Notes under the pieces: generated by a model
Told to the model about the DNA's origin: nothing
What the model saw: only the letters and a program-made list of their open reading frames with translations
Database searches by the model: none
Part shown: in pieces, positions 1 through 64,000 of the stretch
How the letters are laid out: each line of letters opens with the position of its first letter
Numbering within the stretch: position 1 is the stretch's first letter
Made by a program: the position numbers and the translations under genes
Assembly: GCF_006402735.1 (NCBI RefSeq)
Contig: NZ_CP017174.1
Location: 2,545,001 to 2,609,000 of the forward strand
DNA length: 64,000 nucleotides
Reading direction: 5' to 3'
Source: Myxococcus xanthus
GTDB lineage: Bacteria; Myxococcota; Myxococcia; Myxococcales; Myxococcaceae

Positions 1-2
1 GG

Positions 3-2000
3 GTGCGAGACGCTCGGTCCGAACTCTTCCGGGCCCGCGGTGACGCGGCCATCGAGACGAAGCAATGGGCCCTGGCGGCTGGCTACTTCGCGTCCGCGAG
101 ACACACGGAAGACTCACCCACGGCGCGCTGGGGACAGGTGTGGGCGGAGAAGCGTGCCTCGTCGCTCGAGTGGGCAAAGCAGTTCGAGGGTTCCGTGCTG
201 GCGCTGGCCTTCTCACCAGACGGCAGGCTGCTGGCATCGGGAGGATATGACGCGGTCGTGCGCGTCTGGGACGTGGAGGCCGGAACGCAGGTGGCGGAGC
301 TGAAGGGCCACGAAGCCGAGCTCCATGCCGTCGCGTTCTCTCCCGATGGCCGGTGGCTGGCCGCCGCGGGCAGGCCCGGCGCGCTCTGGCTCTGGGACTG
401 GAAGCAGGGGCGCAGGGTGGCCTTGCTGTCCGGGCACGCGGATGTCGTGCGGGGCGTGGCCTTCTCCCCGGATGGTGAGTGGCTGGCGAGTGGTGGACTG
501 GACCGGACGATTCGTGTCTGGCGTATCCGTGATGGCGCGGAGGTGCTGCGGTTCACGCATGACGACATCGTCATCGCGGTGGCCTTCTCCCCCGACGGAG
601 GACGGCTCGTGTCGTCGAGCATGGACCGGACCGCGCGGGTGTGGGACCTGATGGCGCGTCGCGAGCTGCACCGGCTGACGGGACACGGGGACAATGTGGA
701 GTCCTGTGCGTTCTCCGCGGATGGCGAGCGGGTGATGACCGCGTCCGCGGACCGAGCCATCCGTCTCTGGGATGCCCGGACCGGTGCCCTGCTGGACGTG
801 CAGCGCAACACAGGGGCGCTTTCGGCCGTGGCCATCGATGCTGGTTTCCAGCAACTCGTGCAGGCGGGGTGGGAGGGGCGCGTGCAGCGCGTGGATGTGC
901 GCGGCGGTGGCGAGGTCCTGGAGCGGCTGGATGCACACCGGACCTTCGTGATGGCCGTGGCCCTGTCACCGGACGGACGCACGTTCGCGTCCGGTGGCAT
1001 GGACGGCGTCCTCAAGGTCTGGTCACGGTCCGAGGTACCTCCGGACGTCCTGCTGCGGGAGTTGCCCGCCTGGCCTGAGGTGCTGGCCTCCGTGGGGCCA
1101 GACGCCTTTGTGTCGGGTGGGGAGGACGGTCTGCGGAGTTGGTCGGTCTCGTCCAGCGGCGAACTCCACTCCCGCCTGGAGGCACCGGACGCCGTGGGGG
1201 CCGTGGCCGTGAGCGCGGACCGGCGGTTGCTCGCGGTGGGAACGTTGAAGGGGGAGGTGCGCGTGCGAGACGTCCGGTCCGGAAATCAGCTGATGGTGAT
1301 TCCGGCCGCGCGCGAATCCATCCGGGCGTTGGCCTTCAGCCCAGACGGCGCATTGCTCGCCGCGGGGGTGGCGCAGGACGTCGTGCTGTGGGCTGTCCCC
1401 TCCGCGACCCAGGTGGCCCGGCTGACAGGGCACACCGGGAAGGTGTGGGCATTGGCATTCGATGCCACGGGGCAAAGGCTGGCTTCGGGCGCAGCGGACC
1501 ACACGGTGCGGATCTGGGACGTGGCGCGAGGCGCGGTGATTCGCGTCCTGGAGGCGGGTGACCGGGTCCGCGCCGTCACGTTCCTGGCGTCCGGGGAGTT
1601 GCTGACCGCGGGAATGCGCCAGCCCATCCGGCTCTGGAGCCCAGATGACGGCCGCGTGCTGACGTCGATGGATGCGCGCACGGTAGGCGTCTTGTCGCTC
1701 GCGGTGGCGCCTCAGGGGGCGTTCGTGGCGTCCGGCGGAATGGGAGGAGAGATGAAGGTCTGGCGGCTTCCCGACGGGGCGCTCATGGGGGAGGTGCCCG
1801 GGCTGCAGGGGTTCGTCTCCGCCGTGGCCTTCTCTTCCGATGGCGCGTGGCTGGCGGCAGCGGCTTCCGACCGGACGTTCCACCTGCTGAGCTTCGATGC
1901 CTTCGCACACCCGCCGCCCGTGGAGCCGGACCTGACGCGGATTCTGCGGCGCCATGGGCTGGCCTGGGATGACTTGCGGGGCGTGTTCACCCTCCACTGA
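3..2000 (+). CDS. WD40-repeat protein (14 blades, 5' end probably outside window)
   Basis: The reading frame is open from the window edge, so the true start is probably upstream; the first in-frame start-like codon is a GTG at position 3. After about 60 helical residues come 14 WD-type blades with recurring FSPDG and [IV]R[VL]W[DS] signatures, ending near residue 650. Fourteen blades would build two seven-bladed propellers. Such arrays are protein-binding scaffolds, and in myxobacteria they are often the C-terminal half of Ser/Thr kinase or other signalling proteins (family knowledge). No catalytic motif lies in the visible part, so the enzymatic class of any missing N-terminus is unknown. 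It converges with the next gene across a hairpin. Confidence 0.85.
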   Translation: MRDARSELFRARGDAAIETKQWALAAGYFASARHTEDSPTARWGQVWAEKRASSLEWAKQFEGSVLALAFSPDGRLLASGGYDAVVRVWDVEAGTQVAELKGHEAELHAVAFSPDGRWLAAAGRPGALWLWDWKQGRRVALLSGHADVVRGVAFSPDGEWLASGGLDRTIRVWRIRDGAEVLRFTHDDIVIAVAFSPDGGRLVSSSMDRTARVWDLMARRELHRLTGHGDNVESCAFSADGERVMTASADRAIRLWDARTGALLDVQRNTGALSAVAIDAGFQQLVQAGWEGRVQRVDVRGGGEVLERLDAHRTFVMAVALSPDGRTFASGGMDGVLKVWSRSEVPPDVLLRELPAWPEVLASVGPDAFVSGGEDGLRSWSVSSSGELHSRLEAPDAVGAVAVSADRRLLAVGTLKGEVRVRDVRSGNQLMVIPAARESIRALAFSPDGALLAAGVAQDVVLWAVPSATQVARLTGHTGKVWALAFDATGQRLASGAADHTVRIWDVARGAVIRVLEAGDRVRAVTFLASGELLTAGMRQPIRLWSPDDGRVLTSMDARTVGVLSLAVAPQGAFVASGGMGGEMKVWRLPDGALMGEVPGLQGFVSAVAFSSDGAWLAAAASDRTFHLLSFDAFAHPPPVEPDLTRILRRHGLAWDDLRGVFTLH

Positions 2001-2047
2001 CACTGATTGAAGTAATCGCCCGTGGGCTTGAAAGGCATCGCCGACAA

Positions 2048-2085
2048 CAGCGGCGGGGCGTCTGGATTTGACGCCCAGGCCGCTG
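2048..2085. terminator. Bidirectional hairpin between convergent genes
   Basis: An outer stem CAGCGGC/GCCGCTG encloses an inner stem GGGCGTC/GACGCCC with a 7-nt loop. It sits between the stops of the WD40 gene (plus) and the small secreted protein gene (minus). There is no T-tract, so it is probably a shared transcription stop of the type common in GC-rich genomes, but that is inference. Confidence 0.5.
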
Positions 2086-2101
2086 AAGCGTCACGGAGTG
2101 G

Positions 2102-2623
2102 CTACCACTTCTCGATGGAGGTGACAGACAGCGGGTAGTAGGGCCCCACGAAGTTGCCGTCGGACGTGCAGGGACGCTCCGTGATGTCCAGCAGGCTGGC
2201 GGCGTAGTAGCCCCAGGTGGAGCCGTTGCCCTTCTCGTAGAACTCGTGGCCGTTGGGGAGCACGACCTTCCAGACGAAGTCGAAGTGCTCGTACCACTTG
2301 GGCGAGGTGCGATTGGAGATGATGCTCGTCACCGTGGTGCTCCACGTGTACGGCGCGGACGCGGAGACTTCGATGGTTTGCGTGTTCTCCCAGTCGAACG
2401 GCACGAAGCTGTTGAGGCCGCCCCAGCCGTGGATGAGATAGACAGAGGTGCCCCACGGCAGGGAGTAATTCCGGTAGTTCAGCTCGAGTTGGGCCTCGTA
2501 GGCGCTAGCGTAGACACAGGCGTGGAGCACCGCGCGGCCCTGGACCCACGTCTCAGAGGCGAGCGCGGTCGAGGACATGAAGAACACAAGGAGGGTGAGC
2601 ACTTTTCGCGAGAAAAAGGTCAT
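2102..2623 (-). CDS. Small secreted protein of unknown function
   Basis: A 173-residue protein. The N-terminus is a Sec signal peptide: a Lys/Arg start, a hydrophobic core LLVFFM, and a cleavage site after ALAS near residue 23. The mature part is rich in aromatic and beta-forming residues (several Trp and Tyr) and has two cysteines (about residues 36 and 152) that could form a disulfide. This suggests a compact extracellular or periplasmic beta-sandwich. I do not recognise the family. No clear Shine-Dalgarno precedes the ATG. G/C at third positions is consistent with real coding. Confidence 0.7.
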   Translation of the reverse strand: MTFFSRKVLTLLVFFMSSTALASETWVQGRAVLHACVYASAYEAQLELNYRNYSLPWGTSVYLIHGWGGLNSFVPFDWENTQTIEVSASAPYTWSTTVTSIISNRTSPKWYEHFDFVWKVVLPNGHEFYEKGNGSTWGYYAASLLDITERPCTSDGNFVGPYYPLSVTSIEKW

Positions 2624-2852
2624 GGTGGATAATCTGGGTTGATAGTGAATTCGACGACTCCTGTCTTTACCATGATGACAGGCCTAGGTACACGGTATGG
2701 CCATAGCGCATGTTTCGCCGTGCTTCCGATTGTCAGGTGCCACATCTGAGACATCCTCCCCGTGAAGGTGGTTCATTCCAGAGGGCGTTCGCACATGTCT
2801 CGATTCGCACCATCCTCCCTGGTGCGTTGTGGCTCGCTGACCGCACTCCTGA

Positions 2853-2969
2853 AAGCCCGAGGACGCTCCCGCGCAGGCGGTTCCCGGGGTGGTGGTGGAC
2901 GACACGGAGGCGAACACCGTCAGCGCCTCCGTGCCACGGCTCGGCCGCTACATCGTCGCCCCCCGCTGA
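2853..2969 (+). pseudogene. Likely 3' remnant of a secreted-protein gene
   Basis: Between an in-frame TGA at 2850 and a TGA ending at 2969, 38 codons have almost uniform G/C third positions. They read as a plausible C-terminal tail with the motif VVVDDTEANTVSASV followed by RYIVAP. This resembles the end of beta-sandwich modules in myxobacterial lipoproteins (inference). There is no start codon or ribosome binding site, and the matching upstream coding sequence is missing. An intact small gene is unlikely. Confidence 0.35.
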
Positions 2970-3045
2970 ACGTCGCGGGAAGGCGCGGGCCTCAGTCGCA
3001 CACGTCCGCGTCGGGCAGGAGGCGGCTCATGCGGACGTGGTGAGG

Positions 3046-3186
3046 TCACCCGGGACGAACGGCTCGTACTGCGTTCGAGGCGCGGATGGCGTCACGTCGC
3101 TCGAGCAGTGCCTGGTGCCGCGCTGACGGTCCACACGCGGTGGCCAGGAGGCAGAAGGGGATGCGTCGGGCCAGACGGCGATACAT
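3046..3186 (-). pseudogene. Possible lipoprotein gene remnant or tiny lipoprotein
   Basis: Forty-six codons start with an ATG at 3186. The product has a basic N-terminus, a short hydrophobic stretch and a lipobox-like LLATAC followed by GPSARHQALLERRDAIRA. The first half has native codon bias and the last dozen codons do not, as expected if a frameshift or deletion removed the body of a lipoprotein gene. No Shine-Dalgarno is evident. It could instead be a chance frame. Confidence 0.3.
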
Positions 3187-3360
3187 GAGCCCGCGAGCGC
3201 GAGCTGGGCGCGCCAGAGAGCCCCGCAACGCTCCTTATCCGCAGGGCGTCTCGGACCTAGCCCGTGACGGTGACACGGGCGCCTTGAACCGCCCGTGTGG
3301 GTTGGCGGGCGCGCCGCTCATGCCTCGCGAGCAGGCGGGCGGCGCCCGGTACGCACATCG

Positions 3361-3372
3361 TTTGAGCTCAAA
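3361..3372. promoter_or_regulatory. Perfect 12-bp palindrome upstream of porin/proVWX operon
   Basis: TTTGAGCTCAAA is followed by AAGTATAG in an unusually AT-rich patch about 190 bp before the porin start. It could be an operator or part of a promoter for the porin-proVWX unit. There is no recognised match to a named regulator. Confidence 0.25.
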
Positions 3373-3562
3373 AGTATAGACGTGATCCATCTGACCTGTT
3401 AACGACTGACCGCACTGTTCCCTGGGTGGACTGTCTCGCGCGCCAGCGTCCTCGCTGTGTGTGGCCGGGAGAGGACCGCCCCTTGTGCCAAGTCTGGCGC
3501 TCAGGACGAGTGTGGCCCGTTCTGGTCCGCTCGCGCCTGTCGTCCATTGCCAGGAGTTGCGG

Positions 3563-4765
3563 TTGTCCACCCGTCTTACCCGTTTCTCGCATGCGCTTTT
3601 CCTGTCTGGATTGACCTGCCTGCTCGCGCCCGACGCACGCGCCGAGGAGGAGGTGGTGGAAGACCCGGACATGCTCAAGGTCGGCGGTGCGCTGCGCCTC
3701 AATGCCTTCTTCAAGACGTGGCCTGGAGAAGAAGACAACCGCAACCGCGGTGGCGACGTGGCTTTCGATACATTCCGGCTCAACGTCGACGCCAGACTTT
3801 CCAAGATGTTGCTGTCCGCCGAGTACCGCCTCTATTCGGGCTACTCCATGCTCCACCACGGCTGGGTGGGCTATGAGTTCACGAAGGCGACCCAGCTCCA
3901 GTTCGGCGTGCACCGCGTGCCCTTCGGCGTGCTGCCCTATGCCTCACATAACTGGTTCTTCTCCCTGCCCTACTACATGGGCATGGAGGACGACTACGAC
4001 CTGGGACTGAAGCTGGTCCACACGCAGGGTCCGTGGGACCTGCAGGTCGCCTTCTACAAGAACGACGAGGGCAGCTTCACCGGCCGGAGTACGGACAGCG
4101 CGCGCTACTCGTATGACGTGGTGCAGGTGAACAGCGCCAACCCGGGCGAGGCGTACCTGGGCGTGGACAGCGCGAACCACGAGAGCAACAAGCTCAATGC
4201 ACGCGCGGCGTACACCTTCCAGCACGGGGACCTGGGCCGCACGGAAGTGGGCGTCTCCGCGCAGACCGGGCAGATCTACAACAGCGTCACCAAGCGCAAT
4301 GGCCTGAACTGGGCCGGCGCGGTGCACCTGGACGGCTACTACGGCCCGTTCAACCTGCGCATGGAGGTCCTCAGCTACGGCTACGACCTGAAGAACCCCG
4401 AGGGTCACGACGACTCCATCGTGACGATGGGTGCCTATGACGCGCCCTACAAGATGGCCACCCGGGGCACCGTCTACGCGGCGGGCCTTTCGTACGACGT
4501 GCCCGTGTCGTGGGGCCCCATTACGAAGCTGACCTTCTACGACGACTTCAGCCTCTTCGACAAAGCCAACGCCGCGTTCGAGACGTCGATGCAGAACGTG
4601 CTCGGCATGCTCGTCACCGCGGGGCCCGTCTACACCTACGTGGACGTGGCCAGCGGGAAGAACCAGCCCTGGCTGGGGCCTGCTTATGGCCACGCGCTCG
4701 CGGAGGGCGACCCGAACGCCCCGTGGGACACGCGCTTCAACATCAACGTCGGCTACTACTTCTGA
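3563..4765 (+). CDS. Outer-membrane beta-barrel porin
   Basis: I chose a TTG start at 3563. It has AGGAG 6 nt upstream (3552-3556) and yields a clean signal peptide, basic STRLTR then ALFLSGLTCLLA, with cleavage after DARA. Upstream ATGs would add about 34 non-signal residues. The mature protein is about 375 residues with alternating amphipathic strands, many Tyr/Trp/Phe girdle residues and a terminal aromatic (GYYF), typical of a 16-stranded porin related to the OprO/OprP type (inference). The proV start lies 8 bp beyond the stop, so it is probably co-transcribed with the betaine transporter and may give osmolytes a path across the outer membrane. Confidence 0.8.
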   Translation: MSTRLTRFSHALFLSGLTCLLAPDARAEEEVVEDPDMLKVGGALRLNAFFKTWPGEEDNRNRGGDVAFDTFRLNVDARLSKMLLSAEYRLYSGYSMLHHGWVGYEFTKATQLQFGVHRVPFGVLPYASHNWFFSLPYYMGMEDDYDLGLKLVHTQGPWDLQVAFYKNDEGSFTGRSTDSARYSYDVVQVNSANPGEAYLGVDSANHESNKLNARAAYTFQHGDLGRTEVGVSAQTGQIYNSVTKRNGLNWAGAVHLDGYYGPFNLRMEVLSYGYDLKNPEGHDDSIVTMGAYDAPYKMATRGTVYAAGLSYDVPVSWGPITKLTFYDDFSLFDKANAAFETSMQNVLGMLVTAGPVYTYVDVASGKNQPWLGPAYGHALAEGDPNAPWDTRFNINVGYYF

Positions 4766-4773
4766 GATGCCCC

Positions 4774-5958
4774 ATGGAGAAGATTGAAGTCCGTGGTTTG
4801 CGGAAGATCTACGGCGGCAACCCGGAGCGGGCCATTGCCCTGCTGGAGAAGGGGCAGAGCAAGCAGCAGATCCTGGAGGAGACGGGTTGCACCGTCGCCA
4901 TCCAGGAGGCTTCGTTCGATGTGAAGGCCGGCGAAATCTTCGTCATCATGGGCCTGTCCGGCAGCGGCAAGTCCACGGTGCTCCGCTGCCTCAACCGCCT
5001 CATCGAGCCCTCCGCCGGCAGCGTGCACGTGGACGGTGTGGACGTCACCCGGGCGGACAGGGCGGCCCTGCTGGACGTCCGGCGCCGGAAGATGGCCATG
5101 GTGTTCCAGAACTTTGGCTTGCTGCCCCACCGCAGCGTCATCCGGAACGTGGAGTACGGGTTGGAGATGCAGGGCCTGGAGCGGCGGGAGTCGCGGCCCA
5201 AGGCGATGCAGGCGCTCGAACTGGTGGGCCTGAAGGGTTACGAGGAGAAGCTGCCTCGCGAGCTCAGCGGCGGCATGCAGCAGCGCGTGGGCCTGGCGCG
5301 GGCCATTGCCACCGACGCGGAAATCCTGCTCATGGACGAGGCCTTCAGCGCGTTGGATCCGCTCATCCGCCGGCAGATGCAGGACGAACTGCTCGAGCTC
5401 CAGTCCCGGATGAACAAGACCATCGTGTTCATCACCCATGACCTGGATGAGGCGCTGAAGCTGGGGGGACGCATCGTCATCATGAAGGACGGTCGCATCG
5501 CGCAGCTCGGCACGCCGGAGGAAATCCTCAGGAGCCCCGCGGACGACTACGTGCGCGCCTTCGTGGAGCACGTGGACCGCACCAAGGTCCTCACCGCGCG
5601 GGCCATCATGCGGCGGCCGGAGTCGGTGGTGCACCCGAAGGACGGGCCCGCCCTGGCCGTCAAGCGCATGCGCGAGTCGGGCACCTCCACGCTCTTCGTG
5701 ACCAACCAGGCCCGCAAGCTGGTGGGCGTGGTGCGCATCGAGGACGCGCTGCGGCTCCTGGCGGAGAACAAGCACAGCCTGGAAGGGGCGCTCGTCACCG
5801 ACTTGCCCACCACGTCACCGGACACGCCGCTGGCGAAGCTGGTGGCGGTGGCGGCCACGACTCAGATTCCCATCGCCGTCGTCGCCGAGGACCAGTCGTT
5901 CCTGGGCATCGTGAGCCGCGCCACGCTGCTGGCCAGCATCGCGGGGGAGCAGCGCTGA
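4774..5958 (+). CDS. proV: Glycine betaine/proline ABC transporter ATP-binding protein
   Basis: A 394-residue ATPase of the ProV/OpuAA type that powers uptake of betaine or proline as compatible solutes. Walker A GLSGSGKST is at residues 60-68, the ABC signature is LSGGMQQRV and Walker B is ILLMDEAFSALDP. The N-terminal insertion with KGQSKQQILEETG is typical of the family. Two CBS domains fill the C-terminal third; in OpuA proteins these sense ionic strength. I took the ATG at 4774, just after the porin stop, because the family N-terminus begins here. proW follows after one base. Confidence 0.95.
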   Translation: MEKIEVRGLRKIYGGNPERAIALLEKGQSKQQILEETGCTVAIQEASFDVKAGEIFVIMGLSGSGKSTVLRCLNRLIEPSAGSVHVDGVDVTRADRAALLDVRRRKMAMVFQNFGLLPHRSVIRNVEYGLEMQGLERRESRPKAMQALELVGLKGYEEKLPRELSGGMQQRVGLARAIATDAEILLMDEAFSALDPLIRRQMQDELLELQSRMNKTIVFITHDLDEALKLGGRIVIMKDGRIAQLGTPEEILRSPADDYVRAFVEHVDRTKVLTARAIMRRPESVVHPKDGPALAVKRMRESGTSTLFVTNQARKLVGVVRIEDALRLLAENKHSLEGALVTDLPTTSPDTPLAKLVAVAATTQIPIAVVAEDQSFLGIVSRATLLASIAGEQR

Positions 5959-5959
5959 C

Positions 5960-6793
5960 ATGAGCACACTGAAAATCGGCGAAGGCTTCGAGGAGCTGAT
6001 TGACTGGCTGGGCACGCGTGGCGCGCCGGTGTTCGACGCCATCCGTTCGGTGCTCACGGCCTGCATCAACGGCCTGGAGAGCGCGCTGCTCCTGCCGCCC
6101 AGCTACGCCATCATCGCGGTGTTGATGGTGCTCGCCTGGCGTCTGTCCGGCCTGGGCACGGCCGTCTTCACGGCGCTGGGCATGCTGCTCATCCAGGACA
6201 TGGGCCTGTGGAAGGCCACCATGGAGACGCTGGCGCTGGTCCTCAGCTCGGCGATGGTGGCGCTGGTGCTGGGCATCCCCCTGGGCATCTGGGCCGCGTA
6301 CAGCCGCGTCGTGGAGCGGGTGCTGCGGCCCGCCCTGGACCTGATGCAGACGATGCCCGCCTTCGTCTACCTCATCCCCGCGGTGCTCTTCTTCCGGCTG
6401 GGGAAGGTGCCCGGCGTGGTGGCCACCGTCATCTTCGCCATGCCACCCGCGGTGCGCCTCACCAACCTGGGCATCCGGCAGGTGCCCGCCGAAGTCGTGG
6501 AGGCCGCCATCGCGTTTGGCGCGACGCCGCGCCAGACGCTGCTCAACGTCCAGCTCCCCATCGCCGTCCCCACGCTGCTGGCCGGAGTGAACCAGACCAT
6601 CATGCTGTCGCTGTCCATGGTGGTCATCTCCGCCATGATTGGCGCGGGCGGACTGGGCGAGCAGGTCCTGAAGGGCATCACCCAGCTCCGCATCGGGCTG
6701 GGCTTCGAGAGCGGCATCGCGGTGGTCATCCTGGCCATCGTGTTGGACCGCCTGACTCACGCGCTGGGCAAGCCCCGGACGCGCTCATCATGA
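5960..6793 (+). CDS. proW: Glycine betaine/proline ABC transporter permease
   Basis: A 277-residue inner-membrane permease with about six hydrophobic segments. The binding-protein-dependent transport motif EAAIAFGATPRQTLLNVQLPIA (about residues 182-203) docks on the ATPase. The ATG is one base after the proV stop, and its stop overlaps an ATG (ATGA) in the frame of proX, so the three cistrons are translationally coupled. It lacks the long N-terminal extension of E. coli ProW and resembles the OpuAB form. Confidence 0.95.
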   Translation: MSTLKIGEGFEELIDWLGTRGAPVFDAIRSVLTACINGLESALLLPPSYAIIAVLMVLAWRLSGLGTAVFTALGMLLIQDMGLWKATMETLALVLSSAMVALVLGIPLGIWAAYSRVVERVLRPALDLMQTMPAFVYLIPAVLFFRLGKVPGVVATVIFAMPPAVRLTNLGIRQVPAEVVEAAIAFGATPRQTLLNVQLPIAVPTLLAGVNQTIMLSLSMVVISAMIGAGGLGEQVLKGITQLRIGLGFESGIAVVILAIVLDRLTHALGKPRTRSS

Positions 6794-6807
6794 AGGAGAC
6801 CCGTCCC

Positions 6808-7719
6808 GTGAAGACTTCCTCTCTCAATCGCCTGCCCCTGCTGCTCACGGCCGTGGCGGGGCTGCTCGTCGCCCCCGGATGCAAGCAGGAGAACAAGGCG
6901 CCCGCCGCGGGTGACACCGAGTCGCCCGCCCCCGCGAAGAAGCCCGTGGTCCGGCTGGTGTACGTGAACTGGGCCGAAGGCGTGGCCATGACGCATCTGG
7001 TTCAGGCCATCCTGGAGGACCGCATGGGCTACGAGGTGAAGACCACCATGGCGGACGTCGCCCCGGTGTTCGCCTCGCTCGCCAATGGCGACGCGGATGC
7101 GTTCCTGGATGGCTGGCTGCCCGTCACCCACCAGAGCTACATGGAGCGCTTCCAGGGCAAGGTGGTGGACCTGGGCACCAACTACGAGGACGCCCGGATT
7201 GGCCTGGTCGTCCCCGCGGACCTGGACATCACCAGCATCGAGCAGCTCAACGGCAAGGCGAAGGACCTGAGCCAGTCCATCGTAGGCATCGATTCCGGCG
7301 CGGGCATCATGACGACGACGGAGAAGGCCATCGCGGAGTACAAGCTGGACCTGAAGCTGGTGCCCTCCAGCGGCCCGGCGATGACCGCGGAGCTCAAGGA
7401 CGCCATCGCCAAGAAGCGCCCCGTGGTGGTCACCGGTTGGAAGCCGCACTGGAAGTTCGCGCGCTGGGACCTGAAGTTCCTGGATGACCCGAAGGGCGTC
7501 TATGGCGCCAAGGAGTCCATCCACACGCTCACCCGCGTGGGCCTGGAGAAGGACCTGCCCGACGTCGCGACGCTGCTGCGCAACTTCAAGCTGGATGACC
7601 AGCAGCTCGGCAGTCTGATGGGCGCCATCGAGGAGGCCGCGGCCTCGCCGGAGAAGGCCACCCGTGAGTGGGTGAAGAAGAACCAGGCGCTCGTGGACGG
7701 TTGGATTCCCAAGTCCTGA
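6808..7719 (+). CDS. proX: Glycine betaine/proline-binding lipoprotein
   Basis: The substrate receptor of the ProVWX system. I prefer the GTG at 6808, which has AAGGAG 9 nt upstream. The in-frame ATG at 6790, overlapping the proW stop, is the alternative. The N-terminus is a lipoprotein signal with LLVAPGC near residue 25, so the protein should be lipid-anchored. The OpuAC domain starts around VRLVYVNWAEG and includes DAFLDGWLP and VVTGWKPHW, whose tryptophans fit the aromatic box that binds quaternary ammonium groups (family knowledge). It is about 303 residues, normal for the family. Confidence 0.93.
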   Translation: MKTSSLNRLPLLLTAVAGLLVAPGCKQENKAPAAGDTESPAPAKKPVVRLVYVNWAEGVAMTHLVQAILEDRMGYEVKTTMADVAPVFASLANGDADAFLDGWLPVTHQSYMERFQGKVVDLGTNYEDARIGLVVPADLDITSIEQLNGKAKDLSQSIVGIDSGAGIMTTTEKAIAEYKLDLKLVPSSGPAMTAELKDAIAKKRPVVVTGWKPHWKFARWDLKFLDDPKGVYGAKESIHTLTRVGLEKDLPDVATLLRNFKLDDQQLGSLMGAIEEAAASPEKATREWVKKNQALVDGWIPKS

Positions 7720-7746
7720 GCGCGATGCGAGGCGCTCCGGGGGCTT

Positions 7747-8772
7747 TCAGTTCCCGGGCGCCGCGCCCGGGTGTCCGCGCTTGCGCGCCGCGGATTCCAT
7801 CGCCATGAGCGCGTGGATGCCTGTCCGAAGCTGTTGGTAGATGTCCCGCTCGGTGACGCCCAGCCGGACGGCATTGGAGATGTCATGGATGCCGTCCCGG
7901 GCTTCGGAGTGTTCGCCGTGCAGTCCCCGCACCGCGAGCCCCAGGCGGGCGCACCGCGCACGGAAGTCCGGCCGCCGTGACAGGTGGGGCAGGCGGATGA
8001 GGACGGATGCGCGCATGGCGGTGCCCAGGTTGGTGGGGCACGCCGTGAGGAAGCCCAGCCGTGAGTCCTGGGCGAAGTCGAGCTGCTCGTGGAGTTGCTC
8101 GAGCGCCGTCTGGAGCCTCAGGAACGCCTGCGCCAGCCCCGAGCCGGGCTGCATGCTGATGATGCGCAGGGCGTCTTCCTCCCCGACCCAGACGATGAAG
8201 CGCATGTCCGCGGAGTGGAAGATGCCGCGGTTGCGCGGCCAGTCGCGGTTGACGCCCGCGCTGTCCAGGAAGCGGTCCGATTGCTGGAACAGGACGTGGT
8301 GGTGCACCAGCTCCCGCCGCTCCGCCTCGGAGAGGCTGGCCAGGGGATGGTATTCGCCCGCGAGGTGGCCCCCCAGGCCGGAGAGGACCTGGACGACCTC
8401 GGCTTCCAGCGCGGCCCTGTCCCTGGCGCCAATGGCCGGAGGAAAGGCATACCGGGCCAGGTTCCGTCCGACGCGGACCCGCGTGGAGAGGATGAACTCG
8501 CCCGTGGGGTCCAGGTCGTCCTGGGGCAGCCCGTCGAGTGAGAAGTCACTCGTGTGTCCACTCAGGTCATGGCCCGAATGGTCCCGGATGATGGGATGCA
8601 GCAGCGGGGAGAAGAGCGCGTAGGACTCGCTGTCACCCGCGTAGACACCCATCTGGGAGTCCCCGTGGTCCAGGCCACTCTGGATGGCCTTCCGGAGCGT
8701 CCAGCCGTTGCGTGTCGTGAGCCGTTCGAGCCGGGACTTCAGCTCGGAGGTGAGGTGCTTGTGTAGCAGCAT
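7747..8772 (-). CDS. ark: Arginine kinase (bacterial phosphagen kinase)
   Basis: Transfers phosphate between ATP and arginine to buffer cellular energy. The 341-residue protein carries the phosphagen-kinase signature CPTNLGT with the reactive cysteine, the nucleotide-binding STRVRVGRNL segment, and GEEDALRIISMQ with the conserved acidic residues near the guanidino group. A longer frame runs upstream to a GTG at 8898, but the ATG at 8772 gives the expected N-terminus and length. Arginine kinases are rare in bacteria; one is reported from Myxococcus xanthus as important for development and stress (recalled). McsB protein-arginine kinases share the fold, but no clpC/mcsA neighbours are present. 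It converges with proX. Confidence 0.9.
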   Translation of the reverse strand: MLLHKHLTSELKSRLERLTTRNGWTLRKAIQSGLDHGDSQMGVYAGDSESYALFSPLLHPIIRDHSGHDLSGHTSDFSLDGLPQDDLDPTGEFILSTRVRVGRNLARYAFPPAIGARDRAALEAEVVQVLSGLGGHLAGEYHPLASLSEAERRELVHHHVLFQQSDRFLDSAGVNRDWPRNRGIFHSADMRFIVWVGEEDALRIISMQPGSGLAQAFLRLQTALEQLHEQLDFAQDSRLGFLTACPTNLGTAMRASVLIRLPHLSRRPDFRARCARLGLAVRGLHGEHSEARDGIHDISNAVRLGVTERDIYQQLRTGIHALMAMESAARKRGHPGAAPGN

Positions 8773-9007
8773 CGCTCCGCGGCCTGAGCACGACACATGC
8801 CACGGTGGTTGCTGCTCAAATGTATGTGATTTTCGATGTTTGGCGAGCGGGCCGCCGTGTATCACGCGGCGCTGACGCGTCAGCTGGAGGGATGACACGT
8901 CAGCGCCAGCGCGCCGGACACCAGGGCGGTGCCGGCCCCTGGGGCGGCTTGGATGGACTCAGCCGCTCACCGGAATGGCTTCTCCGGTGAGCGGTGTTCG
9001 CCGCGGG

Positions 9008-10915
9008 CTACCGGGCCGTGGGCGGTTGCAGCCGGGGCGGCAGGTGCGGGCCGAACTCGATGGTGTCGGCCTCCGGGAGTGGCACCGGGGCGTGCTTCAG
9101 TGACGGGACGCCTGCCCAGCGCCGCACGATGTCCTGGGCCTGGGCCCGAAGGGTGGTGGGGAGCTGGTTGATGGTGCTTCCGTGGTTGCCGCCCGGAACG
9201 GTGAACACGAAGGAGTCCTGCGCGTTGCCGAGCGGGAACGCCGCCGCCGTCCACGGGTCCAGGTCGCCATAGATGAACATCACGCGCTGGCCATGCGTCA
9301 CGAGCCAGTCCTCGATGTCCTGCATGGCCTGGGGCCGGAACACGACGGGCACGCCGGGCGTCGAGTACACCGGCGCGATGTTCGTTCCGGGGTGCTGGAT
9401 GAGGCTGCCCAGGTGCGCCTCGTAGGGCTTGGGCCAGCCCAACTCCAGACTCGCCTGGTAGTAGTAGGGGTAGTACGGGGCGATGCCGGAGTTGCTGTTG
9501 TCGGAGAACGTGGCAAGGCCCACCGCCCAGTCAATGATGTCCAGCATGTATTCACTCGACGCCGTGTCATCCGGGAACGCGTCGCAATACTGGGGGATGG
9601 AGTACTGCCAGAAGGCGAAATACGTCTCGATGACGGCGTGCTCCAGGGCCCGCTCGAAGCCGAGCTGGCTGTAGGTGAGGCCCTGGTTCACGGCATAGTT
9701 CCGGAGCAGCGCCACCATCTCCTGGCGGCGGTTCAGCACGGCGCGCTGGAAGGTATGGATTTGCTCGCGGCACCACGCCAGCTCCGGGCCTCCCACGGTG
9801 GCTTGGAAGTCGGGGAAGCGCTCATCTTCGCCGAGCACGAGCGGCGCCACATAGGCCACCGTCGCGTCCACGTCCTCCGGGTGGAACCGGCGGTAGAACA
9901 CCATGGTCTCTCCGCCCTTGCTGACGCCCGTGGACACCCAGGACGCGGAATAGATTTGCTTGATCGCCTGAGCGACCCGGTGGAAGTCGTCCGCCGATTG
10001 CTTGATGGTGAGCTGGCTCCAGTCCGCGGGCTCCGGACGGCTGGGCAGGAAGAAGCGGTGCTCGATGGAGAGCTGGTTGGCGGCAAGCAACGTCGTCAGC
10101 TCTCGGCGGCCCGCGGTCAGGGACACGTAGTAGCCGCTCGTGTAGAAGACCACGGGCGCCGTGACCGAACGGTGCAGCAGGACCAATCGCTGCTTGAAGC
10201 GCTGGCACTCGGGACGTGCGTGGTCGGCGGGCTGGTCGTACTCCATGACAAAGAAGCGATGACCTGCGGGGACCGTGACGCCGTTGGGGTTCTCCGCGAC
10301 GGTGAGGCCGGGAATGGCCCGCAGCCGGTCCAGGATGTCCGCGGTCGGGTCCTGGACGACGGTCGGGTCGCCCGGGGTCGAGACACCGCCATCCGGCGGC
10401 CCGAACGGGCACTCTGGTGGTTCCGTGCCCCCGTCTTCGCTGCCCCCGTCCGTCGGGCCCGAGCCTCCGTCCTCCTCACCCGTGCCCGCGTCGTCCGTCC
10501 CCGCGTCATCGGTGCCCGCGTCGTTGGTCCCCGCGTCGTCCGTGCCCGCGTCGTCCGGCTCCGTGCCCGCGTCTCCGCTGCCCCCGTCTGTCGGGCCCGA
10601 GCCTCCGTCCTCCGCTCCTGTCCCCGCGTCTTCCGGCTCCGTCCCCGCGTCGTCCGTACCCGCGTCTTCCGGCACAGTGCCCGCGTCGTCGGTGCCCGCG
10701 TCTTCCGGCTCAGTGCCCGCGTCGTCGGTGCCCGCGTCGTCCGTCCCCGCGTCGTCCGGGGAGGGCCCCGCGTCGTCCCTGCCTGCATCGGGCGTCTGGA
10801 TGCCTGCGTCCTGGCTGGGCTCGGGCGTGTCGCCGCCGCAGGCCGTCTGGGTCAGGGCCAGCAGCAGCGGAAGTAGAAGCAGGATGGAGTGGGACAACCT
10901 TCTTGAACGGAGCAT
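9008..10915 (-). CDS. Secreted lipoprotein peptidase, S37 (PS-10) family
   Basis: A 635-residue protein starting at the ATG at 10915, with GAGGGG just upstream. The signal peptide ends in a lipobox-like LTQTAC near residue 26. Residues 27 to about 170 are a low-complexity linker of DDAGT/EPEDAGT units. The rest matches S37 tripeptidyl/prolyl aminopeptidases of the alpha/beta-hydrolase fold: nucleophile elbow GVSKGGE, a likely acid in YGDLDPW and the histidine in PGGNHGS. It is probably an outer-membrane-anchored exopeptidase feeding on prey or environmental peptides (inference). The start yielding 13 extra residues upstream was not used because it would spoil the signal peptide. Confidence 0.85.
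   Translation of the reverse strand: MLRSRRLSHSILLLLPLLLALTQTACGGDTPEPSQDAGIQTPDAGRDDAGPSPDDAGTDDAGTDDAGTEPEDAGTDDAGTVPEDAGTDDAGTEPEDAGTGAEDGGSGPTDGGSGDAGTEPDDAGTDDAGTNDAGTDDAGTDDAGTGEEDGGSGPTDGGSEDGGTEPPECPFGPPDGGVSTPGDPTVVQDPTADILDRLRAIPGLTVAENPNGVTVPAGHRFFVMEYDQPADHARPECQRFKQRLVLLHRSVTAPVVFYTSGYYVSLTAGRRELTTLLAANQLSIEHRFFLPSRPEPADWSQLTIKQSADDFHRVAQAIKQIYSASWVSTGVSKGGETMVFYRRFHPEDVDATVAYVAPLVLGEDERFPDFQATVGGPELAWCREQIHTFQRAVLNRRQEMVALLRNYAVNQGLTYSQLGFERALEHAVIETYFAFWQYSIPQYCDAFPDDTASSEYMLDIIDWAVGLATFSDNSNSGIAPYYPYYYQASLELGWPKPYEAHLGSLIQHPGTNIAPVYSTPGVPVVFRPQAMQDIEDWLVTHGQRVMFIYGDLDPWTAAAFPLGNAQDSFVFTVPGGNHGSTINQLPTTLRAQAQDIVRRWAGVPSLKHAPVPLPEADTIEFGPHLPPRLQPPTAR
10400..10810 (-). repeat. 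Repetitive Asp-Ala-Gly-Thr linker coding region
   Basis: Inside the S37 peptidase gene the DNA repeats 15- and 30-bp units (GTCGTCGGTGCCCGC-like on the plus strand) encoding DDAGT and EPEDAGT. Such tracts tether a globular domain away from the membrane and can vary in length between strains (inference). A related 18-bp tract occurs in the lipoprotein gene at 25514. Confidence 0.8.
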
Positions 10916-11115
10916 GAACCCCTCAGTTGATGGTCGCAGTGCCGCAGATGCCATGGCTGCGAGACATTAGCGCATCGGTCTGCCATCGCCGTGCCCCGTT
11001 GTGGTGCGGGTGCCAGTCCCCGCGCGCAGTTGGAGATTTCCAGCCGGAGCCCTGTCTGCCTTCACGCTCGCGAGGGCGCTTGCCGCCATCCGAGCACGCG
11101 CGATGTAATGCGTGC

Positions 11116-12690
11116 ATGCCCCATCGCGTGACGTTCGCCGTCGATGCCGTGAAGCCCGCCGTCCTGCCCCTGGAAGAGGTCGGACTCACCGAGGCCCTGA
11201 GTGGGCGACTCGACGCCAAGGTGCTCGGGGCCTCCCATCGCGAGGCGCAGTTTGTGCGTCCCGAGGCGACCCATCCACTGCTCTCCGCGGTGCATCTGGC
11301 CTTCAGCGGGCACCGCCCGTTGGTGCTGTCTCCGGACATCCTCTGGATCACCATCGCCCAGGGGCTGGCCCTGCACATCACCCGCAACGCGGAGGCGCTG
11401 CGATTTGACCTGGTGCGTCACCAGGGGCGAAAGCAGTTGATGGTGACACGCGACGCGTCCCAGACGGACCTCGCATCGGATGATTTCTGGCCCGGCGTCG
11501 TGGACGACTTCTCCGGGATGATTCAAGGACACTCGCCCGCGCTGCACGACCTGATGGTGTGCGACTTCTCCACGACGGGGCCGGTGGAGCGCGTGGTCAG
11601 TCAAATCGTGCTGATGGATGCGATGCGGGAGTACTTCGACTACGTGGTGATGTGCATCTGCGGCATTCCCACCATCACGCTCGAGGGCTCACCGGAGGAC
11701 TGGCGCAAGCTGCGGGACAAGGTCGGGCAGCTTCCTCGGTACGGCATGGACACCTGGGCCCGGCACCTGCTGCCGCTGTGCGACCAGTTCATCCGAGCTT
11801 CCGAGGGACGGGAGGACCGCAAGTTCTGGCAAGCCATCTACAAGCTGCACCACGCCTATGGCAGCGATACCTTCAATGGCTGGATTGGCAAGCTGTTCCC
11901 CTTCCTTCGCAATCAATTGACGGGCGAATATGACTTTCCCAATCCGATGCTGGAGGCCCAGGCGCTGGGCAAGCCCGACGCCACGGAGAAGGGCGAAACC
12001 CTTTCCAGTGACAGATTGCCCACCGGGCTGTCCCGGGTGTCGCTCCTGCTCGCGGTGGCCACCGATTCAGGGATGGTGAAGGCGCGGATGGCCCTGACGG
12101 CGGGCTTCATGGGGACGCTCCAGTCCGCGGAGACGCTGGCGCTGCGGCCGGTGCCGGGTTGGGTGGTCCACGAGGACCTGGGGCTGGATGCGATGCTCCG
12201 GCGCATCAAGGATGAGCACCGCATGGCCGAGGCCCTCTCGGAGGCTCGTCACAGCAATTGGCGCGACCTGTGGGGGGAATGTGGAATCCCGGCGGACATC
12301 AGCCAGTTCTACGCCGCATGCGACGGCGCGTCGCTCTTCGGCCAGGGGGACGCGGCCGTGTACCGCATCCGGGCGTCGGGGGCGCTGGAGTTCCACGACG
12401 GGACGCGCTGGAACAAGACCCGTCTGGCAGATCCGCAATCCAGCGGCTACCCGCACGGCTGGACGCGCTTCTGTGACGTGGGCGAACACGGCTTCCTGGC
12501 CTACCGTTTCAACCCACAGCAGCCTGGGAAGCTCCCGCTCTACTGGGTGGAAAGCGCGCAGTCGCGGACTGGCGTGTGCGTCGCCGACTCGCTGGCGGAG
12601 TTCCTCTACAAGGCGCTCAATTCGCAGGGGCGCGTCTACTTCCAGGAGCCGGGCTTCACGCCGGGAGCGGTCGAGGAGTTGTGGTTCTGA
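11116..12690 (+). CDS. DUF4419 protein with SUKH/SMI1-like C-terminal domain
   Basis: A 524-residue cytosolic protein with no signal peptide or membrane segment. Residues from about 50 to 330 match my memory of DUF4419: HPLLSAVHLAFSGHRPLVLSPDILWI, then DFSTTGPVERVVSQIVLMDAMREYFDY and GIPTITLEGSPEDWRKLRDKV. The last 130 residues look like a SMI1/KNR4 (SUKH) domain: DISQFYAACDGASLFG, then FCDVGEHGFLAYRF and YWVES...VADSLAEFLYKAL. SUKH domains are best known as immunity proteins against polymorphic toxins; the role of DUF4419 is unknown. The ATG at 11116 is the first start consistent with the family. No toxin gene is adjacent. It ends 15 bp from the convergent kinase gene. Confidence 0.75.
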   Translation: MPHRVTFAVDAVKPAVLPLEEVGLTEALSGRLDAKVLGASHREAQFVRPEATHPLLSAVHLAFSGHRPLVLSPDILWITIAQGLALHITRNAEALRFDLVRHQGRKQLMVTRDASQTDLASDDFWPGVVDDFSGMIQGHSPALHDLMVCDFSTTGPVERVVSQIVLMDAMREYFDYVVMCICGIPTITLEGSPEDWRKLRDKVGQLPRYGMDTWARHLLPLCDQFIRASEGREDRKFWQAIYKLHHAYGSDTFNGWIGKLFPFLRNQLTGEYDFPNPMLEAQALGKPDATEKGETLSSDRLPTGLSRVSLLLAVATDSGMVKARMALTAGFMGTLQSAETLALRPVPGWVVHEDLGLDAMLRRIKDEHRMAEALSEARHSNWRDLWGECGIPADISQFYAACDGASLFGQGDAAVYRIRASGALEFHDGTRWNKTRLADPQSSGYPHGWTRFCDVGEHGFLAYRFNPQQPGKLPLYWVESAQSRTGVCVADSLAEFLYKALNSQGRVYFQEPGFTPGAVEELWF

Positions 12691-12705
12691 TTCCTTTGGG
12701 AGGAA

Positions 12706-14193
12706 TTACTCCCGCCTGAGCAGGACCGTGGCGGTGCCGGCGATGGCTTCGCGTGGCTTGCCCAGCGCGAGCCCCCGGAGCACCTTGTTGATGCACTGCG
12801 CGAGCGGGATGGGCTGGGGCGGGTGCATGCGTGCTCCGAGGACGATGCCTTGGGGAGAGTAGACCAGGGCGTAGGTGTCCTGACGGCACGCGGCGTCCTC
12901 GCCGATTCGCGCGTAGCAGTTGTCGAGCGCGGGCAGGCGCCCTTCAATGGACTCGGCGATTGAGCCGTCACTGTACCCGTGTGGCGCGGGTGCGGCGGCG
13001 CCGTTCTCCGTCAGGCGGGGCAGCTCGACGACCCGGAGGCGGGCGAGCTCCTCCGAGGGCGTCATCCCGGAGGCCGTCAAGACGAGTCCTCCCGTGGCGG
13101 CGAGGCCCACCGCCAGCGCGCTGGCGACCATGAGGACGGTCTGCAGGCGGGAGCGTGTGTGCGGTGTGACGACGTGTTCCGCCGCGGCGAGGACGGGCTG
13201 CGGGCCGGGCGTGTGGGGTGTGGCGACGTGTTCCGCCGCGACAGGCGTTGAGGGCGCCAGTGCTGTGCTCGCGGGCTCCGTGGGGACGGCGCTCGTGACT
13301 TCAGGCGGAGGGGCCGAAGGGGTCGCCACGGAGGCGGTGTGAATCCAGGGCTCGAGCGCCTGGGCCAGTTCGTGGGAGTCCGCGTAGCGCGCGGCCGGGT
13401 CCTTCTTCAGCGTGCGCTCCACCACCTGGGAGAAGCCATCCGGCACGTCCGTGCGCACGCCGCTGAGCGGGGCGGGCACATTGTGCAGAACGGCGGAGAG
13501 CAGGGCCACGTTGTCCGCCACGTCGATGGGCCGCTGTCCCGTCACCATCTGATACAGGCAGGCGCCCAGCGAGTAGATGTCCGCGCGTCCGTCGACAGGG
13601 CGGCAGCGGATCTGCTCCGGGGCCATGTACGACGGCGTGCCGACCCAGGCGCCGGACTCCGTGCCCAGCGCGGTGGCGTCGTCTTCATGCATGAGCCGCG
13701 CGACGCCGAAGTCCAGCAGCTTTACCTGCAGGGCTTCGGTCCCCGTGTCGACCAGGAAGATGTTGTCGGGCTTGATGTCGCGGTGGATGACGCCAGCCTG
13801 ATGCGCCGCCACCAGCGCGGTCGCCAGCTGATGGGCAATGGCCGCCGCGCGTCCCACAGGCAGGGGGCCTTCCTTCTTCATCAGCGACTTCAGCGTCTGC
13901 CCTCGGAGCAGCTCCATCACCAGGAAGGGCGGCTCATCCGGTGCGTCGTGAAAGCCCATTACCTCGACGATGTTCGGATGCTTCACGCCCGCGGTGGCCT
14001 GGGCCTCGCGGCGGAAGCGCGCGTGCACTGCCGGCTCGCCGAGGAGGTGCTGCCGGAGCACCTTGACGGCCACGGTGCGGCCTACGTCGAGTTGCTCCGC
14101 CTCGTAGACGGTGCCCATCCCCCCCACGCCAATCCGCTGGCGCAGTCGATACTTCTGCCCCAGCACTGTTTCGACCAAGGATGAGCGACTCAT
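12706..14193 (-). CDS. Membrane Ser/Thr protein kinase (PknB type)
   Basis: A 495-residue eukaryotic-like kinase. Residues 15-275 form the kinase domain: glycine loop GVGGMGTVYE, AVKVL lysine, HRDIKPDN catalytic loop, DFG, SYMAPEQ and GADIYSLG-type helix F. All key residues are present, so it should be active. A Pro/Ala/Thr-rich linker follows, then one membrane helix (LMVASALAVGLAATGGLVL, about 355-375). A C-terminal domain of about 115 residues with two Cys (DNCYAR, DAACRQ) lies outside the membrane and resembles the AgmX/PglI-type C-terminal fold (uncertain). It is divergent from the thioredoxin-MORN/FHA pair, whose FHA domain could read kinase output (inference). Confidence 0.93.
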   Translation of the reverse strand: MSRSSLVETVLGQKYRLRQRIGVGGMGTVYEAEQLDVGRTVAVKVLRQHLLGEPAVHARFRREAQATAGVKHPNIVEVMGFHDAPDEPPFLVMELLRGQTLKSLMKKEGPLPVGRAAAIAHQLATALVAAHQAGVIHRDIKPDNIFLVDTGTEALQVKLLDFGVARLMHEDDATALGTESGAWVGTPSYMAPEQIRCRPVDGRADIYSLGACLYQMVTGQRPIDVADNVALLSAVLHNVPAPLSGVRTDVPDGFSQVVERTLKKDPAARYADSHELAQALEPWIHTASVATPSAPPPEVTSAVPTEPASTALAPSTPVAAEHVATPHTPGPQPVLAAAEHVVTPHTRSRLQTVLMVASALAVGLAATGGLVLTASGMTPSEELARLRVVELPRLTENGAAAPAPHGYSDGSIAESIEGRLPALDNCYARIGEDAACRQDTYALVYSPQGIVLGARMHPPQPIPLAQCINKVLRGLALGKPREAIAGTATVLLRRE

Positions 14194-14705
14194 GACGCAA
14201 CGTGTATACCCGAGCCTGATGAAGAACGTTGGCGCCGATCCACCCGATGACGGATGCAGCCGCCGTTGAATTCGCGGAAGGCCCTTCGCTCAGCGACCTG
14301 TCGGGATTGTAATTGTTTCAGGAGTTTCTCGGAGCTGTTTCACCCGGGGTCGTGGTGACCTCTCCCAGGTGGGACGGACCCCATCGAGCGAGGGGCGCAG
14401 CATCTTGCCGACGGCCTCCGTCGTGTGGCCCTGTGGCGTGCGCCGGAAGAGGGCGTAGGGCTCGTCGTCGGCTTGCATCCACGGAGTCTACTGGCGGTGT
14501 CCCTCGCTCCGGGAGGCTCACGCCGTATTTCGTGGGCACGTTCTTCTCAAGGCTTGGGCTTTTTCGCTTTCTGAGACGGGAGTCGCGAGTGGATTCCCGG
14601 GCTTGGCGGTGTTCGAGCGTCGCTTGTGCCGTTCGCGAACTGCACCGTTGACGTGAGGGCCCCCGCTCATTTCTATCGTCCCACGCACCTCGCAAGGGAG
14701 TCGCC
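14194..14705. other. 512-bp divergent intergenic region
   Basis: Lies between the kinase gene (minus) and the thioredoxin-MORN gene (plus), so it must hold both promoters. It also carries a short coding-like stretch on the minus strand (see 14290). No clear promoter consensus or operator repeat was identified. The last part has AAGGGAG five bases before the GTG at 14706, a good ribosome binding site. Confidence 0.6.
14290..14478 (-). pseudogene. Possible gene remnant (62 codons)
   Basis: From an ATG at 14478 the first 38 codons have strong G/C third-position bias and read MQADDEPYALFRRTPQGH and so on to RPSLDGVRPTW. The bias then collapses and the frame ends after PETITIPTGR. This pattern fits a gene start that lost its body through deletion or frameshift, though a very small functional gene is possible. 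No convincing Shine-Dalgarno. Family not recognised. Confidence 0.3.
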
Positions 14706-17003
14706 GTGGCAGGACAGACCGTCGAATTGACCCAGGAGAACTTCGAGCGCATCACCCAGGAGGCGGGGGTGTGCGTGGTGGACTTCTGGGCGGAGTGGTG
14801 TGGTCCCTGCCGAGGCTTCGCGCCGACCTTCGAGGCCGCCGCGAAAGAGTTCCCGAGCATCACCTTCGGCAAGCTCGATACGGAGGCTCAGGAAGAGGTC
14901 TCCGGCCGGCTGGAGATTCGCTCCATTCCCACGCTGGTGGCCTTCAAGGATGGCGTCGAGGTCCGGCGCGCCTCGGGCGCCATGTCGGCCTCGGCGTTCG
15001 CGACCTGGCTGAGCAAGCTGGACTCCGTGGACCTGGCCGTCGAGCAGCAGCGGGCCGCGAACCGCAAGTTGACGGAGGAGGGGACGCCGCCTCCTGGCAT
15101 TCCGCCCCACGCGGAATGGGATGATGGAGACGAGGAGTGGTGCTTCGGCGACACCGACGAGGAGGGGGAGAAGCACGGCCCCTGGAAGTACTGGCGCGCC
15201 GACGGCACCCTCTGCAACGAATGCATCTTCGTCCACGGCAAGCCCCACGGTCCCTTCAAGCGCTTCCATGAGAGCGGGGAGGTGTCCCAGGACGGCGCTT
15301 TCGAGCAGGGCAACCTGCACGGCCCGCGCACCTGGTACGCCTCCGACCAGTTCACCACCGAGCGGATGCATGAGAATGGCGTCTGCGAGAAGGTCCGCCG
15401 CACGGTGATGGTCTATGCGCATGGCCGCGTGACGCAGGTGCTGCACTACAACGGCGACGGTGAGCGGGTGGTGCCCAGCACTGGCGTGCCGTACCCCACG
15501 CGTCCCGCGAACCTGCCGGAGAAGGCAGAGTACCGGGAGGACCAGGACCAGTGGGCGTCCGTGTCGCTCAACGCGAAGGCCCAGCGCCACGGGCTGTGCC
15601 GGTTCTGGGACCGGGAGGGACAGCTCCTCTGGGAGAGCGAATTCCACGAGGGCAGCCGGCACGGGCGCTACCACTCCCGCGCCGTGAACGAGTACGCGGA
15701 CGCTCGGGTGCGGTTCGACGAAGGGGAGATGGAGGACGACTTCGCGTGCGGCACGTGGAAGTTGCTGGATGCGGAGGGCAACGCCGTCGTCACCCGGGAC
15801 CTGGGCATTGTCCAGGACCACGAGGCGCTGGATGCCTCAGAGGTGTGCTCGAACCTGCCGAAGAGCGCCGCTGAATGGCGTGAGTTCGCCGACCAGGCTC
15901 GCGCGGACCGGCGGTACCGGGAGGCGCTGCTGGCCATGGCGCGGGCGAGCGCCGTGTCGCTGGATGCGGGCCCGCTGAAGGCGTGGCTGGAGTCGCTCAC
16001 CCTGCCTCGCACGGAGGCGAGTGCTCGCGAGCATGCCGAAGGCGTGATGAACAGCGCGGGGGATGAGCGGGCGGCGTTGGCGGATGCGTTGATGCGTGGC
16101 GCGGAGGCCGCGACGTTGCTTCGGGGCTTCGCGGTGCTTCACGACCAGCAGGACCGGCCCCGGGCGGCGTTGGACTTCATCCTGGCCGCGATGCTGCTCG
16201 CGCCGGAGCGCTCGGCGTACCTGTTCACCCGGAGCCTCATCATGGCGAACCTGGGGCTGGGCGAGCAGATGCAGAAGGATGCGGAGGCGCTGGCGCCGTC
16301 GGAGCCAGACTCGTGGAAGTTCCTCTCGGCCTATGGGCGGGTGCTGTTCCCTCGCTTCGAGTTCTGGCCGGGGCGTGAGCCCGCGCACTGCACGTTCGAT
16401 GAGGTCCCCGACGGGCCCACGAAGGAACTGGACTCGGTGCAGGCCGTGGTCCGCAAGTACGCCACGCGGCTCCAGTTGCTGCGCGCGGAGATTCTCTCCC
16501 GCTTCAAGCCCGGCGCGAACGTGCCCTGGCTGCCGCCCGATGTGTCGTCCCTGCTGCCGGACGGGCCCGCCGAGCTGGAGCAGACGGAGGTCGAGGACGC
16601 GGATGGCGACTCGGTGGCCGTCGACGAGACGCTGTCCTTGAAGGGGATGGGCATTCCGGCCCTGTCCCGTGCGGTCCGTGGGGACTGGAGCGCGCTGACC
16701 TGGCTCTTGTGGGCGTGCGGGGAGGAGGCGATTCGGATGCCGGATGCGCTGACGCCTCCGGCGGACTTCGGTCATGCGGCGGGTCAGGCCACGCAGCGGC
16801 TCTGGCAGTGCCGCAACCGGCGGACCCGTGGTCGCATCGACCCGGACCTGCCAACGTTCGATTTCGAAGGAGTTGCCCTCCAGGAGCTGCATCCCAATCT
16901 GGCGGGGATTGCCGAAGAGCAGTACGCGGAGACGCAGGCGATGTTCTTCTGGCTGACCGACGCGAACCACGTGTCTCCGTGGCAGGCCAATCTGAGGGGG
17001 TAG
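14706..17003 (+). CDS. Thioredoxin domain fused to MORN-variant repeats and helical tail
   Basis: A 765-residue cytosolic protein (no signal peptide). Residues 1-105 are a complete thioredoxin with WCGPC at about 33-37 and the cis-proline in SIPTL. Residues 140-360 contain MORN_2/YwqK-type repeats (EKHGPWKYWRADGTL, GKPHGPFKRFHESGEV, LHGPRTWY, RHGLCRFWDREGQL, SRHGRYHS). The remaining 370 residues are helical and TPR-like with no named domain recognised. The start is a GTG with AAGGGAG 5 nt upstream. The FHA gene begins 2 bp after the stop, so the two are an operon. The architecture suggests a redox-active adaptor or client-binding protein, but the target is unknown. Confidence 0.85.
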   Translation: MAGQTVELTQENFERITQEAGVCVVDFWAEWCGPCRGFAPTFEAAAKEFPSITFGKLDTEAQEEVSGRLEIRSIPTLVAFKDGVEVRRASGAMSASAFATWLSKLDSVDLAVEQQRAANRKLTEEGTPPPGIPPHAEWDDGDEEWCFGDTDEEGEKHGPWKYWRADGTLCNECIFVHGKPHGPFKRFHESGEVSQDGAFEQGNLHGPRTWYASDQFTTERMHENGVCEKVRRTVMVYAHGRVTQVLHYNGDGERVVPSTGVPYPTRPANLPEKAEYREDQDQWASVSLNAKAQRHGLCRFWDREGQLLWESEFHEGSRHGRYHSRAVNEYADARVRFDEGEMEDDFACGTWKLLDAEGNAVVTRDLGIVQDHEALDASEVCSNLPKSAAEWREFADQARADRRYREALLAMARASAVSLDAGPLKAWLESLTLPRTEASAREHAEGVMNSAGDERAALADALMRGAEAATLLRGFAVLHDQQDRPRAALDFILAAMLLAPERSAYLFTRSLIMANLGLGEQMQKDAEALAPSEPDSWKFLSAYGRVLFPRFEFWPGREPAHCTFDEVPDGPTKELDSVQAVVRKYATRLQLLRAEILSRFKPGANVPWLPPDVSSLLPDGPAELEQTEVEDADGDSVAVDETLSLKGMGIPALSRAVRGDWSALTWLLWACGEEAIRMPDALTPPADFGHAAGQATQRLWQCRNRRTRGRIDPDLPTFDFEGVALQELHPNLAGIAEEQYAETQAMFFWLTDANHVSPWQANLRG

Positions 17004-17005
17004 TC

Positions 17006-18364
17006 ATGAAGCGGATTCGTCAGACGATTGAAGTCGCCGAGCCCCTGTGGCGGGCGCTGGAGTTGATGAGCCGCGACATGGGCGTGGACCGGGATGCGCT
17101 GGTGGCGCAGGCCTTGTTCCAGCTCGCGCGCCAGAATGGCTACGTGGCCCCCACGGTGATGTCGCTGGGTGGGGAGGCGCAGGGGGTTGGTGGGGCCATG
17201 ACGGGTTCGGAGCCCGTGCTCCAAGCCGCTGCACCCGTGGCGGCGCGTTCCGCTGTGGAGGCACCGAGCGTGGTCGCGCCTCCGGTCGCCGAGCCGGTGG
17301 CAACGGCTGTACCGCTCGTTAGTCCTGGGGCCGGTGCGCAGGAGTTGGTGTCTGCCGCGGCTGCGGTTGCTGGCCTGGCAGCGGCTCCTGCTGCCCCGGC
17401 CGTGGACACGTTCTCGGCGGACGACGCGACGGAGGAGCCCCCGACGGAGCCTCCTGGCGTCACCTCGGTGCCTCTGTCCGCGGCGCAGGTGCCCCCTACC
17501 GAGCTGCTGCTCGCGCGGATGCAGGAGATTCTCGCGGAGGTCGACGCATCCGTGCAGCCGTCGGAGGGGCTGGCCGCGCAATCGGATGACGCCGACGATG
17601 ATGAGTCCGACGACTCGGATGATGAGGAGTCCGACGACGCCGACGACGATGAGCCCGACGACTCGGATGATGAGGACTCTGACGACGCCGACGATGAGGA
17701 GTCCGACGAGGATTCGGATGAGGACTCGGAAGACGATGCGTCTGCTGCGGACGACTCGGACGAGGAGTCCGCATCAGACGATTTGGAATCCGAAGAATCC
17801 GCGGACGGCTCGGACGATGAGGCCGAGGCCTCCGCGGGCAGCGGCGTGAAGGGGGACCTGTCCAGTGACGATATTGCCGCGGAGCTTGCGGCACTGGGCG
17901 TCGTGGAGGACCCGAAGGAGGATGCCCGGGCGGAGGCCCCCGTCGCGACACCGATTGCGGCGCGTCCGCTGGTGGCGCGTCCTGTGCCGAAGATCCGGCC
18001 GCCTGACGAAGCCGCGACGATACTGGAGGACCAGTCGGCGGAGACCACCAACATCGTGAAGGCTCCCGCGCCGCTGGAGGTCTTCGTCCAGTGGGCGCAA
18101 GGCGCGCCGGTGGCTGTCTCCACGGAGCGCTTCACGATTGGCCGAGGGCCCCGCTGCAGCCTCGTCGTGAAGTCGGAGCGCGTCTCACGCGAGCACGCCG
18201 TCGTCACCCGCGTGGGGGATGAGGTCTTCATCGAGGACCTCAACTCCTCGAACGGGACCTGGTTCAACAACGAGCGCATCACGCGGCAGCAGGTCTCGGA
18301 CGGTGACGAGTACATGCTCGGCACGGAGGCCGTGTCCTTCACGATGCGTCCCGTGGGCAGCTGA
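17006..18364 (+). CDS. FHA-domain protein with RHH-like N-terminus and long acidic tract
   Basis: A 452-residue protein. Residues 1-45 (KRIRQTIEVAEPLWRALELMSRD..., then a second helix) resemble a ribbon-helix-helix/CopG-like segment. An Ala/Val/Pro-rich linker follows, then residues about 193-278 form an extreme Asp/Ser/Glu tract built from repeats of DDSDDEE and DDADDDE. The last 100 residues are a complete FHA domain with GRGPRCSLVV, SREHAVV and NSSNGTWFNNERI, all the phosphothreonine-binding residues. It is co-transcribed with the thioredoxin-MORN gene and divergent from a Ser/Thr kinase that may supply its phospho-ligand (inference). The acidic tract would mimic nucleic acid or bind basic partners (inference). 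Confidence 0.85.
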   Translation: MKRIRQTIEVAEPLWRALELMSRDMGVDRDALVAQALFQLARQNGYVAPTVMSLGGEAQGVGGAMTGSEPVLQAAAPVAARSAVEAPSVVAPPVAEPVATAVPLVSPGAGAQELVSAAAAVAGLAAAPAAPAVDTFSADDATEEPPTEPPGVTSVPLSAAQVPPTELLLARMQEILAEVDASVQPSEGLAAQSDDADDDESDDSDDEESDDADDDEPDDSDDEDSDDADDEESDEDSDEDSEDDASAADDSDEESASDDLESEESADGSDDEAEASAGSGVKGDLSSDDIAAELAALGVVEDPKEDARAEAPVATPIAARPLVARPVPKIRPPDEAATILEDQSAETTNIVKAPAPLEVFVQWAQGAPVAVSTERFTIGRGPRCSLVVKSERVSREHAVVTRVGDEVFIEDLNSSNGTWFNNERITRQQVSDGDEYMLGTEAVSFTMRPVGS

Positions 18365-18542
18365 TCAAGAGGGGGCGATAAGGGCGTTGGGACTTCCGGC
18401 ACGGGGGGAGCGGCCCCAGGCGGCCCTGGTGCTGTTGGTGGCAGTCCCTCCGATTTGGGCTGCTTTGTGGTACCGGCAGCACGGAGCATCCGAAAGGCAT
18501 CGGCGGACTTGCGGCCTGCGCTGAGTGAACCGAAGGCGACGG

Positions 18543-21500
18543 CTACGCAAGGAGTTGCATCAGGTCCGCACGCGTAATCGCGGTGGCCCCAGAGCCGCCG
18601 CCGAGCGCGGCCTCGAACAACTCCCTCTTCTTCGCCTGAAGCGTGAGGATCTTCTCCTCGACCGTTCCCTGAGACACCAGCCGGTACACCATGACGGGCC
18701 GCTGCTGCCCGATGCGGTGCGCGCGGTCCGCGGCCTGGGCTTCCACGGACGGGTTCCACCATGGGTCCACGAGGAAGACGTGGTCCGCCGCCGTGAGGTT
18801 GAGTCCCGTGGCGCCCGCCTTGAGGGAAATCAACATCACCGGTGGGCCCTTCGGGTCCTGGAAGGACGCCGCCACCGCGCCTCGGTTCGCCGTGCTGCCA
18901 TCCAGCCGGATGAAGCCGATGCCCGCCTCCTGGAGCGCGGGCTCGATGAGGTCCAGCATCGACGTCCACTGAGAGAAGACGAGCGCCTTGTGCCCGTCCT
19001 CCACCGCCGTGCCCAGTGCCTCCACCAGGGCCTGCACCTTGGAAGAGGTCTTCGCCTGCTGTCCCGGCACGAGGGCAGGGTGGCACGCCGCCTGCCGCAG
19101 CCGCAGCAGGGCCTCCAAGGCCTTCAATACGCTGCCGCCCGCTTCGAGCTGTGACACCACTTCCTCGCGCGTCGCCGCGTAGACGGCGTCGTAGACGGCG
19201 CGCTCCCGCTCCGTGAGCGTCACATGGCGCACGGCGTCCGTCCGCGGCGGCAGCTCCGGCGCCACGTCCCGCTTGAGCCTGCGCAGGATGAAGGGCCGGA
19301 TGCGCGCCCGCAGCCGCTCCGCCGCGCCCTTGTGGTTGTCCGCCACTGGCCGCGCCCAGCGCTCCTCGAAGTCCTTCCGTCCGCCGAGCAGGCCCTGGTT
19401 GGTGAAGTGCATCAGGCTCCAGAGCTCCTCCAGCCGGTTTTCGATGGGCGTGCCACTCAGCGCCAGCTTGAAGTCCGCCTGCAATCCATACGCGGCCCGC
19501 GCCACCTGGCTGTCTGGATTCTTGATGGCCTGGGCCTCGTCCAGCACGACGGTGCTCCACTGCTTCGCGCCCAGGACCTCCGCGTCCAGGCGCATCAGGG
19601 CATACGTCGTCAGCGTCACGTCGGCCGCCTCATCCAGCGCGCGTCCGGGGCCATGGTACACGGAGACCCTCAGCGAGGGACGGAAGCGCTTCACCTCCGC
19701 CTCCCAGTTGGGCAGCACGCTCGTGGGCGCCACGACCAGGGTGCCCGGGCCCAGCGTGCAGATGGTCTGCAGCGTCTTGCCCAGACCCATGTCGTCCGCG
19801 AGCACGCCGCCCAGCCCCGCCTGACGCAGGAAGGTGAGCCAGCTCACGCCCTGGAGCTGATACGCGCGCAGCGTCGCCGTGAGGTCTTCCGGCAGTTGCG
19901 GCTCGGGCAGCTTCTCGAAGCCCTTCACCAGGGGCGCCAGCCGCTCCAGGCCCGGCGGGGAGGGGTGCTCCAGCGCTTCACACAGGCCGGTGAGCTGCGG
20001 AATGGCGTGGTTGGCGAGCCGGCCATCCCGGCCTCGCGCGGACAGCAGGTCCGCCACTCGCTGGCCATGGGACTTCAGCCACTCCGCGGGCAGGGGCGCC
20101 CAGCCACCGCCCTCCAGCGGCACCAGCCCAATCCCTTCTTCCCAGGCGCGCATGACCGCCGCCGCATCCACGGAGCGGGGCGACTCCCGGTCCTCGCCCT
20201 CCACCTGGAAGTCGAAGGAGAAGCCCACGTGCGGCACGCCCTCGGTGCCAGCGCCCGTGTCCATCTTGAGCACCGGGCGCAGTTGCACGTTCGGGTTCGT
20301 CACCACCGCCGCGCCATCTCCCGTGAGGCCCCCACGCCAGCGCCGCAGCTTGTCGGCGAGCTGGACGGCTTCCTTCCCCTGCACCGTGACGCGCCGCCCG
20401 GGGGCCATGTTCAGCTCGTCGCGGAGCTGGTGGACGAGCATCTGCTCGGCGGCCTCGTCGCGCACGGGCGCGGCGCCCTTCAAGTACACCATGCGTCCGC
20501 TGTCGATGCGCACGGTAGGCGGCGAGCCATACACCAACGTCGGTAGCACGGAGAGGCCCGCGTCGAGCTGGTTCAGCTCCAGTGAGATGCGAGGCTTCAG
20601 CGTGCGGTCGATGGGCGGCAGCCGCTGACTCCGCACGTCCACCGGCATGCGCCGCGCGATGTCCGGCAGCACCTTCCCCGTCAGGTCCCCCATCTGGTGT
20701 GGCGCGAAGGCGCGCTCATGTGGCAGCTTCTCCAACCAGGGCCCCGTGAGGCCCTGTTCCCCCAGGGGACAGAGCGTCCCGCTGCACAGCGCGAGGCCGG
20801 GGCTCACCACCTCCGTGACGCGCGGGTCCTTCTCCACCTTGAGCACCGTGTTCTCACCGCGGTCCTCCACGGTGACGCGGGGCATGAGGGGCTCGCTCGT
20901 CACCGACACCAATGCGCCGTCGAAGAGCACGGTGCGCGCGGGCTCCAGGACGCGCAGCAGCGCGTTGAGCCGCTCGGGTGGCAGCGCGCCCCGGGTGGGC
21001 TTCAGCAGCAGCTTGTCCGCGAGCAAATCGCACGGCTGCGTCTGGATGCGAGCGGCCTCCACCGGATTGGTGAGCAGCGAGGCCAGGCTGCGCGCCAGCA
21101 GTCGCGCGGTGTTGTCCGGGCGCACCACCAGCCGCTCCAACTGGAGCCCGCCGTCCACGCGCTTGAACCGGTACACCATGCGCTCCGGCTTGGGCGCGCC
21201 AGCCGCGGGGGCGCCGGGCCTGGCGACGGTGTTCGCGCCCGGGCGCGCGGCGGGGGCGGCCGGGCGCTGCGCGGGGGCTCGCCGCGCCGTGGAATGCTGA
21301 TGGAGGACCAGCGCCGCGGCGACCACGTGCTCGCAGGGGTCCACCCGGCCGCGGCAGTCGCACTCCCAGATGGCTTCATCCAGGTAGAGCACCGTCTTCA
21401 CGGGGGCGGGCCGGCTGGGCACGCGCACCCGAAGCACGGCCTCTTCCTCATCCACGGACTGCACCGAAACGGCGCCCGCGCGAGCGAGCCCCGTGCCGGC

Positions 21501-21563
21501 AGACCAGGTGTCCGGGCGCGCTTCCTCCCGGACGGCATCGAGCAGCTCCGCGGTCGCAGACAT
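18543..21563 (-). CDS. SNF2-family helicase with SWIM zinc finger
   Basis: A 1006-residue ATP-driven DNA translocase. An N-terminal SWIM zinc finger (CDC...[12 protein letters not shown], about 72-93) is followed by a bacterial SNF2-associated middle region. The ATPase comes next: motif [12 protein letters not shown], motif [14 protein letters not shown], motif [19 protein letters not shown], then the C-terminal helicase lobe with [30 protein letters not shown] and RAHRIGQ. All motifs look intact. The protein is close in plan to bacterial RapA/HepA-like enzymes, whose roles include RNA polymerase recycling and DNA remodelling, but the exact substrate is not deducible. A minus-strand TPR gene lies 91 bp upstream. 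Confidence 0.93.
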
Positions 21564-21654
21564 ACGAGGCCTGCTTCCCTATCCCCATGCGGAGCCTCGT
21601 GCAACCCGGGCATCGTTCCGGGTGCGGCGGGGTGTCAGGGTGTGTCCCTTGCCA

Positions 21655-23316
21655 TCAGGGCGCGGTGGTCGTGAGCGGAAAGTCCGCGCGCGCCCAGGCC
21701 GTCTCGAAAGCGGCGCGGGTGCGAGCCGCTTCCTCCTGACGTCCCTGCGCTTCGAGCGACTGCGTCAAGCCGAACAGGCCCCAGCCATTCTTCGGGTTGC
21801 GCCGCAGGTCCTCGCGGTAGACGGCCTCCGCTTCCTGGCTGCGCCCGGCCTCCAGCAGCGCGGCGCCCTGGTAGTGGCGCACCGGATAGAACCAGTCCGC
21901 GGGCTCGGCGTAGGAGAGCCGGTCCGCGGCGTCGACGGCTTGACGCCACAGCGTCAGGGCCTGGGGCCGGCCCTCGGCCTGGGTCACGCGGGCCTCCAAC
22001 ACGCGCACCGCGACGCCCAGCACGTCCTTCGCGGTGTTGAGGTTCGCGGCCATCGTCGGAGGCACGGTGCGGGCCAGTTGTCTCAGCTCGGCCAGCTCCG
22101 CGCGGGCTTGTGGCAGCTGCCCCGTGGCCGCCAGCGCCATGCCGTGCGCGTGGAGCCAGAGGCCCGTCTGGACGGGGTACTTCGGGTTCGGGCGGGGCTC
22201 GGCCAGGAGGCGCTCCCAGTCCCCGAAGCGCACCATGGCGAACAGCGGCTGGGCCACGAAGAAGTCCATGCCCGGCATCATCGTGAGCAGCTCCGGCGGG
22301 AAGTGTTGCGCCGAGGCCCGGGCCGCCTCCAACGTCTCCTGCTTCCGCCCCTCCATGGACGCGGAGTACGCCAGGAAGCCGAAGTTGTGGGACGTGTACA
22401 TGGGGTAGACGTGACCGAGCGGCTTCGCCTCCTTCTGGTAGGCCAGGTCCGCCGCCGCCGCCTTCCGATTGCTTTCCGAGGCATCCGCGTAGCGGCCCAC
22501 GCGCTGGTAGATGTGGGCCGGCATGTGGACGATGTGCCCCGCCCTGGGCGCCAGCGTGCCCAGCCGGTCCGCGGAAGGCTCCGCCTTCTCCGGGTGTGGC
22601 GAGGCCTCCACCGCATGGATGTAATAGTGGTTCGCGCCCAGGTGGTTGGGGTCCCTGGCGAGCACGGACTCCAACGTGGCGACAATCTGCTCCGTGCCCG
22701 GGGCCGGCGCCCCATCCAGCGACCACAGCTTCCAGGGATTCCGGTCCATGAGGGCTTCGGCATGGAGCGTCTGCACGTCCAGGTCCTCTGGGTGGCGCGC
22801 GGCCACGCCCGCCATGGCGCTGGCATAGGCCTCATTGAAGGGGGCCATCTTCTCCGGTGGCAGGGCCTCCGGGCCGGGATAGCGCTGGACGAGCGCGGCG
22901 ATGAGGGACTGCTCCACCGGCGTCGTGCGGGGGGCGAGCCGCCGGGCGCGCTGGAGAGCGTCCCAGGCGGCGGGCGCATTCTCCGCCAGCATGGGCATGT
23001 TGTAGTTGGGGCCCAGCACCAGCGCGACGCCCCAGAAACACATGGCACAGGTGGGGTCCAGCTGCGTGGCTCGGGCGAACGAGCGTGCGGCCTCGTCGTG
23101 GTTGAAGCCATACGCCAGCCGCAGGCCCTGATTGAAGAAGGCCTGGGCCTGGGGTGAGGCCGTGGTGACCTGGCGTTCGTGCGTCCCCAGCCCGTCGAGC
23201 AGCAACGCGCCGTCTGCCAGGGAATCCAGGGTCGGGGCCGAGTGCTCCGCGGCAGCGGCGGACGTGCCGGCGAGCGCCAGGGCCAACATCAAGACACAGG
23301 GCAGGGGAGCACGCAT
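21655..23316 (-). CDS. Secreted TPR-repeat protein
   Basis: A 553-residue protein with a Sec signal peptide (LMLALALAGTSAAAAEH, cleavage near residue 23). The mature part begins with a TPR pair (QAFFNQGLRLAYGFNHDEAARSFARATQLDPTCAMCFWG) and carries the conserved segments GANHYYIHAVEASPHPEKA and GHIVHMPAHIYQRVGRY. These His/Tyr-rich motifs mark a widespread but functionally uncharacterised TPR family. The several conserved histidines could bind metal (inference). The C-terminus again has helical repeats. Probably periplasmic. Confidence 0.8.
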   Translation of the reverse strand: MRAPLPCVLMLALALAGTSAAAAEHSAPTLDSLADGALLLDGLGTHERQVTTASPQAQAFFNQGLRLAYGFNHDEAARSFARATQLDPTCAMCFWGVALVLGPNYNMPMLAENAPAAWDALQRARRLAPRTTPVEQSLIAALVQRYPGPEALPPEKMAPFNEAYASAMAGVAARHPEDLDVQTLHAEALMDRNPWKLWSLDGAPAPGTEQIVATLESVLARDPNHLGANHYYIHAVEASPHPEKAEPSADRLGTLAPRAGHIVHMPAHIYQRVGRYADASESNRKAAAADLAYQKEAKPLGHVYPMYTSHNFGFLAYSASMEGRKQETLEAARASAQHFPPELLTMMPGMDFFVAQPLFAMVRFGDWERLLAEPRPNPKYPVQTGLWLHAHGMALAATGQLPQARAELAELRQLARTVPPTMAANLNTAKDVLGVAVRVLEARVTQAEGRPQALTLWRQAVDAADRLSYAEPADWFYPVRHYQGAALLEAGRSQEAEAVYREDLRRNPKNGWGLFGLTQSLEAQGRQEEAARTRAAFETAWARADFPLTTTAP

Positions 23317-23631
23317 GGGGGACCTCCGCGGGGATGTGCTCTTTCCTCAAGCTGGGGACGCGCCGACGCACCGCCTATGGGGTGACATGGCGCGTTGCCT
23401 ACTCGAAGTGATGCTTGGCGAGCACATCACTCACCGCCTGCGGATGAGGGTTGGGAACGAGCCCGCGCCGTAGTAGATTCCCGCCCGGCGGAATCTCACT
23501 GCATCAGCGCGAGCGTCCGCTCAAGACCACCCATGCTCGAAAGGTGTTCGAGGGTTCCGCCCCAGGGCCGGATTCCTCGCTGCGCCGCTTTTTCATACCC
23601 CCTTCCGCGTAACGCCCAGGGAGATTCCGCC
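23317..23631. other. 315-bp divergent intergenic region
   Basis: Separates the TPR gene (minus) from the antiporter gene (plus). It contains one perfect 7-bp inverted repeat, AGTGATG (23407-23413) and CATCACT (23425-23431), spaced by 11 nt, a possible regulator site of unknown identity. AGGGAG about 9 nt before the GTG at 23632 serves as ribosome binding site. Confidence 0.4.
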
Positions 23632-25383
23632 GTGCCTCACGACACCACGCTTATCGCCACCATCGCAGTTGGACTCGGACTGGCCTTCGTTGGTGGGTTC
23701 GTCGCACGCTGGCTGAAGCTGCCACCTTTGGTGGGCTATCTCCTGGCGGGCGTGGCCGTGGGGCCGTTCACGCCGGGCTTCGTCGCGGATGGGGGCCTTG
23801 CCGGTCAGTTGGCGGAGATTGGCGTCATCCTGCTGATGTTCGGCGTGGGGATTCACTTCTCCATCAAGGACCTGCTCGCCGTGCGCAATATCGCGGTGCC
23901 GGGCGCCGTCGTGCAGATCGCGGCGGCCACCGTGATGGGGACCGTGGTCTCGTACTGGTGGGGTTGGGGCCTGGGCGCGGGCCTGGTGTTCGGCCTCGCG
24001 CTGTCCACCGCCAGCACCGTGGTGCTGCTGCGCGCCTTGGAGGAGCGGGGCATCCTCGATTCGGTGAATGGCCGCATCGCGGTGGGTTGGCTGATTGTGG
24101 AGGACCTGGCGATGGTGCTCGCCCTGGTCCTCCTCCCCGCGCTGGGCAACGTCCTTGGCTCCGCCGACACGCAGACGTCCGCGACGGCGGCCGCTGGAGA
24201 CAGCCTCATCTGGACCCTGGCCCTCACGCTGGGGAAGGTCTGCCTCTTCGTGGCGCTGATGGTGGTCGCCGGCACGCGGCTGGTGCCCTGGATGCTGACC
24301 CAGGTGGCCAAGACGGGCTCCCGCGAGCTGTTCACGTTGTCGGTGCTGGCGGTGTCGCTGGGGATTGCGTTCGGGGCCGCCGCGCTCTTCGGCGTCTCCT
24401 TCGCGCTGGGCGCCTTCTTCGCGGGCGTGGTGGTCAGTGAGTCGGAGCTCAGCCACCGGGTGGCGGAGGATTCGCTGCCGCTCCAGGACGCGTTCGCGGT
24501 GCTGTTCTTCGTGTCGGTGGGAATGCTCTTCGACCCGATGGTGATGGTGAAGCAGCCGCTCCAGGTCCTCGCCGTGCTGGGCATCATCGTCCTGGGGAAG
24601 TCGCTGGCCGCCTTCTTCATCGTGTTGGCGTTCCGCTACCCGGTGAACACCGCCCTCACGGTGTCCGCGAGCCTGGCGCAGATTGGGGAGTTCTCGTTCA
24701 TCCTGGTGGGACTGGGCGTCACGCTCGGGCTGCTGCCGAAAGAGGGGCAGAGCCTGGTGTTGTCGGGGGCCCTGCTGTCCATCACCCTCAACCCGCTCGT
24801 CTTCAAGACCATTGATCCACTGCTGGCGTGGCTGCGCCGGCACCCAAGGTTCGCCGCGCGCATGGACCCCGAGGAAGACGAACTGTCTGACCTGCCCATT
24901 GGGATGGGGGACGTGCAGCTGCGCGATCACGCGGTGTTGATTGGCTACGGGCGCGTGGGCGGCGTGATTGGCCAGAGCCTGACGGAGCGGAAGATTCCCT
25001 TCGTGGTCGTGGAGCAGAACCGCGAGTACGTGGAGCGCCTTCGTGAGGAGGGCGTGCCCGCCATCTATGGGGACGCCGCGGTGCCCGGCATCCTGGAGCA
25101 CGCGCACCTGGATACGGCGTCCATCCTCATCGTCGCCACGCCGGACGCGTTACAGGCCCGCGCCATCGTGGAGCAGGTGAAGGGCGTGAATCCGTCCCTT
25201 CCCGCCGTGGTGCGTACGCATGGCGACGAGGAGCGGGACTACCTGGAGTCGCTTGGCGTGGACCGGGTGGTGATGGGCGAGCACGCGCTGGCACGGGGCA
25301 TGTTGGACTATGTGCTGGAGCGGCTGGCCGCACTGAAGGCCCGGCCTCTGCTGCCGGCACCCGCGGACGCCGTGGTGCCTTGA
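23632..25383 (+). CDS. CPA2 cation:proton antiporter with TrkA-N domain (YbaL/Kef-like)
   Basis: A 583-residue inner-membrane protein. The GTG at 23632 fits the family start (PHDTTLIATIAVGLGLAF...) and has a good ribosome binding site; the open frame upstream lacks homology. About 12 membrane segments fill residues 5-395, including LPPLVGYLLAGVAVGP and the ion-path region FGLALSTASTVVLLRAL. A cytosolic TrkA-N/RCK domain starts near residue 430 with HAVLIGYGRVGGVIGQ, which binds NAD(H) and gates transport. The family exchanges K+ or Na+ for protons. No KefF/KefG ancillary gene is adjacent, and glutathione regulation is not indicated. Confidence 0.92.
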   Translation: MPHDTTLIATIAVGLGLAFVGGFVARWLKLPPLVGYLLAGVAVGPFTPGFVADGGLAGQLAEIGVILLMFGVGIHFSIKDLLAVRNIAVPGAVVQIAAATVMGTVVSYWWGWGLGAGLVFGLALSTASTVVLLRALEERGILDSVNGRIAVGWLIVEDLAMVLALVLLPALGNVLGSADTQTSATAAAGDSLIWTLALTLGKVCLFVALMVVAGTRLVPWMLTQVAKTGSRELFTLSVLAVSLGIAFGAAALFGVSFALGAFFAGVVVSESELSHRVAEDSLPLQDAFAVLFFVSVGMLFDPMVMVKQPLQVLAVLGIIVLGKSLAAFFIVLAFRYPVNTALTVSASLAQIGEFSFILVGLGVTLGLLPKEGQSLVLSGALLSITLNPLVFKTIDPLLAWLRRHPRFAARMDPEEDELSDLPIGMGDVQLRDHAVLIGYGRVGGVIGQSLTERKIPFVVVEQNREYVERLREEGVPAIYGDAAVPGILEHAHLDTASILIVATPDALQARAIVEQVKGVNPSLPAVVRTHGDEERDYLESLGVDRVVMGEHALARGMLDYVLERLAALKARPLLPAPADAVVP

Positions 25384-25513
25384 GGCCCGCGGGAACTGGG
25401 GTGCTGTTCACTCTCGAGACGTCGGGCGTGCAACCGCCTCGCCCGGCGTGTGGTCGCTGACCGCCAGCGGCTGTCATTGACAGTCCGTACGGGCTACTTT
25501 CACCATCGGTTTC

Positions 25514-27406
25514 ATGGTGAACAGCGAGAGCCGATTGTCGGCCGCAAAGCGAATGCTTGCGGTCTTGGCGCTGGTCCTTTCGGCGTGTGGTGGAGACACG
25601 TCCCCGGAGCCAGATGGCGGTGTGACGCTGGATGCATCCATCCCCTCCGATGCTGGCGAACAGCCGGAGGATGGAGGCGCTGACGTCGATGCTGGCTCCG
25701 AGCCCGACGCGGGTGCCGAGCCCGATTCCGGGACGGAGGGGGATGCAGGGACGGAGCCCGATGCGGGCACCGAGCCCGATGCGGGCACCGAGCCCGATGC
25801 AGGGACGGAGCCCGATTCCGGGACGGAGTCCGATGCAGGGACGGAGCCCGACGCGGGTGCCGAGCCCGATTCCGGGACGGAGTCCGATGCAGGGACGGAG
25901 TCCGATGCAGGGACGGAGTCCGATGCAGGAACGGAGCCCGATGCAGGAACGGAGCCCGATGCGGGCTCGCACGTCTGTGGTGACGGCGTGGTGCAGGCGT
26001 CGGAGCTGTGTGACGACGGCAATGCCGCGGCCGGCGATGGCTGCTCGGCCACGTGCCGCGACATTGAACCCGGGTGGGTCTGTCCGGTCGCGGGTGGGCG
26101 CTGTTCCGCGGCCATGTGTGGTGACGGCATCCTCGCTGGCGCCGAGGAGTGCGAGGACGGAAACGTCATCACTGGCGATGGCTGCGACTCCATGTGCCGG
26201 CTGGAAGATGGCTGGCACTGCCCCTCGGTGGGCGCGCCTTGCTCACGTACCGTCTGTGGTGACGGTCAGGTCCAGGGCACCGAGCAGTGCGACGACGGCA
26301 ACCACGACTTTGGTGACCGCTGTCTCCCCGACTGCCGTCGCGAGCCGCGTTGCAGCGACGGTGTCTGCGAGGACGTTTGTGGCGATGGCGTGATCCTGTC
26401 GGGCAACACGGAGGAGTGCGATGACGGCAACCTCCGCGCGAATGATGGCTGTTCGCCGGAGTGCAAGCTCGAGCCGGGCTTCGCCTGCGTGAGCATCGAG
26501 GAGGAGCCGCCCCAGGAGGTTTCCCTCCCCATCGTCTACCGGGATTTCCGAGGGTACGACCTGCCGGCCGGGCAGGGGCTGCCGCGTGGGCACGTCGACT
26601 TCCAGAACAAGAATGGCGTGGAGCGGGGCATCGTCCAGAGCACGCTCGGCGTGGATGGAAAGCCCGTCTACGCGAAGGAGGGGCAGCCCTCCACGACGAC
26701 CCACGGCCGGACTGCGTTCGACCAGTGGTACCGCGACGTCCCTGGTGTGAACCGCGCCGTGGTCTCTTCGATGACCCTGGCGCATACGGGTAATGGCGCC
26801 TACCAGTTCGACGACCAGACCTTCTTCCCGCTGGATGGGCTGGGCTGGGTGGCGGCGGGATTCGAGCCGACGCGCCCCGATTTCGATTCGGCACCGCGCA
26901 ACTTCCACTTCACCAGCGAGACGCGCGCCTGGTTCGAATACAAGGGCACGGAAGTGCTGTCGTTCCGCGGCGACGATGACGTGTGGGTGTTCATCAACGG
27001 CCGCCTGGCATTGGACCTGGGCGGTGTCCATGGCGCCGAGGCGGGGGCCGTCACGCTCTCCGCTCGGGCCGCGGAGCTGGGACTGGCGCTTGGCCGAATC
27101 TATGAGGTCGCCCTCTTCCAGGCCGAGCGCCACACGAGCGGGTCGTCCTATCGGCTCACGCTCAACAGCTTCAGCACGCGCCGCACGGAGTGCGTCCCGC
27201 TCTGCGGTAACGCGGTCATCGACGAGGGCGAGGCGTGTGATGACGGGCTGAACACCGGGGCCTACGGCGGGTGCACCGCCGCATGCCAGTTGGCGCCCCG
27301 CTGCGGCGACTCCGTCGTCCAGCAGTCTGAGGGTGAGGAGTGCGACGACGGCAACACCACCAGCCGCGATGGGTGCAGCGCGACCTGCAAAGTGGAAGTG
27401 GGCTGA
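25514..27406 (+). CDS. Cell-surface lipoprotein with DUF4215 repeats and fibro-slime domain
   Basis: A 630-residue protein. The lipoprotein signal (VLALVLSAC, Cys near residue 25) is followed by a spacer of E-P/S-D-A/S-G-T hexapeptides (about 63-151). Five or six Cys-rich DUF4215 modules (CGDGV...E.CDDGN...GDGCSATC) flank a fibro-slime domain (about residues 340-560) with RDFRGYDLP, FTSETRAWFEYKG and GDDDVWVFINGRLALDLGGVHG, the PA14-like metal-binding core named after Dictyostelium and Fibrobacter adhesion proteins. A role in surface adhesion or matrix binding is likely (inference). The ATG at 25514 lacks a clear Shine-Dalgarno; an in-frame ATG at 25553 would still give a shorter signal peptide. 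Confidence 0.88.
   Translation: MVNSESRLSAAKRMLAVLALVLSACGGDTSPEPDGGVTLDASIPSDAGEQPEDGGADVDAGSEPDAGAEPDSGTEGDAGTEPDAGTEPDAGTEPDAGTEPDSGTESDAGTEPDAGAEPDSGTESDAGTESDAGTESDAGTEPDAGTEPDAGSHVCGDGVVQASELCDDGNAAAGDGCSATCRDIEPGWVCPVAGGRCSAAMCGDGILAGAEECEDGNVITGDGCDSMCRLEDGWHCPSVGAPCSRTVCGDGQVQGTEQCDDGNHDFGDRCLPDCRREPRCSDGVCEDVCGDGVILSGNTEECDDGNLRANDGCSPECKLEPGFACVSIEEEPPQEVSLPIVYRDFRGYDLPAGQGLPRGHVDFQNKNGVERGIVQSTLGVDGKPVYAKEGQPSTTTHGRTAFDQWYRDVPGVNRAVVSSMTLAHTGNGAYQFDDQTFFPLDGLGWVAAGFEPTRPDFDSAPRNFHFTSETRAWFEYKGTEVLSFRGDDDVWVFINGRLALDLGGVHGAEAGAVTLSARAAELGLALGRIYEVALFQAERHTSGSSYRLTLNSFSTRRTECVPLCGNAVIDEGEACDDGLNTGAYGGCTAACQLAPRCGDSVVQQSEGEECDDGNTTSRDGCSATCKVEVG
25700..25966 (+). repeat. Fifteen tandem 18-bp repeats within lipoprotein gene
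   Basis: Units of 18 bp, GAGCCCGATGCAGGGACG and close variants, run head to tail with exact 18-bp phasing: 14 full copies and one partial. They encode EPDAGT/ESDAGT/EPDSGT. Because the unit is a multiple of three, gain or loss of copies changes spacer length without shifting the frame. Confidence 0.95.
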
Positions 27407-27420
27407 GTCGTCGTGACACG

Positions 27421-27452
27421 AAAAAGGCCGAGGCGCGGCAAGCGCCTCGGCC
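27421..27452 (-). terminator. Intrinsic terminator after icmF
   Basis: A perfect 11-bp stem, GGCCGAGGCGC (27426-27436) and GCGCCTCGGCC (27442-27452), with a 5-nt loop. On the minus strand it is followed by five T residues (27421-27425), a canonical Rho-independent terminator for the mutA-icmF operon. It may also stop transcripts of the convergent lipoprotein gene. Confidence 0.9.
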
Positions 27453-27500
27453 CGTGAGTCTCATCGCCGCCTCCGCCCGGACGGGGACGCGGCATCAGGG

Positions 27501-30500
27501 CTACATGTTGCGCCGGTACTGCCCGCCCACCTCGTACAGCGCGCGAGAGAGCTGGCCGAGCGTGCAGACCTTACAGGCGTCCATCAGCGCGGCGAAGATG
27601 TTGCCGTTGTCCAGCGCCGCGCGGCGCACGGCCTCCAGGGCCTTGGGCGCCGTCGCCTCGTTCCGCTTCCAGAAGGCATCGCGCGAGGTGATGGCGTAGT
27701 TCTTCTCCTCCGTCGTCGCGCGGATGACCTCGGGCGGCGTCACCGTCGGAGAGCCCTTGGGGTCCAGGAACGTATTCACCCCGATGATGGGCAGCGTCCC
27801 GTCGTGCTTCAGCGTCTCGTAGTAGAGGGACTCTTCCTGAATCTTGGAGCGCTGGTACATGCGCTCCATGGCGCCCAGCACGCCACCGCGCTCGGAGATG
27901 GCGCGGAACTCCGCCAGCACCGCCGCCTCCACCAGGTCGGTCAGCTCCTCGATGATGAACGCACCCTGGCTGGGGTTTTCGTTCTTGGAGAGGCCGAACT
28001 CCTTGTTGATGACCAGCTGGATGGCGAGCGCGCGGCGCACGCTCTCCTCGGTGGGCGTGGTGATGGCCTCGTCGTAGGCGTTGGTGTGCAACGAATTGCA
28101 GTTGTCGTTGAGCGCGAGCAACGCCTGCAGCGTGGTCCGGATGTCGTTGAAGGCAATCTCCTGCGCGTGCAGGCTCCGGCCAGACGTCTGGATGTGGTAC
28201 TTCAGCTTCTGCGAGCGGTCATTGCCGCCGTACTTGTCCCGGATGGCCTTGGCCCAGATGCGGCGCGCCACGCGGCCCAGCACGGCGTACTCCGGGTCCA
28301 TTCCGTTCGAGAAGAAGAACGAGAGGTTGGGCGCGAAGTCGTCGATGTCCATGCCCCGCGACAGGTAGTACTCGACGAAGGTGAAGCCGTTGGCCAGCGT
28401 GAAGGCCAGCTGGGAGATGGGGTTCGCCCCGGCTTCCGCGATGTGGTAGCCGGAAATCGACACCGAGTAGAAGTTCCGGACCTTCTGGTCGATGAAGTAC
28501 TGCTGGATGTCGCCCATCACCCGCAGGGCGAACTCGGTGGAGAAGATGCAGGTGTTCTGCGCCTGGTCCTCCTTCAGGATGTCCGCCTGCACGGTGCCGC
28601 GCACCGACTGGAGCGTCTTCGCGCGGATGCGCTCGTAGACGTCGCGCGGGAGCACCTCGTCGCCGGACACGCCGAGCAGCAGCAGGCCCAGCCCGTCGTT
28701 GCCCTGCGGCAAGTCACCCTGGTAGCGGGGCCGCGGCAGGCCGCGCTCGCGGTAGAGGGCATCAATCTTCTTCTCGACCTCGTCGACCTTGCCGTTCTCG
28801 CGAATCCACTTCTCGCACTGCTGGTCCACCGCGGCGTTGAGGAAGAACCCGAGCAGCATCGGCGCGGGGCCGTTGATGGTCATGGACACGGATGTGGACG
28901 GGTCCGCCAGGTCGAAGCCGGAGTAGAGCTTCTTCGCGTCGTCCACGTTGGCGATGGACACGCCCGAGTTGCCCACCTTGCCGTAGATGTCCGGCCGGTG
29001 GTCCGGGTCCTCGCCGTACAGCGTCACCGAGTCGAAGGCCGTGGACAGGCGCTTGGCGGGCAGGCCCCGCGACACGTAGTGGAAGCGCTTGTTGGTGCGC
29101 TCCGGGCCGCCCTCGCCGGCGAACATGCGCGCGGGGTCCTCGCCCTCGCGCTTGAGCGGGAAGACGCCCGCGGTGAAGGGGAACGCTCCCGGGGCGTTCT
29201 CCCGCAGGAGCCAGATGAGGATGTCACCCCAGTCTTCATAACGGGGGAGGGCAATCTTGGGGATGCGCAGGTGGGAGAGCGTCTCCGCGTACAGGTCCAG
29301 CTCGATGACCTTGTCGCGGACCTGGAACTGGTACTTGGACGCGGCGTACCGGCGCTTCGTCGCGGGCCACTCGGCCAGCAGCCGCCGGCAGTCGGCGTGG
29401 AGCCGCGACTCCAAATCCTTGTACAGTTCCACCAGCTCGCTCAGGTAGGCGGGCTCGCCCTCGACGCGCTCGGTGACCTGCACCGTGTCCGAGGGGTCCT
29501 TGGGCTCGACGATTTCCAGGCGCTTCCGGCCCACGTTGGTGCGCAGCGCCTCGATGGTGCCGTGGAGCTGGTACATGCGCCGGGCAATGGCGGCCTGGGC
29601 CTTCACGAAGCCGTCATAGGACTCACAGGCCTCGACGATTTCCGCCAGGTAGCGCGTGCGCTCGGGCGGGATGATCCACTTCTTCTCGCTCATCCCCGGC
29701 GTGAGCTCGAAGCCGGACTTGAGCGGCGCGCCCGTCTTCGCGGAGATGGTGTCCATGAGCGCCCGGTAGAGCTGGTTCATCCCCGGGTCGTTGAACTGCG
29801 AGGCGATGGTGCCGTACACGGGCACCGCGTCATCGGCGGTGGTGAAGGCGTTGTGGTTGCGCTTCCACTGCTTGCGCACGTCGCGCAGCGCGTCCAGCGA
29901 GCCGCGCTTGTCGAACTTGTTGATGGCGATGACGTCCGCGAAGTCGAGCATGTCGATCTTCTCGAGCTGCGTCGCCGCGCCGTACTCCGCCGTCATCACG
30001 TAGAGCGCCACGTCGGAGTGCTCGGTGATTTCGGTGTCGGACTGGCCGATGCCGGAGGTCTCCACCACGATGAGGTCGAAGCCGGCGGCCTTGCAGATTT
30101 CGATGGAGTCGCCCACGTGCTTGGACAGGGCGAGGTTGCTCTGGCGGGTGGCCATCGAGCGCATGTACACGCGCGGGTTGTCGATGGAGTTCATCCGGAT
30201 GCGGTCGCCCAGGAGCGCGCCGCCGGACTTGCGCTTGGACGGGTCCACGGAGAGCACGGCGAGCGTCTTGTCCGGGAAGTCCGCCAGGAAGCGGCGCACC
30301 AGCTCATCCACGAGGCTGGACTTGCCCGCGCCGCCGGTGCCGGTGATGCCCAGGATGGGCACGCGCGGCCCCTTGGCCTGGATATGCGACATGGCCTCGC
30401 GCAGGGGCTCTCCCTGGGACGCGAAGTTCTCCGCGATGGTGATGAGCGGGGCAATCCGGGACGGCTCACGCATCGAGGGCGCATCGAGCAGGGGCGCGAA

Positions 30501-30968
30501 GTCCGCCGGCCGCTTCTCGAAGTCACACTGGGAGATGAGGTCGTCAATCATCCCCTGCAGGCCCATGGCCCGGCCGTCGTCCGGCGAGTAGATGCGCGTG
30601 ACGCCGTAGCGGTGGAGCTCTTCAATCTCCGACGGGAGGATGGTGCCGCCGCCGCCGCCAAAGACCTTGATGTTGGCCTTCCGCTCGCGCAGCAGGTCAA
30701 TCATGTACTTGAAGAACTCGACGTGACCGCCCTGGTAGGAGGTGATTGCGATGCCCTGCACGTCCTCCTGGATGGCGCAGTCGACAATCTCAGCCACCGA
30801 GCGGTTGTGCCCCAGGTGGATGATTTCCGCGCCCGAGGCCTGCATGAGGCGGCGCATCACGTTGATGGCGGCGTCATGCCCGTCGAACAGGGAGGCGGCC
30901 GTCACGATGCGGACGTGGAAACGAGGCTTGTAGGGCTGGGGAACGGGTGTCTGCTGGACGTTTCGCAC
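27501..30968 (-). CDS. icmF: Fused isobutyryl-CoA mutase (IcmF)
   Basis: Interconverts isobutyryl-CoA and n-butyryl-CoA using adenosylcobalamin. The 1155-residue protein joins a B12-binding domain (FDGHDAAIN near residue 25), a MeaB-like G domain ([19 protein letters not shown]) that loads and protects the cofactor, and the mutase barrel. Where MutB in this window has [13 protein letters not shown], this protein has [13 protein letters not shown]. The arginine that grips the methylmalonyl carboxylate is replaced by glutamine, as expected for isobutyryl specificity. I take the GTG at 30968 because it gives the family N-terminus; the frame continues upstream into meaB without similarity. The gap to meaB is 76 bp. 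Confidence 0.93.
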
Positions 30969-31044
30969 GGCGCGTACAGTAAGAGCGCCGTTTGCGTCGA
31001 GGCAAGGGATTGGAGCGTGACTGACCGCTCCTCGACGCGGGCTG

Positions 31045-32028
31045 TCAGGCCCTCGTTTCAGGGAGGAACGCGCCCAGCACCCGCAGTGCGGCCGACGTCG
31101 GTGTCGTACGCCCTTCGCGCACGTCCGCCTCCAGCGTGGGCACCAGTGCGGACACCTCGGGGTGCGCACGCAGGGCCGCCCGGAGGCCGTCCTGCACCAT
31201 GGTCCACATCCACTGCACCTGCTGCGCCTTGCGGCGGCGCTCCATCGCGCCCGAGGCCGCGCTCTGCCCGAGCTGCGTGTCGACGGACGTCCACAGCTTC
31301 TCGATGCCGCTGCCCTCCAGGGCACTGCAGGTGGTGATTTCCGGCTCGGCGCCCGGCCGCATCAGGTGCAACGCGGCGCGTAGCTCGGAGCGGGCCCTTT
31401 CGGCGCGCGGCTTGTTGTCGCCGTCCGCCTTGTTGATGGCGAGCATGTCCGCCACCTCGAGGATGCCGCGCTTGATGCCCTGCAGTTCGTCCCCGGCGCC
31501 CGCCAGCATGAGCACCAGGTAGAAGTCCACCAGGTCGGCCACCACCGTCTCCGACTGGCCCACGCCCACCGTCTCCACCAGCACCACGTCGAAGCCCGCC
31601 GCTTCGCACAAGAGCAGCGTCTCGCGCGTCTTGCGCGCCACGCCGCCCAGGGTGCCGCTGGACGGGCTGGGGCGGATGTACGCGGCTTCCTCGCGCGACA
31701 GCCGCGCCATGCGCGTCTTGTCACCCAGGATGCTGCCGCCGGACACGGTGCTGGACGGGTCGATGGCCAGCACCGCCACGCGCTTGCCGGCGTTCACCAG
31801 GTGCATGCCCAGCGCGTCGATGAAGGTGCTCTTGCCCACGCCCGGCACGCCGCTGATGCCCACGCGCCGGCTGCCACCCGTGGCGGGGAGCAGCCGCGTG
31901 AGGACTTCCTGGGCGAGCACCGCGTGGCGCGGCAGCTCGCTCTCCACCAGGGTGATGGTGCGCGCGAGCATGGCGCGGTCGCCCGCGCGCACGCCGTCCA
32001 CATACGCGTCCGCGGACAGCAGCTTCAC
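31045..32028 (-). CDS. meaB: Methylmalonyl-CoA mutase-associated GTPase MeaB
   Basis: A 327-residue G3E-family GTPase (MeaB/ArgK) that gates cobalamin delivery to methylmalonyl-CoA mutase and ejects damaged cofactor. Motifs: P-loop [29 protein letters not shown] (switch region), ETVGVGQSE and NKADGDN. It starts with a GTG at 32028 that overlaps the mutB stop in a GTGA junction, so translation is coupled to the mutase it serves. Confidence 0.95.
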
Positions 32029-34217
32029 GCCTCTTCCTCCAATGAAGCAGCCAGCTTGTCGAGCAGCTCGATGGCCGCCTTGGAGATGACCGTGCCGGGG
32101 CCGAAGATGGCCGCGGCGCCCGCGGCGCGAAGCGCGTCGTAGTCCTGCGCGGGGATGACGCCGCCCACGACGACCATGATGTCCTCGCGGCCCAGCGCCT
32201 TGAGGGCCTGCTTGAGCTGCGGCACCAGCGTCAGGTGGCCGGCGGCGAGCGAGCTGGCACCCACGACGTGCACGTCGTTCTCCACGGCCTGCCGCGCGGA
32301 CTCCTCGGGCGTCTGGAACAGGGGGCCGATGTCCACGTCGAAGCCCAGGTCGGCGAACGCGGTGGCGATGACCTTCTGGCCGCGGTCATGCCCGTCCTGC
32401 CCCATCTTCGCGATGAGGATGCGCGGCCGGCGGCCGAAGCGCGCGAGGAACGCGTCCGCCTTCGCGCGCGCATCGATGATGCCCGTGGCGTCCTTGCCCG
32501 CTTCGCTGGAATACACACCCGTCACGCTGCGCACCGTGGCCTCGTAGCGCCCGAACACCTTCTCGAGCGCGTCGCTGATTTCGCCCACCGTCGCCTTGGC
32601 GCGTGCCGCGTCGATGGCCAGCGCCAGCAGGTTGCCCTCGCCGCGCCGGCCCGCCTCGGTGAGTGCGTCCAGCTTGCGGCGGACGTCCTCCGCGTTGCGC
32701 TCCGCGCGCAGCTCGCGCAGGCGTGCAATCTGCGCCTCGCGCACCGCCGAGTTGTCCACCTTGAGAATCTCGATGGAGTCCTCGCGCTCGGGCGGGTACT
32801 TGTTCACGCCGATGATGGCCTGGCGGCCGGAGTCGATGCGCGCCTGGGTGCGTGCCGCCGCCTCCTCGATGCGCAGCTTGGGCAGGCCGGCCTCGATGGC
32901 CTTCGTCATGCCGCCCAGCGCTTCGACCTCCTGGATGTGAGCCCACGCCTTGCGCGCCAGCTCGTGCGTGAGGCGCTCCACGTAGTAGCTGCCACCCCAC
33001 GGGTCGATGACGCGCGTGGTGCCGCTCTCCAACTGGAGGTAGAGCTGGGTGTTGCGGGCGATGCGCGCGCTGAAGTCCGTGGGCAGCGCGATGGCTTCGT
33101 CCAGCGAGTTGGTGTGCAGGCTCTGCGTGTGACCCTGGGTGGCGGCCATGGCCTCCACGCAGGTGCGCACGACGTTGTTGAAGACGTCCTGTGCGGTGAG
33201 GCTCCAGCCGGACGTCTGGCTGTGGGTGCGCAGCGCCAGGCTCTTGTCCGTCTTCGGGGAGAAGCCCTTGATGAGCTTCGCCCAGAGCAGGCGGGCGGCG
33301 CGCATCTTGGCCACTTCCATGAAGAAGTTCATGCCAATGGCCCAGAAGAAGGACAGGCGCGGCGCGAAGGCGTCCACACCCAGTCCCGCCGCGAGCCCGG
33401 CGCGCACGTACTCCACGCCATCCGCCAGCGTGTAGCCCAGCTCCAGGTCCTGCGTCGCCCCGGCTTCCTGCATGTGGTAGCCGCTGATGCTGATGCTGTT
33501 GAAGCGCGGCATCTTCTCCGCCGTGAAGCGGAAGATGTCGCCGATGATGCGCATCGACGGACCGGGCGGGTAGATGTACGTGTTGCGGACCATGAACTCC
33601 TTGAGGATGTCGTTCTGGATGGTCCCGCTGAGCTGCTCGGGGCGCACGCCCTGCTCCTCGGCGGCGACCACGTAGAGCGCCAGCACCGGGAGCACGGCCC
33701 CGTTCATCGTCATGGACACGCTCATCTGGTCGAGCGGAATCCGGTCGAACAGGATGCGCATGTCCTTGATGGAGTCGATGGCCACGCCCGCCATGCCAAC
33801 GTCACCCGCCACGCGGGGATGGTCGCTGTCGTAGCCCCGGTGCGTCGCGAGGTCGAAGGCGATGGACAGGCCCTTCTGCCCCGCCGCGAGGTTGCGGCGG
33901 TAGAAGGCGTTGGAGGCCTCGGCCGTGGAGAAGCCGGCGTACTGCCGCACCGTCCACGGCTGCTGCACGTACATGGTGGAGTAGGGGCCTCGCACGAAGG
34001 GCGGCAGGCCCGGCAGCGAGCCCAAATGCTCCACGCCCTCCATGTCCTCGCGCGTGTACACCGGCTTGACGGGGATGCCCTCGGGCGTGTCCCAGCGCTC
34101 GGCGTTGCGCGTGGCCTCGCCGGCCTGACGCAGTTGCTGGTCGCGCGCGGGCGCGGCGGAGTGCGTTTCGGGGGCGTCGAAGTCGATGCCCGAGAAGTCC
34201 GGTACGTGGGGGCGCAT
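32025..34217 (-). CDS. mutB: Methylmalonyl-CoA mutase large (catalytic) subunit
   Basis: Converts (R)-methylmalonyl-CoA to succinyl-CoA in propionate and odd-chain/branched-chain breakdown. The 730-residue protein has the barrel region [22 protein letters not shown] with the active-site tyrosine, [11 protein letters not shown] with the substrate arginine, and a C-terminal B12 domain with [13 protein letters not shown] (the DxHxxG cobalt-ligand motif). Its ATG shares one base with the mutA stop (TGATG). Length and motifs are normal. Confidence 0.97.
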
Positions 34218-36106
34218 CAGGCCACTCCGAGCTGCTGGTGCAGTGAGGACAGGAGCGAGAACAAATCCGCTCCCGCGTAGAAGAAGACGTCCACGCCGGC
34301 CGCGCGGAAGGCGGCCTCGTGGTCACCGGGACGGCCCGCAACCGCCACCGCGCGCGCGCCCTTCGCCTTCAGCGCCGCCGTCAGCGCGGGCACCCATTCC
34401 GGATACAGCGCGTCCGGCCCGGAGATGACGGCCAGCGTCGCGCCCGACGCCGCGAAGCGGGCCGCCGCGTCGGCGACGTCCGCGAAGCCGTGCGCGTCCG
34501 CCGGCTCGAGACCGCCCGCGGCCAGGACGTTGGCCGTCCACGTGGAGCGGGTGGTGTGCTCGGCGACCGTGCCCAGGCTGGCCAGGAAGGCCTTCGGGCG
34601 CGCACCGTGCGCGGCGAGGTAGCGGTCGCTCGCGTCGCGCAGCGTCTCGAAGGACTCGGCCACGCGCACCGGGCGCAGGGGAAGGGGCCCCGACGTATCG
34701 GGCGCCGCGGACGCCGTGGCTCGGGACTGCCGCTGGACGGGCGTTTCACCCAGGTGGGGGAACTCACTCACGCCGACAATGGGCAGGCGGCGGGTGCGCA
34801 CGGCCTTGTCGCGCGCCGTGCGCGTCTCCGCGAGCACGCGGGCCACGTCGCCGCTCGTGAGCGCCTGCTCCATGCCGCCCAGCGCCTCGATGCGCCGCAG
34901 CTCGGTCCATGCCGCGCGAGCGATGTCCTGCGTGAGCTGCTCCAGGTAGTAGCTGCCGCCCGCGGGGTCGGCGACGCGGTTGAGGCTCGACTCGTCGCGC
35001 AGGATGAGCTGCGTGTTGCGCGCCAGCCGGCGAGCGGACGCGTCGGGCGTGCCCAGGGCTTCGTCGAAGGGCGAGGTGCTGACGCTGTCCGCGCCGCCGA
35101 CGACGGCCGCGAAGGACTCCGCGGTGGCGCGGAGGATGTTGACCCACGGGTCCCGCTGCGTCTTCGTGGTGCTCGCGGTGCGCGCGTGCAGCACCATGGC
35201 CTGGGCCTCCGGCGAGCCGCCACACGCCGCCACGGCCTTGGACCACAAGAGCCTCGCCGCGCGCAGCCGGGCAATCTCCGGGAAGAACTGTCCACCCACG
35301 GACACCGCGAACTGGATGGAGCGCGCCGCGACGTCGGGGGAGACGCCCGCGCGCTCCAAGCCGCGCAGGTACGCCACGCCCGTGGCGATGGCCCAGGCCA
35401 GCTCGTGCGCCGACGTGGCGCCCGCGTCCGCGTAGGCGCGCGTGGACACGAGCAACACCCGGAGGCCGGGCGCGGCTTCACGCAGCGAGGTGACCAGGGG
35501 CGCGGCCTGGGCCAGCGTCGCGTCCAGTCCCGCGGGCAGCGAGCCGGTGCGAGCCAGGATGCCGAGCGGATCCACGCCGAGGCTGCCCTTCAGCGCGGCG
35601 CGGGACACCCCCGTCTGCTCCGCGACGTGGAGCAGGTGGTGGGCGGAGGCGAGCGGGTCGGACTCGGGCTCCAGGTGGACGGGCGTCGTGTCCAGCGGCG
35701 CATGGGCGAGCAGCCGCCGCAGCGCCTCGGCATCCGGTACGCGAACGCCGTGCGTGTCGCCCAGGTGGAGCCACACACCCCAGCCGCCCCGGTCCAGGTC
35801 CGTGCGGATGGCCTCGGCGGCCTGCGTCACGTCCGGCTCGCTGTACTCCTGGCACACCACCCATCCACCCTCGGTGAGGCCCAGGGCCTGGGTGCCGCGC
35901 ACGTAGGGGGCCACGCCGGGCGGCTCGGGCGGCGCGACGGCGGCGTCCTGCTGCGTGTACAGCGGCTGGAGCGACAGGCCGCCTTCCAGCTGCGATTGGA
36001 GCGCGGTGAAGGGCTTGCCCTTCAAATCTTTGTCCACGAGCCGGCGCCAGTCTTCCACCGACGGGGCCGGGAACTCCGAGGCGATATGGAGAGGCTCTTG
36101 AGCCAT
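34217..36106 (-). CDS. mutA: Methylmalonyl-CoA mutase small subunit
   Basis: A 629-residue partner of MutB. It keeps the barrel fold ([62 protein letters not shown]), but its C-terminal domain lacks DxHxxG. It therefore cannot coordinate cobalamin and is structural, as in heterodimeric mutases. I chose the ATG at 36106 with GAGGAC a few bases upstream; the 15 extra residues of the longer frame are not family-like. It is first in the mutA-mutB-meaB-icmF cluster; the 80 bp to rnhA probably hold the promoter. Confidence 0.95.
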
Positions 36107-36186
36107 GCTGCGTCCTCGCGGGATGGGAGTGGCACCGACCCATAGGCGCAATGGACCGGCGGGGCAATGGGCTTGGAGGGGCTGCC

Positions 36187-36954
36187 TCAGTCTTCCGACG
36201 GGACGTCCTGCCCCTTGAAGCCCCAGTCCTCCAGCACTTGGGCTTCATCCACTGCGTTCTTTGTCTTCTTGAAGCGGGCGCCGGACACTCCTTTCACCCG
36301 GCGCTCGCACGCGGCCCAGGTGGCGTGGCGCTTCACGGAGCCGCCCACCTGGCTCAGGTAGGAGTACGCCTTGGCGGAGGCCTCGCGCTGCTCCTTGGGC
36401 TTCTCTGGTGGCAGGGACATGTCCTCCGGCAGGTCATGCACCGCCACGCCGTAGTCCTGGAGCGGGCCGGTGTAGAGCCGCGCGTCGCGCCCCTTCGAAT
36501 AGGCGACGGCGATGGCGTCCACGCGCTCGTTGCCGGGAACGCCCACGTGGCCTCGGATGTAGAACCACGCCACGGCGGCGGCCTCGGCGGCGTGGTTCTC
36601 CTTGCGCTGCGCCAGCAACGCCATCAGCCGCTTCCAATAGAGGGTGTTGGCGACCTCGCCGCCCTCGGCCGTCTTCCACCCGCGCCGGCTCCAGCCGAAC
36701 GCCCACTTGGTGGCGCCCTGAATCACATACGTGGAGTCCGTGTGGATGTGGATGGGGCCCGGCGCGCGCTCCAGGTGGCGCAGGGCCTTGCCCACGGCCG
36801 TCAGCTCCATCCGGTTGTTGGTGGTCTCCGGCTCATGGCCGCCCAACTCCGTCACCAGCCCGTCGGGCGTGACGATGATGCTCCCCCAGCCACCCGGGCC
36901 AGGGTTTCCTGAACAGGCGCCATCAGCGAAGACAAGGGTCGGGCGGTGCTCCAT
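36187..36954 (-). CDS. rnhA: Ribonuclease HI with C-terminal viroplasmin-like domain
   Basis: Cleaves RNA in RNA:DNA hybrids. The 255-residue protein has the catalytic acids in FADGACSGNPG, NNRMELTAV and HTDSTYVIQG, plus RGHVGVPGNERVDAIA with the flexible-loop histidine and last Asp. After about residue 185 comes a linker and a segment VKRHATWAACERRVKGVSGARFKKT that resembles the viroplasmin/hybrid-binding domain, which in eukaryotic RNase H1 sits at the N-terminus. The order is therefore reversed. This domain would increase affinity for hybrids (inference). Confidence 0.92.
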   Translation of the reverse strand: MEHRPTLVFADGACSGNPGPGGWGSIIVTPDGLVTELGGHEPETTNNRMELTAVGKALRHLERAPGPIHIHTDSTYVIQGATKWAFGWSRRGWKTAEGGEVANTLYWKRLMALLAQRKENHAAEAAAVAWFYIRGHVGVPGNERVDAIAVAYSKGRDARLYTGPLQDYGVAVHDLPEDMSLPPEKPKEQREASAKAYSYLSQVGGSVKRHATWAACERRVKGVSGARFKKTKNAVDEAQVLEDWGFKGQDVPSED

Positions 36955-37009
36955 GCCGGCACCCTATTCGGCGCGAAGTGCTCCCGCCAGGACGGCGGTG
37001 GCCGCGCGC

Positions 37010-37651
37010 TCAATGCACGGCACTCAGGGAGGGGCCCGGCCGGACGCGCGCGAAGGCGGCGCGAACGGCTTCTTCTGGCTGGGCGCCGTTCAGCAGCAGC
37101 ACGGGCCCCTTGCCCGCGAGCCGCATGGCCGGGACGCCGCGGATGCCCAGGCGTTGGGCCTCTTCCTCGTCGGCGAGCACGCGCGCGGTGTACCGGCTCG
37201 CCTCCAGCGCGCGTGTCATGGACTCGCGATCCAGGCCCACGTCCTCCGCCAGGTCCGCCAGCACGCGCAGGTCTCCAATGTCCCGGCCGTCCTCGAAGAA
37301 GGCGCGGAAGAGGGCCTCATGGAACGGAGAGAAAGCCCCGGCGTCCTTCGCGAACTCGGCGGCTTCGAGCGCCAGCCGGCTCCTCGGTTGCACCGGCGGG
37401 GGCTTCATCGTCAAGCCCCGCTGCTCGGCCATCGGGTAGACGGCGCGGGCCCAGGCCGACCGCGGTAGCTCGCTCACCGGGGCAAGCGGCCGCGCGGGCG
37501 TCGGACGCAGCTCGAACGCGCGCCAGTGGATGTCGAGCTCCGCGCCCAGCCTGGCATGCAACTGCTTGAGGATGGGGAGCTCGAGGTAGCAGAAGGGGCA
37601 GACGTAATCGCTCCAGACGTCGAGGCGGACCGGCATGTCCGTTTGGGCCAT
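37010..37651 (-). CDS. DsbA-family oxidoreductase (FrnE-like)
   Basis: A 213-residue thioredoxin-fold protein with the active-site motif CPFC near residues 18-21 (DVWSDYVCPFCYLELP) and cis-Pro GIRGVPAMRL. It has no signal peptide, so it acts in the cytoplasm, as do FrnE and related DSBA-like oxidoreductases/isomerases linked to oxidative stress (family knowledge). AAGGAG lies 8 nt before the ATG. It is on the same strand as rnhA, 55 bp upstream, but no functional link is evident. Confidence 0.88.
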   Translation of the reverse strand: MAQTDMPVRLDVWSDYVCPFCYLELPILKQLHARLGAELDIHWRAFELRPTPARPLAPVSELPRSAWARAVYPMAEQRGLTMKPPPVQPRSRLALEAAEFAKDAGAFSPFHEALFRAFFEDGRDIGDLRVLADLAEDVGLDRESMTRALEASRYTARVLADEEEAQRLGIRGVPAMRLAGKGPVLLLNGAQPEEAVRAAFARVRPGPSLSAVH

Positions 37652-37902
37652 GGGCGAGGCTCCTTGAAGTCCCCGGCAAGGGACATCCCCTCACGTTGGC
37701 CATCCCCGTGCGGGCATGGGCCGCGGTGGCGCCGGTCAACCTGGGGGCCGGCCGGCCGGGCGTGCCCGCCGTGCGGGGCCCTCGACGCGATGCGGCAGGG
37801 CCGGCCCTTGAGGCTCACGAAGCGACGGGGGCTCAGGGTGTGACGGAGATGGGCGCGCTTATGCAACTGGATGGTCTCTGTCCGGCTGGCGGGCACTCCG
37901 CT

Positions 37903-38976
37903 TCACGAGGCCACCAGTTCCTTGACAAGGGATTCCATCAGCGTCGGCACGGTCCGGTGCCGCAGGTTGGGCGTGGCCTGGCCTGCCCACAGCGACACGA
38001 GGTCCGTGCGGCCCGCCTTGACCGCCGCGGGCTTGAGCTTCGACAGAAACCAGCTCTGGATAGGAAAGGGCGCAATCGCTGCCTGCTGAGAGGTCATCTC
38101 CTCTGTCCACCGATTGCGCATGCCTCGCGCCAGCCGGCCCGTGAAGGCCCGCGTCAAGGTGGTGTGCTTCGCGCGGTCGCTGAAGAGCAGCTCGCGGTGG
38201 GCATCCGTCGCCCCTGATTCCTCGCAGGCGAGGAACGCCGTTCCCAGTTGCGCGGCCTGGGCCCCCAGGGTGAGCGCGGCGCGGATGCCCCGGCCATCCG
38301 CGATGCCACCTGCCGCGATGACGGGCACCTTCACCCGGTCGGCGACGAGCGGCGTGAGGGCCAGCGTTCCCATCAGCGAGTCCTCGGCGCGCGCGAGGAA
38401 GGAAGGACGGTGTCCGCCCGCCTCGAAGCCCGCGGCCACGATGAGGTCGACACCGGCCGCGTCCAGGGCCTCGGCTTCGGCCAGCGTGGTGGCCGCGCCG
38501 GAGGTGAGGATGCCCCTGCGCCGGCACTCCGCCAGGATTGAAGCGGAGGGTACGCCGAACACGAAGCTGAAGACCGGCGGCCGAGCTTCGAGCAGCGCCT
38601 CCACCTGGTCCTCGAAGCGATAGTGGAAGCGCTCGGGCATGGCCGGCTTCTCCACGCCGAGTTCGCGGTAGTACGGCTCGAAGAGGCGGTACACGCGGTC
38701 GAACGCCTCCGGGCTGAGCGCATCCCCGCCCGCGTCATGGTCGGAGACCCAGAGGTTGAGCGCGAAGGGCTTGTCCGTCAGCGCCCGAATCCGGTCCGCC
38801 ACGCGGCCAAGCTCCTCCGGGGGAAGCTGATAGGCCCCATAGGAGCCCAGTCCTCCCAGGTTGGACACCGCCGCGGCGAGGCGTTCGGTGGAGAGCCCGC
38901 CTCCGAAGGGGCCCTGGATGATGGGGTGGTGGATGCCCAGCTTCTGGAGGGCTTCGTTCGGTCGCTGCGGGCTCAT
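37903..38976 (-). CDS. NAD(P)H-dependent flavin oxidoreductase / nitronate monooxygenase-like
   Basis: A 357-residue FMN-binding TIM barrel. Family marks: HHPIIQGPFGGGLSTERLAAAVSNLGGLGSYG at the start, the substrate/FMN segment VAAGFEAGGHRPSFL, and IAAGGIADGRGIRAALTLGAQAAQLGTAFLACEES. These fit 2-nitropropane dioxygenase (NMO), whose members oxidise alkyl nitronates or act as enoyl reductases, so the substrate is open. The start is the ATG at 38976 with AAGGAG 6 nt upstream; a longer frame exists but lacks similarity. It is divergent from the ADOP permease gene. Confidence 0.88.
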   Translation of the reverse strand: MSPQRPNEALQKLGIHHPIIQGPFGGGLSTERLAAAVSNLGGLGSYGAYQLPPEELGRVADRIRALTDKPFALNLWVSDHDAGGDALSPEAFDRVYRLFEPYYRELGVEKPAMPERFHYRFEDQVEALLEARPPVFSFVFGVPSASILAECRRRGILTSGAATTLAEAEALDAAGVDLIVAAGFEAGGHRPSFLARAEDSLMGTLALTPLVADRVKVPVIAAGGIADGRGIRAALTLGAQAAQLGTAFLACEESGATDAHRELLFSDRAKHTTLTRAFTGRLARGMRNRWTEEMTSQQAAIAPFPIQSWFLSKLKPAAVKAGRTDLVSLWAGQATPNLRHRTVPTLMESLVKELVAS

Positions 38977-39170
38977 CGCGGCTCCTTCGGTCGGGAATGG
39001 CGGAGGGATAACCGCAGGCGCTGGACGAGGTGGGAGAAATGACACGCGGAAGCGGCCAGGATGTCCGGATGCGGGACTCCGATTCCCACTCCCGCGCAAC
39101 CGGGCTTCTCGCTTCGTCCAGATGGCCTGTACGCCGGGGATGGCACGCGGCATGCTCGGGCGTCCTGGAC

Positions 39171-41606
39171 ATGACGATGACCCTTGGCCAGGACCTCCGC
39201 TTCGCGCTGCGCCGGCTTCGTGGCAGTCCCACCTTCACGCTGGTCGCGGTGGCCACGCTCGCGCTTGGGATTGGCGCCAACGTCTCCATCTTCAGCGTGG
39301 TGAATGCCGTGCTGCTGCGGCCGCTGCCCATGCACGACGACGCGAGTCTGGTGCGCGTGTACAGCCAGCGGATGCAGGGGCCGGGGCCCACCTCCGTGCT
39401 GGACTTCATGGACCTGCGGGAGCAGAGCCGCACGCTGAAGGGCCTGTCCGCGGTGGCGCCCGTGGCGATGACGCTGGCGGCGGACAGCGCGGACACCTCG
39501 CCGGAGAAGGTGCAGGCGGGGATGGTGACGGGCGACTTCTTCTCGATGCTGGGCGCTCGCGTGCATTTGGGGCGCGCGCTTCATCCCGATGACGTCCGGC
39601 CCGGCGCTCCGAAGGTGGCGGTGATTTCCCATGCGCTGTGGCAGCGGCGCTTTGGCGGGAGCGCCGCCGTGCTGGGGCGCTCGGTGGACCTGGGCGCTCC
39701 GGAGCCGTGGACGGTGGTGGGGGTGATGGCGCCGGGCTTCGACTTCCCCGCACGCTCTGAGCTGTGGAGCCCGCTGCTCTGGGAAGAGGGCATGACGAAA
39801 CCCGAGGGGCGCGGGGCGCACTGGCTGGAGGTGTACGGCCGGCTGGGCCCGGACGTGGCGCTGGCGTACGCGCGCACCGAGTTCTCCGCCATCGCCCACC
39901 GTCTGGCGGAGCAGTACCCCCAGACGAACGAAGGCAAGGACGCGCGCGTGGAGCCGCTGCGCGACGTGCTGGTGGGCAACGTCCGTCCGTCGCTCCTGTT
40001 GATGCTGGGCGCGGTGGGGGTGGTGCTGCTCATCGCGTGCGCGAACCTCACGCACCTGCTCCTGGCGCGCGCGGCCTCGCGTGAGGGGGAAGTCTCCGTG
40101 CGCATCGCCCTGGGCGCGAGCCGTGGCCGCATCGCCCGCGAGCTGTTGGTGGAGTGCGGCGTGCTCGCGGGTCTGGGCGCTGCCGTGGGGCTGCTGGTGG
40201 CGATGTGGGCGCTGGATGCGCTGGCCACGTGGGGGCCTCGGGACATTCCCCGCATCGAAGAGGTGTCGCTGGATGGTCCGGTGCTGGCCTTCACCGCGGG
40301 ACTGGCCGTGCTGACCACACTGCTGTTCGGGCTGGTGCCCGCGCTCCAGGCGGGGCGGCTGGATTTGGTGCGTGGATTGAAGCGGGTGGTGGGCGGCGGA
40401 GGTGGGAGCGCCCAGGGACACCGCACGCGCTCCGTGCTCGTCGTGGCGGAGACGGCGCTGGCGGTGTTGCTGCTGGTGTGCGCGGGGTTGTTGCTGCGCA
40501 GCTTCGTGCACCTGCAACGGGCCGAACCCGGCTTCGACCCCGAGGGTGTGCTGACGGTGAAGGTGGACCTGCCGCCGCTGCACTATGGCTTTGGCACCGC
40601 CGCGCCCGCCGCCTTCTACGACACGTTGCTCGAGCGGCTGCGGGCGCTGCCCGGCGTGGAGCAGGTCGGCGCCGTGAATGGGCTTCCATTGGATGGGGCC
40701 CGGTGGACTGTTCCCGTGAAGGACCCGCTGCGGCCTGCTCCGGAGGGGACGGAACCCTGGCAGGCCAGCGTGCGCATCGTGACGCCCGGGGCGCTGGAGG
40801 CCTTGCGCGTGAAGGTGCTGCAGGGGCGCGGAATCTCGGCGGCGGACCAGGGCGCGGGTGGGCGCGCCGTGCTGGTCAACGCAGCGGCGGCGCGCCGCTT
40901 CTGGCCTGGCGAAGAGCCTATGGGGCGCACGCTGGACACCGACATGGACTGGGGCAGCAGTGCCATGGGCGGACGCGTGGTGGGCGTGGTGGACGACATG
41001 GCGCTGGAAGGGCTTGGCGCGCCGTCCCTGCCGGAGGTGTACGTGCCTTACGTGCAGGCGCGGACCACGAGCATGGTGCTGCTGCTGCGGACAAAGGGGG
41101 CGCCGCTCGACCTGGCCCCCGCGGCTCGCGCTGAGATTCGTGCGTTGGATGCGAACCTGGCGCCAGGCAGTGTCCGCACGCTGGCCTCGGTGGTTGACCG
41201 CACGGTAGCGCCGCTGCGCTTCTACTTGCTCCTGGCGGGGGCCTTCGCGGCGGTGGCGATGGTGCTGTCGGCGGTGGGGCTCTATGGCGTCGTGGCCTAT
41301 GCGGTGCTGCAGCGCACCCGCGAGCTGGGCATCCGCATGGCGCTGGGCGCGCGTCAGGCGCAGGTACTGGGCCTGGTGCTCGGTCGCTACCTGGGGTTGA
41401 CGGCCTGTGGGCTCGTCATCGGACTGGGGCTGGCGGTGGCCACCAGCCGCGGCATCACGCACCTGCTGAGCGGCGTTCAGCCCACGGACTCACTGACGTA
41501 CGTGGCCGTGGCGGCGGTGCTGTTGGCGGTGGCCGCCCTGGCGGTGCTGCTGCCCGCGCGCCGGGCCGCGCGAGTCTCCCCCGCGGTGGCGCTCCGGGCG
41601 GACTGA
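39171..41606 (+). CDS. ABC transporter permease, ADOP (MacB-like, duplicated) family
   Basis: An 811-residue inner-membrane protein of the acidobacterial duplicated orphan permease type. Each half has the MacB_PCD/FtsX plan: an N-terminal membrane helix (TFTLVAVATLALGIGANVSIFSVVNAVLL), a large periplasmic domain, then three helices. The periplasmic regions span about residues 60-265 and 470-680. No ATPase gene is adjacent, which is usual for these orphans; a partner such as a MacB/LolD ATPase elsewhere is expected. The substrate is unknown (peptides, lipoproteins or antibiotics in relatives). The ATG at 39171 was chosen by homology; a second ATG lies two codons on. Confidence 0.9.
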   Translation: MTMTLGQDLRFALRRLRGSPTFTLVAVATLALGIGANVSIFSVVNAVLLRPLPMHDDASLVRVYSQRMQGPGPTSVLDFMDLREQSRTLKGLSAVAPVAMTLAADSADTSPEKVQAGMVTGDFFSMLGARVHLGRALHPDDVRPGAPKVAVISHALWQRRFGGSAAVLGRSVDLGAPEPWTVVGVMAPGFDFPARSELWSPLLWEEGMTKPEGRGAHWLEVYGRLGPDVALAYARTEFSAIAHRLAEQYPQTNEGKDARVEPLRDVLVGNVRPSLLLMLGAVGVVLLIACANLTHLLLARAASREGEVSVRIALGASRGRIARELLVECGVLAGLGAAVGLLVAMWALDALATWGPRDIPRIEEVSLDGPVLAFTAGLAVLTTLLFGLVPALQAGRLDLVRGLKRVVGGGGGSAQGHRTRSVLVVAETALAVLLLVCAGLLLRSFVHLQRAEPGFDPEGVLTVKVDLPPLHYGFGTAAPAAFYDTLLERLRALPGVEQVGAVNGLPLDGARWTVPVKDPLRPAPEGTEPWQASVRIVTPGALEALRVKVLQGRGISAADQGAGGRAVLVNAAAARRFWPGEEPMGRTLDTDMDWGSSAMGGRVVGVVDDMALEGLGAPSLPEVYVPYVQARTTSMVLLLRTKGAPLDLAPAARAEIRALDANLAPGSVRTLASVVDRTVAPLRFYLLLAGAFAAVAMVLSAVGLYGVVAYAVLQRTRELGIRMALGARQAQVLGLVLGRYLGLTACGLVIGLGLAVATSRGITHLLSGVQPTDSLTYVAVAAVLLAVAALAVLLPARRAARVSPAVALRAD

Positions 41607-41794
41607 GCAGGCGTCCGGGGCCGCTGCGTTTCAACGGGGCACGGCGGTCATCGTCCCGCGAGGAGGGACGGACGAGCTTGGGGGCGCGTTCCAGGGGGTG
41701 GGTCGCACCGTGGCACCGGCTGGCAACGCCGCGGGGCGTGGTCACGGTTGGCTTCGGAGGCGAGGCGCGCCTTCCTGGACGAAAGGGGTCGGTC

Positions 41795-42247
41795 ATGAAG
41801 CTCAAGGTGATTGGGATGATCGCGGGTCTGGCGTGGGGGGGCGCGGCTCTGGCGCAGGGCTCGCAGGATCCGGCGATGCCGCCGGAACCCTCGACGCCAC
41901 GGGAGCCATCAATGCCGCAGGACCCATCGATGCAGCATCCACCCAGCAGCGGCTCGGAGATGTCCGGCGGCATGGGCGGCAGCCAGATGCAGGGCCAGCA
42001 GGAGCTGAGCGGCTCCGTGGTGGCCATGCGGAAGGACAAGCTCTACATCAAGGACGAGAACGGAGCGGTTGTGCCAGTCGGCGTGAACCACTCCACGCAA
42101 ATCGATGGGAAGACCATCGAGAAGCACCGGGACATCCACAGCCACCTCCGGCGTGAAATCAAGGAGGGGGACCAGGTCCGGACCAAGTTCAACGTGGAGA
42201 AGACGACCGAGAACATGGCGTCCTCCATCGAGAAAATGAGCAAGTAG
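41795..42247 (+). CDS. Small secreted protein, Met/Pro-rich with conserved C-terminal domain
   Basis: A 150-residue protein starting at the ATG at 41795, preceded by AAAGGGG. The signal peptide (MKLKVIGMIAGLAWGGAALA) is followed by a Pro/Ser/Met/Gln-rich spacer to about residue 70. The domain LSGSVVAMRKDKLYIKDENGAVVPVGV...RREIKEGDQVRTKFNVE looks like a small beta-barrel of the kind found in many predicted myxobacterial periplasmic proteins. Function unknown. Confidence 0.75.
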   Translation: MKLKVIGMIAGLAWGGAALAQGSQDPAMPPEPSTPREPSMPQDPSMQHPPSSGSEMSGGMGGSQMQGQQELSGSVVAMRKDKLYIKDENGAVVPVGVNHSTQIDGKTIEKHRDIHSHLRREIKEGDQVRTKFNVEKTTENMASSIEKMSK

Positions 42248-42361
42248 TCCACGCCGCACGCGGGCGGCCGCGGTCTGGAGCGTGACGGTGCAGGTTCACC
42301 GCCGCCCCGGCCGCGGCTTCCGCCGTTCCCGGATGCCTGTTGGAGGCGAGGTCCCGCGCCT

Positions 42362-43027
42362 ATGCTGCCGCCGGTCGCGGAGCACGGGCTGGGAGCGCGC
42401 AAGCAGAAGATACGGGTGGGCATCATCGGGGCGAGCTCGACTGGCGGTTGGGCGCTGTTCGGACACCTGCCCGCGCTCAAGATGTTGCCGCAGTACGTGG
42501 TGACGGCGGTCTGCGCGACGAATCAGGAGCACGCGGACGAGGTGGCCCGCCGCCACGGTGTTCCCCATGCGTTCAACCGGCCCAAGGCCCTGGTGACCCA
42601 TCCGGAGGTGGACCTGGTGGTCGTCTCCGTGAAGGCGCCCGAGCACGACGCGCTGGTGCGCGCGGCCATCGCCGCGCAGAAGGACGTGTTCTGCGAGTGG
42701 CCGCTGGGGACGTCGACGGCCCAGGCCGCCGCGCTCACGAAGCTGGCGGAAGCGGCGAAGGTCCGCACCGTCATTGGACTCCAGCGCCGGCTCTCGCCGG
42801 GCGTGCGCTACCTCAGGGATCTGTTGGATGAAGGCTATGTGGAAACCCTGCGCTCGGTGCCGCTGCATGCAGCCAGTCCGATGTATGCGGCGTTCGCGCG
42901 TGACGTGGTGGAAGGGACTCGGCTGGCGCCCGACTTCAGCGAGGCGCTGAAGCTGCATCGCCTGCTCGACGCGATTGAGAAGGCGACGGCGACGGGTCGG
43001 CGCCAGACGTGGACAGAGCCGCTCTAG
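42362..43027 (+). CDS. Gfo/Idh/MocA-family oxidoreductase with internal deletion
   Basis: The first 155 residues are an intact Rossmann domain (RVGIIGASSTGGWALFGHLPAL, DLVVVSVKAPEHDALVRAAI, DVFCEWPLGTS, TVIGLQRRLSPGVRYLRDLLDEGYV). The C-terminus YAAFARDVVEGTRLAPDFSEALKLHRLLDAIEKA is also typical. The roughly 150 residues of substrate-binding beta-sheet domain that should lie between are missing: GYV joins almost directly to SPMYAAFARDV. Total length is 221 against about 360-380 for the family. The frame is preserved and codon bias is good, so it may be a recent in-frame deletion that left a non-catalytic protein, or a decaying gene. Its stop overlaps that of the convergent DUF488 gene. Confidence 0.75.
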   Translation: MLPPVAEHGLGARKQKIRVGIIGASSTGGWALFGHLPALKMLPQYVVTAVCATNQEHADEVARRHGVPHAFNRPKALVTHPEVDLVVVSVKAPEHDALVRAAIAAQKDVFCEWPLGTSTAQAAALTKLAEAAKVRTVIGLQRRLSPGVRYLRDLLDEGYVETLRSVPLHAASPMYAAFARDVVEGTRLAPDFSEALKLHRLLDAIEKATATGRRQTWTEPL

Positions 43028-43404
43028 TGCGTCCGGGCTGCTTCCACTTCGATGAGCCCGGCCAGAATCGTTCGGTGGCAGACCTGTTCGAGGATGCAGT
43101 CCTTTGAACAGAGGAGGGTCACCGTTTCGCCCTGCCGCACTCGATTGGCGAGCGCGGTGATGGCTTCTTGCTGCGACGCCATCTCCTGGAGGTACCGCTC
43201 GCGGTAGGCATCCAGGGTGATGGGCGTGCGGCCCTTTCCATAGAAGGCGTCGAAGAGCTCCGGGCTGGGCGCCAGGTTGCTTAGCCACGCGTCCCACGTC
43301 TCCTTGGCCTTGGGCAGACCTCGCGGCCGGTAATGGCAGACGAGGACGCGGAAGCCGTCATCTGGCTCGGAAGGCACACACCAACGTTTGGTTTTGAGCG
43401 GCAT
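43024..43404 (-). CDS. DUF488 family protein
   Basis: A 126-residue cytosolic protein. Family traits: a basic start (KTKRWC), RPRGLPKAKETWDAWLSNLAPSPELFDAFYG, then YRERYLQEM and TLLCSKDCILEQVCHRTILAGLI with several cysteines and a His. DUF488 proteins are small, widespread and of unknown function. The ATG at 43404 is taken as the start because upstream residues are not family-like. The TAG overlaps the convergent Gfo/Idh TAG through a shared CTAG. Confidence 0.8.
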   Translation of the reverse strand: MPLKTKRWCVPSEPDDGFRVLVCHYRPRGLPKAKETWDAWLSNLAPSPELFDAFYGKGRTPITLDAYRERYLQEMASQQEAITALANRVRQGETVTLLCSKDCILEQVCHRTILAGLIEVEAARTH

Positions 43405-43600
43405 CGCTGGGCAACCCTGAACCGGAGGGACGGTATTCCATCCGCGGTGGACCGGATTTCTTACCGGGACGGAGAGGGCTCTGGCCCCGTTGGCCCGGGG
43501 TGATGTCTCCAAGTGCTTGGAAATGCTGGCCTTGGGCCTTGGATCGGCGGCGGCACGCGCCCTGCTATGGGGTGATGCAGCAGCGTGACGGGGCAGTCAG

Positions 43601-43910
43601 GGCGGCGGGTAGGACGGGGCAGCACGGCAGGACGGGGCGGTACGGGCAGCACGCAGCACGGGCGGCGGGTAGGACGGGGCGGTACGGGTAGCGGGTAGGA
43701 CGGGGTAGCACGGCAGGACAGGGCGGTATGGGCGGCGGGTAGGACGGGGCGGTACGGGCAGTACGCAGCACGGGCGGCGGGTAGGACGGGGCAGCACGGC
43801 AGGACGGGGCGGTACGGGCAGTACGCAGCACAGGCGGCGGGTAGGACGGGGCGGTACGGGCAGTACGCAGCACAGGCAGCAGGTAGGACGCGTCGGTAAG
43901 GGCAGCACAC
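43601..43910 (+). repeat. Mosaic tandem repeat, 42- and 60-bp units, G-rich
   Basis: The motif GGCGGCGGGTAGGACGGGG recurs at 43601, 43661, 43731, 43773 and 43833, with a degenerate copy at 43875. Spacings are 60, 70, 42, 60 and 42 bp. The 60-bp unit equals the 42-bp unit plus an 18-bp module AGCACGGCAGGACGGGGC. Each unit carries several G-runs of three or four, so the plus strand could form quadruplexes. The unit has no dyad symmetry and no unique spacers, so it is not a CRISPR. Confidence 0.9.
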
Positions 43911-44163
43911 AGGACGAAGCAGCACGCAACACCAGTCAACGCATGATCGGGCTGACCCAGGCATCACCACTCAGCAGCCGGTCGCGCTGACACAGGCAGC
44001 ACAGCATCACCGGTCACCGGTCAGTCGCACTGACACCGTCAGCACGCGATGACGCTGAAGAAGCATCGCAGGTCGGCGGGATGGTCGGGCGTGGCGTAGC
44101 AGAACGGGGCATTGCAGCCCGTTCAGTCGGACGGCTCGGGTGTGTGGGATGGGCGAGTGGGAG

Positions 44164-44200
44164 CCGGTCCTCAGCGGAAGAGTTCATTCGCGAGGACCGG
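44164..44200 (-). terminator. Hairpin downstream of large envelope-protein gene
   Basis: A perfect 9-bp stem CCGGTCCTC (44164-44172) and GAGGACCGG (44192-44200), 17 nt past the stop of the minus-strand gene. The loop is 19 nt and there is no T-tract, so it is a weak terminator candidate. Confidence 0.4.
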
Positions 44201-44216
44201 TTCGACTCAACAGCGC

Positions 44217-46523
44217 TCAGAGATTGAAGCCGACGTTACCGACAGAGATGCTCGGCCCGAAGATGAAGGACCATTTACTCGACGGAACGACCGGGTCCAG
44301 CGAGGGGTCTCCTCCCGTACGGCGCCGGATGTCTCCGCGGAACTCGTAGGCCAGCCACGCCTGCGCACCCACGGCAGCGCCCGGTCCAATCGGAACGCGC
44401 AGACCCAGGCCCAAGACGACCGCGAGCGTCGGCGGGAATTGGATGTCACCCGACTGCGGCACGAGCCCCAGTCCCATCAAGCCCGCTTCGATTCCCAGCA
44501 GCCGTTCCTGGCCTTCGTTGTTCAGCAAAGCCAGTCGCGACACGACACCGAAGTTGATGGCGAGCTGCCCGGTGGGCTCGGTGGCGCGGTAGAGGCCCGC
44601 GGGAATGGCGGCCGTCGTGTAGAGCCGGAAGAGGCCACCGGTGACGATGGCCGTCCACTGCGCGGAAGGCAGGCCCGTGCGGTCCGTCGTGCTCAATGCA
44701 TAGCGGGACTCGTCCGCCACGTGGGAGACCTGGACGGTGATGCGGTCGTACTGCCCCAGGTTGCCCGGGACGGGGATGTCGCGCTGCTCTCCCTGCGGAC
44801 GCAGGAACATCCGCTGCTCGACGCCGCTCTCCCCGCGCACCGAGCCATCCGGCTTCGTGACGCTGATGCGGAGCAGGACCTCCTGGTTCCCATCCTCCGG
44901 CTTCAATCGCTGACGGTGCACGATGACGCGACAGGTGTTGCGCATCTCGTAGGGAATCCGGTGGGGGCGGCTGGGCTCCAGTTGCTGGTCCTTGCCGTCC
45001 TTGTCCGCGCAGACGAACTCCACCAGGTTCTCGATGCGAGCGGGCACGCTGGCTTCGCGCACCACGCGTTGGAAGCGCTCATCCACCATCACCAGGTCGG
45101 TGGTGGCCAGCTCCGCGGGCAGCGTGGGAAGCCGGTAGCCGAAGCGCAGCGCCACGAAGGCGCCCGGCGCCGCCTCGCCCTGGATAAGGGTGACGGACTC
45201 CCGCGTCGTGACGCTGTAGGCGCCAGGCAAGGGCTCCAGCACGAAGCGCCCCAGGCCCGCGTTGGACGCCATGCTCACCACGGCGGGCCGGTTGGTCGGG
45301 ATGAAATCGATGGAGCCATGCCCGGGCAGCGCCAGGCTGGCCCGGGGCACGGGCAGGGGCAGCGTCTTCGCCGTCTCCGAGGCCACCACCGTTCCATCCT
45401 GCCGCGACGTCAGCGCGGTGATGGTCACCTGCTGGTCGGACGTGCCGCCCGTGCGCAGCAGGACATAGGTGCCCTCCGCCAGCTTCACCACGCGCTCCAC
45501 GCGGACGCGCAGGCCGTTGACGGTCCACACCAGGGTGCGCGGGTCATGGGCGCAGACTGGATCCAACCGGACCACGAGCGCGGAGTTCTCCGCGCCGCGC
45601 AGCACCGAGCCCTCCACTGCCGTGAGGGGACACGCCAGCACGGACAGCGTGGTGGTGATGACCTGGTCGAGCACATCGCCGCGCGAGAAGTAGACACGCG
45701 GCACCAGCCGCGCGCGCAGCGTCACCGTGGCATCCACGCCCGGGACGTTGCGCACGGAGATGAAGCCTTCGTCTGGCTCGCAGCGGGCGATGCCGCAGTC
45801 GGCGGTGGCAATCGCCTCGGAGTGGCTGACGGGGACGCTGCCCGGCCCCTTCGACACGTCGATGCCGTTGGAGAGCACCAGGGGCTCGGTGAGGATGGTG
45901 CGGCCGGGGCGGATGCGGAGCGATTCGGGGTCCACCAGGTTCCCGAGGGCGTCGTAGGTCTTCACGTCTGGCCCGATGCGGCCGTACGGCGGAATCCAGT
46001 ACAGCGATGTGTCCGTGGGCAGGCCCTGCGGCACGGGCACCGCGCAGTCCGCGAGTCCCCGGGGCTTGGAGGGGGACAGACAGATGTCCTGCCCCTCCAT
46101 GGCGGGGCGCTCCGGCTCGCCGCGCGGCTTGCCCGACCACGCGACGCCCACGTTCAACAGCCCCACGCCGCGCAGCTCCAGGCGGCCTTCGTCCGGATAG
46201 AAGGAGGTCCCTGAGAAGTCGATGCGCGGCAACGGCCCGGTGGCAATCACCGTGACAATTCGCTCACTGGTCGCGCACTGCGCCGGGGTGTCGGCGACCT
46301 TCAGGTCCTGCGTGCGCGTGTTGTCGTCCGGCCTGGCGGGCGGATGCACGGAGCGACCATCCGGGCCCAGGCTCCAGCCGTTGCGGACCGGCCCGCAGAC
46401 GACACCCTGGGCCAGCACTTCCACGGGGCGGCCACCCTCCGGCACTTGCACGACGGGAGCGGCGGCGGCGAGCCCCGCGGCCAGCAGCGAGGCGAGAACG
46501 AGGAGGCGGACAGGGGGGGGCAT
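44217..46523 (-). CDS. Large secreted envelope protein with probable C-terminal beta-barrel
   Basis: About 768 residues; family not recognised. The signal peptide (RLLVLASLLAAGLAAAAP) is followed by a long beta-rich region with scattered cysteines. The last 180 residues contain amphipathic strands such as WTAIVTGGLFRLYTTA, LAINFGVVSRLALL, LGLGLRVPIGPGAAVGAQAWLAYEF and a final FIFGPSISVGNVGFNL, typical of an outer-membrane barrel. It may be an exported scaffold anchored through that barrel (inference). Two adjacent starts exist (GTG at 46526, ATG at 46523); I used the ATG. The FBP zinc-finger gene is 56 bp upstream on the same strand. Confidence 0.75.
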   Translation of the reverse strand: MPPPVRLLVLASLLAAGLAAAAPVVQVPEGGRPVEVLAQGVVCGPVRNGWSLGPDGRSVHPPARPDDNTRTQDLKVADTPAQCATSERIVTVIATGPLPRIDFSGTSFYPDEGRLELRGVGLLNVGVAWSGKPRGEPERPAMEGQDICLSPSKPRGLADCAVPVPQGLPTDTSLYWIPPYGRIGPDVKTYDALGNLVDPESLRIRPGRTILTEPLVLSNGIDVSKGPGSVPVSHSEAIATADCGIARCEPDEGFISVRNVPGVDATVTLRARLVPRVYFSRGDVLDQVITTTLSVLACPLTAVEGSVLRGAENSALVVRLDPVCAHDPRTLVWTVNGLRVRVERVVKLAEGTYVLLRTGGTSDQQVTITALTSRQDGTVVASETAKTLPLPVPRASLALPGHGSIDFIPTNRPAVVSMASNAGLGRFVLEPLPGAYSVTTRESVTLIQGEAAPGAFVALRFGYRLPTLPAELATTDLVMVDERFQRVVREASVPARIENLVEFVCADKDGKDQQLEPSRPHRIPYEMRNTCRVIVHRQRLKPEDGNQEVLLRISVTKPDGSVRGESGVEQRMFLRPQGEQRDIPVPGNLGQYDRITVQVSHVADESRYALSTTDRTGLPSAQWTAIVTGGLFRLYTTAAIPAGLYRATEPTGQLAINFGVVSRLALLNNEGQERLLGIEAGLMGLGLVPQSGDIQFPPTLAVVLGLGLRVPIGPGAAVGAQAWLAYEFRGDIRRRTGGDPSLDPVVPSSKWSFIFGPSISVGNVGFNL

Positions 46524-46579
46524 CACTTCGCTAAAGAGCGAAGGATGCCGCCACGGTCAAGCTCGATTGCCCGGCGATA

Positions 46580-47050
46580 TCAGGCGGCGGGCTGCGCCTC
46601 GATGCCCAACGCCTCATGCGCGAAACGAAACATTCGTTCATTGAGCTTTCCGAGAAATTCAAGCGGGTGCCGACCGGAGCGGTCCGCCGCGTCCTCCATT
46701 TTCTCCCTGCACCGCAGGTCGGCGCAGAGGTTCACCCCCACGCGCCGCTTGTTGTCCACCGCTGTGGTGAGCAGGCACACCTCGTGAGCCGAGCCGTAGC
46801 TGTGGCACCACTCGCACATGCGGGTGACGGGCTCGCCGCCCAGGGAGTCCCGGCGGAAGATGATGCCAATGGGCTTGCGGCTGCCCGGCGCGGAGAAGAT
46901 GAGGTACACGCGCGCGCCGGACGTCTCCGTCCAGGCGAGGTAGTCACGCACGAAGAGCGGGAAGGTGATGCCCGGGGGCATCTCGATGACGCGGCGGTCT
47001 CTGGGGCGGAAGGATTCGATGAGCGCCCGGTCGTTTTCGAATCGGAACAC
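46580..47050 (-). CDS. EF-G-binding-like protein (FBP C-terminal treble-clef zinc finger)
   Basis: A 156-residue protein. The GTG at 47050 has AAGGAG 5 nt upstream. The N-terminal part FRFENDRALIESFRPRDRRVIEMPPGITFPL leads into a zinc finger with spacing C-x2-C-x26-C-x4-C (CEWC...NLCADLRC). This fits the C-terminal domain of FusB/FusC, which bind elongation factor G and rescue ribosomes from fusidic acid (family knowledge). The helical N-terminal domain of FusB is absent, so this is a short, chromosomal relative and its function may differ. rsgA, another ribosome-related gene, lies divergently about 400 bp away. Confidence 0.75.
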   Translation of the reverse strand: MFRFENDRALIESFRPRDRRVIEMPPGITFPLFVRDYLAWTETSGARVYLIFSAPGSRKPIGIIFRRDSLGGEPVTRMCEWCHSYGSAHEVCLLTTAVDNKRRVGVNLCADLRCREKMEDAADRSGRHPLEFLGKLNERMFRFAHEALGIEAQPAA

Positions 47051-47455
47051 GGCTGCTCCTTGGAGAACATCTGCCCCTAACAGTGGGGTATGTCCGTTTC
47101 CACCGGAACCCACCAGCAAGGCGGGCGCTCGCCCGGTGCGGCATGTGCTCGGCGCGCTGCGCTCCCTGGACGGCCGGGCGCTGGCGGCGGTTCTGAATAC
47201 GTGGCCATTCCCCGTCGCCGCTCGCCGGGATAGAAATGTCGTGCCGGGCGGTGATGGGTACCGCCCCTTGAAACCCTCTGGAGGCATCGTGAACTCGCCC
47301 CTTGTGCTCGACGCGGTGGAAGTCCTGTTCGCCTCGAGGGCGCAGGCCGCCTAGCCGGCCGCGAAGCTCTGTCACAGCGCGGCCGTGCGCTCCTCGGGGA
47401 GCCCTGAAGAACCAGGTGCGCCATTGGCACCGCTCTGTCCGGAGTCCTTCCAATC
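47051..47455. other. 405-bp divergent intergenic region
   Basis: Between the FBP protein gene (minus) and rsgA (plus). It has a coding-like plus-strand stretch and a mini-frame with a good ribosome binding site (see 47289). No clear promoter consensus was identified. Confidence 0.5.
47289..47354 (+). CDS. Possible 21-residue peptide or truncated gene start
   Basis: A GTG at 47289 preceded by GGAGG four bases upstream opens a frame NSPLVLDAVEVLFASRAQAA, then TAG. Third positions are nearly all G or C. It may be a leader-type peptide upstream of rsgA, or the start of a gene that has lost its body. No family recognised. Confidence 0.25.
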   Translation: MNSPLVLDAVEVLFASRAQAA

Positions 47456-48541
47456 ATGTCGCTTGAAACCCTCGGCTGGGGTCCAGCCTTCGAACACGCA
47501 TTCTCCACGCTCGTCTCGCAGTCTCCGCTGTCCCTCGTCCCTGGCCGCGTCGTGCGCCAGCATCGAGGGTTGCTCACGGTCCAGACGGACACGCGCACCC
47601 TGTTGGCGCGCACCGCGGGCCGGCTTCTCCATCAAGCCCCCGGCGTCGAGTCCCTGCCCACCATCGGCGATTGGGTGGCGCTCCAGCTCCCCGATGGGGA
47701 CGGCGAGGCGCTGCTCCACGCGGTGCTGCCTCGCGCCAGTGTGCTCGCCCGGCGCGAGGCGGGCAGTGAGCGCGACGGGCAGCTCATCGCCGCCAACCTG
47801 GATGTCGTGTTCCTCGTCGCGGGACTGGACGGCAACTTCAATCCCCGCCGCATCGAACGGGCATTGGCGCTGGCGTGGACCAGCGGCGCCGCGCCCGTGG
47901 TGGTGCTCACCAAGGCGGACCTGCGCCCGGACGCGGACTCACTCGTGGCCGAGGTGGAGGAGCTGGCTCCAGGCGTACCCGTGTTCGCGCTGAGCTCCTG
48001 GACGGGGGAGGGCATCGAGGCCCTTCGCGCGCAGCTTCAGGCCGGGAAGACGGGGGCGTTGCTCGGCTCCTCCGGTGTCGGCAAGTCCACGCTGGTCAAC
48101 CGGCTCCTGGGCGAGGCGCGGCTGGTCACCCAGGCGGTCCGCGCCGAGGACGACAAGGGCCGTCACACCACCACGCACCGCGAGCTGTTCGTGCTCCCGG
48201 GCGGCGGACTGCTCATCGACGGACCCGGCATGCGCGAGCTGGGGCTGTGGGGCGAGGATGACGGCATCGGCCAGACGTTCACCGACATCCTCGAGCTGGC
48301 CGCCGGCTGCCGCTTCACGGACTGCCAGCACCAGCGAGAACCCGGGTGCGCGGTGCGCGCGGCCGTGTCGTCGGGGGCCCTGCCCGAGGCGCGGCTCGCC
48401 AGCTACGAGCGGCTGCGGCGCGAGCAGGCCTTCCAGGCCCGTCAGCGCACCGCGACCGCGGAGCACGACAACCGGCGCCACGAGCGCGGACGGGCCTTGA
48501 TCGTCAGGGATGCCTTGCGCTCCAAGCGCCGGCGGGACTGA
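47456..48541 (+). CDS. rsgA: Ribosome biogenesis GTPase RsgA
   Basis: A circularly permuted GTPase that checks maturation of the 30S subunit. The 361-residue protein has an N-terminal OB fold (PGRVVRQHRGLLTVQ), then the permuted G motifs in order: LTKADL (G4), GSSGVGKSTLVN (G1) and DGPGMRELG (G3). A C-terminal zinc module follows, with CRFTDCQHQREPGCAV. Length and motif order are those of the family. A strong hairpin follows the gene. Confidence 0.95.
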   Translation: MSLETLGWGPAFEHAFSTLVSQSPLSLVPGRVVRQHRGLLTVQTDTRTLLARTAGRLLHQAPGVESLPTIGDWVALQLPDGDGEALLHAVLPRASVLARREAGSERDGQLIAANLDVVFLVAGLDGNFNPRRIERALALAWTSGAAPVVVLTKADLRPDADSLVAEVEELAPGVPVFALSSWTGEGIEALRAQLQAGKTGALLGSSGVGKSTLVNRLLGEARLVTQAVRAEDDKGRHTTTHRELFVLPGGGLLIDGPGMRELGLWGEDDGIGQTFTDILELAAGCRFTDCQHQREPGCAVRAAVSSGALPEARLASYERLRREQAFQARQRTATAEHDNRRHERGRALIVRDALRSKRRRD

Positions 48542-48586
48542 GGCGCCCGTCCCTGGGGGGGCGGGTGGAGTGACCGCCTTCTGACT

Positions 48587-48613
48587 GCCCGGCCGCTTCA
48601 CCGGCGGCCGGGC
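48587..48613 (+). terminator. GC hairpin after rsgA
   Basis: A perfect 10-bp stem GCCCGGCCGC (48587-48596) and GCGGCCGGGC (48604-48613) with a 7-nt loop, 45 bp past the rsgA stop and 41 bp before the next start. There is no T-tract, so it may terminate or only attenuate read-through. Confidence 0.5.
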
Positions 48614-48654
48614 CCCGTGGCACGCGCGCGCCGTGTCTATACTCCGCGCCCATC

Positions 48655-50022
48655 ATGAAGAAGGACTCGCTCAAGGCTCGCCTGCGTCGCACGTTGCGGT
48701 GGGACCTCTGGATGACGCTGGGCCCCGCGCTCGTCATCGTCAGCATCGCGTTCGCCGTCACGTTCTACTTCGTCAAACCCGCGCCGCCGAAGAAGCTCGT
48801 CATCGCCGCGGCCGGGGACGAGGGCGGCTTCCGGTACTTCGCGCGCAAGTATCAGGAGATTCTCGCGAAGCACGGCGTCACGGTGGAGATTCGTCCCACG
48901 GACGGCTCGCTCACCAGCATCAAACTGCTGGAGGACGAGCACTCGGGCGTGGACGTGGCTTTCGTCCAGAGCGGGACGTCCGACGCCACCAAGGCGCCGC
49001 GCGTCGTGTCCCTGGGAAGCCTGTCCTACGTGCCGTTGTGGGTCTTCTACCGGGGGCCCAGCATCGACGACCTGAACGCCCTGCAGGGCAAGCGCATCGT
49101 CGTGGGCCCCGAGGAGAGTGGCACGCGCGCCCTGTCCATGAAGTTGCTGGAGGCCAACGGCGTGGGCGCCGCGCCCACGGAGCTCTTGAGCCTGGGGCGC
49201 GACGAGGCCATCGAGCAGCTCAAGCAGGGCAAGGTCGATGCTGTCTTCATCGTGTCCCCAGCGGAGTCACCGCCCGTCCAACGGCTCGCGCGGGTGCCGG
49301 ACATCAATCTCCTCAGCTTCTCGCGGGGCGAGGCCTACGTGCGCCGCTACCCCTATCTGTCCCGGCACGTGCTGCCGCGAGGCGTGCTCGACCTGGCCGC
49401 GGACGTGCCGGACCATGACGTGGTGATGTTGGCGCCCACCGCGAACCTGGTCGCCACCGATGCGCTCCACCCGGCGCTGGCCTACCTCTTGATGCGCGCG
49501 GCCAGCGAGGTCCACGGCAAGGCCGGCATCCTGGACCGCACAGGCGAATTCCCGGCGGCGCTCGAGGCGGGCTTTCCGTTCAGCAGCGAGGCGCGCCGCT
49601 ACTACGAGTCCGGCGTTCCGCTCCTGCACCGCTATCTGCCGTTCTGGGCCGCCAGCCTGGTGGACCGGCTCTGGGTGATGTTGGTGCCCTTCATCGCCGT
49701 CCTGGTGCCCCTGGGCCGGGTGGCGCCGGCGCTGTACCAGTGGCGCGTGCGCTCGCGCATCTTCCGCTGGTACGCGCGGCTGAAGGAAATCGAGCTCCAG
49801 CTCGAGGAGGGTCCTGGCCGGGAGATGCTGGAGGAGATGCTGCGGCGGCTCGACGAGGCCGAGCGCGAGGTGAACCGCATCCCCATGCCCCTGGCCTACG
49901 CGGAAAACCTCTACTTCTTCCGGGAGCACGTCGACGTCGTCCGCCGCCGCCTCACCCGGCGCATCGCCGAGTCCGGCGAGCCCTCGTCCGAGGTGCTCAC
50001 GGCCCAGGAGAAGACCGCGTAG
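48655..50022 (+). CDS. TAXI-family solute-binding protein, membrane-anchored
   Basis: A 455-residue protein. One N-terminal membrane helix (LGPALVIVSIAFAVTFYFV) precedes the TAXI-type binding domain (KKLVIAAAGDEGGFRYFARKY, VDVAFVQSGTSD, GKRIVVGPEESGTRALSMKLLEANG). After residue 330 a second hydrophobic segment (LWVMLVPFIAVLVPLGRV) and a charged coiled coil (LKEIELQLEEGPGREMLEEMLRRLDEAEREV) place the C-terminus in the cytosol. TAXI proteins normally serve TRAP transporters with DctQM-type permeases. None is present here, so it may act as a sensor or with permeases elsewhere. The ligand is unknown. Confidence 0.85.
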   Translation: MKKDSLKARLRRTLRWDLWMTLGPALVIVSIAFAVTFYFVKPAPPKKLVIAAAGDEGGFRYFARKYQEILAKHGVTVEIRPTDGSLTSIKLLEDEHSGVDVAFVQSGTSDATKAPRVVSLGSLSYVPLWVFYRGPSIDDLNALQGKRIVVGPEESGTRALSMKLLEANGVGAAPTELLSLGRDEAIEQLKQGKVDAVFIVSPAESPPVQRLARVPDINLLSFSRGEAYVRRYPYLSRHVLPRGVLDLAADVPDHDVVMLAPTANLVATDALHPALAYLLMRAASEVHGKAGILDRTGEFPAALEAGFPFSSEARRYYESGVPLLHRYLPFWAASLVDRLWVMLVPFIAVLVPLGRVAPALYQWRVRSRIFRWYARLKEIELQLEEGPGREMLEEMLRRLDEAEREVNRIPMPLAYAENLYFFREHVDVVRRRLTRRIAESGEPSSEVLTAQEKTA

Positions 50023-50037
50023 CCGCCGCGGCCACAG

Positions 50038-50066
50038 GGCGCTTCCGGGGCCCGCTCGGAAGCGCC
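50038..50066. terminator. Bidirectional hairpin between convergent genes
   Basis: A perfect 10-bp stem GGCGCTTCCG (50038-50047) and CGGAAGCGCC (50057-50066), flanked by an additional CGGCC/GGCCG pair. It sits between the stops of the TAXI gene (plus) and the spermidine-synthase-like gene (minus). No T-tract. Confidence 0.6.
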
Positions 50067-50079
50067 ACGAGGCCGTGTG

Positions 50080-52179
50080 TCAGTGCGCGAGCGCGTGCAG
50101 CAGGTTGACGTAGCTGTCGGACCAGACGCGCCGGTCCTTCAGCTCGGGTGGCGTGTCCACCGGCTGGAAGGGCAGCTCCTGGGTGAGGCGGGCCACGACG
50201 TCGCTGTTGGCGCTCATGGCGAACCAGACGCTGGGTGAGCGGCCCGACGCCAGCTCCTCGGCGGTGAGGCGCTCCGTCTGATTCACGAGCCCTTGGATCC
50301 GCAGCTCCGTGCTCAAGCGGGTCAGCACGGGGACCAGGTCGAAGAGCCGGCTGGAGACGTGGAACAGCAGGAGCCCCTCCGGCGCGAGCTTCCGGAGATA
50401 GAGGCTCAGCGCCTCCCGGGTCAGCAGGTGCGTGGGGACGAAGTCGCTGGAGAACGCATCGAGGACGATGACGTCGTACCCGTCGTCCTCGGCTTCCTCC
50501 ATGCGAAGGCGCGCGTCCCCCGCGAGGACACGGAGCTCCGCCTGGCTGGAGCCGAGCATGCTGAAGTGCTGGCGCGCGAGCCGCTCCACCTCCGGGTCCA
50601 GTTCGTAGAAGTCCCAACGCTCGCCGGGGCGGCCATACGCGGCGAGGCTGCCGATGCCGAGCCCCACGACGGCCACGCGCTCACGCACAATCCGTTCCGA
50701 GGCCAGCACCCGGCCCACCGCGGAGCCGCGGTGGTAGTAGGAGAGGGGCTCTCCTCGCTCGTCCGGGTGGAGGTTCTCCACGCCGTGGACGGTGCTTCCG
50801 TGCTGGAACAGCCTCAGGCCCTCCGCGTCCTTGACCGTGTAGAGGCCGTAGAAGGTGCGCGAGCCTTCGATGCGCCCGCGCGCGAGCATCCACCCGGAGA
50901 GCACCAGGACCGCGACGACGAACAGGGCGGCTCCGCTCGATACGTAAGGCGCCAGCTTCGGGACGGGCAGCCCCTGGCCCCGGCGCATCATGTCCCGCGC
51001 CGCCAGTCCTCCCAGCAGGAGCAGGCCGGTGATGCCGTGGTCCAGGTACGGGAGCGCCAGCGAGCCCAGCGTCAGGGGAACGACCAGGGCCAGCAGCAAC
51101 GTGCCCACCAGACCGCCCAGCGAGACGTGCAGATAGAACGAACCCAGCAGGCGCGGGTCCGACGGGCGGCACCACACGAGGTTGCCATGCATCAGCAGGC
51201 AGCCCACCCAAAGCACCGCGCTGTGCAGCACCAGGGACGGGAGCGACGTCTGCGCGCGTGCCAGCGCGAAGAGCGCCGCGCCCGCCGCGACGGCGAGGCT
51301 TCCCAGCGCGAGCCGGTTCAATCCGGTGGGCGTGGGGGGCCGCTTCGAGAAGCAGACGATGAGCGTGAGCAGGTACAGCGAGAGGGGGAGGATCCACAGC
51401 AGCGGGATGGAGGCATCCAGCGTGAGGACGTTGGTGACCGCGAGCAGCAGCGCATTGGCGCTCGCGGACAGCAGCAGCCAGGTGATGCGTGAGGCGCGCG
51501 GCGCGCGGGGCACCGGCTCGGTCCGGGCCGCTGGCTCGGACGTCGTGCTCCCACCGGCAAGCGCCGGCCGCACGCGTTGGATGCAGAGCAGCGCGAAGAC
51601 GACGAACGCGCCGTAGCCCGCGTACCAGACAGCCAACTGCTCCTGGAGGTCGAGCGACGGCTCCACCAGGAAGGGGAAGGTGAGCAGCGCCGTGAGTGCG
51701 CCCGCGTTGGACGTCCCGTAGAGGAAGAACGGGTCACCCCGGGAGGGATGCTCCGTGCGGGTGAACCAGCCCTGGGCGACGACGCTCGTCGTCGAAAGGG
51801 CGAGGAACGGCAGCCCCAGCGACAGCGTCAGCGTGAGCAGGATGGCCGCCACGGGATGCAATTCGAAGAGGTGCAGCCGGAACGGGAAGACGACGACCGC
51901 CAGCAGCACGAAGCCCAGGTGGGCCCAGCGGTAGCGGCCCTGGTGCGCGGCCACCGCGACGCGGCTCGAGTAGAAGTAACCGAGCATCAGCACCGCCTGG
52001 TAGAACACCAGGCACGTCGTCCAGATGGCCGCGCTGCTTCCGTACGAGGGCAGCAGCAGCCGCGCGAGGATGAGCTCCACCTGGAAGAGCAGGAAGGAGC
52101 CGAGGAAGACCCAGAGGTGGAACAGCGTCCCTGTGAAGGCGTGGGTCGAGGGCTTCGGGGCGGGAAGGTCGGTCGTCAT
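50080..52179 (-). CDS. Membrane-fused spermidine-synthase-like protein
   Basis: A 699-residue protein. The N-terminal 420 residues hold about 10-12 membrane helices (FLLFQVELILARLLLPSYG, AAILLTLTLSLGLPFLALS, ITWLLLSASANALLLAV). The C-terminal 270 residues form an aminopropyltransferase/methyltransferase-like Rossmann domain with VAVVGLGIGSLAAYG, ELDPEVERLA and DVIVLDAFSSDFVPTHLLTREAL. The motif after Y is DVIVLDAF, not the usual DVII.D of true spermidine synthases, and polyamine substrate residues are not evident, so synthase activity is uncertain. This fused architecture is common in soil bacteria but uncharacterised. Confidence 0.88.
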   Translation of the reverse strand: MTTDLPAPKPSTHAFTGTLFHLWVFLGSFLLFQVELILARLLLPSYGSSAAIWTTCLVFYQAVLMLGYFYSSRVAVAAHQGRYRWAHLGFVLLAVVVFPFRLHLFELHPVAAILLTLTLSLGLPFLALSTTSVVAQGWFTRTEHPSRGDPFFLYGTSNAGALTALLTFPFLVEPSLDLQEQLAVWYAGYGAFVVFALLCIQRVRPALAGGSTTSEPAARTEPVPRAPRASRITWLLLSASANALLLAVTNVLTLDASIPLLWILPLSLYLLTLIVCFSKRPPTPTGLNRLALGSLAVAAGAALFALARAQTSLPSLVLHSAVLWVGCLLMHGNLVWCRPSDPRLLGSFYLHVSLGGLVGTLLLALVVPLTLGSLALPYLDHGITGLLLLGGLAARDMMRRGQGLPVPKLAPYVSSGAALFVVAVLVLSGWMLARGRIEGSRTFYGLYTVKDAEGLRLFQHGSTVHGVENLHPDERGEPLSYYHRGSAVGRVLASERIVRERVAVVGLGIGSLAAYGRPGERWDFYELDPEVERLARQHFSMLGSSQAELRVLAGDARLRMEEAEDDGYDVIVLDAFSSDFVPTHLLTREALSLYLRKLAPEGLLLFHVSSRLFDLVPVLTRLSTELRIQGLVNQTERLTAEELASGRSPSVWFAMSANSDVVARLTQELPFQPVDTPPELKDRRVWSDSYVNLLHALAH

Positions 52180-52327
52180 CCTGGGAGCAACTCGCGAAGG
52201 CCCATACGCAGCGTGTGTGTGTGGCCGTGTGGGCGGAGCATCGCTCCAGGCGGCCCGAAAAAAAACGCAGGGGTGGCCTCAAGGTTTTCGGCGCCGTGCG
52301 TTTTGAATTTCGAAGTGGGGATGGGGA

Positions 52328-52434
52328 GGAAGCAAGCCCGGGGGGGCTGTTGCTTCCAGAGGGGGAGGGCGCGCCGGAGTCGGGCCGCGCAGTCATTGGG
52401 AGCACGTCGAGGGGGCGTGCTCCCAATGTTTTTT
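52328..52434 (+). ncRNA. Candidate small RNA ending in intrinsic terminator
   Basis: A plus-strand element starting no later than a hairpin with stem GGAAGCAA (52328-52335)/TTGCTTCC (52350-52357), whose loop contains a run of seven G. It ends at a canonical terminator (52394-52434). No open frame with coding bias spans it, and both flanking genes are on the minus strand, so the terminator must serve an unannotated plus-strand transcript. The 5' end is unknown; the given start is only the first structured base. A 3' UTR of a distant transcript is ruled out by the opposite-strand gene before it, though antisense transcription remains possible. Confidence 0.5.
52394..52434 (+). terminator. Intrinsic terminator 1 of a tandem pair
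   Basis: A perfect 13-bp stem CATTGGGAGCACG (52394-52406) and CGTGCTCCCAATG (52416-52428), a 9-nt purine-rich loop, then TTTTTT (52429-52434). This is the best intrinsic terminator in the window on the plus strand, yet no plus-strand gene ends here. Confidence 0.9.
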
Positions 52435-52463
52435 CTGGAGCTCTCGTCTGAGTGGCTCACGCG

Positions 52464-52505
52464 GCGGGGAGTGCGTCGGGGGGCGCGCTCCCCGCTGTGT
52501 TTTTT
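52464..52505 (+). terminator. Intrinsic terminator 2 of a tandem pair
   Basis: A 12-bp stem GCGGGGAGTGCG (52464-52475) and CGCGCTCCCCGC (52484-52495) with one T-G wobble, a G-rich loop TCGGGGGG, then TGTG and six T ending at 52505. It shares layout and much sequence with terminator 1 (GTCG and G-run in the loop, TGTTTTTTC after the stem), so the two probably arose by duplication with compensating stem changes. Confidence 0.85.
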
Positions 52506-52560
52506 CAGGGGACTGCTTCGGCCGGGCCCGGTTTCCCGGGCCTCGGCTGTGCCCACCGGA

Positions 52561-53061
52561 CTACTCGGCGTTGGACGAGGGCATGACCTTGATGGGCTGC
52601 CCGTCGTCGCCCGTCACCGTCGTACCTTCGGTCTTCTGCTGCGCCGCCGTGGGCGTACCCACCGCGAAGCTGAACACCCTGGACAGGTGCGTGCCCCGGA
52701 AATCACCCGTGACGGTGACGACGAGGTGAGACTGCCCTTCACCTGGAGTGAAGCTCACGTCGAACTCGGACACGGCATCCTGGGTGAAGTTGCCACCCGA
52801 CACGGGGGTGGTGGCGCTCTTCACTTCCAGGCCGTCCACGCCGGAGAGGCTGACCTTGACGTCGGTCGCCGGCGCATCGAAGCGCAGGGAGACGCGGGCC
52901 TGGTTCTCACCCAGCTTCGCGTCCACCTTCACCGGCGCGCCGACCTTCGTGGTGTCCGAGCTGTCGCTGGGCGTGGGGTTCGACTTCGACGGGGAGGTGC
53001 AGGCCATCTGCGCCGTGAGCGCGAGGAGGCTGGACAGGGCTGCGATTGCCTTGAGGTTCAT
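52561..53061 (-). CDS. Small lipoprotein of unknown function
   Basis: A 166-residue protein from the ATG at 53061 (GGAG 6 nt upstream). The signal MNLKAIAALSSLLALTAQMAC has a lipobox-like end at Cys 21, followed by a Ser/Thr/Pro linker. The body (about 45-140) is a single beta-sandwich-like domain: ARVSLRFDAPATDVKVSLSGVDGLEV and SHLVVTVTGDFRGTHLSRVFSFAVG. It starts 13 bp after the metalloprotease stop, so the two form an operon. It may be an accessory or inhibitor of that protease (inference). Confidence 0.75.
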   Translation of the reverse strand: MNLKAIAALSSLLALTAQMACTSPSKSNPTPSDSSDTTKVGAPVKVDAKLGENQARVSLRFDAPATDVKVSLSGVDGLEVKSATTPVSGGNFTQDAVSEFDVSFTPGEGQSHLVVTVTGDFRGTHLSRVFSFAVGTPTAAQQKTEGTTVTGDDGQPIKVMPSSNAE

Positions 53062-53074
53062 GTGCGCTCCGGAC

Positions 53075-54685
53075 TCACTGGCTGGTGATGGAGAGGGTGG
53101 GGAAGGGACGGTAGTTGCCGGCCGTCTCATTGAAGCCGTACACGACGACGACGTACCGCGCGTCCGCCTGGGTCGGGATGCTGACCGTCTCCGTACCGGT
53201 GTAGCCGATGTCGGACTCCGCCAGGCTCCGGCCCTGCCCGTAGACTTCGATGCCGACGTCCTCCGTCGCGTGGTTCGCGCTGATGGTCATGTTCCGGCCC
53301 GTGCCGGTGAAGACGTAGTACTGGTTCTGCTCGCGCTTGTTGTAGTCGCGCCCGCCCACCAGCGGCACTTCGGTGGTGTACGGGATGCCCGGCACGTTGG
53401 TGTAGATGGCGCGCAACTGCGTGTCCCCATCACCGAAGTCCGAGCTGATGGACCCGATGTTGTAGTGGGCCAGCAGCAGGTACACGTCCGCGGTGCTGAC
53501 GCCGGGCTGGGCGATGAATCCGTTGATGAACGAGCCGACGGTGGTCAGCGCGGGCGTCGACTTCTGCGGGCCCACGAGCACGTCGTAGAAGATGCCCAGG
53601 TTGTACGACACCATGTCGTACGATTCGTTGGTGCCGGAGTCGAACAAGTCATAGAGCAGCCGGAAGACGCTCATCTCGGAGAAGGCGCCCTTCTTCGGGT
53701 CGTCGGGGCGGGCCGTGGGCTCGCTCTCCGCGTCGAAGCCGAAGGCGACCAGCGTCGAGGCGTCCCAGTATGTGTCGGCGTAGATGGGCTCCGGCAGCAA
53801 GATGCTGGCGAGCGCGTTGCCGTAGCCCTCGCCGAAGGCGAGGCGCGGGTCCAGGATGTCACCGCTGGAGTGCGGACCGCCCGGGCTGTCCGCTCGCGAC
53901 AGGTTGGCCTCGAAGTAGTGCCCCCACTCGTGGACGATGACGTGGGCGTCGAACTCGTCGGTGTCCACGCCGTCCCGGCCGAGCACGTAGATTTCGTTCT
54001 CCGTGAAGGAGAAGTGCGACGTGCCGATGCGGCCCTGCGGCTTGCTGCCCGGCTGGGGCATGTTGTTCGGGCTCCAGTTCACCTTCAGCAGCGGGAAGTT
54101 GACCGGTCGCACGTCCATGAAAGCCCGCGACGCGGTGTACATGCTGTCGAGGATGGCGAAGGGCGCCGCGGTGCGCCGGCTGGCCGTGTAGTTGGTGCCC
54201 GCCCAGCCGTGGCTCGCGTGCAAGTCCTTGGTCGTCACCGTCGCGGTGATGTTGTCACCCACCGCCCAGATGGCGTTGTTGTCGGTGTTGTCCTCAATCT
54301 GGATTTCCGGCTCGGTCGACTTGGCGAGCGCGACCACCGACAGCGCCCCGCTGCCGGAAGGGGTGTACGTGAGCGTGTAGCGCCCCTGCTGGTCCGTCGT
54401 TCCATCGACGAGCACCCGCGTGCCCTGCCGCACCTGGACCACGGCGTTGCGCACGGGCCGCTTGGAGGACTGGGCGAAGTCCAGGGTCCCCCGCCGCGTG
54501 GAGGGCGAGTAGACGGCCGGGACGAAGTCGTACGTCACCGTGCCGCTCAGGGTGACGGGCTCTCCGGTGCCGCCGCCTCCATCACCGTCGTCATCACCGG
54601 GACACGCAGTTGTCAGCACCAGGGTGAATGCGAGCGCCAGCACCTTGCGGGTGAGGTCTCGGGTCGGCTTGCGAGTCACGTCCAT
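53075..54685 (-). CDS. Lipoprotein zinc metalloprotease-like protein (HExxH)
   Basis: A 536-residue protein from the ATG at 54685. The lipoprotein signal ends LVLTTAC, followed by an Asp/Gly-rich spacer. Residues 45-140 look like a carboxypeptidase-regulatory-like beta-sandwich (GTVTYDFVP, VQVRQGTRVLVDGTTDQQGRYTLTY). The central part contains VIVHEWGHYFE, a textbook HExxH zinc site, and downstream FGEGYGNALAS that could supply a third ligand glutamate. A C-terminal beta domain (TISANHATEDVGIEVYG, ARYVVVVYGF) resembles a pre-peptidase domain. Probably an envelope or secreted protease. It is the first gene of a pair with the small lipoprotein. Confidence 0.83.
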   Translation of the reverse strand: MDVTRKPTRDLTRKVLALAFTLVLTTACPGDDDGDGGGGTGEPVTLSGTVTYDFVPAVYSPSTRRGTLDFAQSSKRPVRNAVVQVRQGTRVLVDGTTDQQGRYTLTYTPSGSGALSVVALAKSTEPEIQIEDNTDNNAIWAVGDNITATVTTKDLHASHGWAGTNYTASRRTAAPFAILDSMYTASRAFMDVRPVNFPLLKVNWSPNNMPQPGSKPQGRIGTSHFSFTENEIYVLGRDGVDTDEFDAHVIVHEWGHYFEANLSRADSPGGPHSSGDILDPRLAFGEGYGNALASILLPEPIYADTYWDASTLVAFGFDAESEPTARPDDPKKGAFSEMSVFRLLYDLFDSGTNESYDMVSYNLGIFYDVLVGPQKSTPALTTVGSFINGFIAQPGVSTADVYLLLAHYNIGSISSDFGDGDTQLRAIYTNVPGIPYTTEVPLVGGRDYNKREQNQYYVFTGTGRNMTISANHATEDVGIEVYGQGRSLAESDIGYTGTETVSIPTQADARYVVVVYGFNETAGNYRPFPTLSITSQ

Positions 54686-54800
54686 TCCGTTCTCTCCCCC
54701 TTGCCTCTCGCGCATTCGAGGGCAGGCGGGGCATTGTCGACAAGTCCGCAGCCAACTTCAAACGTACATCGGCCGCGGACCTGTCGTACCGGGCGTCAAC

Positions 54801-57260
54801 TCAGGGGAGCGGCCCGTCGACCAGGCGGAGCACGTCCGCCAGCACGCCAGCCGCTGTCACCGCCGCGCCCGCGCCGTAGCCGCGAATCACCAGCGGAGTG
54901 GGGCTGTAGCGCTCCGAAGTGAAGCTGAGCGCGTTCTCTCCGCCCTTCACCGCCGCCAGCGGGTGCGTCAGGGGCACCGGCACCAGCCCGACGAAGCAAC
55001 CGTCCTCCGTGACGCTGCCCACGTAGCGTAGCACCTTGCCCTCCGCGCGGAGTGCCTCCACGCGGCGCTGGAAGGCGGCGTCCACCTGGGGGAGTCGGGC
55101 GAGGAAATCATCCAGCGGCCCGGTGGCGTCGAAGTCCGACGGCAGCAGGGAGTCCAGCGTCACCTGCTCCAACTCCACGTGGCGGCCCAGCTCGCGGGCG
55201 AGGATGAGCACCTTGCGCGCCACGTCGGTGCCGTGGAGGTCGTCGCGCGGGTCGGGTTCGGTGAAGCGCTTCTCCATGGCGGTGCCCACCGCCTGCGACA
55301 AGGGGACGCCTTCCTCCGTCAGGCCCAGGATGAATGACAGCGAGCCGGAGAGGATGCCTTCCACGCGCAGCACCCGGTCTCCCGTGCGCAGCATGTTCTT
55401 CAGCGTGTCGATGACGGGCAGCGCCGCGCCCACGTTCGTCTCGTAGAGGAAGCGGCGTTGGTGACGGGAGGCCGTCTCGCGCAGCTTGCGGTAGTGGCTC
55501 CACTGGCCTGCGTTGGCCTTCTTGTTGGCGGTGACGACGTGGAGCCCCGCCTCCATCAGCGACGGGTAGGCGAGCGCGATGTCCTCGCTGCTGGTGCAGT
55601 CCACGAAGACGGGCCGGCCCGGCCGCTTCGCGCGGGCCCAGTCGCGGAAGGCGTCCAGGGGCGCGCCGTCGCTGCTGGCCGACAGCCGCTGCTTCCAGTC
55701 CTCCAGGGGAAGTCCCTCGCTCGCCGTCACGACGCGCTTGCTGTTGGCGATGACGCAGACGCGCAGGTCCACGCCGTGGGCGCGCAGCTTGGGCGCCTGC
55801 TGGTGGACCTGCTTGAGCAGCTCGCCGCCCACGCTGCCCACGCCGGCCAGCAGCAGCTCCACGACTTCCGTGGTGCCGAAGCACCGACCGTGGACATGGG
55901 CCAGGGCGCGGGGGCCGTCCGTCTCCGCGATGACCGCGGAGATGCTGCGCTCGCTGGAACCCTGCGCGATGGCGGCGATGCTGCAACCCACGTCCGCCAG
56001 CGCGCTGAAGAAGGTGCCTGCCACGCCCACGCGGTGGCGCATGCCATCACCGACGATGCTGAGCACGGCGAGCCCGCGCTGCTGCTCGATGGTGTCCACC
56101 TTGCCCGCCGCGCGCTCCATCTCGAACGCGACTTCCAGGGACTGCACGGCGCGCTCCGCGTCCGCCTGCTGGACGCAGAAGCTGATGGAGCATTCGCTGG
56201 AGCCTTGGGTGATGAGCACCACGGAGATGTTGGCGTGGGCCATGGACTCGAAGACGCGGGCGGCGGTGCCCGGAACGCCCTTGAGTCCCGCGCCCGCCAG
56301 GTTCACCAGGGCGATGCCGGGAAGGAAGGAGAGGCCGCGCACCGGGTGCTCGGGCGGCGCGGCGTCGTCGGTGACGCGGGTGCCCGGGTGGTCGGGGCGG
56401 AAGCTGTTGCAGACACGCACGGGGATGCCACGCTCGCGCGCGGGCGCAATCGTCTTGGGGTGGAGCACCTTGGCGCCGAAGTAGGCCAGCTCCATGGCCT
56501 CCTCGAAGCTCACCTCGGGCAGCGGGAAGGCTTCTGGCACCAGCCGCGGGTCGGCGCTGAAGATGCCGTCCACGTCCGTCCAGATCTCCAGCAGCTCCGC
56601 GTCCAGCGCCGCCGCCGCCAGCGCCGCCGAATAATCCGAGCCACCCCGGCCCAGGCACATCGTCTTGCCCCGGGCGTCACCGCCGAAGAAGCCCGGCATC
56701 AGCATCAACCCGGGACCGCTGGCCTCGCGCAGCGGCGTGAAGCGCGCCCGGCTCTCCTCCTGGAGCGGTGTGGCCTGGAGCGGGTCCCCCGCGCAGAGGA
56801 TGACGTCCCGTGGCTCCACGGCGTGCGGCTCCAGTCCGCGTGCGTGCATCAGCGCGCCCAGGATCAGGCACGAGGCGCGCTCGCCCAGGCCGGACAGGTG
56901 CGCGAGCACGGAGGGCGAACATTCCCGCAGCAGCCCCACGCCCTGCAGCAGCCCGCGCAGCTCCGAGGTCAGCGTGGAAAGTCCCTCTTCCAGCGAGCGC
57001 AGCCGTGTCTCCCCCAGCTCCGCCGCCAACTCGCGGATGATGCCGCGGTGGACGTCCTCGAAGCGGCCGTGGAGCGACTCCACCGGCTGACCTTCCTGGG
57101 CCGCGCGGGCCGCGTCCACCAGGAGGTTGGTGATGCCGGAGACGGCCGAGGCGACCATCATCACCCGCGTCTCCTTGCGCGCCGCCGCGGCCAGGTCCGC
57201 CACGCCGCGCATCCGCTCGGCGTTGCCCACGCTCGTCCCCCCGAATTTCATCACCCTCAT
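54801..57260 (-). CDS. thrA: Bifunctional aspartokinase / homoserine dehydrogenase
   Basis: Catalyses the first and third steps from aspartate to threonine and methionine. The 819-residue length equals E. coli ThrA. The aspartokinase part starts at KFGGTSVGNAERM and has GRGGSDYSAALAAAAL and FGAKVLHPKTI. Two ACT regulatory domains lie about 310-455 (NISVVLITQGSSE..., CSIAAIAQGSSE...). The dehydrogenase starts with LLAGVGSVGGELL (NAD site) and has VTANKKANAGQW, GILSGSLSFIL and DPRDDLHGTDVARK. The ATG at 57260 has GGAGGTG 6 nt upstream. Expression is very likely controlled by the leader/attenuator just upstream. thrB and thrC are not adjacent. Confidence 0.97.
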   Translation of the reverse strand: MRVMKFGGTSVGNAERMRGVADLAAAARKETRVMMVASAVSGITNLLVDAARAAQEGQPVESLHGRFEDVHRGIIRELAAELGETRLRSLEEGLSTLTSELRGLLQGVGLLRECSPSVLAHLSGLGERASCLILGALMHARGLEPHAVEPRDVILCAGDPLQATPLQEESRARFTPLREASGPGLMLMPGFFGGDARGKTMCLGRGGSDYSAALAAAALDAELLEIWTDVDGIFSADPRLVPEAFPLPEVSFEEAMELAYFGAKVLHPKTIAPARERGIPVRVCNSFRPDHPGTRVTDDAAPPEHPVRGLSFLPGIALVNLAGAGLKGVPGTAARVFESMAHANISVVLITQGSSECSISFCVQQADAERAVQSLEVAFEMERAAGKVDTIEQQRGLAVLSIVGDGMRHRVGVAGTFFSALADVGCSIAAIAQGSSERSISAVIAETDGPRALAHVHGRCFGTTEVVELLLAGVGSVGGELLKQVHQQAPKLRAHGVDLRVCVIANSKRVVTASEGLPLEDWKQRLSASSDGAPLDAFRDWARAKRPGRPVFVDCTSSEDIALAYPSLMEAGLHVVTANKKANAGQWSHYRKLRETASRHQRRFLYETNVGAALPVIDTLKNMLRTGDRVLRVEGILSGSLSFILGLTEEGVPLSQAVGTAMEKRFTEPDPRDDLHGTDVARKVLILARELGRHVELEQVTLDSLLPSDFDATGPLDDFLARLPQVDAAFQRRVEALRAEGKVLRYVGSVTEDGCFVGLVPVPLTHPLAAVKGGENALSFTSERYSPTPLVIRGYGAGAAVTAAGVLADVLRLVDGPLP

Positions 57261-57361
57261 GAGCGCACCTCCGCGTGGAAGGCAGCGAGGCGGGACGGCG
57301 GGTTCGGCGGCGTCGACTGCGGGGAGGGCTGCATGTCGGGGCTCCTGCGGCATGTGAAAAC

Positions 57362-57391
57362 AAAAAAGCCCCGCGCCGGAGAGCGCGGGGC
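57362..57391 (-). terminator. Attenuator terminator of the thr leader
   Basis: A perfect 9-bp stem GCCCCGCGC and GCGCGGGGC with a 6-nt loop, followed on the minus strand by six T (57362-57367). It lies 29 nt past the leader-peptide stop and about 100 nt before thrA. A smaller hairpin (GGAACC/GGTTTCC) between the leader stop and this stem could take part in an alternative fold. Confidence 0.9.
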
Positions 57392-57419
57392 CGAGCTGGA
57401 AACCAAGGTGGTTCCGTCG

Positions 57420-57554
57420 CTAGACCACCCGCGCCCGGCGGGGAGTCGTCGTGGTCGTCGTCGTGGTGGTGGTCAGCACGGTCGTCAGGACACCCGCGCG
57501 GGCGAGGAACGTCGTTCCCTCGCGCTGCACATGCTGGCCGTTGACGCCGTTCAT
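57420..57554 (-). CDS. thrL: Threonine leader peptide (attenuation of thrA)
   Basis: A 44-codon frame from an ATG at 57554 to a TAG at 57420. After an ordinary first half it reads GVLTTVL followed by ten consecutive Thr codons (ACC, ACG, ACT), then PRRARVV. Fourteen of the 44 residues are Thr, four of them outside the run. A terminator hairpin with a T-run follows at once, then thrA. This is the classic layout of ribosome-mediated attenuation: shortage of charged Thr-tRNA stalls the ribosome in the Thr run and prevents the terminator. E. coli ThrL has a comparable Thr/Ile run, but no Ile codons occur here, so the signal seems to be Thr alone, perhaps with Val or Leu. The ribosome binding site is weak. 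Confidence 0.85.
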   Translation of the reverse strand: MNGVNGQHVQREGTTFLARAGVLTTVLTTTTTTTTTTPRRARVV

Positions 57555-57662
57555 GAAGGGAAGGCTGGCCGAACTTGCCGCGGTAAGTCAAGCAAGGGAC
57601 CCGGCAGGTCCATGCATGACGGGGACGGGCTCGCGGAGGTCAACGCGAGCCCTCCCCAGCGT

Positions 57663-58688
57663 TCAGCTTGCCAGGCGCATGACCACCTGGGTGAGGCCGT
57701 AGACCACCACCGCGGTCAGCGCCGCGGCGGGGATGGTGAACACCCAGGCCCAGATGATGCGGCCGGCGACGCCCCACTTCACCGCGCGCCAGCCCCGGGT
57801 GGCGCCCACGCCGACGATGGCGCCGGTGATGGTGTGCGTGGTGGACACGGGGATGCCCAGGTGGGCCAGCGCGATGATGGTGACGCCGCCGCCCGTCTCC
57901 GCGGCGAAGCCGCCGATGGGCGCCAACTTGGTGAGGCTGTGGCCCATGGTGCGGACGATGCGCCAGCCGCCGAAGAAGGTCCCCAGGGCGATGGCCGCGT
58001 GGCAGGAGATGATCATCCACCAGTCGATGTGGAACGGCCGGTCCTTCCAGATGGTGCCGAAGAGCACCACGGCGATGATGCCCATCACCTTCTGCGCGTC
58101 ATTGGTGCCGTGGCTGTAGGAGAAGATGGCGGACGACACGAGCTGCAGCCGGCGGAACCACGAGTCCACCTTCAGCGGCGTCTGGCGGTGCACCGTCCAC
58201 GTGCTCAACACCATCAGCCCGATGCCCAGCGTCATGCCGATGAGCGGCGACAGCACGATGAAGGCGGCGATCTTCGCGATGCCCGAGCCCACCAGGCCCG
58301 CGAAGCCGAGCACCGGCAGCGTGGCGCCAATCATGCCTCCGGCCAGCGCGTGCGACGACGAGGAGGGCAGGCCCCACCACCACGTCAGCAGGTTCCAGAC
58401 GATGGCGCCCATGAGGGCGGAGAAGATGACGGCGAGCACCGCGCTGGGGCCCTGAGCCCGGAGCATCTCGAAGTTGATGATGCCCTTGCCCATGGTGTTG
58501 GCCACGTGGACGCCCCCGCCAAAGGCCGCCACGAAGTTGAAGAAGGCGGCCCAGGCCACGGCCAGGTTGGGGGAGAGCACTCGGGTGGAGACCACGGTGG
58601 CGATGGAGTTCGCCGCGTCGTGGAATCCATTGATGAAATCGAAGATGAGTGCGACCGCGACAATGAGGATGACGGCGGCGAGTAGCAT
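57663..58688 (-). CDS. pit: Inorganic phosphate transporter, PiT family
   Basis: A 341-residue inner-membrane carrier for low-affinity phosphate (metal-phosphate) symport. The two PiT signature repeats are present: FDFINGFHDAANSIATVVSTR near the N-terminus and FSYSHGTNDAQKVMGIIA in the middle, along with LPSSSSHALAGGMIGA and VSTTHTITGAIVGVG. About ten hydrophobic segments. The ATG directly abuts the stop of the DUF47 gene (TAA then ATG), so the pair is translationally coupled. Confidence 0.96.
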   Translation of the reverse strand: MLLAAVILIVAVALIFDFINGFHDAANSIATVVSTRVLSPNLAVAWAAFFNFVAAFGGGVHVANTMGKGIINFEMLRAQGPSAVLAVIFSALMGAIVWNLLTWWWGLPSSSSHALAGGMIGATLPVLGFAGLVGSGIAKIAAFIVLSPLIGMTLGIGLMVLSTWTVHRQTPLKVDSWFRRLQLVSSAIFSYSHGTNDAQKVMGIIAVVLFGTIWKDRPFHIDWWMIISCHAAIALGTFFGGWRIVRTMGHSLTKLAPIGGFAAETGGGVTIIALAHLGIPVSTTHTITGAIVGVGATRGWRAVKWGVAGRIIWAWVFTIPAAALTAVVVYGLTQVVMRLAS

Positions 58689-59315
58689 TTAGCTGTGCTC
58701 CAGCACCACGCCTTCGATGACGTTCGCCACCGACTGGCACTTGTCGGTGGCGGTCTCAATGAAGTCGTAAATCTCCTTCCACTTGATGATGAGCAGCGTG
58801 TCCGCGCCGCTCTTGAAGAGCCGGCCGACACCCGCGCGCAGGGCCTCATCCGCCTGCGACTCCAGGCGCTTGATTTCCTTGCACCCGGCCAGGATCTGCT
58901 CCGGCTTCTTGATGAGCCGCAGCGCGGCCACCACTTCCTGCACCTTCTGCGTGGACAGCACCAGCAGGCGCGCCAGCTCCGTGGCGTCCGGCAGGCTGGC
59001 CGGGATTTCGTAGTAGTGCAGGCGGGCGGCGGCGGCGTTGGTCAAATCCAACACGTCGTCGATGCGGGAGAGCAGGGTGTGAATCTGCCCCCGGTCGAAC
59101 GGGGTGATGAACTGCTGGTGCAGACGGTTGAAGGCGGTGTGGGTGACTTCGTCCCCACGGTGCTCCGCGTCCTTGAGTGCCTGGACCCGCGGTGCGACGT
59201 CGCGGTAGTCACTGAGCAACTCGTAGAGCATCTTCGCGCCTTCGACGGTGACGGCACATTGCGCATCGAAGTCGTCGAAGAACTCGTCCGACTTCGGCAT
59301 CAGCTTCTCGAGCAT
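58689..59315 (-). CDS. DUF47 / PhoU-like PiT accessory protein
   Basis: A 208-residue all-helical cytosolic protein of the PhoU-like DUF47 family, regularly encoded with PiT transporters and thought to regulate them. Marks: FFDDFDAQCAVTVEGAKMLYELL, KDAEHRGDEVTHTAFNRLHQQFITPFDRGQIHTLLSRIDDVLDLTNAAA and IKWKEIYDFIETATDKCQSVANVIEGV. The ATG at 59315 has GGAGGGA 5 nt upstream. Confidence 0.93.
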   Translation of the reverse strand: MLEKLMPKSDEFFDDFDAQCAVTVEGAKMLYELLSDYRDVAPRVQALKDAEHRGDEVTHTAFNRLHQQFITPFDRGQIHTLLSRIDDVLDLTNAAAARLHYYEIPASLPDATELARLLVLSTQKVQEVVAALRLIKKPEQILAGCKEIKRLESQADEALRAGVGRLFKSGADTLLIIKWKEIYDFIETATDKCQSVANVIEGVVLEHS

Positions 59316-59365
59316 CCGTCCCTCCAAGTCGCCTGGGGGCAGGCGACGCCGTTCTTGAGGGCGGT

Positions 59366-59379
59366 TGACATGTCTGTCA
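59366..59379. promoter_or_regulatory. TGACA-N4-TGTCA inverted repeat upstream of DUF47-pit
   Basis: A perfect 5-bp dyad TGACATGTCTGTCA about 50 bp upstream of the DUF47 start. The TGTCA half-sites recall those of Pho boxes, but Pho boxes are direct repeats, so this may be another regulator's operator or coincidence. Confidence 0.25.
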
Positions 59380-59529
59380 CGCACCCTTGGCGCGCCCGTG
59401 ACTACCCTATGTGGAGAGAATCTCCAGCCTTCCTTTCTGCTTGCCTGTGGCTCCCACCCTCGCTAGGGCGCGCCCGCTGGGGGCAGAGGGGGGAGCCAGG
59501 GCTTGCCGGCTTGCTCGTGACCCGGCCGC

Positions 59530-60540
59530 TCAGACGGCGATGACAATCTTCCCGAAGTGGGCGCCGGACTTCATGTAGCGCAGGGCCTCGCGCGCCTGCT
59601 CAAAGGGGAAGCTCCGGTCGATGACGGGCTTGAGGCGGTGCTGGGTGAGGAGCCGGTTCATGTCCTCGAACATGGCGCGGCTGCCCACGTAAGTCCGCTG
59701 GACGTCGAGCTTCTTTGGCTCCACCAGGGCGGGGTCCGGCCTGGCGAAGCCGCCGCTGAGCATGCCGATGAGGGAGATGTGGCCCCCGGGCTTCGTGGCC
59801 CGGACGGAGCGGGGGAAGGTCTCCTCGCCGGCCACCTCCAGGACGTGGTCCACGCCCTGGCCGTCCGTGAGCGCCAGCGCCTGCTCCTCCCAGTCCGGGT
59901 GCTTCTTGTAGTTGATGGTGCCATCCGCACCCAGCCTCCGGGCGTGCTCCAGCTTCGCGTCCTGGCTGGAGGTGATGAGGACGCGCGCCCCCAGCGCCTT
60001 GGCCAACTGGAGCGCGAAGACGGACACGCCGCCGGTGCCCTGCGCCAGCACCGTCTGGCCCGGCTGGAGCCGCCCTTCGGCGACCAGCGCGTTCCAGGCG
60101 GTGACGGCGGCGCACGGGAGGGTGGCGCCTTCCTCGAAGGACAGGTGGTCCGGGAGGAGGACGAGCCCCTCCGCGTCCACGACGACGTACTCCGCGAGCA
60201 CGCCATCCACGCTGCCACCCAGGGCGTTCCGCGTCTTCTCCGGGGAGGGCGGGCCGTCCGTCCATGTCTGAAAGAAGGTGGGGGCCACGCGGTCACCCGG
60301 CGTCACACGTGAGACGCCGGGGCCCACGGCCACGACTTCTCCCGCGCCGTCCGACACGGGGATGAGGGAGGCAGGGCGCGGTCCGGGATAGCGGCCCAGG
60401 GCGATGTAGAGGTCCCGGTAGTTGAGGGACACCGCGCGGATCCGGACCAGCGCCTGGCCGTGGCCCGGCGTGGGCTCCGGCCGCTCCACCTGCACCCAGG
60501 CGTCGGCGCTCCCTGTCTGCTGCAGTTCGTAGGCTTTCAT
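59530..60540 (-). CDS. Zinc-independent medium-chain dehydrogenase / quinone reductase
   Basis: A 336-residue MDR-superfamily enzyme. GroES-like domain: ALVRIRAVSLNYRDLYIALGRYPGP, VSDGAGEVVAVGPGV. Rossmann domain: TVLAQGTGGVSVFALQLAKALGARVLITSS. The asparagine in NYRD stands where zinc-dependent alcohol dehydrogenases have their Cys ligand, and the structural four-Cys loop is missing, so it is a zinc-free NADPH:quinone or enone reductase. Substrate not deducible. The ATG at 60540 fits the family (MKAYELQQTG); a longer frame adds only six residues. Confidence 0.9.
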   Translation of the reverse strand: MKAYELQQTGSADAWVQVERPEPTPGHGQALVRIRAVSLNYRDLYIALGRYPGPRPASLIPVSDGAGEVVAVGPGVSRVTPGDRVAPTFFQTWTDGPPSPEKTRNALGGSVDGVLAEYVVVDAEGLVLLPDHLSFEEGATLPCAAVTAWNALVAEGRLQPGQTVLAQGTGGVSVFALQLAKALGARVLITSSQDAKLEHARRLGADGTINYKKHPDWEEQALALTDGQGVDHVLEVAGEETFPRSVRATKPGGHISLIGMLSGGFARPDPALVEPKKLDVQRTYVGSRAMFEDMNRLLTQHRLKPVIDRSFPFEQAREALRYMKSGAHFGKIVIAV

Positions 60541-60770
60541 GCGGGCATGACTATCCACGGATCGTCAGGGCGGCCAGACAACCATGCGGGAAGGGCTCGC
60601 TGGCTGGGTGGATTTGCCCGGAGTGAAATGGTTCGCTGTGGGCGCCTGCCCGGTGGCCAGGGAAGAGGGGCGGCAAAGGGGTGGGCAGGGGCGGAAAACC
60701 CGGCTACATGCTGGTGGCAGGGGAGCGGCCCGCCGAACGGGACGCTCCGGCTGCTGCCCCGGGTTCTCGC

Positions 60771-61769
60771 ATGATGCCGACTCATCCCATGCCGCTGTCT
60801 GTCGCGCCGATGATGGACTGGACGGACCGCAACTGCCGGTACTTCCATCGCCAACTCAGCCGCCACACGCTGCTGTACACGGAGATGGTCACCACGGGCG
60901 CCATCCTGCATGGCGACCGGGAGCGGCTGCTGGGCTACGACGCCGCGGAGCACCCGGTGGCGCTTCAGCTTGGCGGTTCGGAGCCGGCGGCGCTCGCCGA
61001 GTCGGCCCGCATTGGCGAGCAGTGGGGGTACGACGAAATCAACCTCAACGTGGGGTGCCCGAGCGACCGCGTCCAGTCGGGCCGCTTCGGCGCGTGCCTG
61101 ATGGCGGAGCCGGACCTGGTGGCTCGGCTGGTGGGGGCGATGCGAGAGGCGGTGAGCATCCCGGTGACGGTGAAGTCGCGCATCGCCATTGACGAACTGG
61201 AGGAGTGGCCGACGCTGGAGGGCTTCATCCGGACCGTGTCGGCGGCGGGGTGCACCCGCTTCATCGTGCACGCGCGCAAGGCGTGGCTCCAGGGGCTGAG
61301 CCCCAAGGAGAACCGCGACGTGCCGCCGCTGCGCTACGACCTGGTCCACCGGCTCAAGGCGGAGTTCCCGCACCTGGACATCAGCATCAACGGCGGCATC
61401 AAGACGCTGGACGCCGCCGAGGAGCAGCTGCGCCATGTGGACGGGGTGATGATGGGCCGCGCTCCGTACGAGAACCCGTACCTGCTGGCCGAGGCCGACC
61501 GCCGTTTCTTCGGCGCCACCACGCCGGTGCCGCAGCGGCATGACGTCGTCGAGGCCATGCTGCCGTACATCGAGAAGGCCATGCTGCGCGGCGCTCCGCT
61601 GGGCGCCATCACCCGGCACATGCTGGGGCTCTTCCAGGGACTCCCGGGGGCGCGCGCGTGGCGCAGGCACCTGAGTGAGAATGCCCACAAGCAGGGCTCG
61701 GGGCCGGAGGTCGTCGTGGCGGCGCTGGCGAAGGTGCGGCGCGAACCCGAAGCCGACGTCGCGGCCTGA
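60771..61769 (+). CDS. dusA: tRNA-dihydrouridine synthase A
   Basis: Reduces uridines 20/20a in tRNA with FMN and NADPH. The 332-residue protein shows SVAPMMDWTDRNCRYFHRQ at the start, LQLGGSEPAALAES, the catalytic cysteine in NLNVGCPSDRVQSG, the flavin segment VKSRIAIDELEEW, HARKAWLQGLSPKENRDVPPL, and INGGIKTLDAAEE. These are DusA-specific signatures. Two ATG codons (60771 and 60774) fit as start. Confidence 0.96.
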   Translation: MMPTHPMPLSVAPMMDWTDRNCRYFHRQLSRHTLLYTEMVTTGAILHGDRERLLGYDAAEHPVALQLGGSEPAALAESARIGEQWGYDEINLNVGCPSDRVQSGRFGACLMAEPDLVARLVGAMREAVSIPVTVKSRIAIDELEEWPTLEGFIRTVSAAGCTRFIVHARKAWLQGLSPKENRDVPPLRYDLVHRLKAEFPHLDISINGGIKTLDAAEEQLRHVDGVMMGRAPYENPYLLAEADRRFFGATTPVPQRHDVVEAMLPYIEKAMLRGAPLGAITRHMLGLFQGLPGARAWRRHLSENAHKQGSGPEVVVAALAKVRREPEADVAA

Positions 61770-62085
61770 CGGGGGAGCCTCACCCCGACACCAGAGGGAA
61801 CCGCAGGCTCGAGCCGCTTCCTTTCGGCCCGGCATGCGATTCCCTCTGGCCCACCGCCGCGCTCGGCGTGGTCCGCTCCCTCGTGAAGCATCCCGCCACC
61901 ACCGTGGTCCCCAAGCACCGCTCCAAGTCGGCGCTCTCACGGGGTGTCAGGCATTGCTTCGGCGCACGGCCCCACTTGCGAGCACCCCGCCCCTCCGGGT
62001 GCATCAGGCCCGGAATCAGCACCCGCGGCCGGAGCCGCGGTGTGCATGGCGATTCTTGTCGCATGCCGTGGCCGCGAAGGGCCCG
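61770..62085. other. 316-bp intergenic region, nothing recognised
   Basis: Between the convergent dusA and TPR genes. A weak 5-bp GC stem (CGGGG/CCCCG) just after dusA is the only structure seen. There is no credible open frame and no T-tract terminator. Confidence 0.5.
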
Positions 62086-62835
62086 TCATGGTTTGCGCAT
62101 GGTTCCTTCACGAAGCGCGTCCAGCAGCGCGGGCGGGTCGCCCTCGCGGAAGGCGGAGAGTCCCGCCTCGAAGTCCGCGCGCGCACCGTCCACGTCACCT
62201 TGCCGCTCACGCAACACGCCGCGCGCGTGCAGCAGCTCCGGGTCCACCTCGTCGCCCGTCTGGGACGCGAGCGCCTCGGTGAGGTCTTTCGCCGCGTCGT
62301 CCAGCCGCCCCAAGCGGGCCCGAGCGGCGGCGCGTTGCTGGAGCAGCCACGGGTTGCCCGGGGCCTCCTCAATCGCGAGCGTCCAGTCCCGCTCCGCCGC
62401 TTCAACCCGGCCCAGCGCCTCCAATGCTTCGGCGCGCTTCATGTGCAGCACCAGGGCCTTGCGGTAGCCCGCCGCGACGAGCGCGTCGAAGTCCGCCACC
62501 GCGTCTTCATGGCGGCCCAGGCGCGACAGGCACAATGCACGGTGCAGCCGGCTGGTGAGGTGGCCGGGGGCCAGCGCCAGCACGCGCTCGTACCACTCCA
62601 GCGCCTCGGCGGGGACGCCGCCCCAGATGGCCAGCGTCTGCGCCAATTCCAGCAGCACGCGCGCCTGGCGGGGATGGGCCTCCGCCAACGCCCGTGCGAG
62701 CGCGAGGGCGGACGTGTACCGCCCGCTTCGTCGCAGGCGGTCCACCTCCCGCAGCTGGGCGGCCAGCTCCGGGGGACAGGCTTCGCGGCCGTTGCGCTCC
62801 ACCGCCGGTGTCTCAGCCGTTCTGGGGGAAGGCAC
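62086..62835 (-). CDS. TPR-repeat protein
   Basis: A 249-residue cytosolic protein made of about six tetratricopeptide-like helical pairs from residue 25 onward (YTSALALARALAEAHPRQARVLLELAQTL, AEALEWYERVLALAPGH, EDAVADFDALVAAGY, AAERDWTLAIEEAPGN, DDAAKDLTEALA, DGARADFEAGLSAF). Probably a protein-interaction adaptor. The GTG at 62835 makes it overlap the upstream CoA-transferase gene by 23 bp; an in-frame GTG at 62802 would avoid that. Neither has a clear Shine-Dalgarno, so translational coupling to the upstream gene is plausible. Confidence 0.78.
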   Translation of the reverse strand: MPSPRTAETPAVERNGREACPPELAAQLREVDRLRRSGRYTSALALARALAEAHPRQARVLLELAQTLAIWGGVPAEALEWYERVLALAPGHLTSRLHRALCLSRLGRHEDAVADFDALVAAGYRKALVLHMKRAEALEALGRVEAAERDWTLAIEEAPGNPWLLQQRAAARARLGRLDDAAKDLTEALASQTGDEVDPELLHARGVLRERQGDVDGARADFEAGLSAFREGDPPALLDALREGTMRKP

Positions 62836-64000
62836 GCGTCGCCGCGTCGTAGTCCGCCCACCAGCCCTGGAGCACCTTCATGTCGGTGGCGCGCGGCTCG
62901 TCGCCGGGGCCCGCCATGTCCAGGTACGCGTGCAGCAGCGGCCGGAAGTAGGGGTGCGCGCAGCGGTCGATGATGTCCTGGGCGCGGCGCTTCGGCGAGC
63001 GGATGTCCATGTTGAGCGCGTAGCCCTGCTCGGTGACGACGCACTTGATGTCGTGCTCGGTGTGGTCGATGTGCCGCACGTACGGCATGACACAGCTCAC
63101 CGTGCGGCCATCCCGCAGCTTTCGCGTGGACGGCGTGTGGACGATGCTCAGGTACGCATTGCGGAAGAAGTCACCCGAGCCGCCCAGTCCATTGACGATG
63201 CGCGAGCCGTCGATGTGCGTGGAGTTGACGTGCCCGTAGATGTCCACCTCGATGGGGGTGTTCATCGCGATGACGAAGAGGCGGGAGATGATTTCGGGGC
63301 TGTTGGACAGCCACATGGGGCGCAGCACCAGCCGGTCCTTGCTCCGCTCGAACATGTCGAGGAAGCGCTGGCGGCCCTCGGAGGAGAAGGACACCGCGGT
63401 GGCGGACGCGTATTCGAACTTCGCGTCGTCCTCCACGTAGCGCAGCATTCCGTCCTGGAAGACCTCGGTCCAGAAGCGGATTTTCTGGAAGGGCGAGTCG
63501 TAGAGCTGGCCGATGATGGCGTTGGCCACGTTGCCCACGCCGGACTGGATGGGCGGCAGGCGCTTGCCCCATTGGTACTGCTCGCGGCAGCGCATCAGGA
63601 AGTCGATGACGTGCTCCGCGATGCGCTTGGCGGTGTCATCCGCCGCCTTGAAGGGCACCGGGTGGTCGGGCGTGCGGGACTCCACTACCGCCACCACCTT
63701 GCTCACGTCGAACTCCACGTAGGGGTTGCCGATGCGGTCCCTCACGTTCACCAGCGGCAGCGGCCAGCCCACGTGCGGATGGACGGCGGGCAGCACGATG
63801 TCGTGGAAACCCGTGTAGTCCGGCCCGGAGGTGTTGACCTCGAGCACGATCTTCTTCGCGCGGGCGAGCGCCTCCGCGCTGATTCCCACCGACGACGTGA
63901 GGACGACGCTGCCATTCTTCCGGATGCGCGACACCTCGACGATGGCCACGTCGATGTCGCCATAGAAGCCGTACATCAGGTTGCGCGCGAAGGCGGACAG
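62813..64000 (-). CDS. Acetyl-CoA hydrolase / CoA-transferase family protein (5' end outside window)
   Basis: The last 395 residues of an Ach1/AarC-type enzyme; the frame is open to the window edge (LSAFARN before LMYGFYGDIDVAIVEVS). Family marks: VLEVNTSGPDYTGFHDIVLP, LPPIQSGVGNVANAIIGQL, the glycine loop NGLGGSGDFFRNAYLSI and HDIKCVVTEQGYALNMDIRSPKRRAQDIIDRCAHP. Members move CoA between succinate, acetate, butyrate or propionate, so it could link to the acyl-CoA chemistry of the mutase cluster about 27 kb away (inference). The catalytic glutamate assignment needs the full sequence. Confidence 0.92.
   Translation of the reverse strand: MSAFARNLMYGFYGDIDVAIVEVSRIRKNGSVVLTSSVGISAEALARAKKIVLEVNTSGPDYTGFHDIVLPAVHPHVGWPLPLVNVRDRIGNPYVEFDVSKVVAVVESRTPDHPVPFKAADDTAKRIAEHVIDFLMRCREQYQWGKRLPPIQSGVGNVANAIIGQLYDSPFQKIRFWTEVFQDGMLRYVEDDAKFEYASATAVSFSSEGRQRFLDMFERSKDRLVLRPMWLSNSPEIISRLFVIAMNTPIEVDIYGHVNSTHIDGSRIVNGLGGSGDFFRNAYLSIVHTPSTRKLRDGRTVSCVMPYVRHIDHTEHDIKCVVTEQGYALNMDIRSPKRRAQDIIDRCAHPYFRPLLHAYLDMAGPGDEPRATDMKVLQGWWADYDAATRAFPQNG

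Follow-up and report, generated by a model that had tools for sequence, protein, structure and literature searches.

Why should a gap between two minus-strand genes hold two strong terminator hairpins on the plus strand, together with a hairpin that bears a run of seven G residues? A sequence-only reading of the window, the 64-kb stretch of M. xanthus DNA analyzed here, had taken this gap for a candidate small-RNA locus. Our analysis indicates that it is a conserved, unannotated gene of fruiting-body-forming soil bacteria, predicted to encode a small RNA. Dozens of ECF sigma factors are found in myxobacteria; of regulatory sRNAs, the Myxococcus papers that we searched treat mainly one, Pxr. 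The RNA described here is tied by its promoter sequence to a system of ECF sigma factor, anti-sigma factor and CHAT-TPR protein, and is thus a predicted distant output of that system.

Layout and conservation of the structured unit

The tandem plus-strand terminators, T1 and T2, and the two minus-strand ORFs that flank them were confirmed (Table 1), and both ORFs are conserved in relatives. The T1 hairpin (52394-52428) has 15 pairs, including G-U pairs, and a 5-nt loop, and the T2 hairpin (52459-52500) has 19 pairs and a 4-nt loop; each is followed by TTTTTT. They are the two longest among 17 terminator-like sites in 15 kb, compared with 5.3 ± 2.2 sites in shuffled sequences. The minimum-energy fold of 52314-52434 reached -61.9 kcal/mol (z = -4.05) and that of 52435-52507 reached -49.9 kcal/mol (z = -6.73), and in neither case was the energy equaled by any of 200 shuffles. 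The hairpin with a seven-G loop, as it had been described, exists as a hairpin but not with that loop: the G run (52340-52346) is partly paired in the minimum-energy fold, three G residues with CCC, leaving GGGG as the loop.

Table 1. Features of the predicted RNA locus and its neighbors (window positions)
Feature	Position	Strand	Basis or remark
Left neighbor, divergent, 699-aa membrane protein	50080-52179	-	ORF list; immediate neighbor of the RNA in the window genome and L002-L005 only
A8 tract	52258-52265	+	Upstream of the promoter motif; sequence, and relatives, in which an A-rich stretch recurs here
ECF-type promoter motif, CTCAAGG-N14-CGTTTT	52278-52304	+	Top matrix site in the window; exact pattern match
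Putative transcription start region	52310-52316	+	Position of the motif; homology with distant relatives starts nearby
Hairpin A, GGAAGCAA-GCCC-GGGG-GGGC-..-TTGCTTCC, G-rich apex	52328-52357	+	Fold; 2 pairs changed on both sides, 14 genomes
G-rich single-stranded linker	52358-52368	+	Unpaired in the minimum-energy fold of 52314-52434
Hairpin B, small, variable	52369-52390	+	Fold; weakly supported
T1, terminator hairpin and T6, with invariant loop TCGAGGGGG at 52407-52415	52394-52434	+	Terminator search; covariation; 42 of 96 genomes
Small hairpin between the terminators, GAGCTCTCG...GAGTGGCTC	52438-52458	+	Fold; 1 pair changed on both sides
T2, second terminator hairpin and T6, duplicate of T1	52459-52505	+	Terminator search; match to the T1 model; paired changes
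Right neighbor, 189-aa putative lipoprotein	52561-53130	-	Adjoins the RNA in most g1 genomes; absent there in the other two genera

Of 96 genomes in the family, 42 have the T1 core pattern, each in one perfect copy. These comprise 25 of 27 genomes of genus g1, both genomes of g18 and 15 of 16 of g26, with none among 51 genomes of 23 other genera; one genome (G113) has an additional site with 3 mismatches. By their named records, the three genera are Myxococcus, Corallococcus and Citreicoccus. A covariance model built from 40 loci recovered these 42 genomes and gave two weak hits besides (E values of 0.003 and 0.006). A scan of 84,980 species genomes gave 19 T1-bearing contigs, 18 of which carry the names Myxococcus, Pyxidicoccus, Corallococcus, Citreicoccus or Myxococcaceae; among them is a record of M. 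xanthus strain AM003 (L076). The remaining one (L062, BNCN01000014.1) has the RNA and is labeled Comamonas sp. KCTC 72670, a label that looks wrong.

The stems are conserved as paired structures in these relatives. The 40 aligned T1 loci, a set from which duplicates had already been dropped, gave 17 distinct rows, among which 5 of the 13 pairs of the 13-bp stem model had changed on both sides; 98.6% of the stem cells were paired, compared with 29 to 59% in slid controls. The 9-nt loop (also given as UCGAGGGGG) is invariant across the aligned loci. The T1 covariance model also matched T2 in the window genome (46.1 bits, E = 5e-8), and wherever both terminators are present, in 14 genomes, T2 was its second hit (42 to 49 bits). 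In T2 a G-C pair became A-U and stayed paired in 5 of these 14 genomes, and a C-G pair became U-A in 1 of 14. The proposals that the two terminators are related in sequence and that duplication was accompanied by compensatory change are both supported. Across the clade formed by these 14 genomes, neither the stem nor the loop of T1 varies, indicating that the T1 covariation stems from the comparison between clades. These alignments show a conserved unit, predicted to be a structured RNA, that is limited to three genera of the Myxococcaceae, with T2 duplicated in one clade.

A duplicated copy of the sRNA had also been considered. The duplication was found for the terminator, but not for a transcription unit: only one promoter-like motif lies upstream of the RNA in the window genome, and the T2 stem starts 24 bases past the T-run of T1, which points to a single RNA gene whose second terminator is a back-up or a duplicate, and not to two sRNAs transcribed separately. 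We conclude that 52310-52505 on the plus strand very probably encodes, in a single copy, a small non-coding RNA whose length is most likely about 120 nt to T1 and about 195 nt with read-through to T2. In more distant relatives (L009-L014), homology with the window starts at 52316-52322.

An ECF-type promoter motif in front of the RNA

The motif CTCAAGG-N14-CGTNTT recurs upstream of the RNA in relatives. A close form with a spacer of exactly 14 bases was present at 36 of 37 distinct RNA loci, in one copy at 21, two copies at 12 and three copies at 3 of them; the 37th locus (L004) has TTCAAGG instead. When seven genomes were searched with up to one mismatch, the RNA motif gave 27 sites and its reversed control 1. 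As read, several of the 27 sites fall within coding regions, and others lie upstream of an ECF sigma factor gene or of a CHAT-TPR gene.

The ECF gene (domains Sigma70_r2 and Sigma70_r4_2) is located at G000:C1:1151640 in the window genome (G000). It is followed by a gene whose product is a zinc-finger (zf-HC2) TPR protein; a single hydrophobic stretch indicates that this anti-sigma factor is probably membrane anchored. A motif resembling CTCAAGG-N14-CGTYTT precedes the ECF gene at all 30 loci read, out of 45 close orthologs, with a spacer of 14 bases in 28 and of 15 bases in 2. The training set for a matrix comprised 19 of the 30 promoters, among them 13 distinct sequences, without the 11 that failed a strict expression and without any RNA locus. 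Across both strands of the 64-kb window this matrix ranked position 52277 (+) first, with a score of 15.0 versus 9.5 for the next site.

In G110, a g26 genome of 10.1 Mb, the strict pattern CTCAAGRN14CGTYTT has exactly two sites, the ECF promoter and the RNA promoter, and in the window genome three, the ECF promoter, the RNA promoter and one at 6334644. G014 has one site, the ECF promoter, and its RNA promoter fits with one mismatch; G058 has three, the ECF promoter and two further sites, and its RNA motifs likewise fit with one mismatch. When one mismatch is allowed, the strict pattern yields mostly background, 111 hits versus 62 for the reversed control in four genomes. A CHAT-TPR gene located 4.4 kb from the ECF gene has the same motif with one mismatch. 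The two copies of the motif, one for the CHAT-TPR gene and one for the ECF operon, lie 4.4 kb apart at L111:3153-3179 and L111:7574-7600.

At the sequence level, these results show that the conserved body of the putative RNA is immediately preceded by a promoter motif belonging to one particular ECF sigma factor. It is highly likely that this sigma factor drives the RNA, and the ECF operon, the CHAT-TPR gene and the RNA likely form a three-promoter regulon.

The ECF gene and the RNA occur in the same three genera. Each of the 45 g1, g18 and g26 genomes has a close ECF ortholog (78 to 100% identity, E ≤ 6e-95), and none of the 51 genomes of other genera does (best E = 4e-52, identities up to 52%). 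The RNA is absent from three of the 45 ECF-bearing genomes, two of which (G015 and G109) are fragmented assemblies of about 1010 and 530 contigs. In the third (G011; L142, G011:C423) the ECF ortholog and the lipoprotein gene are present and the RNA is not beside the lipoprotein gene, so that it has apparently been lost or relocated. The shared presence of ECF gene and RNA is one clade-level coincidence rather than many independent events.

Some relatives (L009, L011-L014, L019-L020 and L033-L046) have longer RNA regions, mostly with two or three ECF-like motif copies of spacer 14. Some of the copies overlap a short palindrome (e.g., CAGACGC-AGA-GCGTCTG) and have G-rich hairpins after them. The longer regions represent either tandem promoters or a repeated RNA module.

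Mode of action and alternative explanations

The start signal of the RNA matches the motif by which a stress-response ECF sigma factor switches on its own gene, indicating that the RNA is probably regulatory and produced on activation of that stress system. Our preferred reading, to which we give a probability of about 0.7, is that of an ECF-dependent, Hfq-independent small RNA that follows the logic of RybB and MicA and acts in trans. The zinc-finger anti-sigma factor, probably anchored in the membrane, would release the ECF sigma factor, and the free sigma factor would transcribe its own operon, the neighboring CHAT-TPR gene and the RNA. The transcript, ending at T1 or, on read-through, at T2, would then act in trans without Hfq, its exposed G-rich loops and linker pairing with C-rich stretches in target mRNAs. 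RNAs of the RybB and MicA type work with Hfq and pair with the mRNAs of envelope proteins. Hfq (PF17209) was found in none of the four genomes searched, and the same family was detected in 5 of 14 controls. The conserved exposed parts of the RNA are G rich, which makes pairing with C-rich mRNA stretches the simplest mode; we give base pairing even odds.

A search for complements of the T1 loop with GCCCCCTCGAC found 5 sites in the window genome and 15 in G110; in both genomes one of these sites is the RNA itself. The reversed control gave 34 and 28 sites, respectively, but it differs in codon make-up and nothing was concluded from the deficit. No conserved target was found by this search in the two genomes, with nothing consistent in G110. 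At one site in the window genome (L197, G000:C1:7467060), the loop complement covers codons 5 to 8 of an ORF starting MTLQAPSTPRHSFRFG; this ORF is a weak target candidate, and the site was not seen in G110.

Repeated hairpins with G-rich loops also occur in protein sponges such as CsrB and RsmZ, which sequester CsrA. The RNA resembles them in having several such hairpins per molecule, and more in the longer regions of other clades, so that sequestration of a protein could be its function. This is unlikely, given that CsrA (PF02599) was found in none of the four genomes tested, though detected in 3 of 14 controls, and that no candidate protein is known. A sponge for CsrA itself was rejected, since all four genomes lack it. 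A related and equally doubtful possibility is that, in bacteria without CsrA and Hfq, the ECF sigma factor releases an RNA decoy that titrates C-rich sRNAs, for example Pxr, or a protein that binds G loops. Nested RNAs that end at the same 3' position, with repeated hairpins exposing G runs, would then arise from one to three ECF-like promoters in tandem. Genera differ in how many promoter motifs and hairpins they have, and the T1 loop is fixed. If true, this would mean that envelope stress is coupled to development. As for Pxr, the opening-plus-duplex energy of its pairing with the RNA was -10.9 kcal/mol; among 40 dinucleotide shuffles the median was -8.8 kcal/mol, and 7 did as well. A role as a Pxr sponge is thus unsupported, the pairing being no better than chance.

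The neighboring genes bear on two further explanations. Upstream of the RNA, on the same strand, L006-L014 have nmt, and L016-L018 and L021-L028 have rsgA. The hairpins might accordingly be a mere tandem terminator of such a gene, with no RNA of its own, orphaned in the window by insertion of the membrane gene. We regard this as improbable. A terminator needs neither an invariant 9-nt loop nor an ECF promoter motif in front, and the unit persists in the clade of the window with no plus-strand gene immediately upstream. It persists also in g18 and g26, where no rsgA, nmt, lipoprotein or membrane gene was found near the RNA within the stretches read, and where the gene to its left was read from sequence as lying on the minus strand. 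In the window genome, the membrane gene lies between nmt and the RNA, and it is missing there in L006-L014; it was either recently inserted or lost in the other relatives. Its product gave no Pfam hit, and it includes a stretch that we take to be spermidine-synthase-like.

Even less probable is a leader or antisense RNA acting in cis on one of its two neighbors, the membrane gene (divergent) or the lipoprotein gene (convergent). In most g1 genomes the lipoprotein gene stays next to the RNA, and the end of T2 is about 55 bases from its stop codon. However, neither gene is beside the RNA in g18 and g26, the membrane gene is not beside it in L006-L028, and the RNA and the coding sequences do not overlap in the window. 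Since the neighbors differ between clades, the RNA appears to be an independent unit that is not tied to one host gene.

A short protein-coding gene starting with the ATG at 52321, whose frame is open in the window, is refuted by the alignment, since relatives at 96 to 98% identity have single-base indels inside the frame (G7/G6, T6/T7 and an extra G) and the ATG is missing in L009-L014. The small-RNA locus put forward by the sequence-only reading is therefore upheld as a prediction, with stems kept by compensation, an invariant T1 loop, independence from its neighbors and no coding frame; its transcription and regulatory role are predicted from the sequence.

Comparison with known RNAs

No Rfam 15 family matched at the gathering cutoff in the window or in the loci of five relatives; an FsrA-like hit on the minus strand, at 18.2 bits versus a cutoff of 80, is at chance level. 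The RNA is not Pxr. The region of the published Pxr Northern probe has a single exact match in the same genome, at G000:C1:1327061, 1.27 Mb away, and the neighbors here are the membrane protein and lipoprotein genes. In the parts of the sources consulted, pxr is placed between nla19 and a predicted NADH dehydrogenase gene (PMC5568312), and Pxr is described as a developmental sRNA of Myxococcus with a sigma-54 promoter and a C-rich loop (PMC5568312, PMC5684412, PMC11928866). Both are myxobacterial multi-hairpin sRNAs with a terminator, predicted in the present case, but they differ in genomic location, promoter type and loop composition.

The literature searched, which yielded Pxr work and reviews, gave no prior description of a link between this RNA and an ECF sigma factor. 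The non-coding RNAs of M. xanthus DK1622 were surveyed by Whitworth and Swain in 2020, according to the parts consulted of two papers that cite the survey (PMC8538405, PMC7694542), and that survey may already list a transcript from this locus.

The closest parallels are the sigma-E-dependent sRNAs, which, in the portions of the sources consulted, include MicA, RybB and VrrA of Enterobacteria and Vibrio and FoxJ of Fusobacterium (PMC1804206, PMC2628432, PMC11005410). Like them, the RNA is predicted to be a stand-alone non-coding RNA with an intrinsic terminator and, in front, a promoter of the type found at autoregulated ECF sigma genes. It differs from them in its sequence, in the ECF sigma factor concerned, in the lack of Hfq in the four genomes tested and, in some relatives, in having up to three tandem motif copies. 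The RNA would thus offer an Hfq-free case of sigma-controlled sRNA regulation.

Follow-up and report, generated by a model that had tools for sequence, protein, structure and literature searches.

What controls thrA, a gene that stands alone in the Myxococcus genome, and why would its control respond to threonine and not to isoleucine? The window analyzed here, 64,000 nt in length, comes from a Myxococcus chromosome of 9.32 Mb assembled as one contig. In it, a small open reading frame (ORF) lies downstream of pit, a phosphate transporter gene, and upstream of thrA, with all three on the minus strand and pit ending 110 nt upstream of the small ORF. The original prediction, made from the sequence of this segment, was that the ORF encodes the leader peptide of a ribosome-mediated attenuator keyed to Thr. 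The layout of the segment, in window coordinates, is as follows.

57586–57591, minus strand: predicted −35 element, TTGACT, from the alignment of relatives and its spacing
57562–57567, minus strand: predicted −10 element, CAGCCT (weak), from alignment and geometry; 18-nt spacer, 7 nt before the ATG
57420–57554, minus strand: leader peptide ORF, 44 aa plus TAG, from the ORF list; MNGVNGQHVQREGTTFLARAGVLTTVLTTTTTTTTTTPRRARVV*
57444–57473, minus strand: Thr run of ten codons, ACC ACC ACC ACG ACG ACG ACC ACG ACG ACT, the proposed sensor
57474–57465, minus strand: region 1, the 5′ part of the Thr run plus the preceding G
57423–57434, minus strand: region 2, GCGCGGGTGGTC, the last leader codons, from constrained folding
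57398–57415, minus strand: inner hairpin GGAACCACCTTGGTTTCC, nested within the antiterminator, from constrained folding
57362–57391, minus strand: predicted intrinsic terminator, regions 3 and 4, GCCCCGCGC TCTCCG GCGCGGGGC TTTTTT
54801–57260, minus strand: thrA, 819 aa, bifunctional aspartate kinase/homoserine dehydrogenase I by profile matches, the gene proposed to be controlled

The 44-codon ORF with its ten consecutive Thr codons was found just as predicted. The TAG ends at 57420, and the terminator, a perfect 9-bp GC stem (GCCCCGCGC/GCGCGGGGC) followed by six T, also agrees with the prediction; its distance from the TAG is 28 nt rather than the 29 nt given there. The thrA ATG at 57260, preceded by the ribosome binding site GGAGGTGCGCTC, lies about 100 nt downstream of the terminator, again as predicted. 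A separate 9-bp inverted repeat, GGGCTCGCG/CGCGAGCCC, is found at 57651–57626, directly after the pit stop codon. It has no T run and may act as a weak terminator for the pit operon.

The identity of the downstream gene is clear. Its product scores 999.6 bits with the NCBIfam equivalog NF006959 (cut-off 726) and has the Pfam domains AA_kinase, ACT, and Homoserine_dh. The nearest named relatives, in M. xanthus AM003 and Myxococcus sp. CA023, are 98% identical. The genome carries a second aspartate kinase–homoserine dehydrogenase (AK-HSD; L185, G000:C1:1184918-1187371), 38–39% identical to ThrA, before which no Thr leader or terminator was seen. One clear thrC is present, far from thrA at 3.99 Mb, and no attenuator was seen before it.

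We consider it highly probable that thrA is controlled by ribosome-mediated transcription attenuation at this locus, through charged tRNA-Thr and with Thr alone as the signal. A Thr-codon ORF, a predicted intrinsic terminator, an antiterminator that is released by stalling in the folding models, and a pathway gene downstream, the hallmarks of such an attenuator, come together here. The switch is proposed to work as follows. Transcription would begin at, or a few bases from, the leader ATG, and ribosomes would translate the leader at once. With ample Thr-tRNA, the ribosome would pass the Thr run, reach the TAG, and cover region 2; with region 2 covered, regions 3 and 4 pair in the computed fold, and RNA polymerase would stop at the U run. 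When Thr is short, the ribosome would stall in the run and mask region 1, and the free region 2 would pair with region 3 as the antiterminator, so that thrA would be transcribed. If the leader is not translated, the 1:2 pairing and the terminator would both form (superattenuation). The outcome would be a pathway that is on only when threonine is scarce, that is, an E. coli-type switch in a distant bacterial group.

The folding computations imposed a ribosome footprint on the transcript, and stalls were sampled along the leader of the window sequence. Region 2 can pair either with the Thr codons (1:2, the protector) or with the 5′ arm of the terminator (2:3, the antiterminator). In the nascent transcript, the probability of the 2:3 antiterminator is 0.7–0.9 when the ribosome is at the sampled Thr codons 30–36, and it is 0 for a ribosome at codon 39 or at the stop codon. 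In the full transcript, the terminator has a probability of 1.0 when the ribosome sits at the stop codon and of 0.999 when there is no ribosome; in the latter state, the Thr codons pair with the end of the leader (1:2), which lets the terminator form. The contrast between stalled and stop states recurs in most of 58 related leaders, a set in which the automatic frame choice was wrong for L024, L171, and L173. The distance from stop to terminator is mostly 25–32 nt outside Corallococcus.

Two controls indicate how far the pairing depends on the leader sequence. When the last 24 nt of the ORF are shuffled, mean antiterminator pairing drops from 0.84 to 0.40. With synonymous recoding, it drops from 0.84 to 0.60, a modest excess for the natural sequences that is absent in some leaders, such as L157. 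Since recoded leaders still reach 0.60, the pairing is owed partly to the GC-rich codons of the RGAR end. In the full-length transcript, terminator and antiterminator are about equal in stability, and in Corallococcus the terminator stays favored at equilibrium in nearly all stalled states. It follows that the order and timing of RNA synthesis must matter.

Conservation argues that the arrangement is not a chance one. A whole-genome pattern search for (ACN)8 finds a single place in the 9.32 Mb. In 1 kb of sequence, the terminator-like matches number three, all of them the one hairpin at 57391–57362, versus 0.3 in shuffles. Among the 26 Myxococcus genomes with readable upstream DNA, all 26 keep the frame, the Thr run, and the terminator. 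Their leaders have 9–15 Thr in the last 30 codons and, in line with the original prediction, no Ile codon in any of the 26. The Thr codons are ACC (138), ACG (133), and ACT (40), with no ACA; this mix shows that the run is not a pure repeat. Run length varies freely among relatives, and indel blocks inside the ORF are multiples of three in 22 of 24 cases; from the stop codon to thrA, this holds for 32 of 103. GCGCGG of region 2 and GGTCTAGC are invariant across 20 distinct sequences. No column covariation was found in the genus, because the stem arms are invariant there and the inner hairpin shifts register.

Loss of the Thr run in close relatives had been named as an observation that would count against the prediction. 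The run is kept throughout Myxococcus. Corallococcus lacks an uninterrupted run, and its homologous ORF, found in 11 of 12 genomes, keeps spaced Thr codons, e.g., VMTETRTRTGLTPRGARTA*. In one Corallococcus leader (L024, genome G025), a deletion has taken away region 2 and the 3′ end of the ORF, stop codon included, so that the frame ends inside the terminator loop. The attenuator may be naturally broken here, or the deletion may reflect a sequencing error.

Myxobacteria at large do not carry the element: in a search of 195 Myxococcota genomes, only Myxococcus and Corallococcus have it. A similar one is found in another phylum. A Thr-rich leader precedes thrA at 29 of 30 loci of the Holophagaceae (Acidobacteriota; L155–L184), and 27 of the 30 have a terminator. 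As a positive control, the same leader scan recovered the Thr/Ile leaders before gammaproteobacterial thrA.

The position of the putative promoter suggests an unusual start. TTGACT is present in all Myxococcus relatives, 31–32 nt before the leader start codon. In Corallococcus, the −35 is mostly CTGACC at 32–34 nt, with a −10 of TAGGAT; in the Holophagaceae, it is TTGAC followed by T, C, A, or G at 29–30 nt. Thus, the distance from −35 to start codon is nearly fixed, at 29–34 nt, across two phyla, and with a −10 in between, transcription is predicted to start within about 3 bases of the ATG or GTG. No promoter before the leader passed the promoter scan, the Myxococcus −10 being below the consensus threshold. 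No Shine-Dalgarno sequence precedes the leader ATG. From the predicted start at the start codon and the missing Shine-Dalgarno sequence, a leaderless leader ORF is predicted; judged by promoter geometry, translation probably uses a leaderless start. There is a precedent in trpL of S. meliloti, whose leader transcript starts at the leader ATG and is leaderless (PMC7298713).

A different account of the hairpin would make it just the terminator that closes the pit operon, with thrA transcribed from its own promoter beyond it and the Thr run a chance triplet repeat. The closeness of pit, on the same strand and 110 nt upstream, would suit this account, as would the failure to detect a strong promoter before the leader. 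We judge it very unlikely. The ORF, its frame, and its Thr content persist through synonymous changes and in-frame indels; region 2 hardly varies and can base-pair with the terminator arm; a TTGACT-like element stands at a near-fixed distance from the start codon; and a similar unit precedes thrA in the Holophagaceae. Just as improbable, in our estimate, is that the 44-aa peptide is a functional small protein and the terminator incidental. The frame is conserved, and in the alignment the closest species also conserve the N-terminal part; moreover, the leader peptide of S. meliloti trpL, peTrpL, can act in trans (PMC7298713). Against a peptide function, the sequence varies widely between groups apart from its Thr codons and its RGAR end, which the RNA constrains; run length varies freely, and the peptide has no Pfam or NCBIfam match.

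The least probable account, which we all but dismiss, gives control of thrA to another Thr sensor, a T-box or riboswitch, and makes the ORF coincidental. T-boxes do occur on thr genes in Firmicutes. An Rfam scan at E up to 5, however, returned only terminator-like chance matches, with no T-box, riboswitch, or notable cis-regulatory element and no leader family, including Thr_leader (RF00506). In addition, the part that is conserved is a coding run plus terminator arms. Attenuation by a translating ribosome, keyed to Thr as originally proposed, is the reading supported by the conservation, the preservation of frame, and the stall-dependent alternative folding.

Why Thr alone? The genome shows no match to ilvC or ilvD, nor any ilvB or leuA above cut-off, and the organism is thus predicted to be a branched-chain amino acid auxotroph, as myxobacteria often are (PMC12919014). 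ilvC is absent or far below cut-off in 9 of 9 Myxococcus and Corallococcus genomes, whereas it is present in 8 of 8 Holophagaceae. The codons follow the same division: Ile codons are absent from the Myxococcus and Corallococcus leaders, and the last 25 codons of the Holophagaceae leaders hold 37 Ile to 182 Thr. We suggest that the signal is Thr only because Myxococcus cannot make Ile from Thr and would have no need to sense Ile. A rule by which leaders sense Ile only in hosts that make it from Thr would fit and explain this pattern, which is a single evolutionary contrast and not a repeated one.

Comparison with known systems places the locus as follows. With the thrL of E. coli and other Gammaproteobacteria (Rfam Thr_leader, RF00506), it shares a Thr-rich ORF, three mutually exclusive pairings, an intrinsic terminator, and a ThrA-type AK-HSD downstream, the ThrAs falling in one supported clade. 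It differs in that the leader has no Ile codons, is longer (41–48 aa), probably has a leaderless start, and is followed by thrA alone. The Holophagaceae leaders are alike in promoter-to-start geometry, terminator distance, and a ThrA of the same clade, and one subgroup ends its leader with GGTCTAGCT, just as Myxococcus does. They have a short Thr run with interspersed Ile codons, and one subgroup has a shorter terminator stem; in contrast, Myxococcus has a single long run. With S. meliloti trpL, the likeness lies in ribosome-mediated attenuation and in a transcript that begins at the leader ATG; the amino acid there is Trp rather than Thr, and the start was mapped there and is predicted from promoter geometry here (PMC7298713).

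Leader-peptide attenuation is well described in Gammaproteobacteria. The mechanism is a known one; the lineage is new for it, and here it comes with a Thr-only code and a probable leaderless start. No report of thr attenuators in myxobacteria or Deltaproteobacteria was found in the literature searched, a weak absence, as subscription papers are thinly covered. Likewise, no description of the Holophagaceae Thr/Ile leaders was found there. One survey noted that almost none of the attenuators predicted in Acidobacteria have an assigned function (PMC2965389). The locus places a clear thr attenuator in both the myxobacterial and the Acidobacteria lineages. It makes testable the old idea that leader codons follow the metabolic uses of an amino acid, and it offers a natural, probably leaderless, leader peptide along with a candidate natural broken allele, L024.

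The history of ThrA bears on the origin of the element. The close ThrA type is confined, among the 195 Myxococcota genomes, to Myxococcus and Corallococcus. Other myxobacterial genera have ThrA relatives that are only about 40% identical, and no attenuator was found before those examined. Outside the two genera, the nearest ThrAs are those of the Holophagaceae and a few metagenome-assembled genomes (MAGs). In the tree, the Myxococcus/Corallococcus ThrAs join those of the Holophagaceae (100/99) and then those of Gammaproteobacteria (100/99), apart from the other myxobacterial ThrAs. Two intervening MAG thrA genes, L088 and L090, have no leader. A plasmid search gave no match. The likeliest reading is that thrA and its attenuator were transferred together between groups, with no direction implied. 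A fuller scenario is offered tentatively, as we lean slightly against it when taken whole: a single family of ThrA-I with a leaderless Thr attenuator, in Holophagaceae and in Myxococcus/Corallococcus, would have moved between phyla with its gene, its codons being rewritten from Thr plus Ile to Thr only upon loss of isoleucine synthesis by the host. Finally, a record titled Comamonas sp. KCTC 72670 (BNCN01000014.1; L079) holds a 95%-identical Myxococcus thrA with its leader, and the record looks mislabeled.
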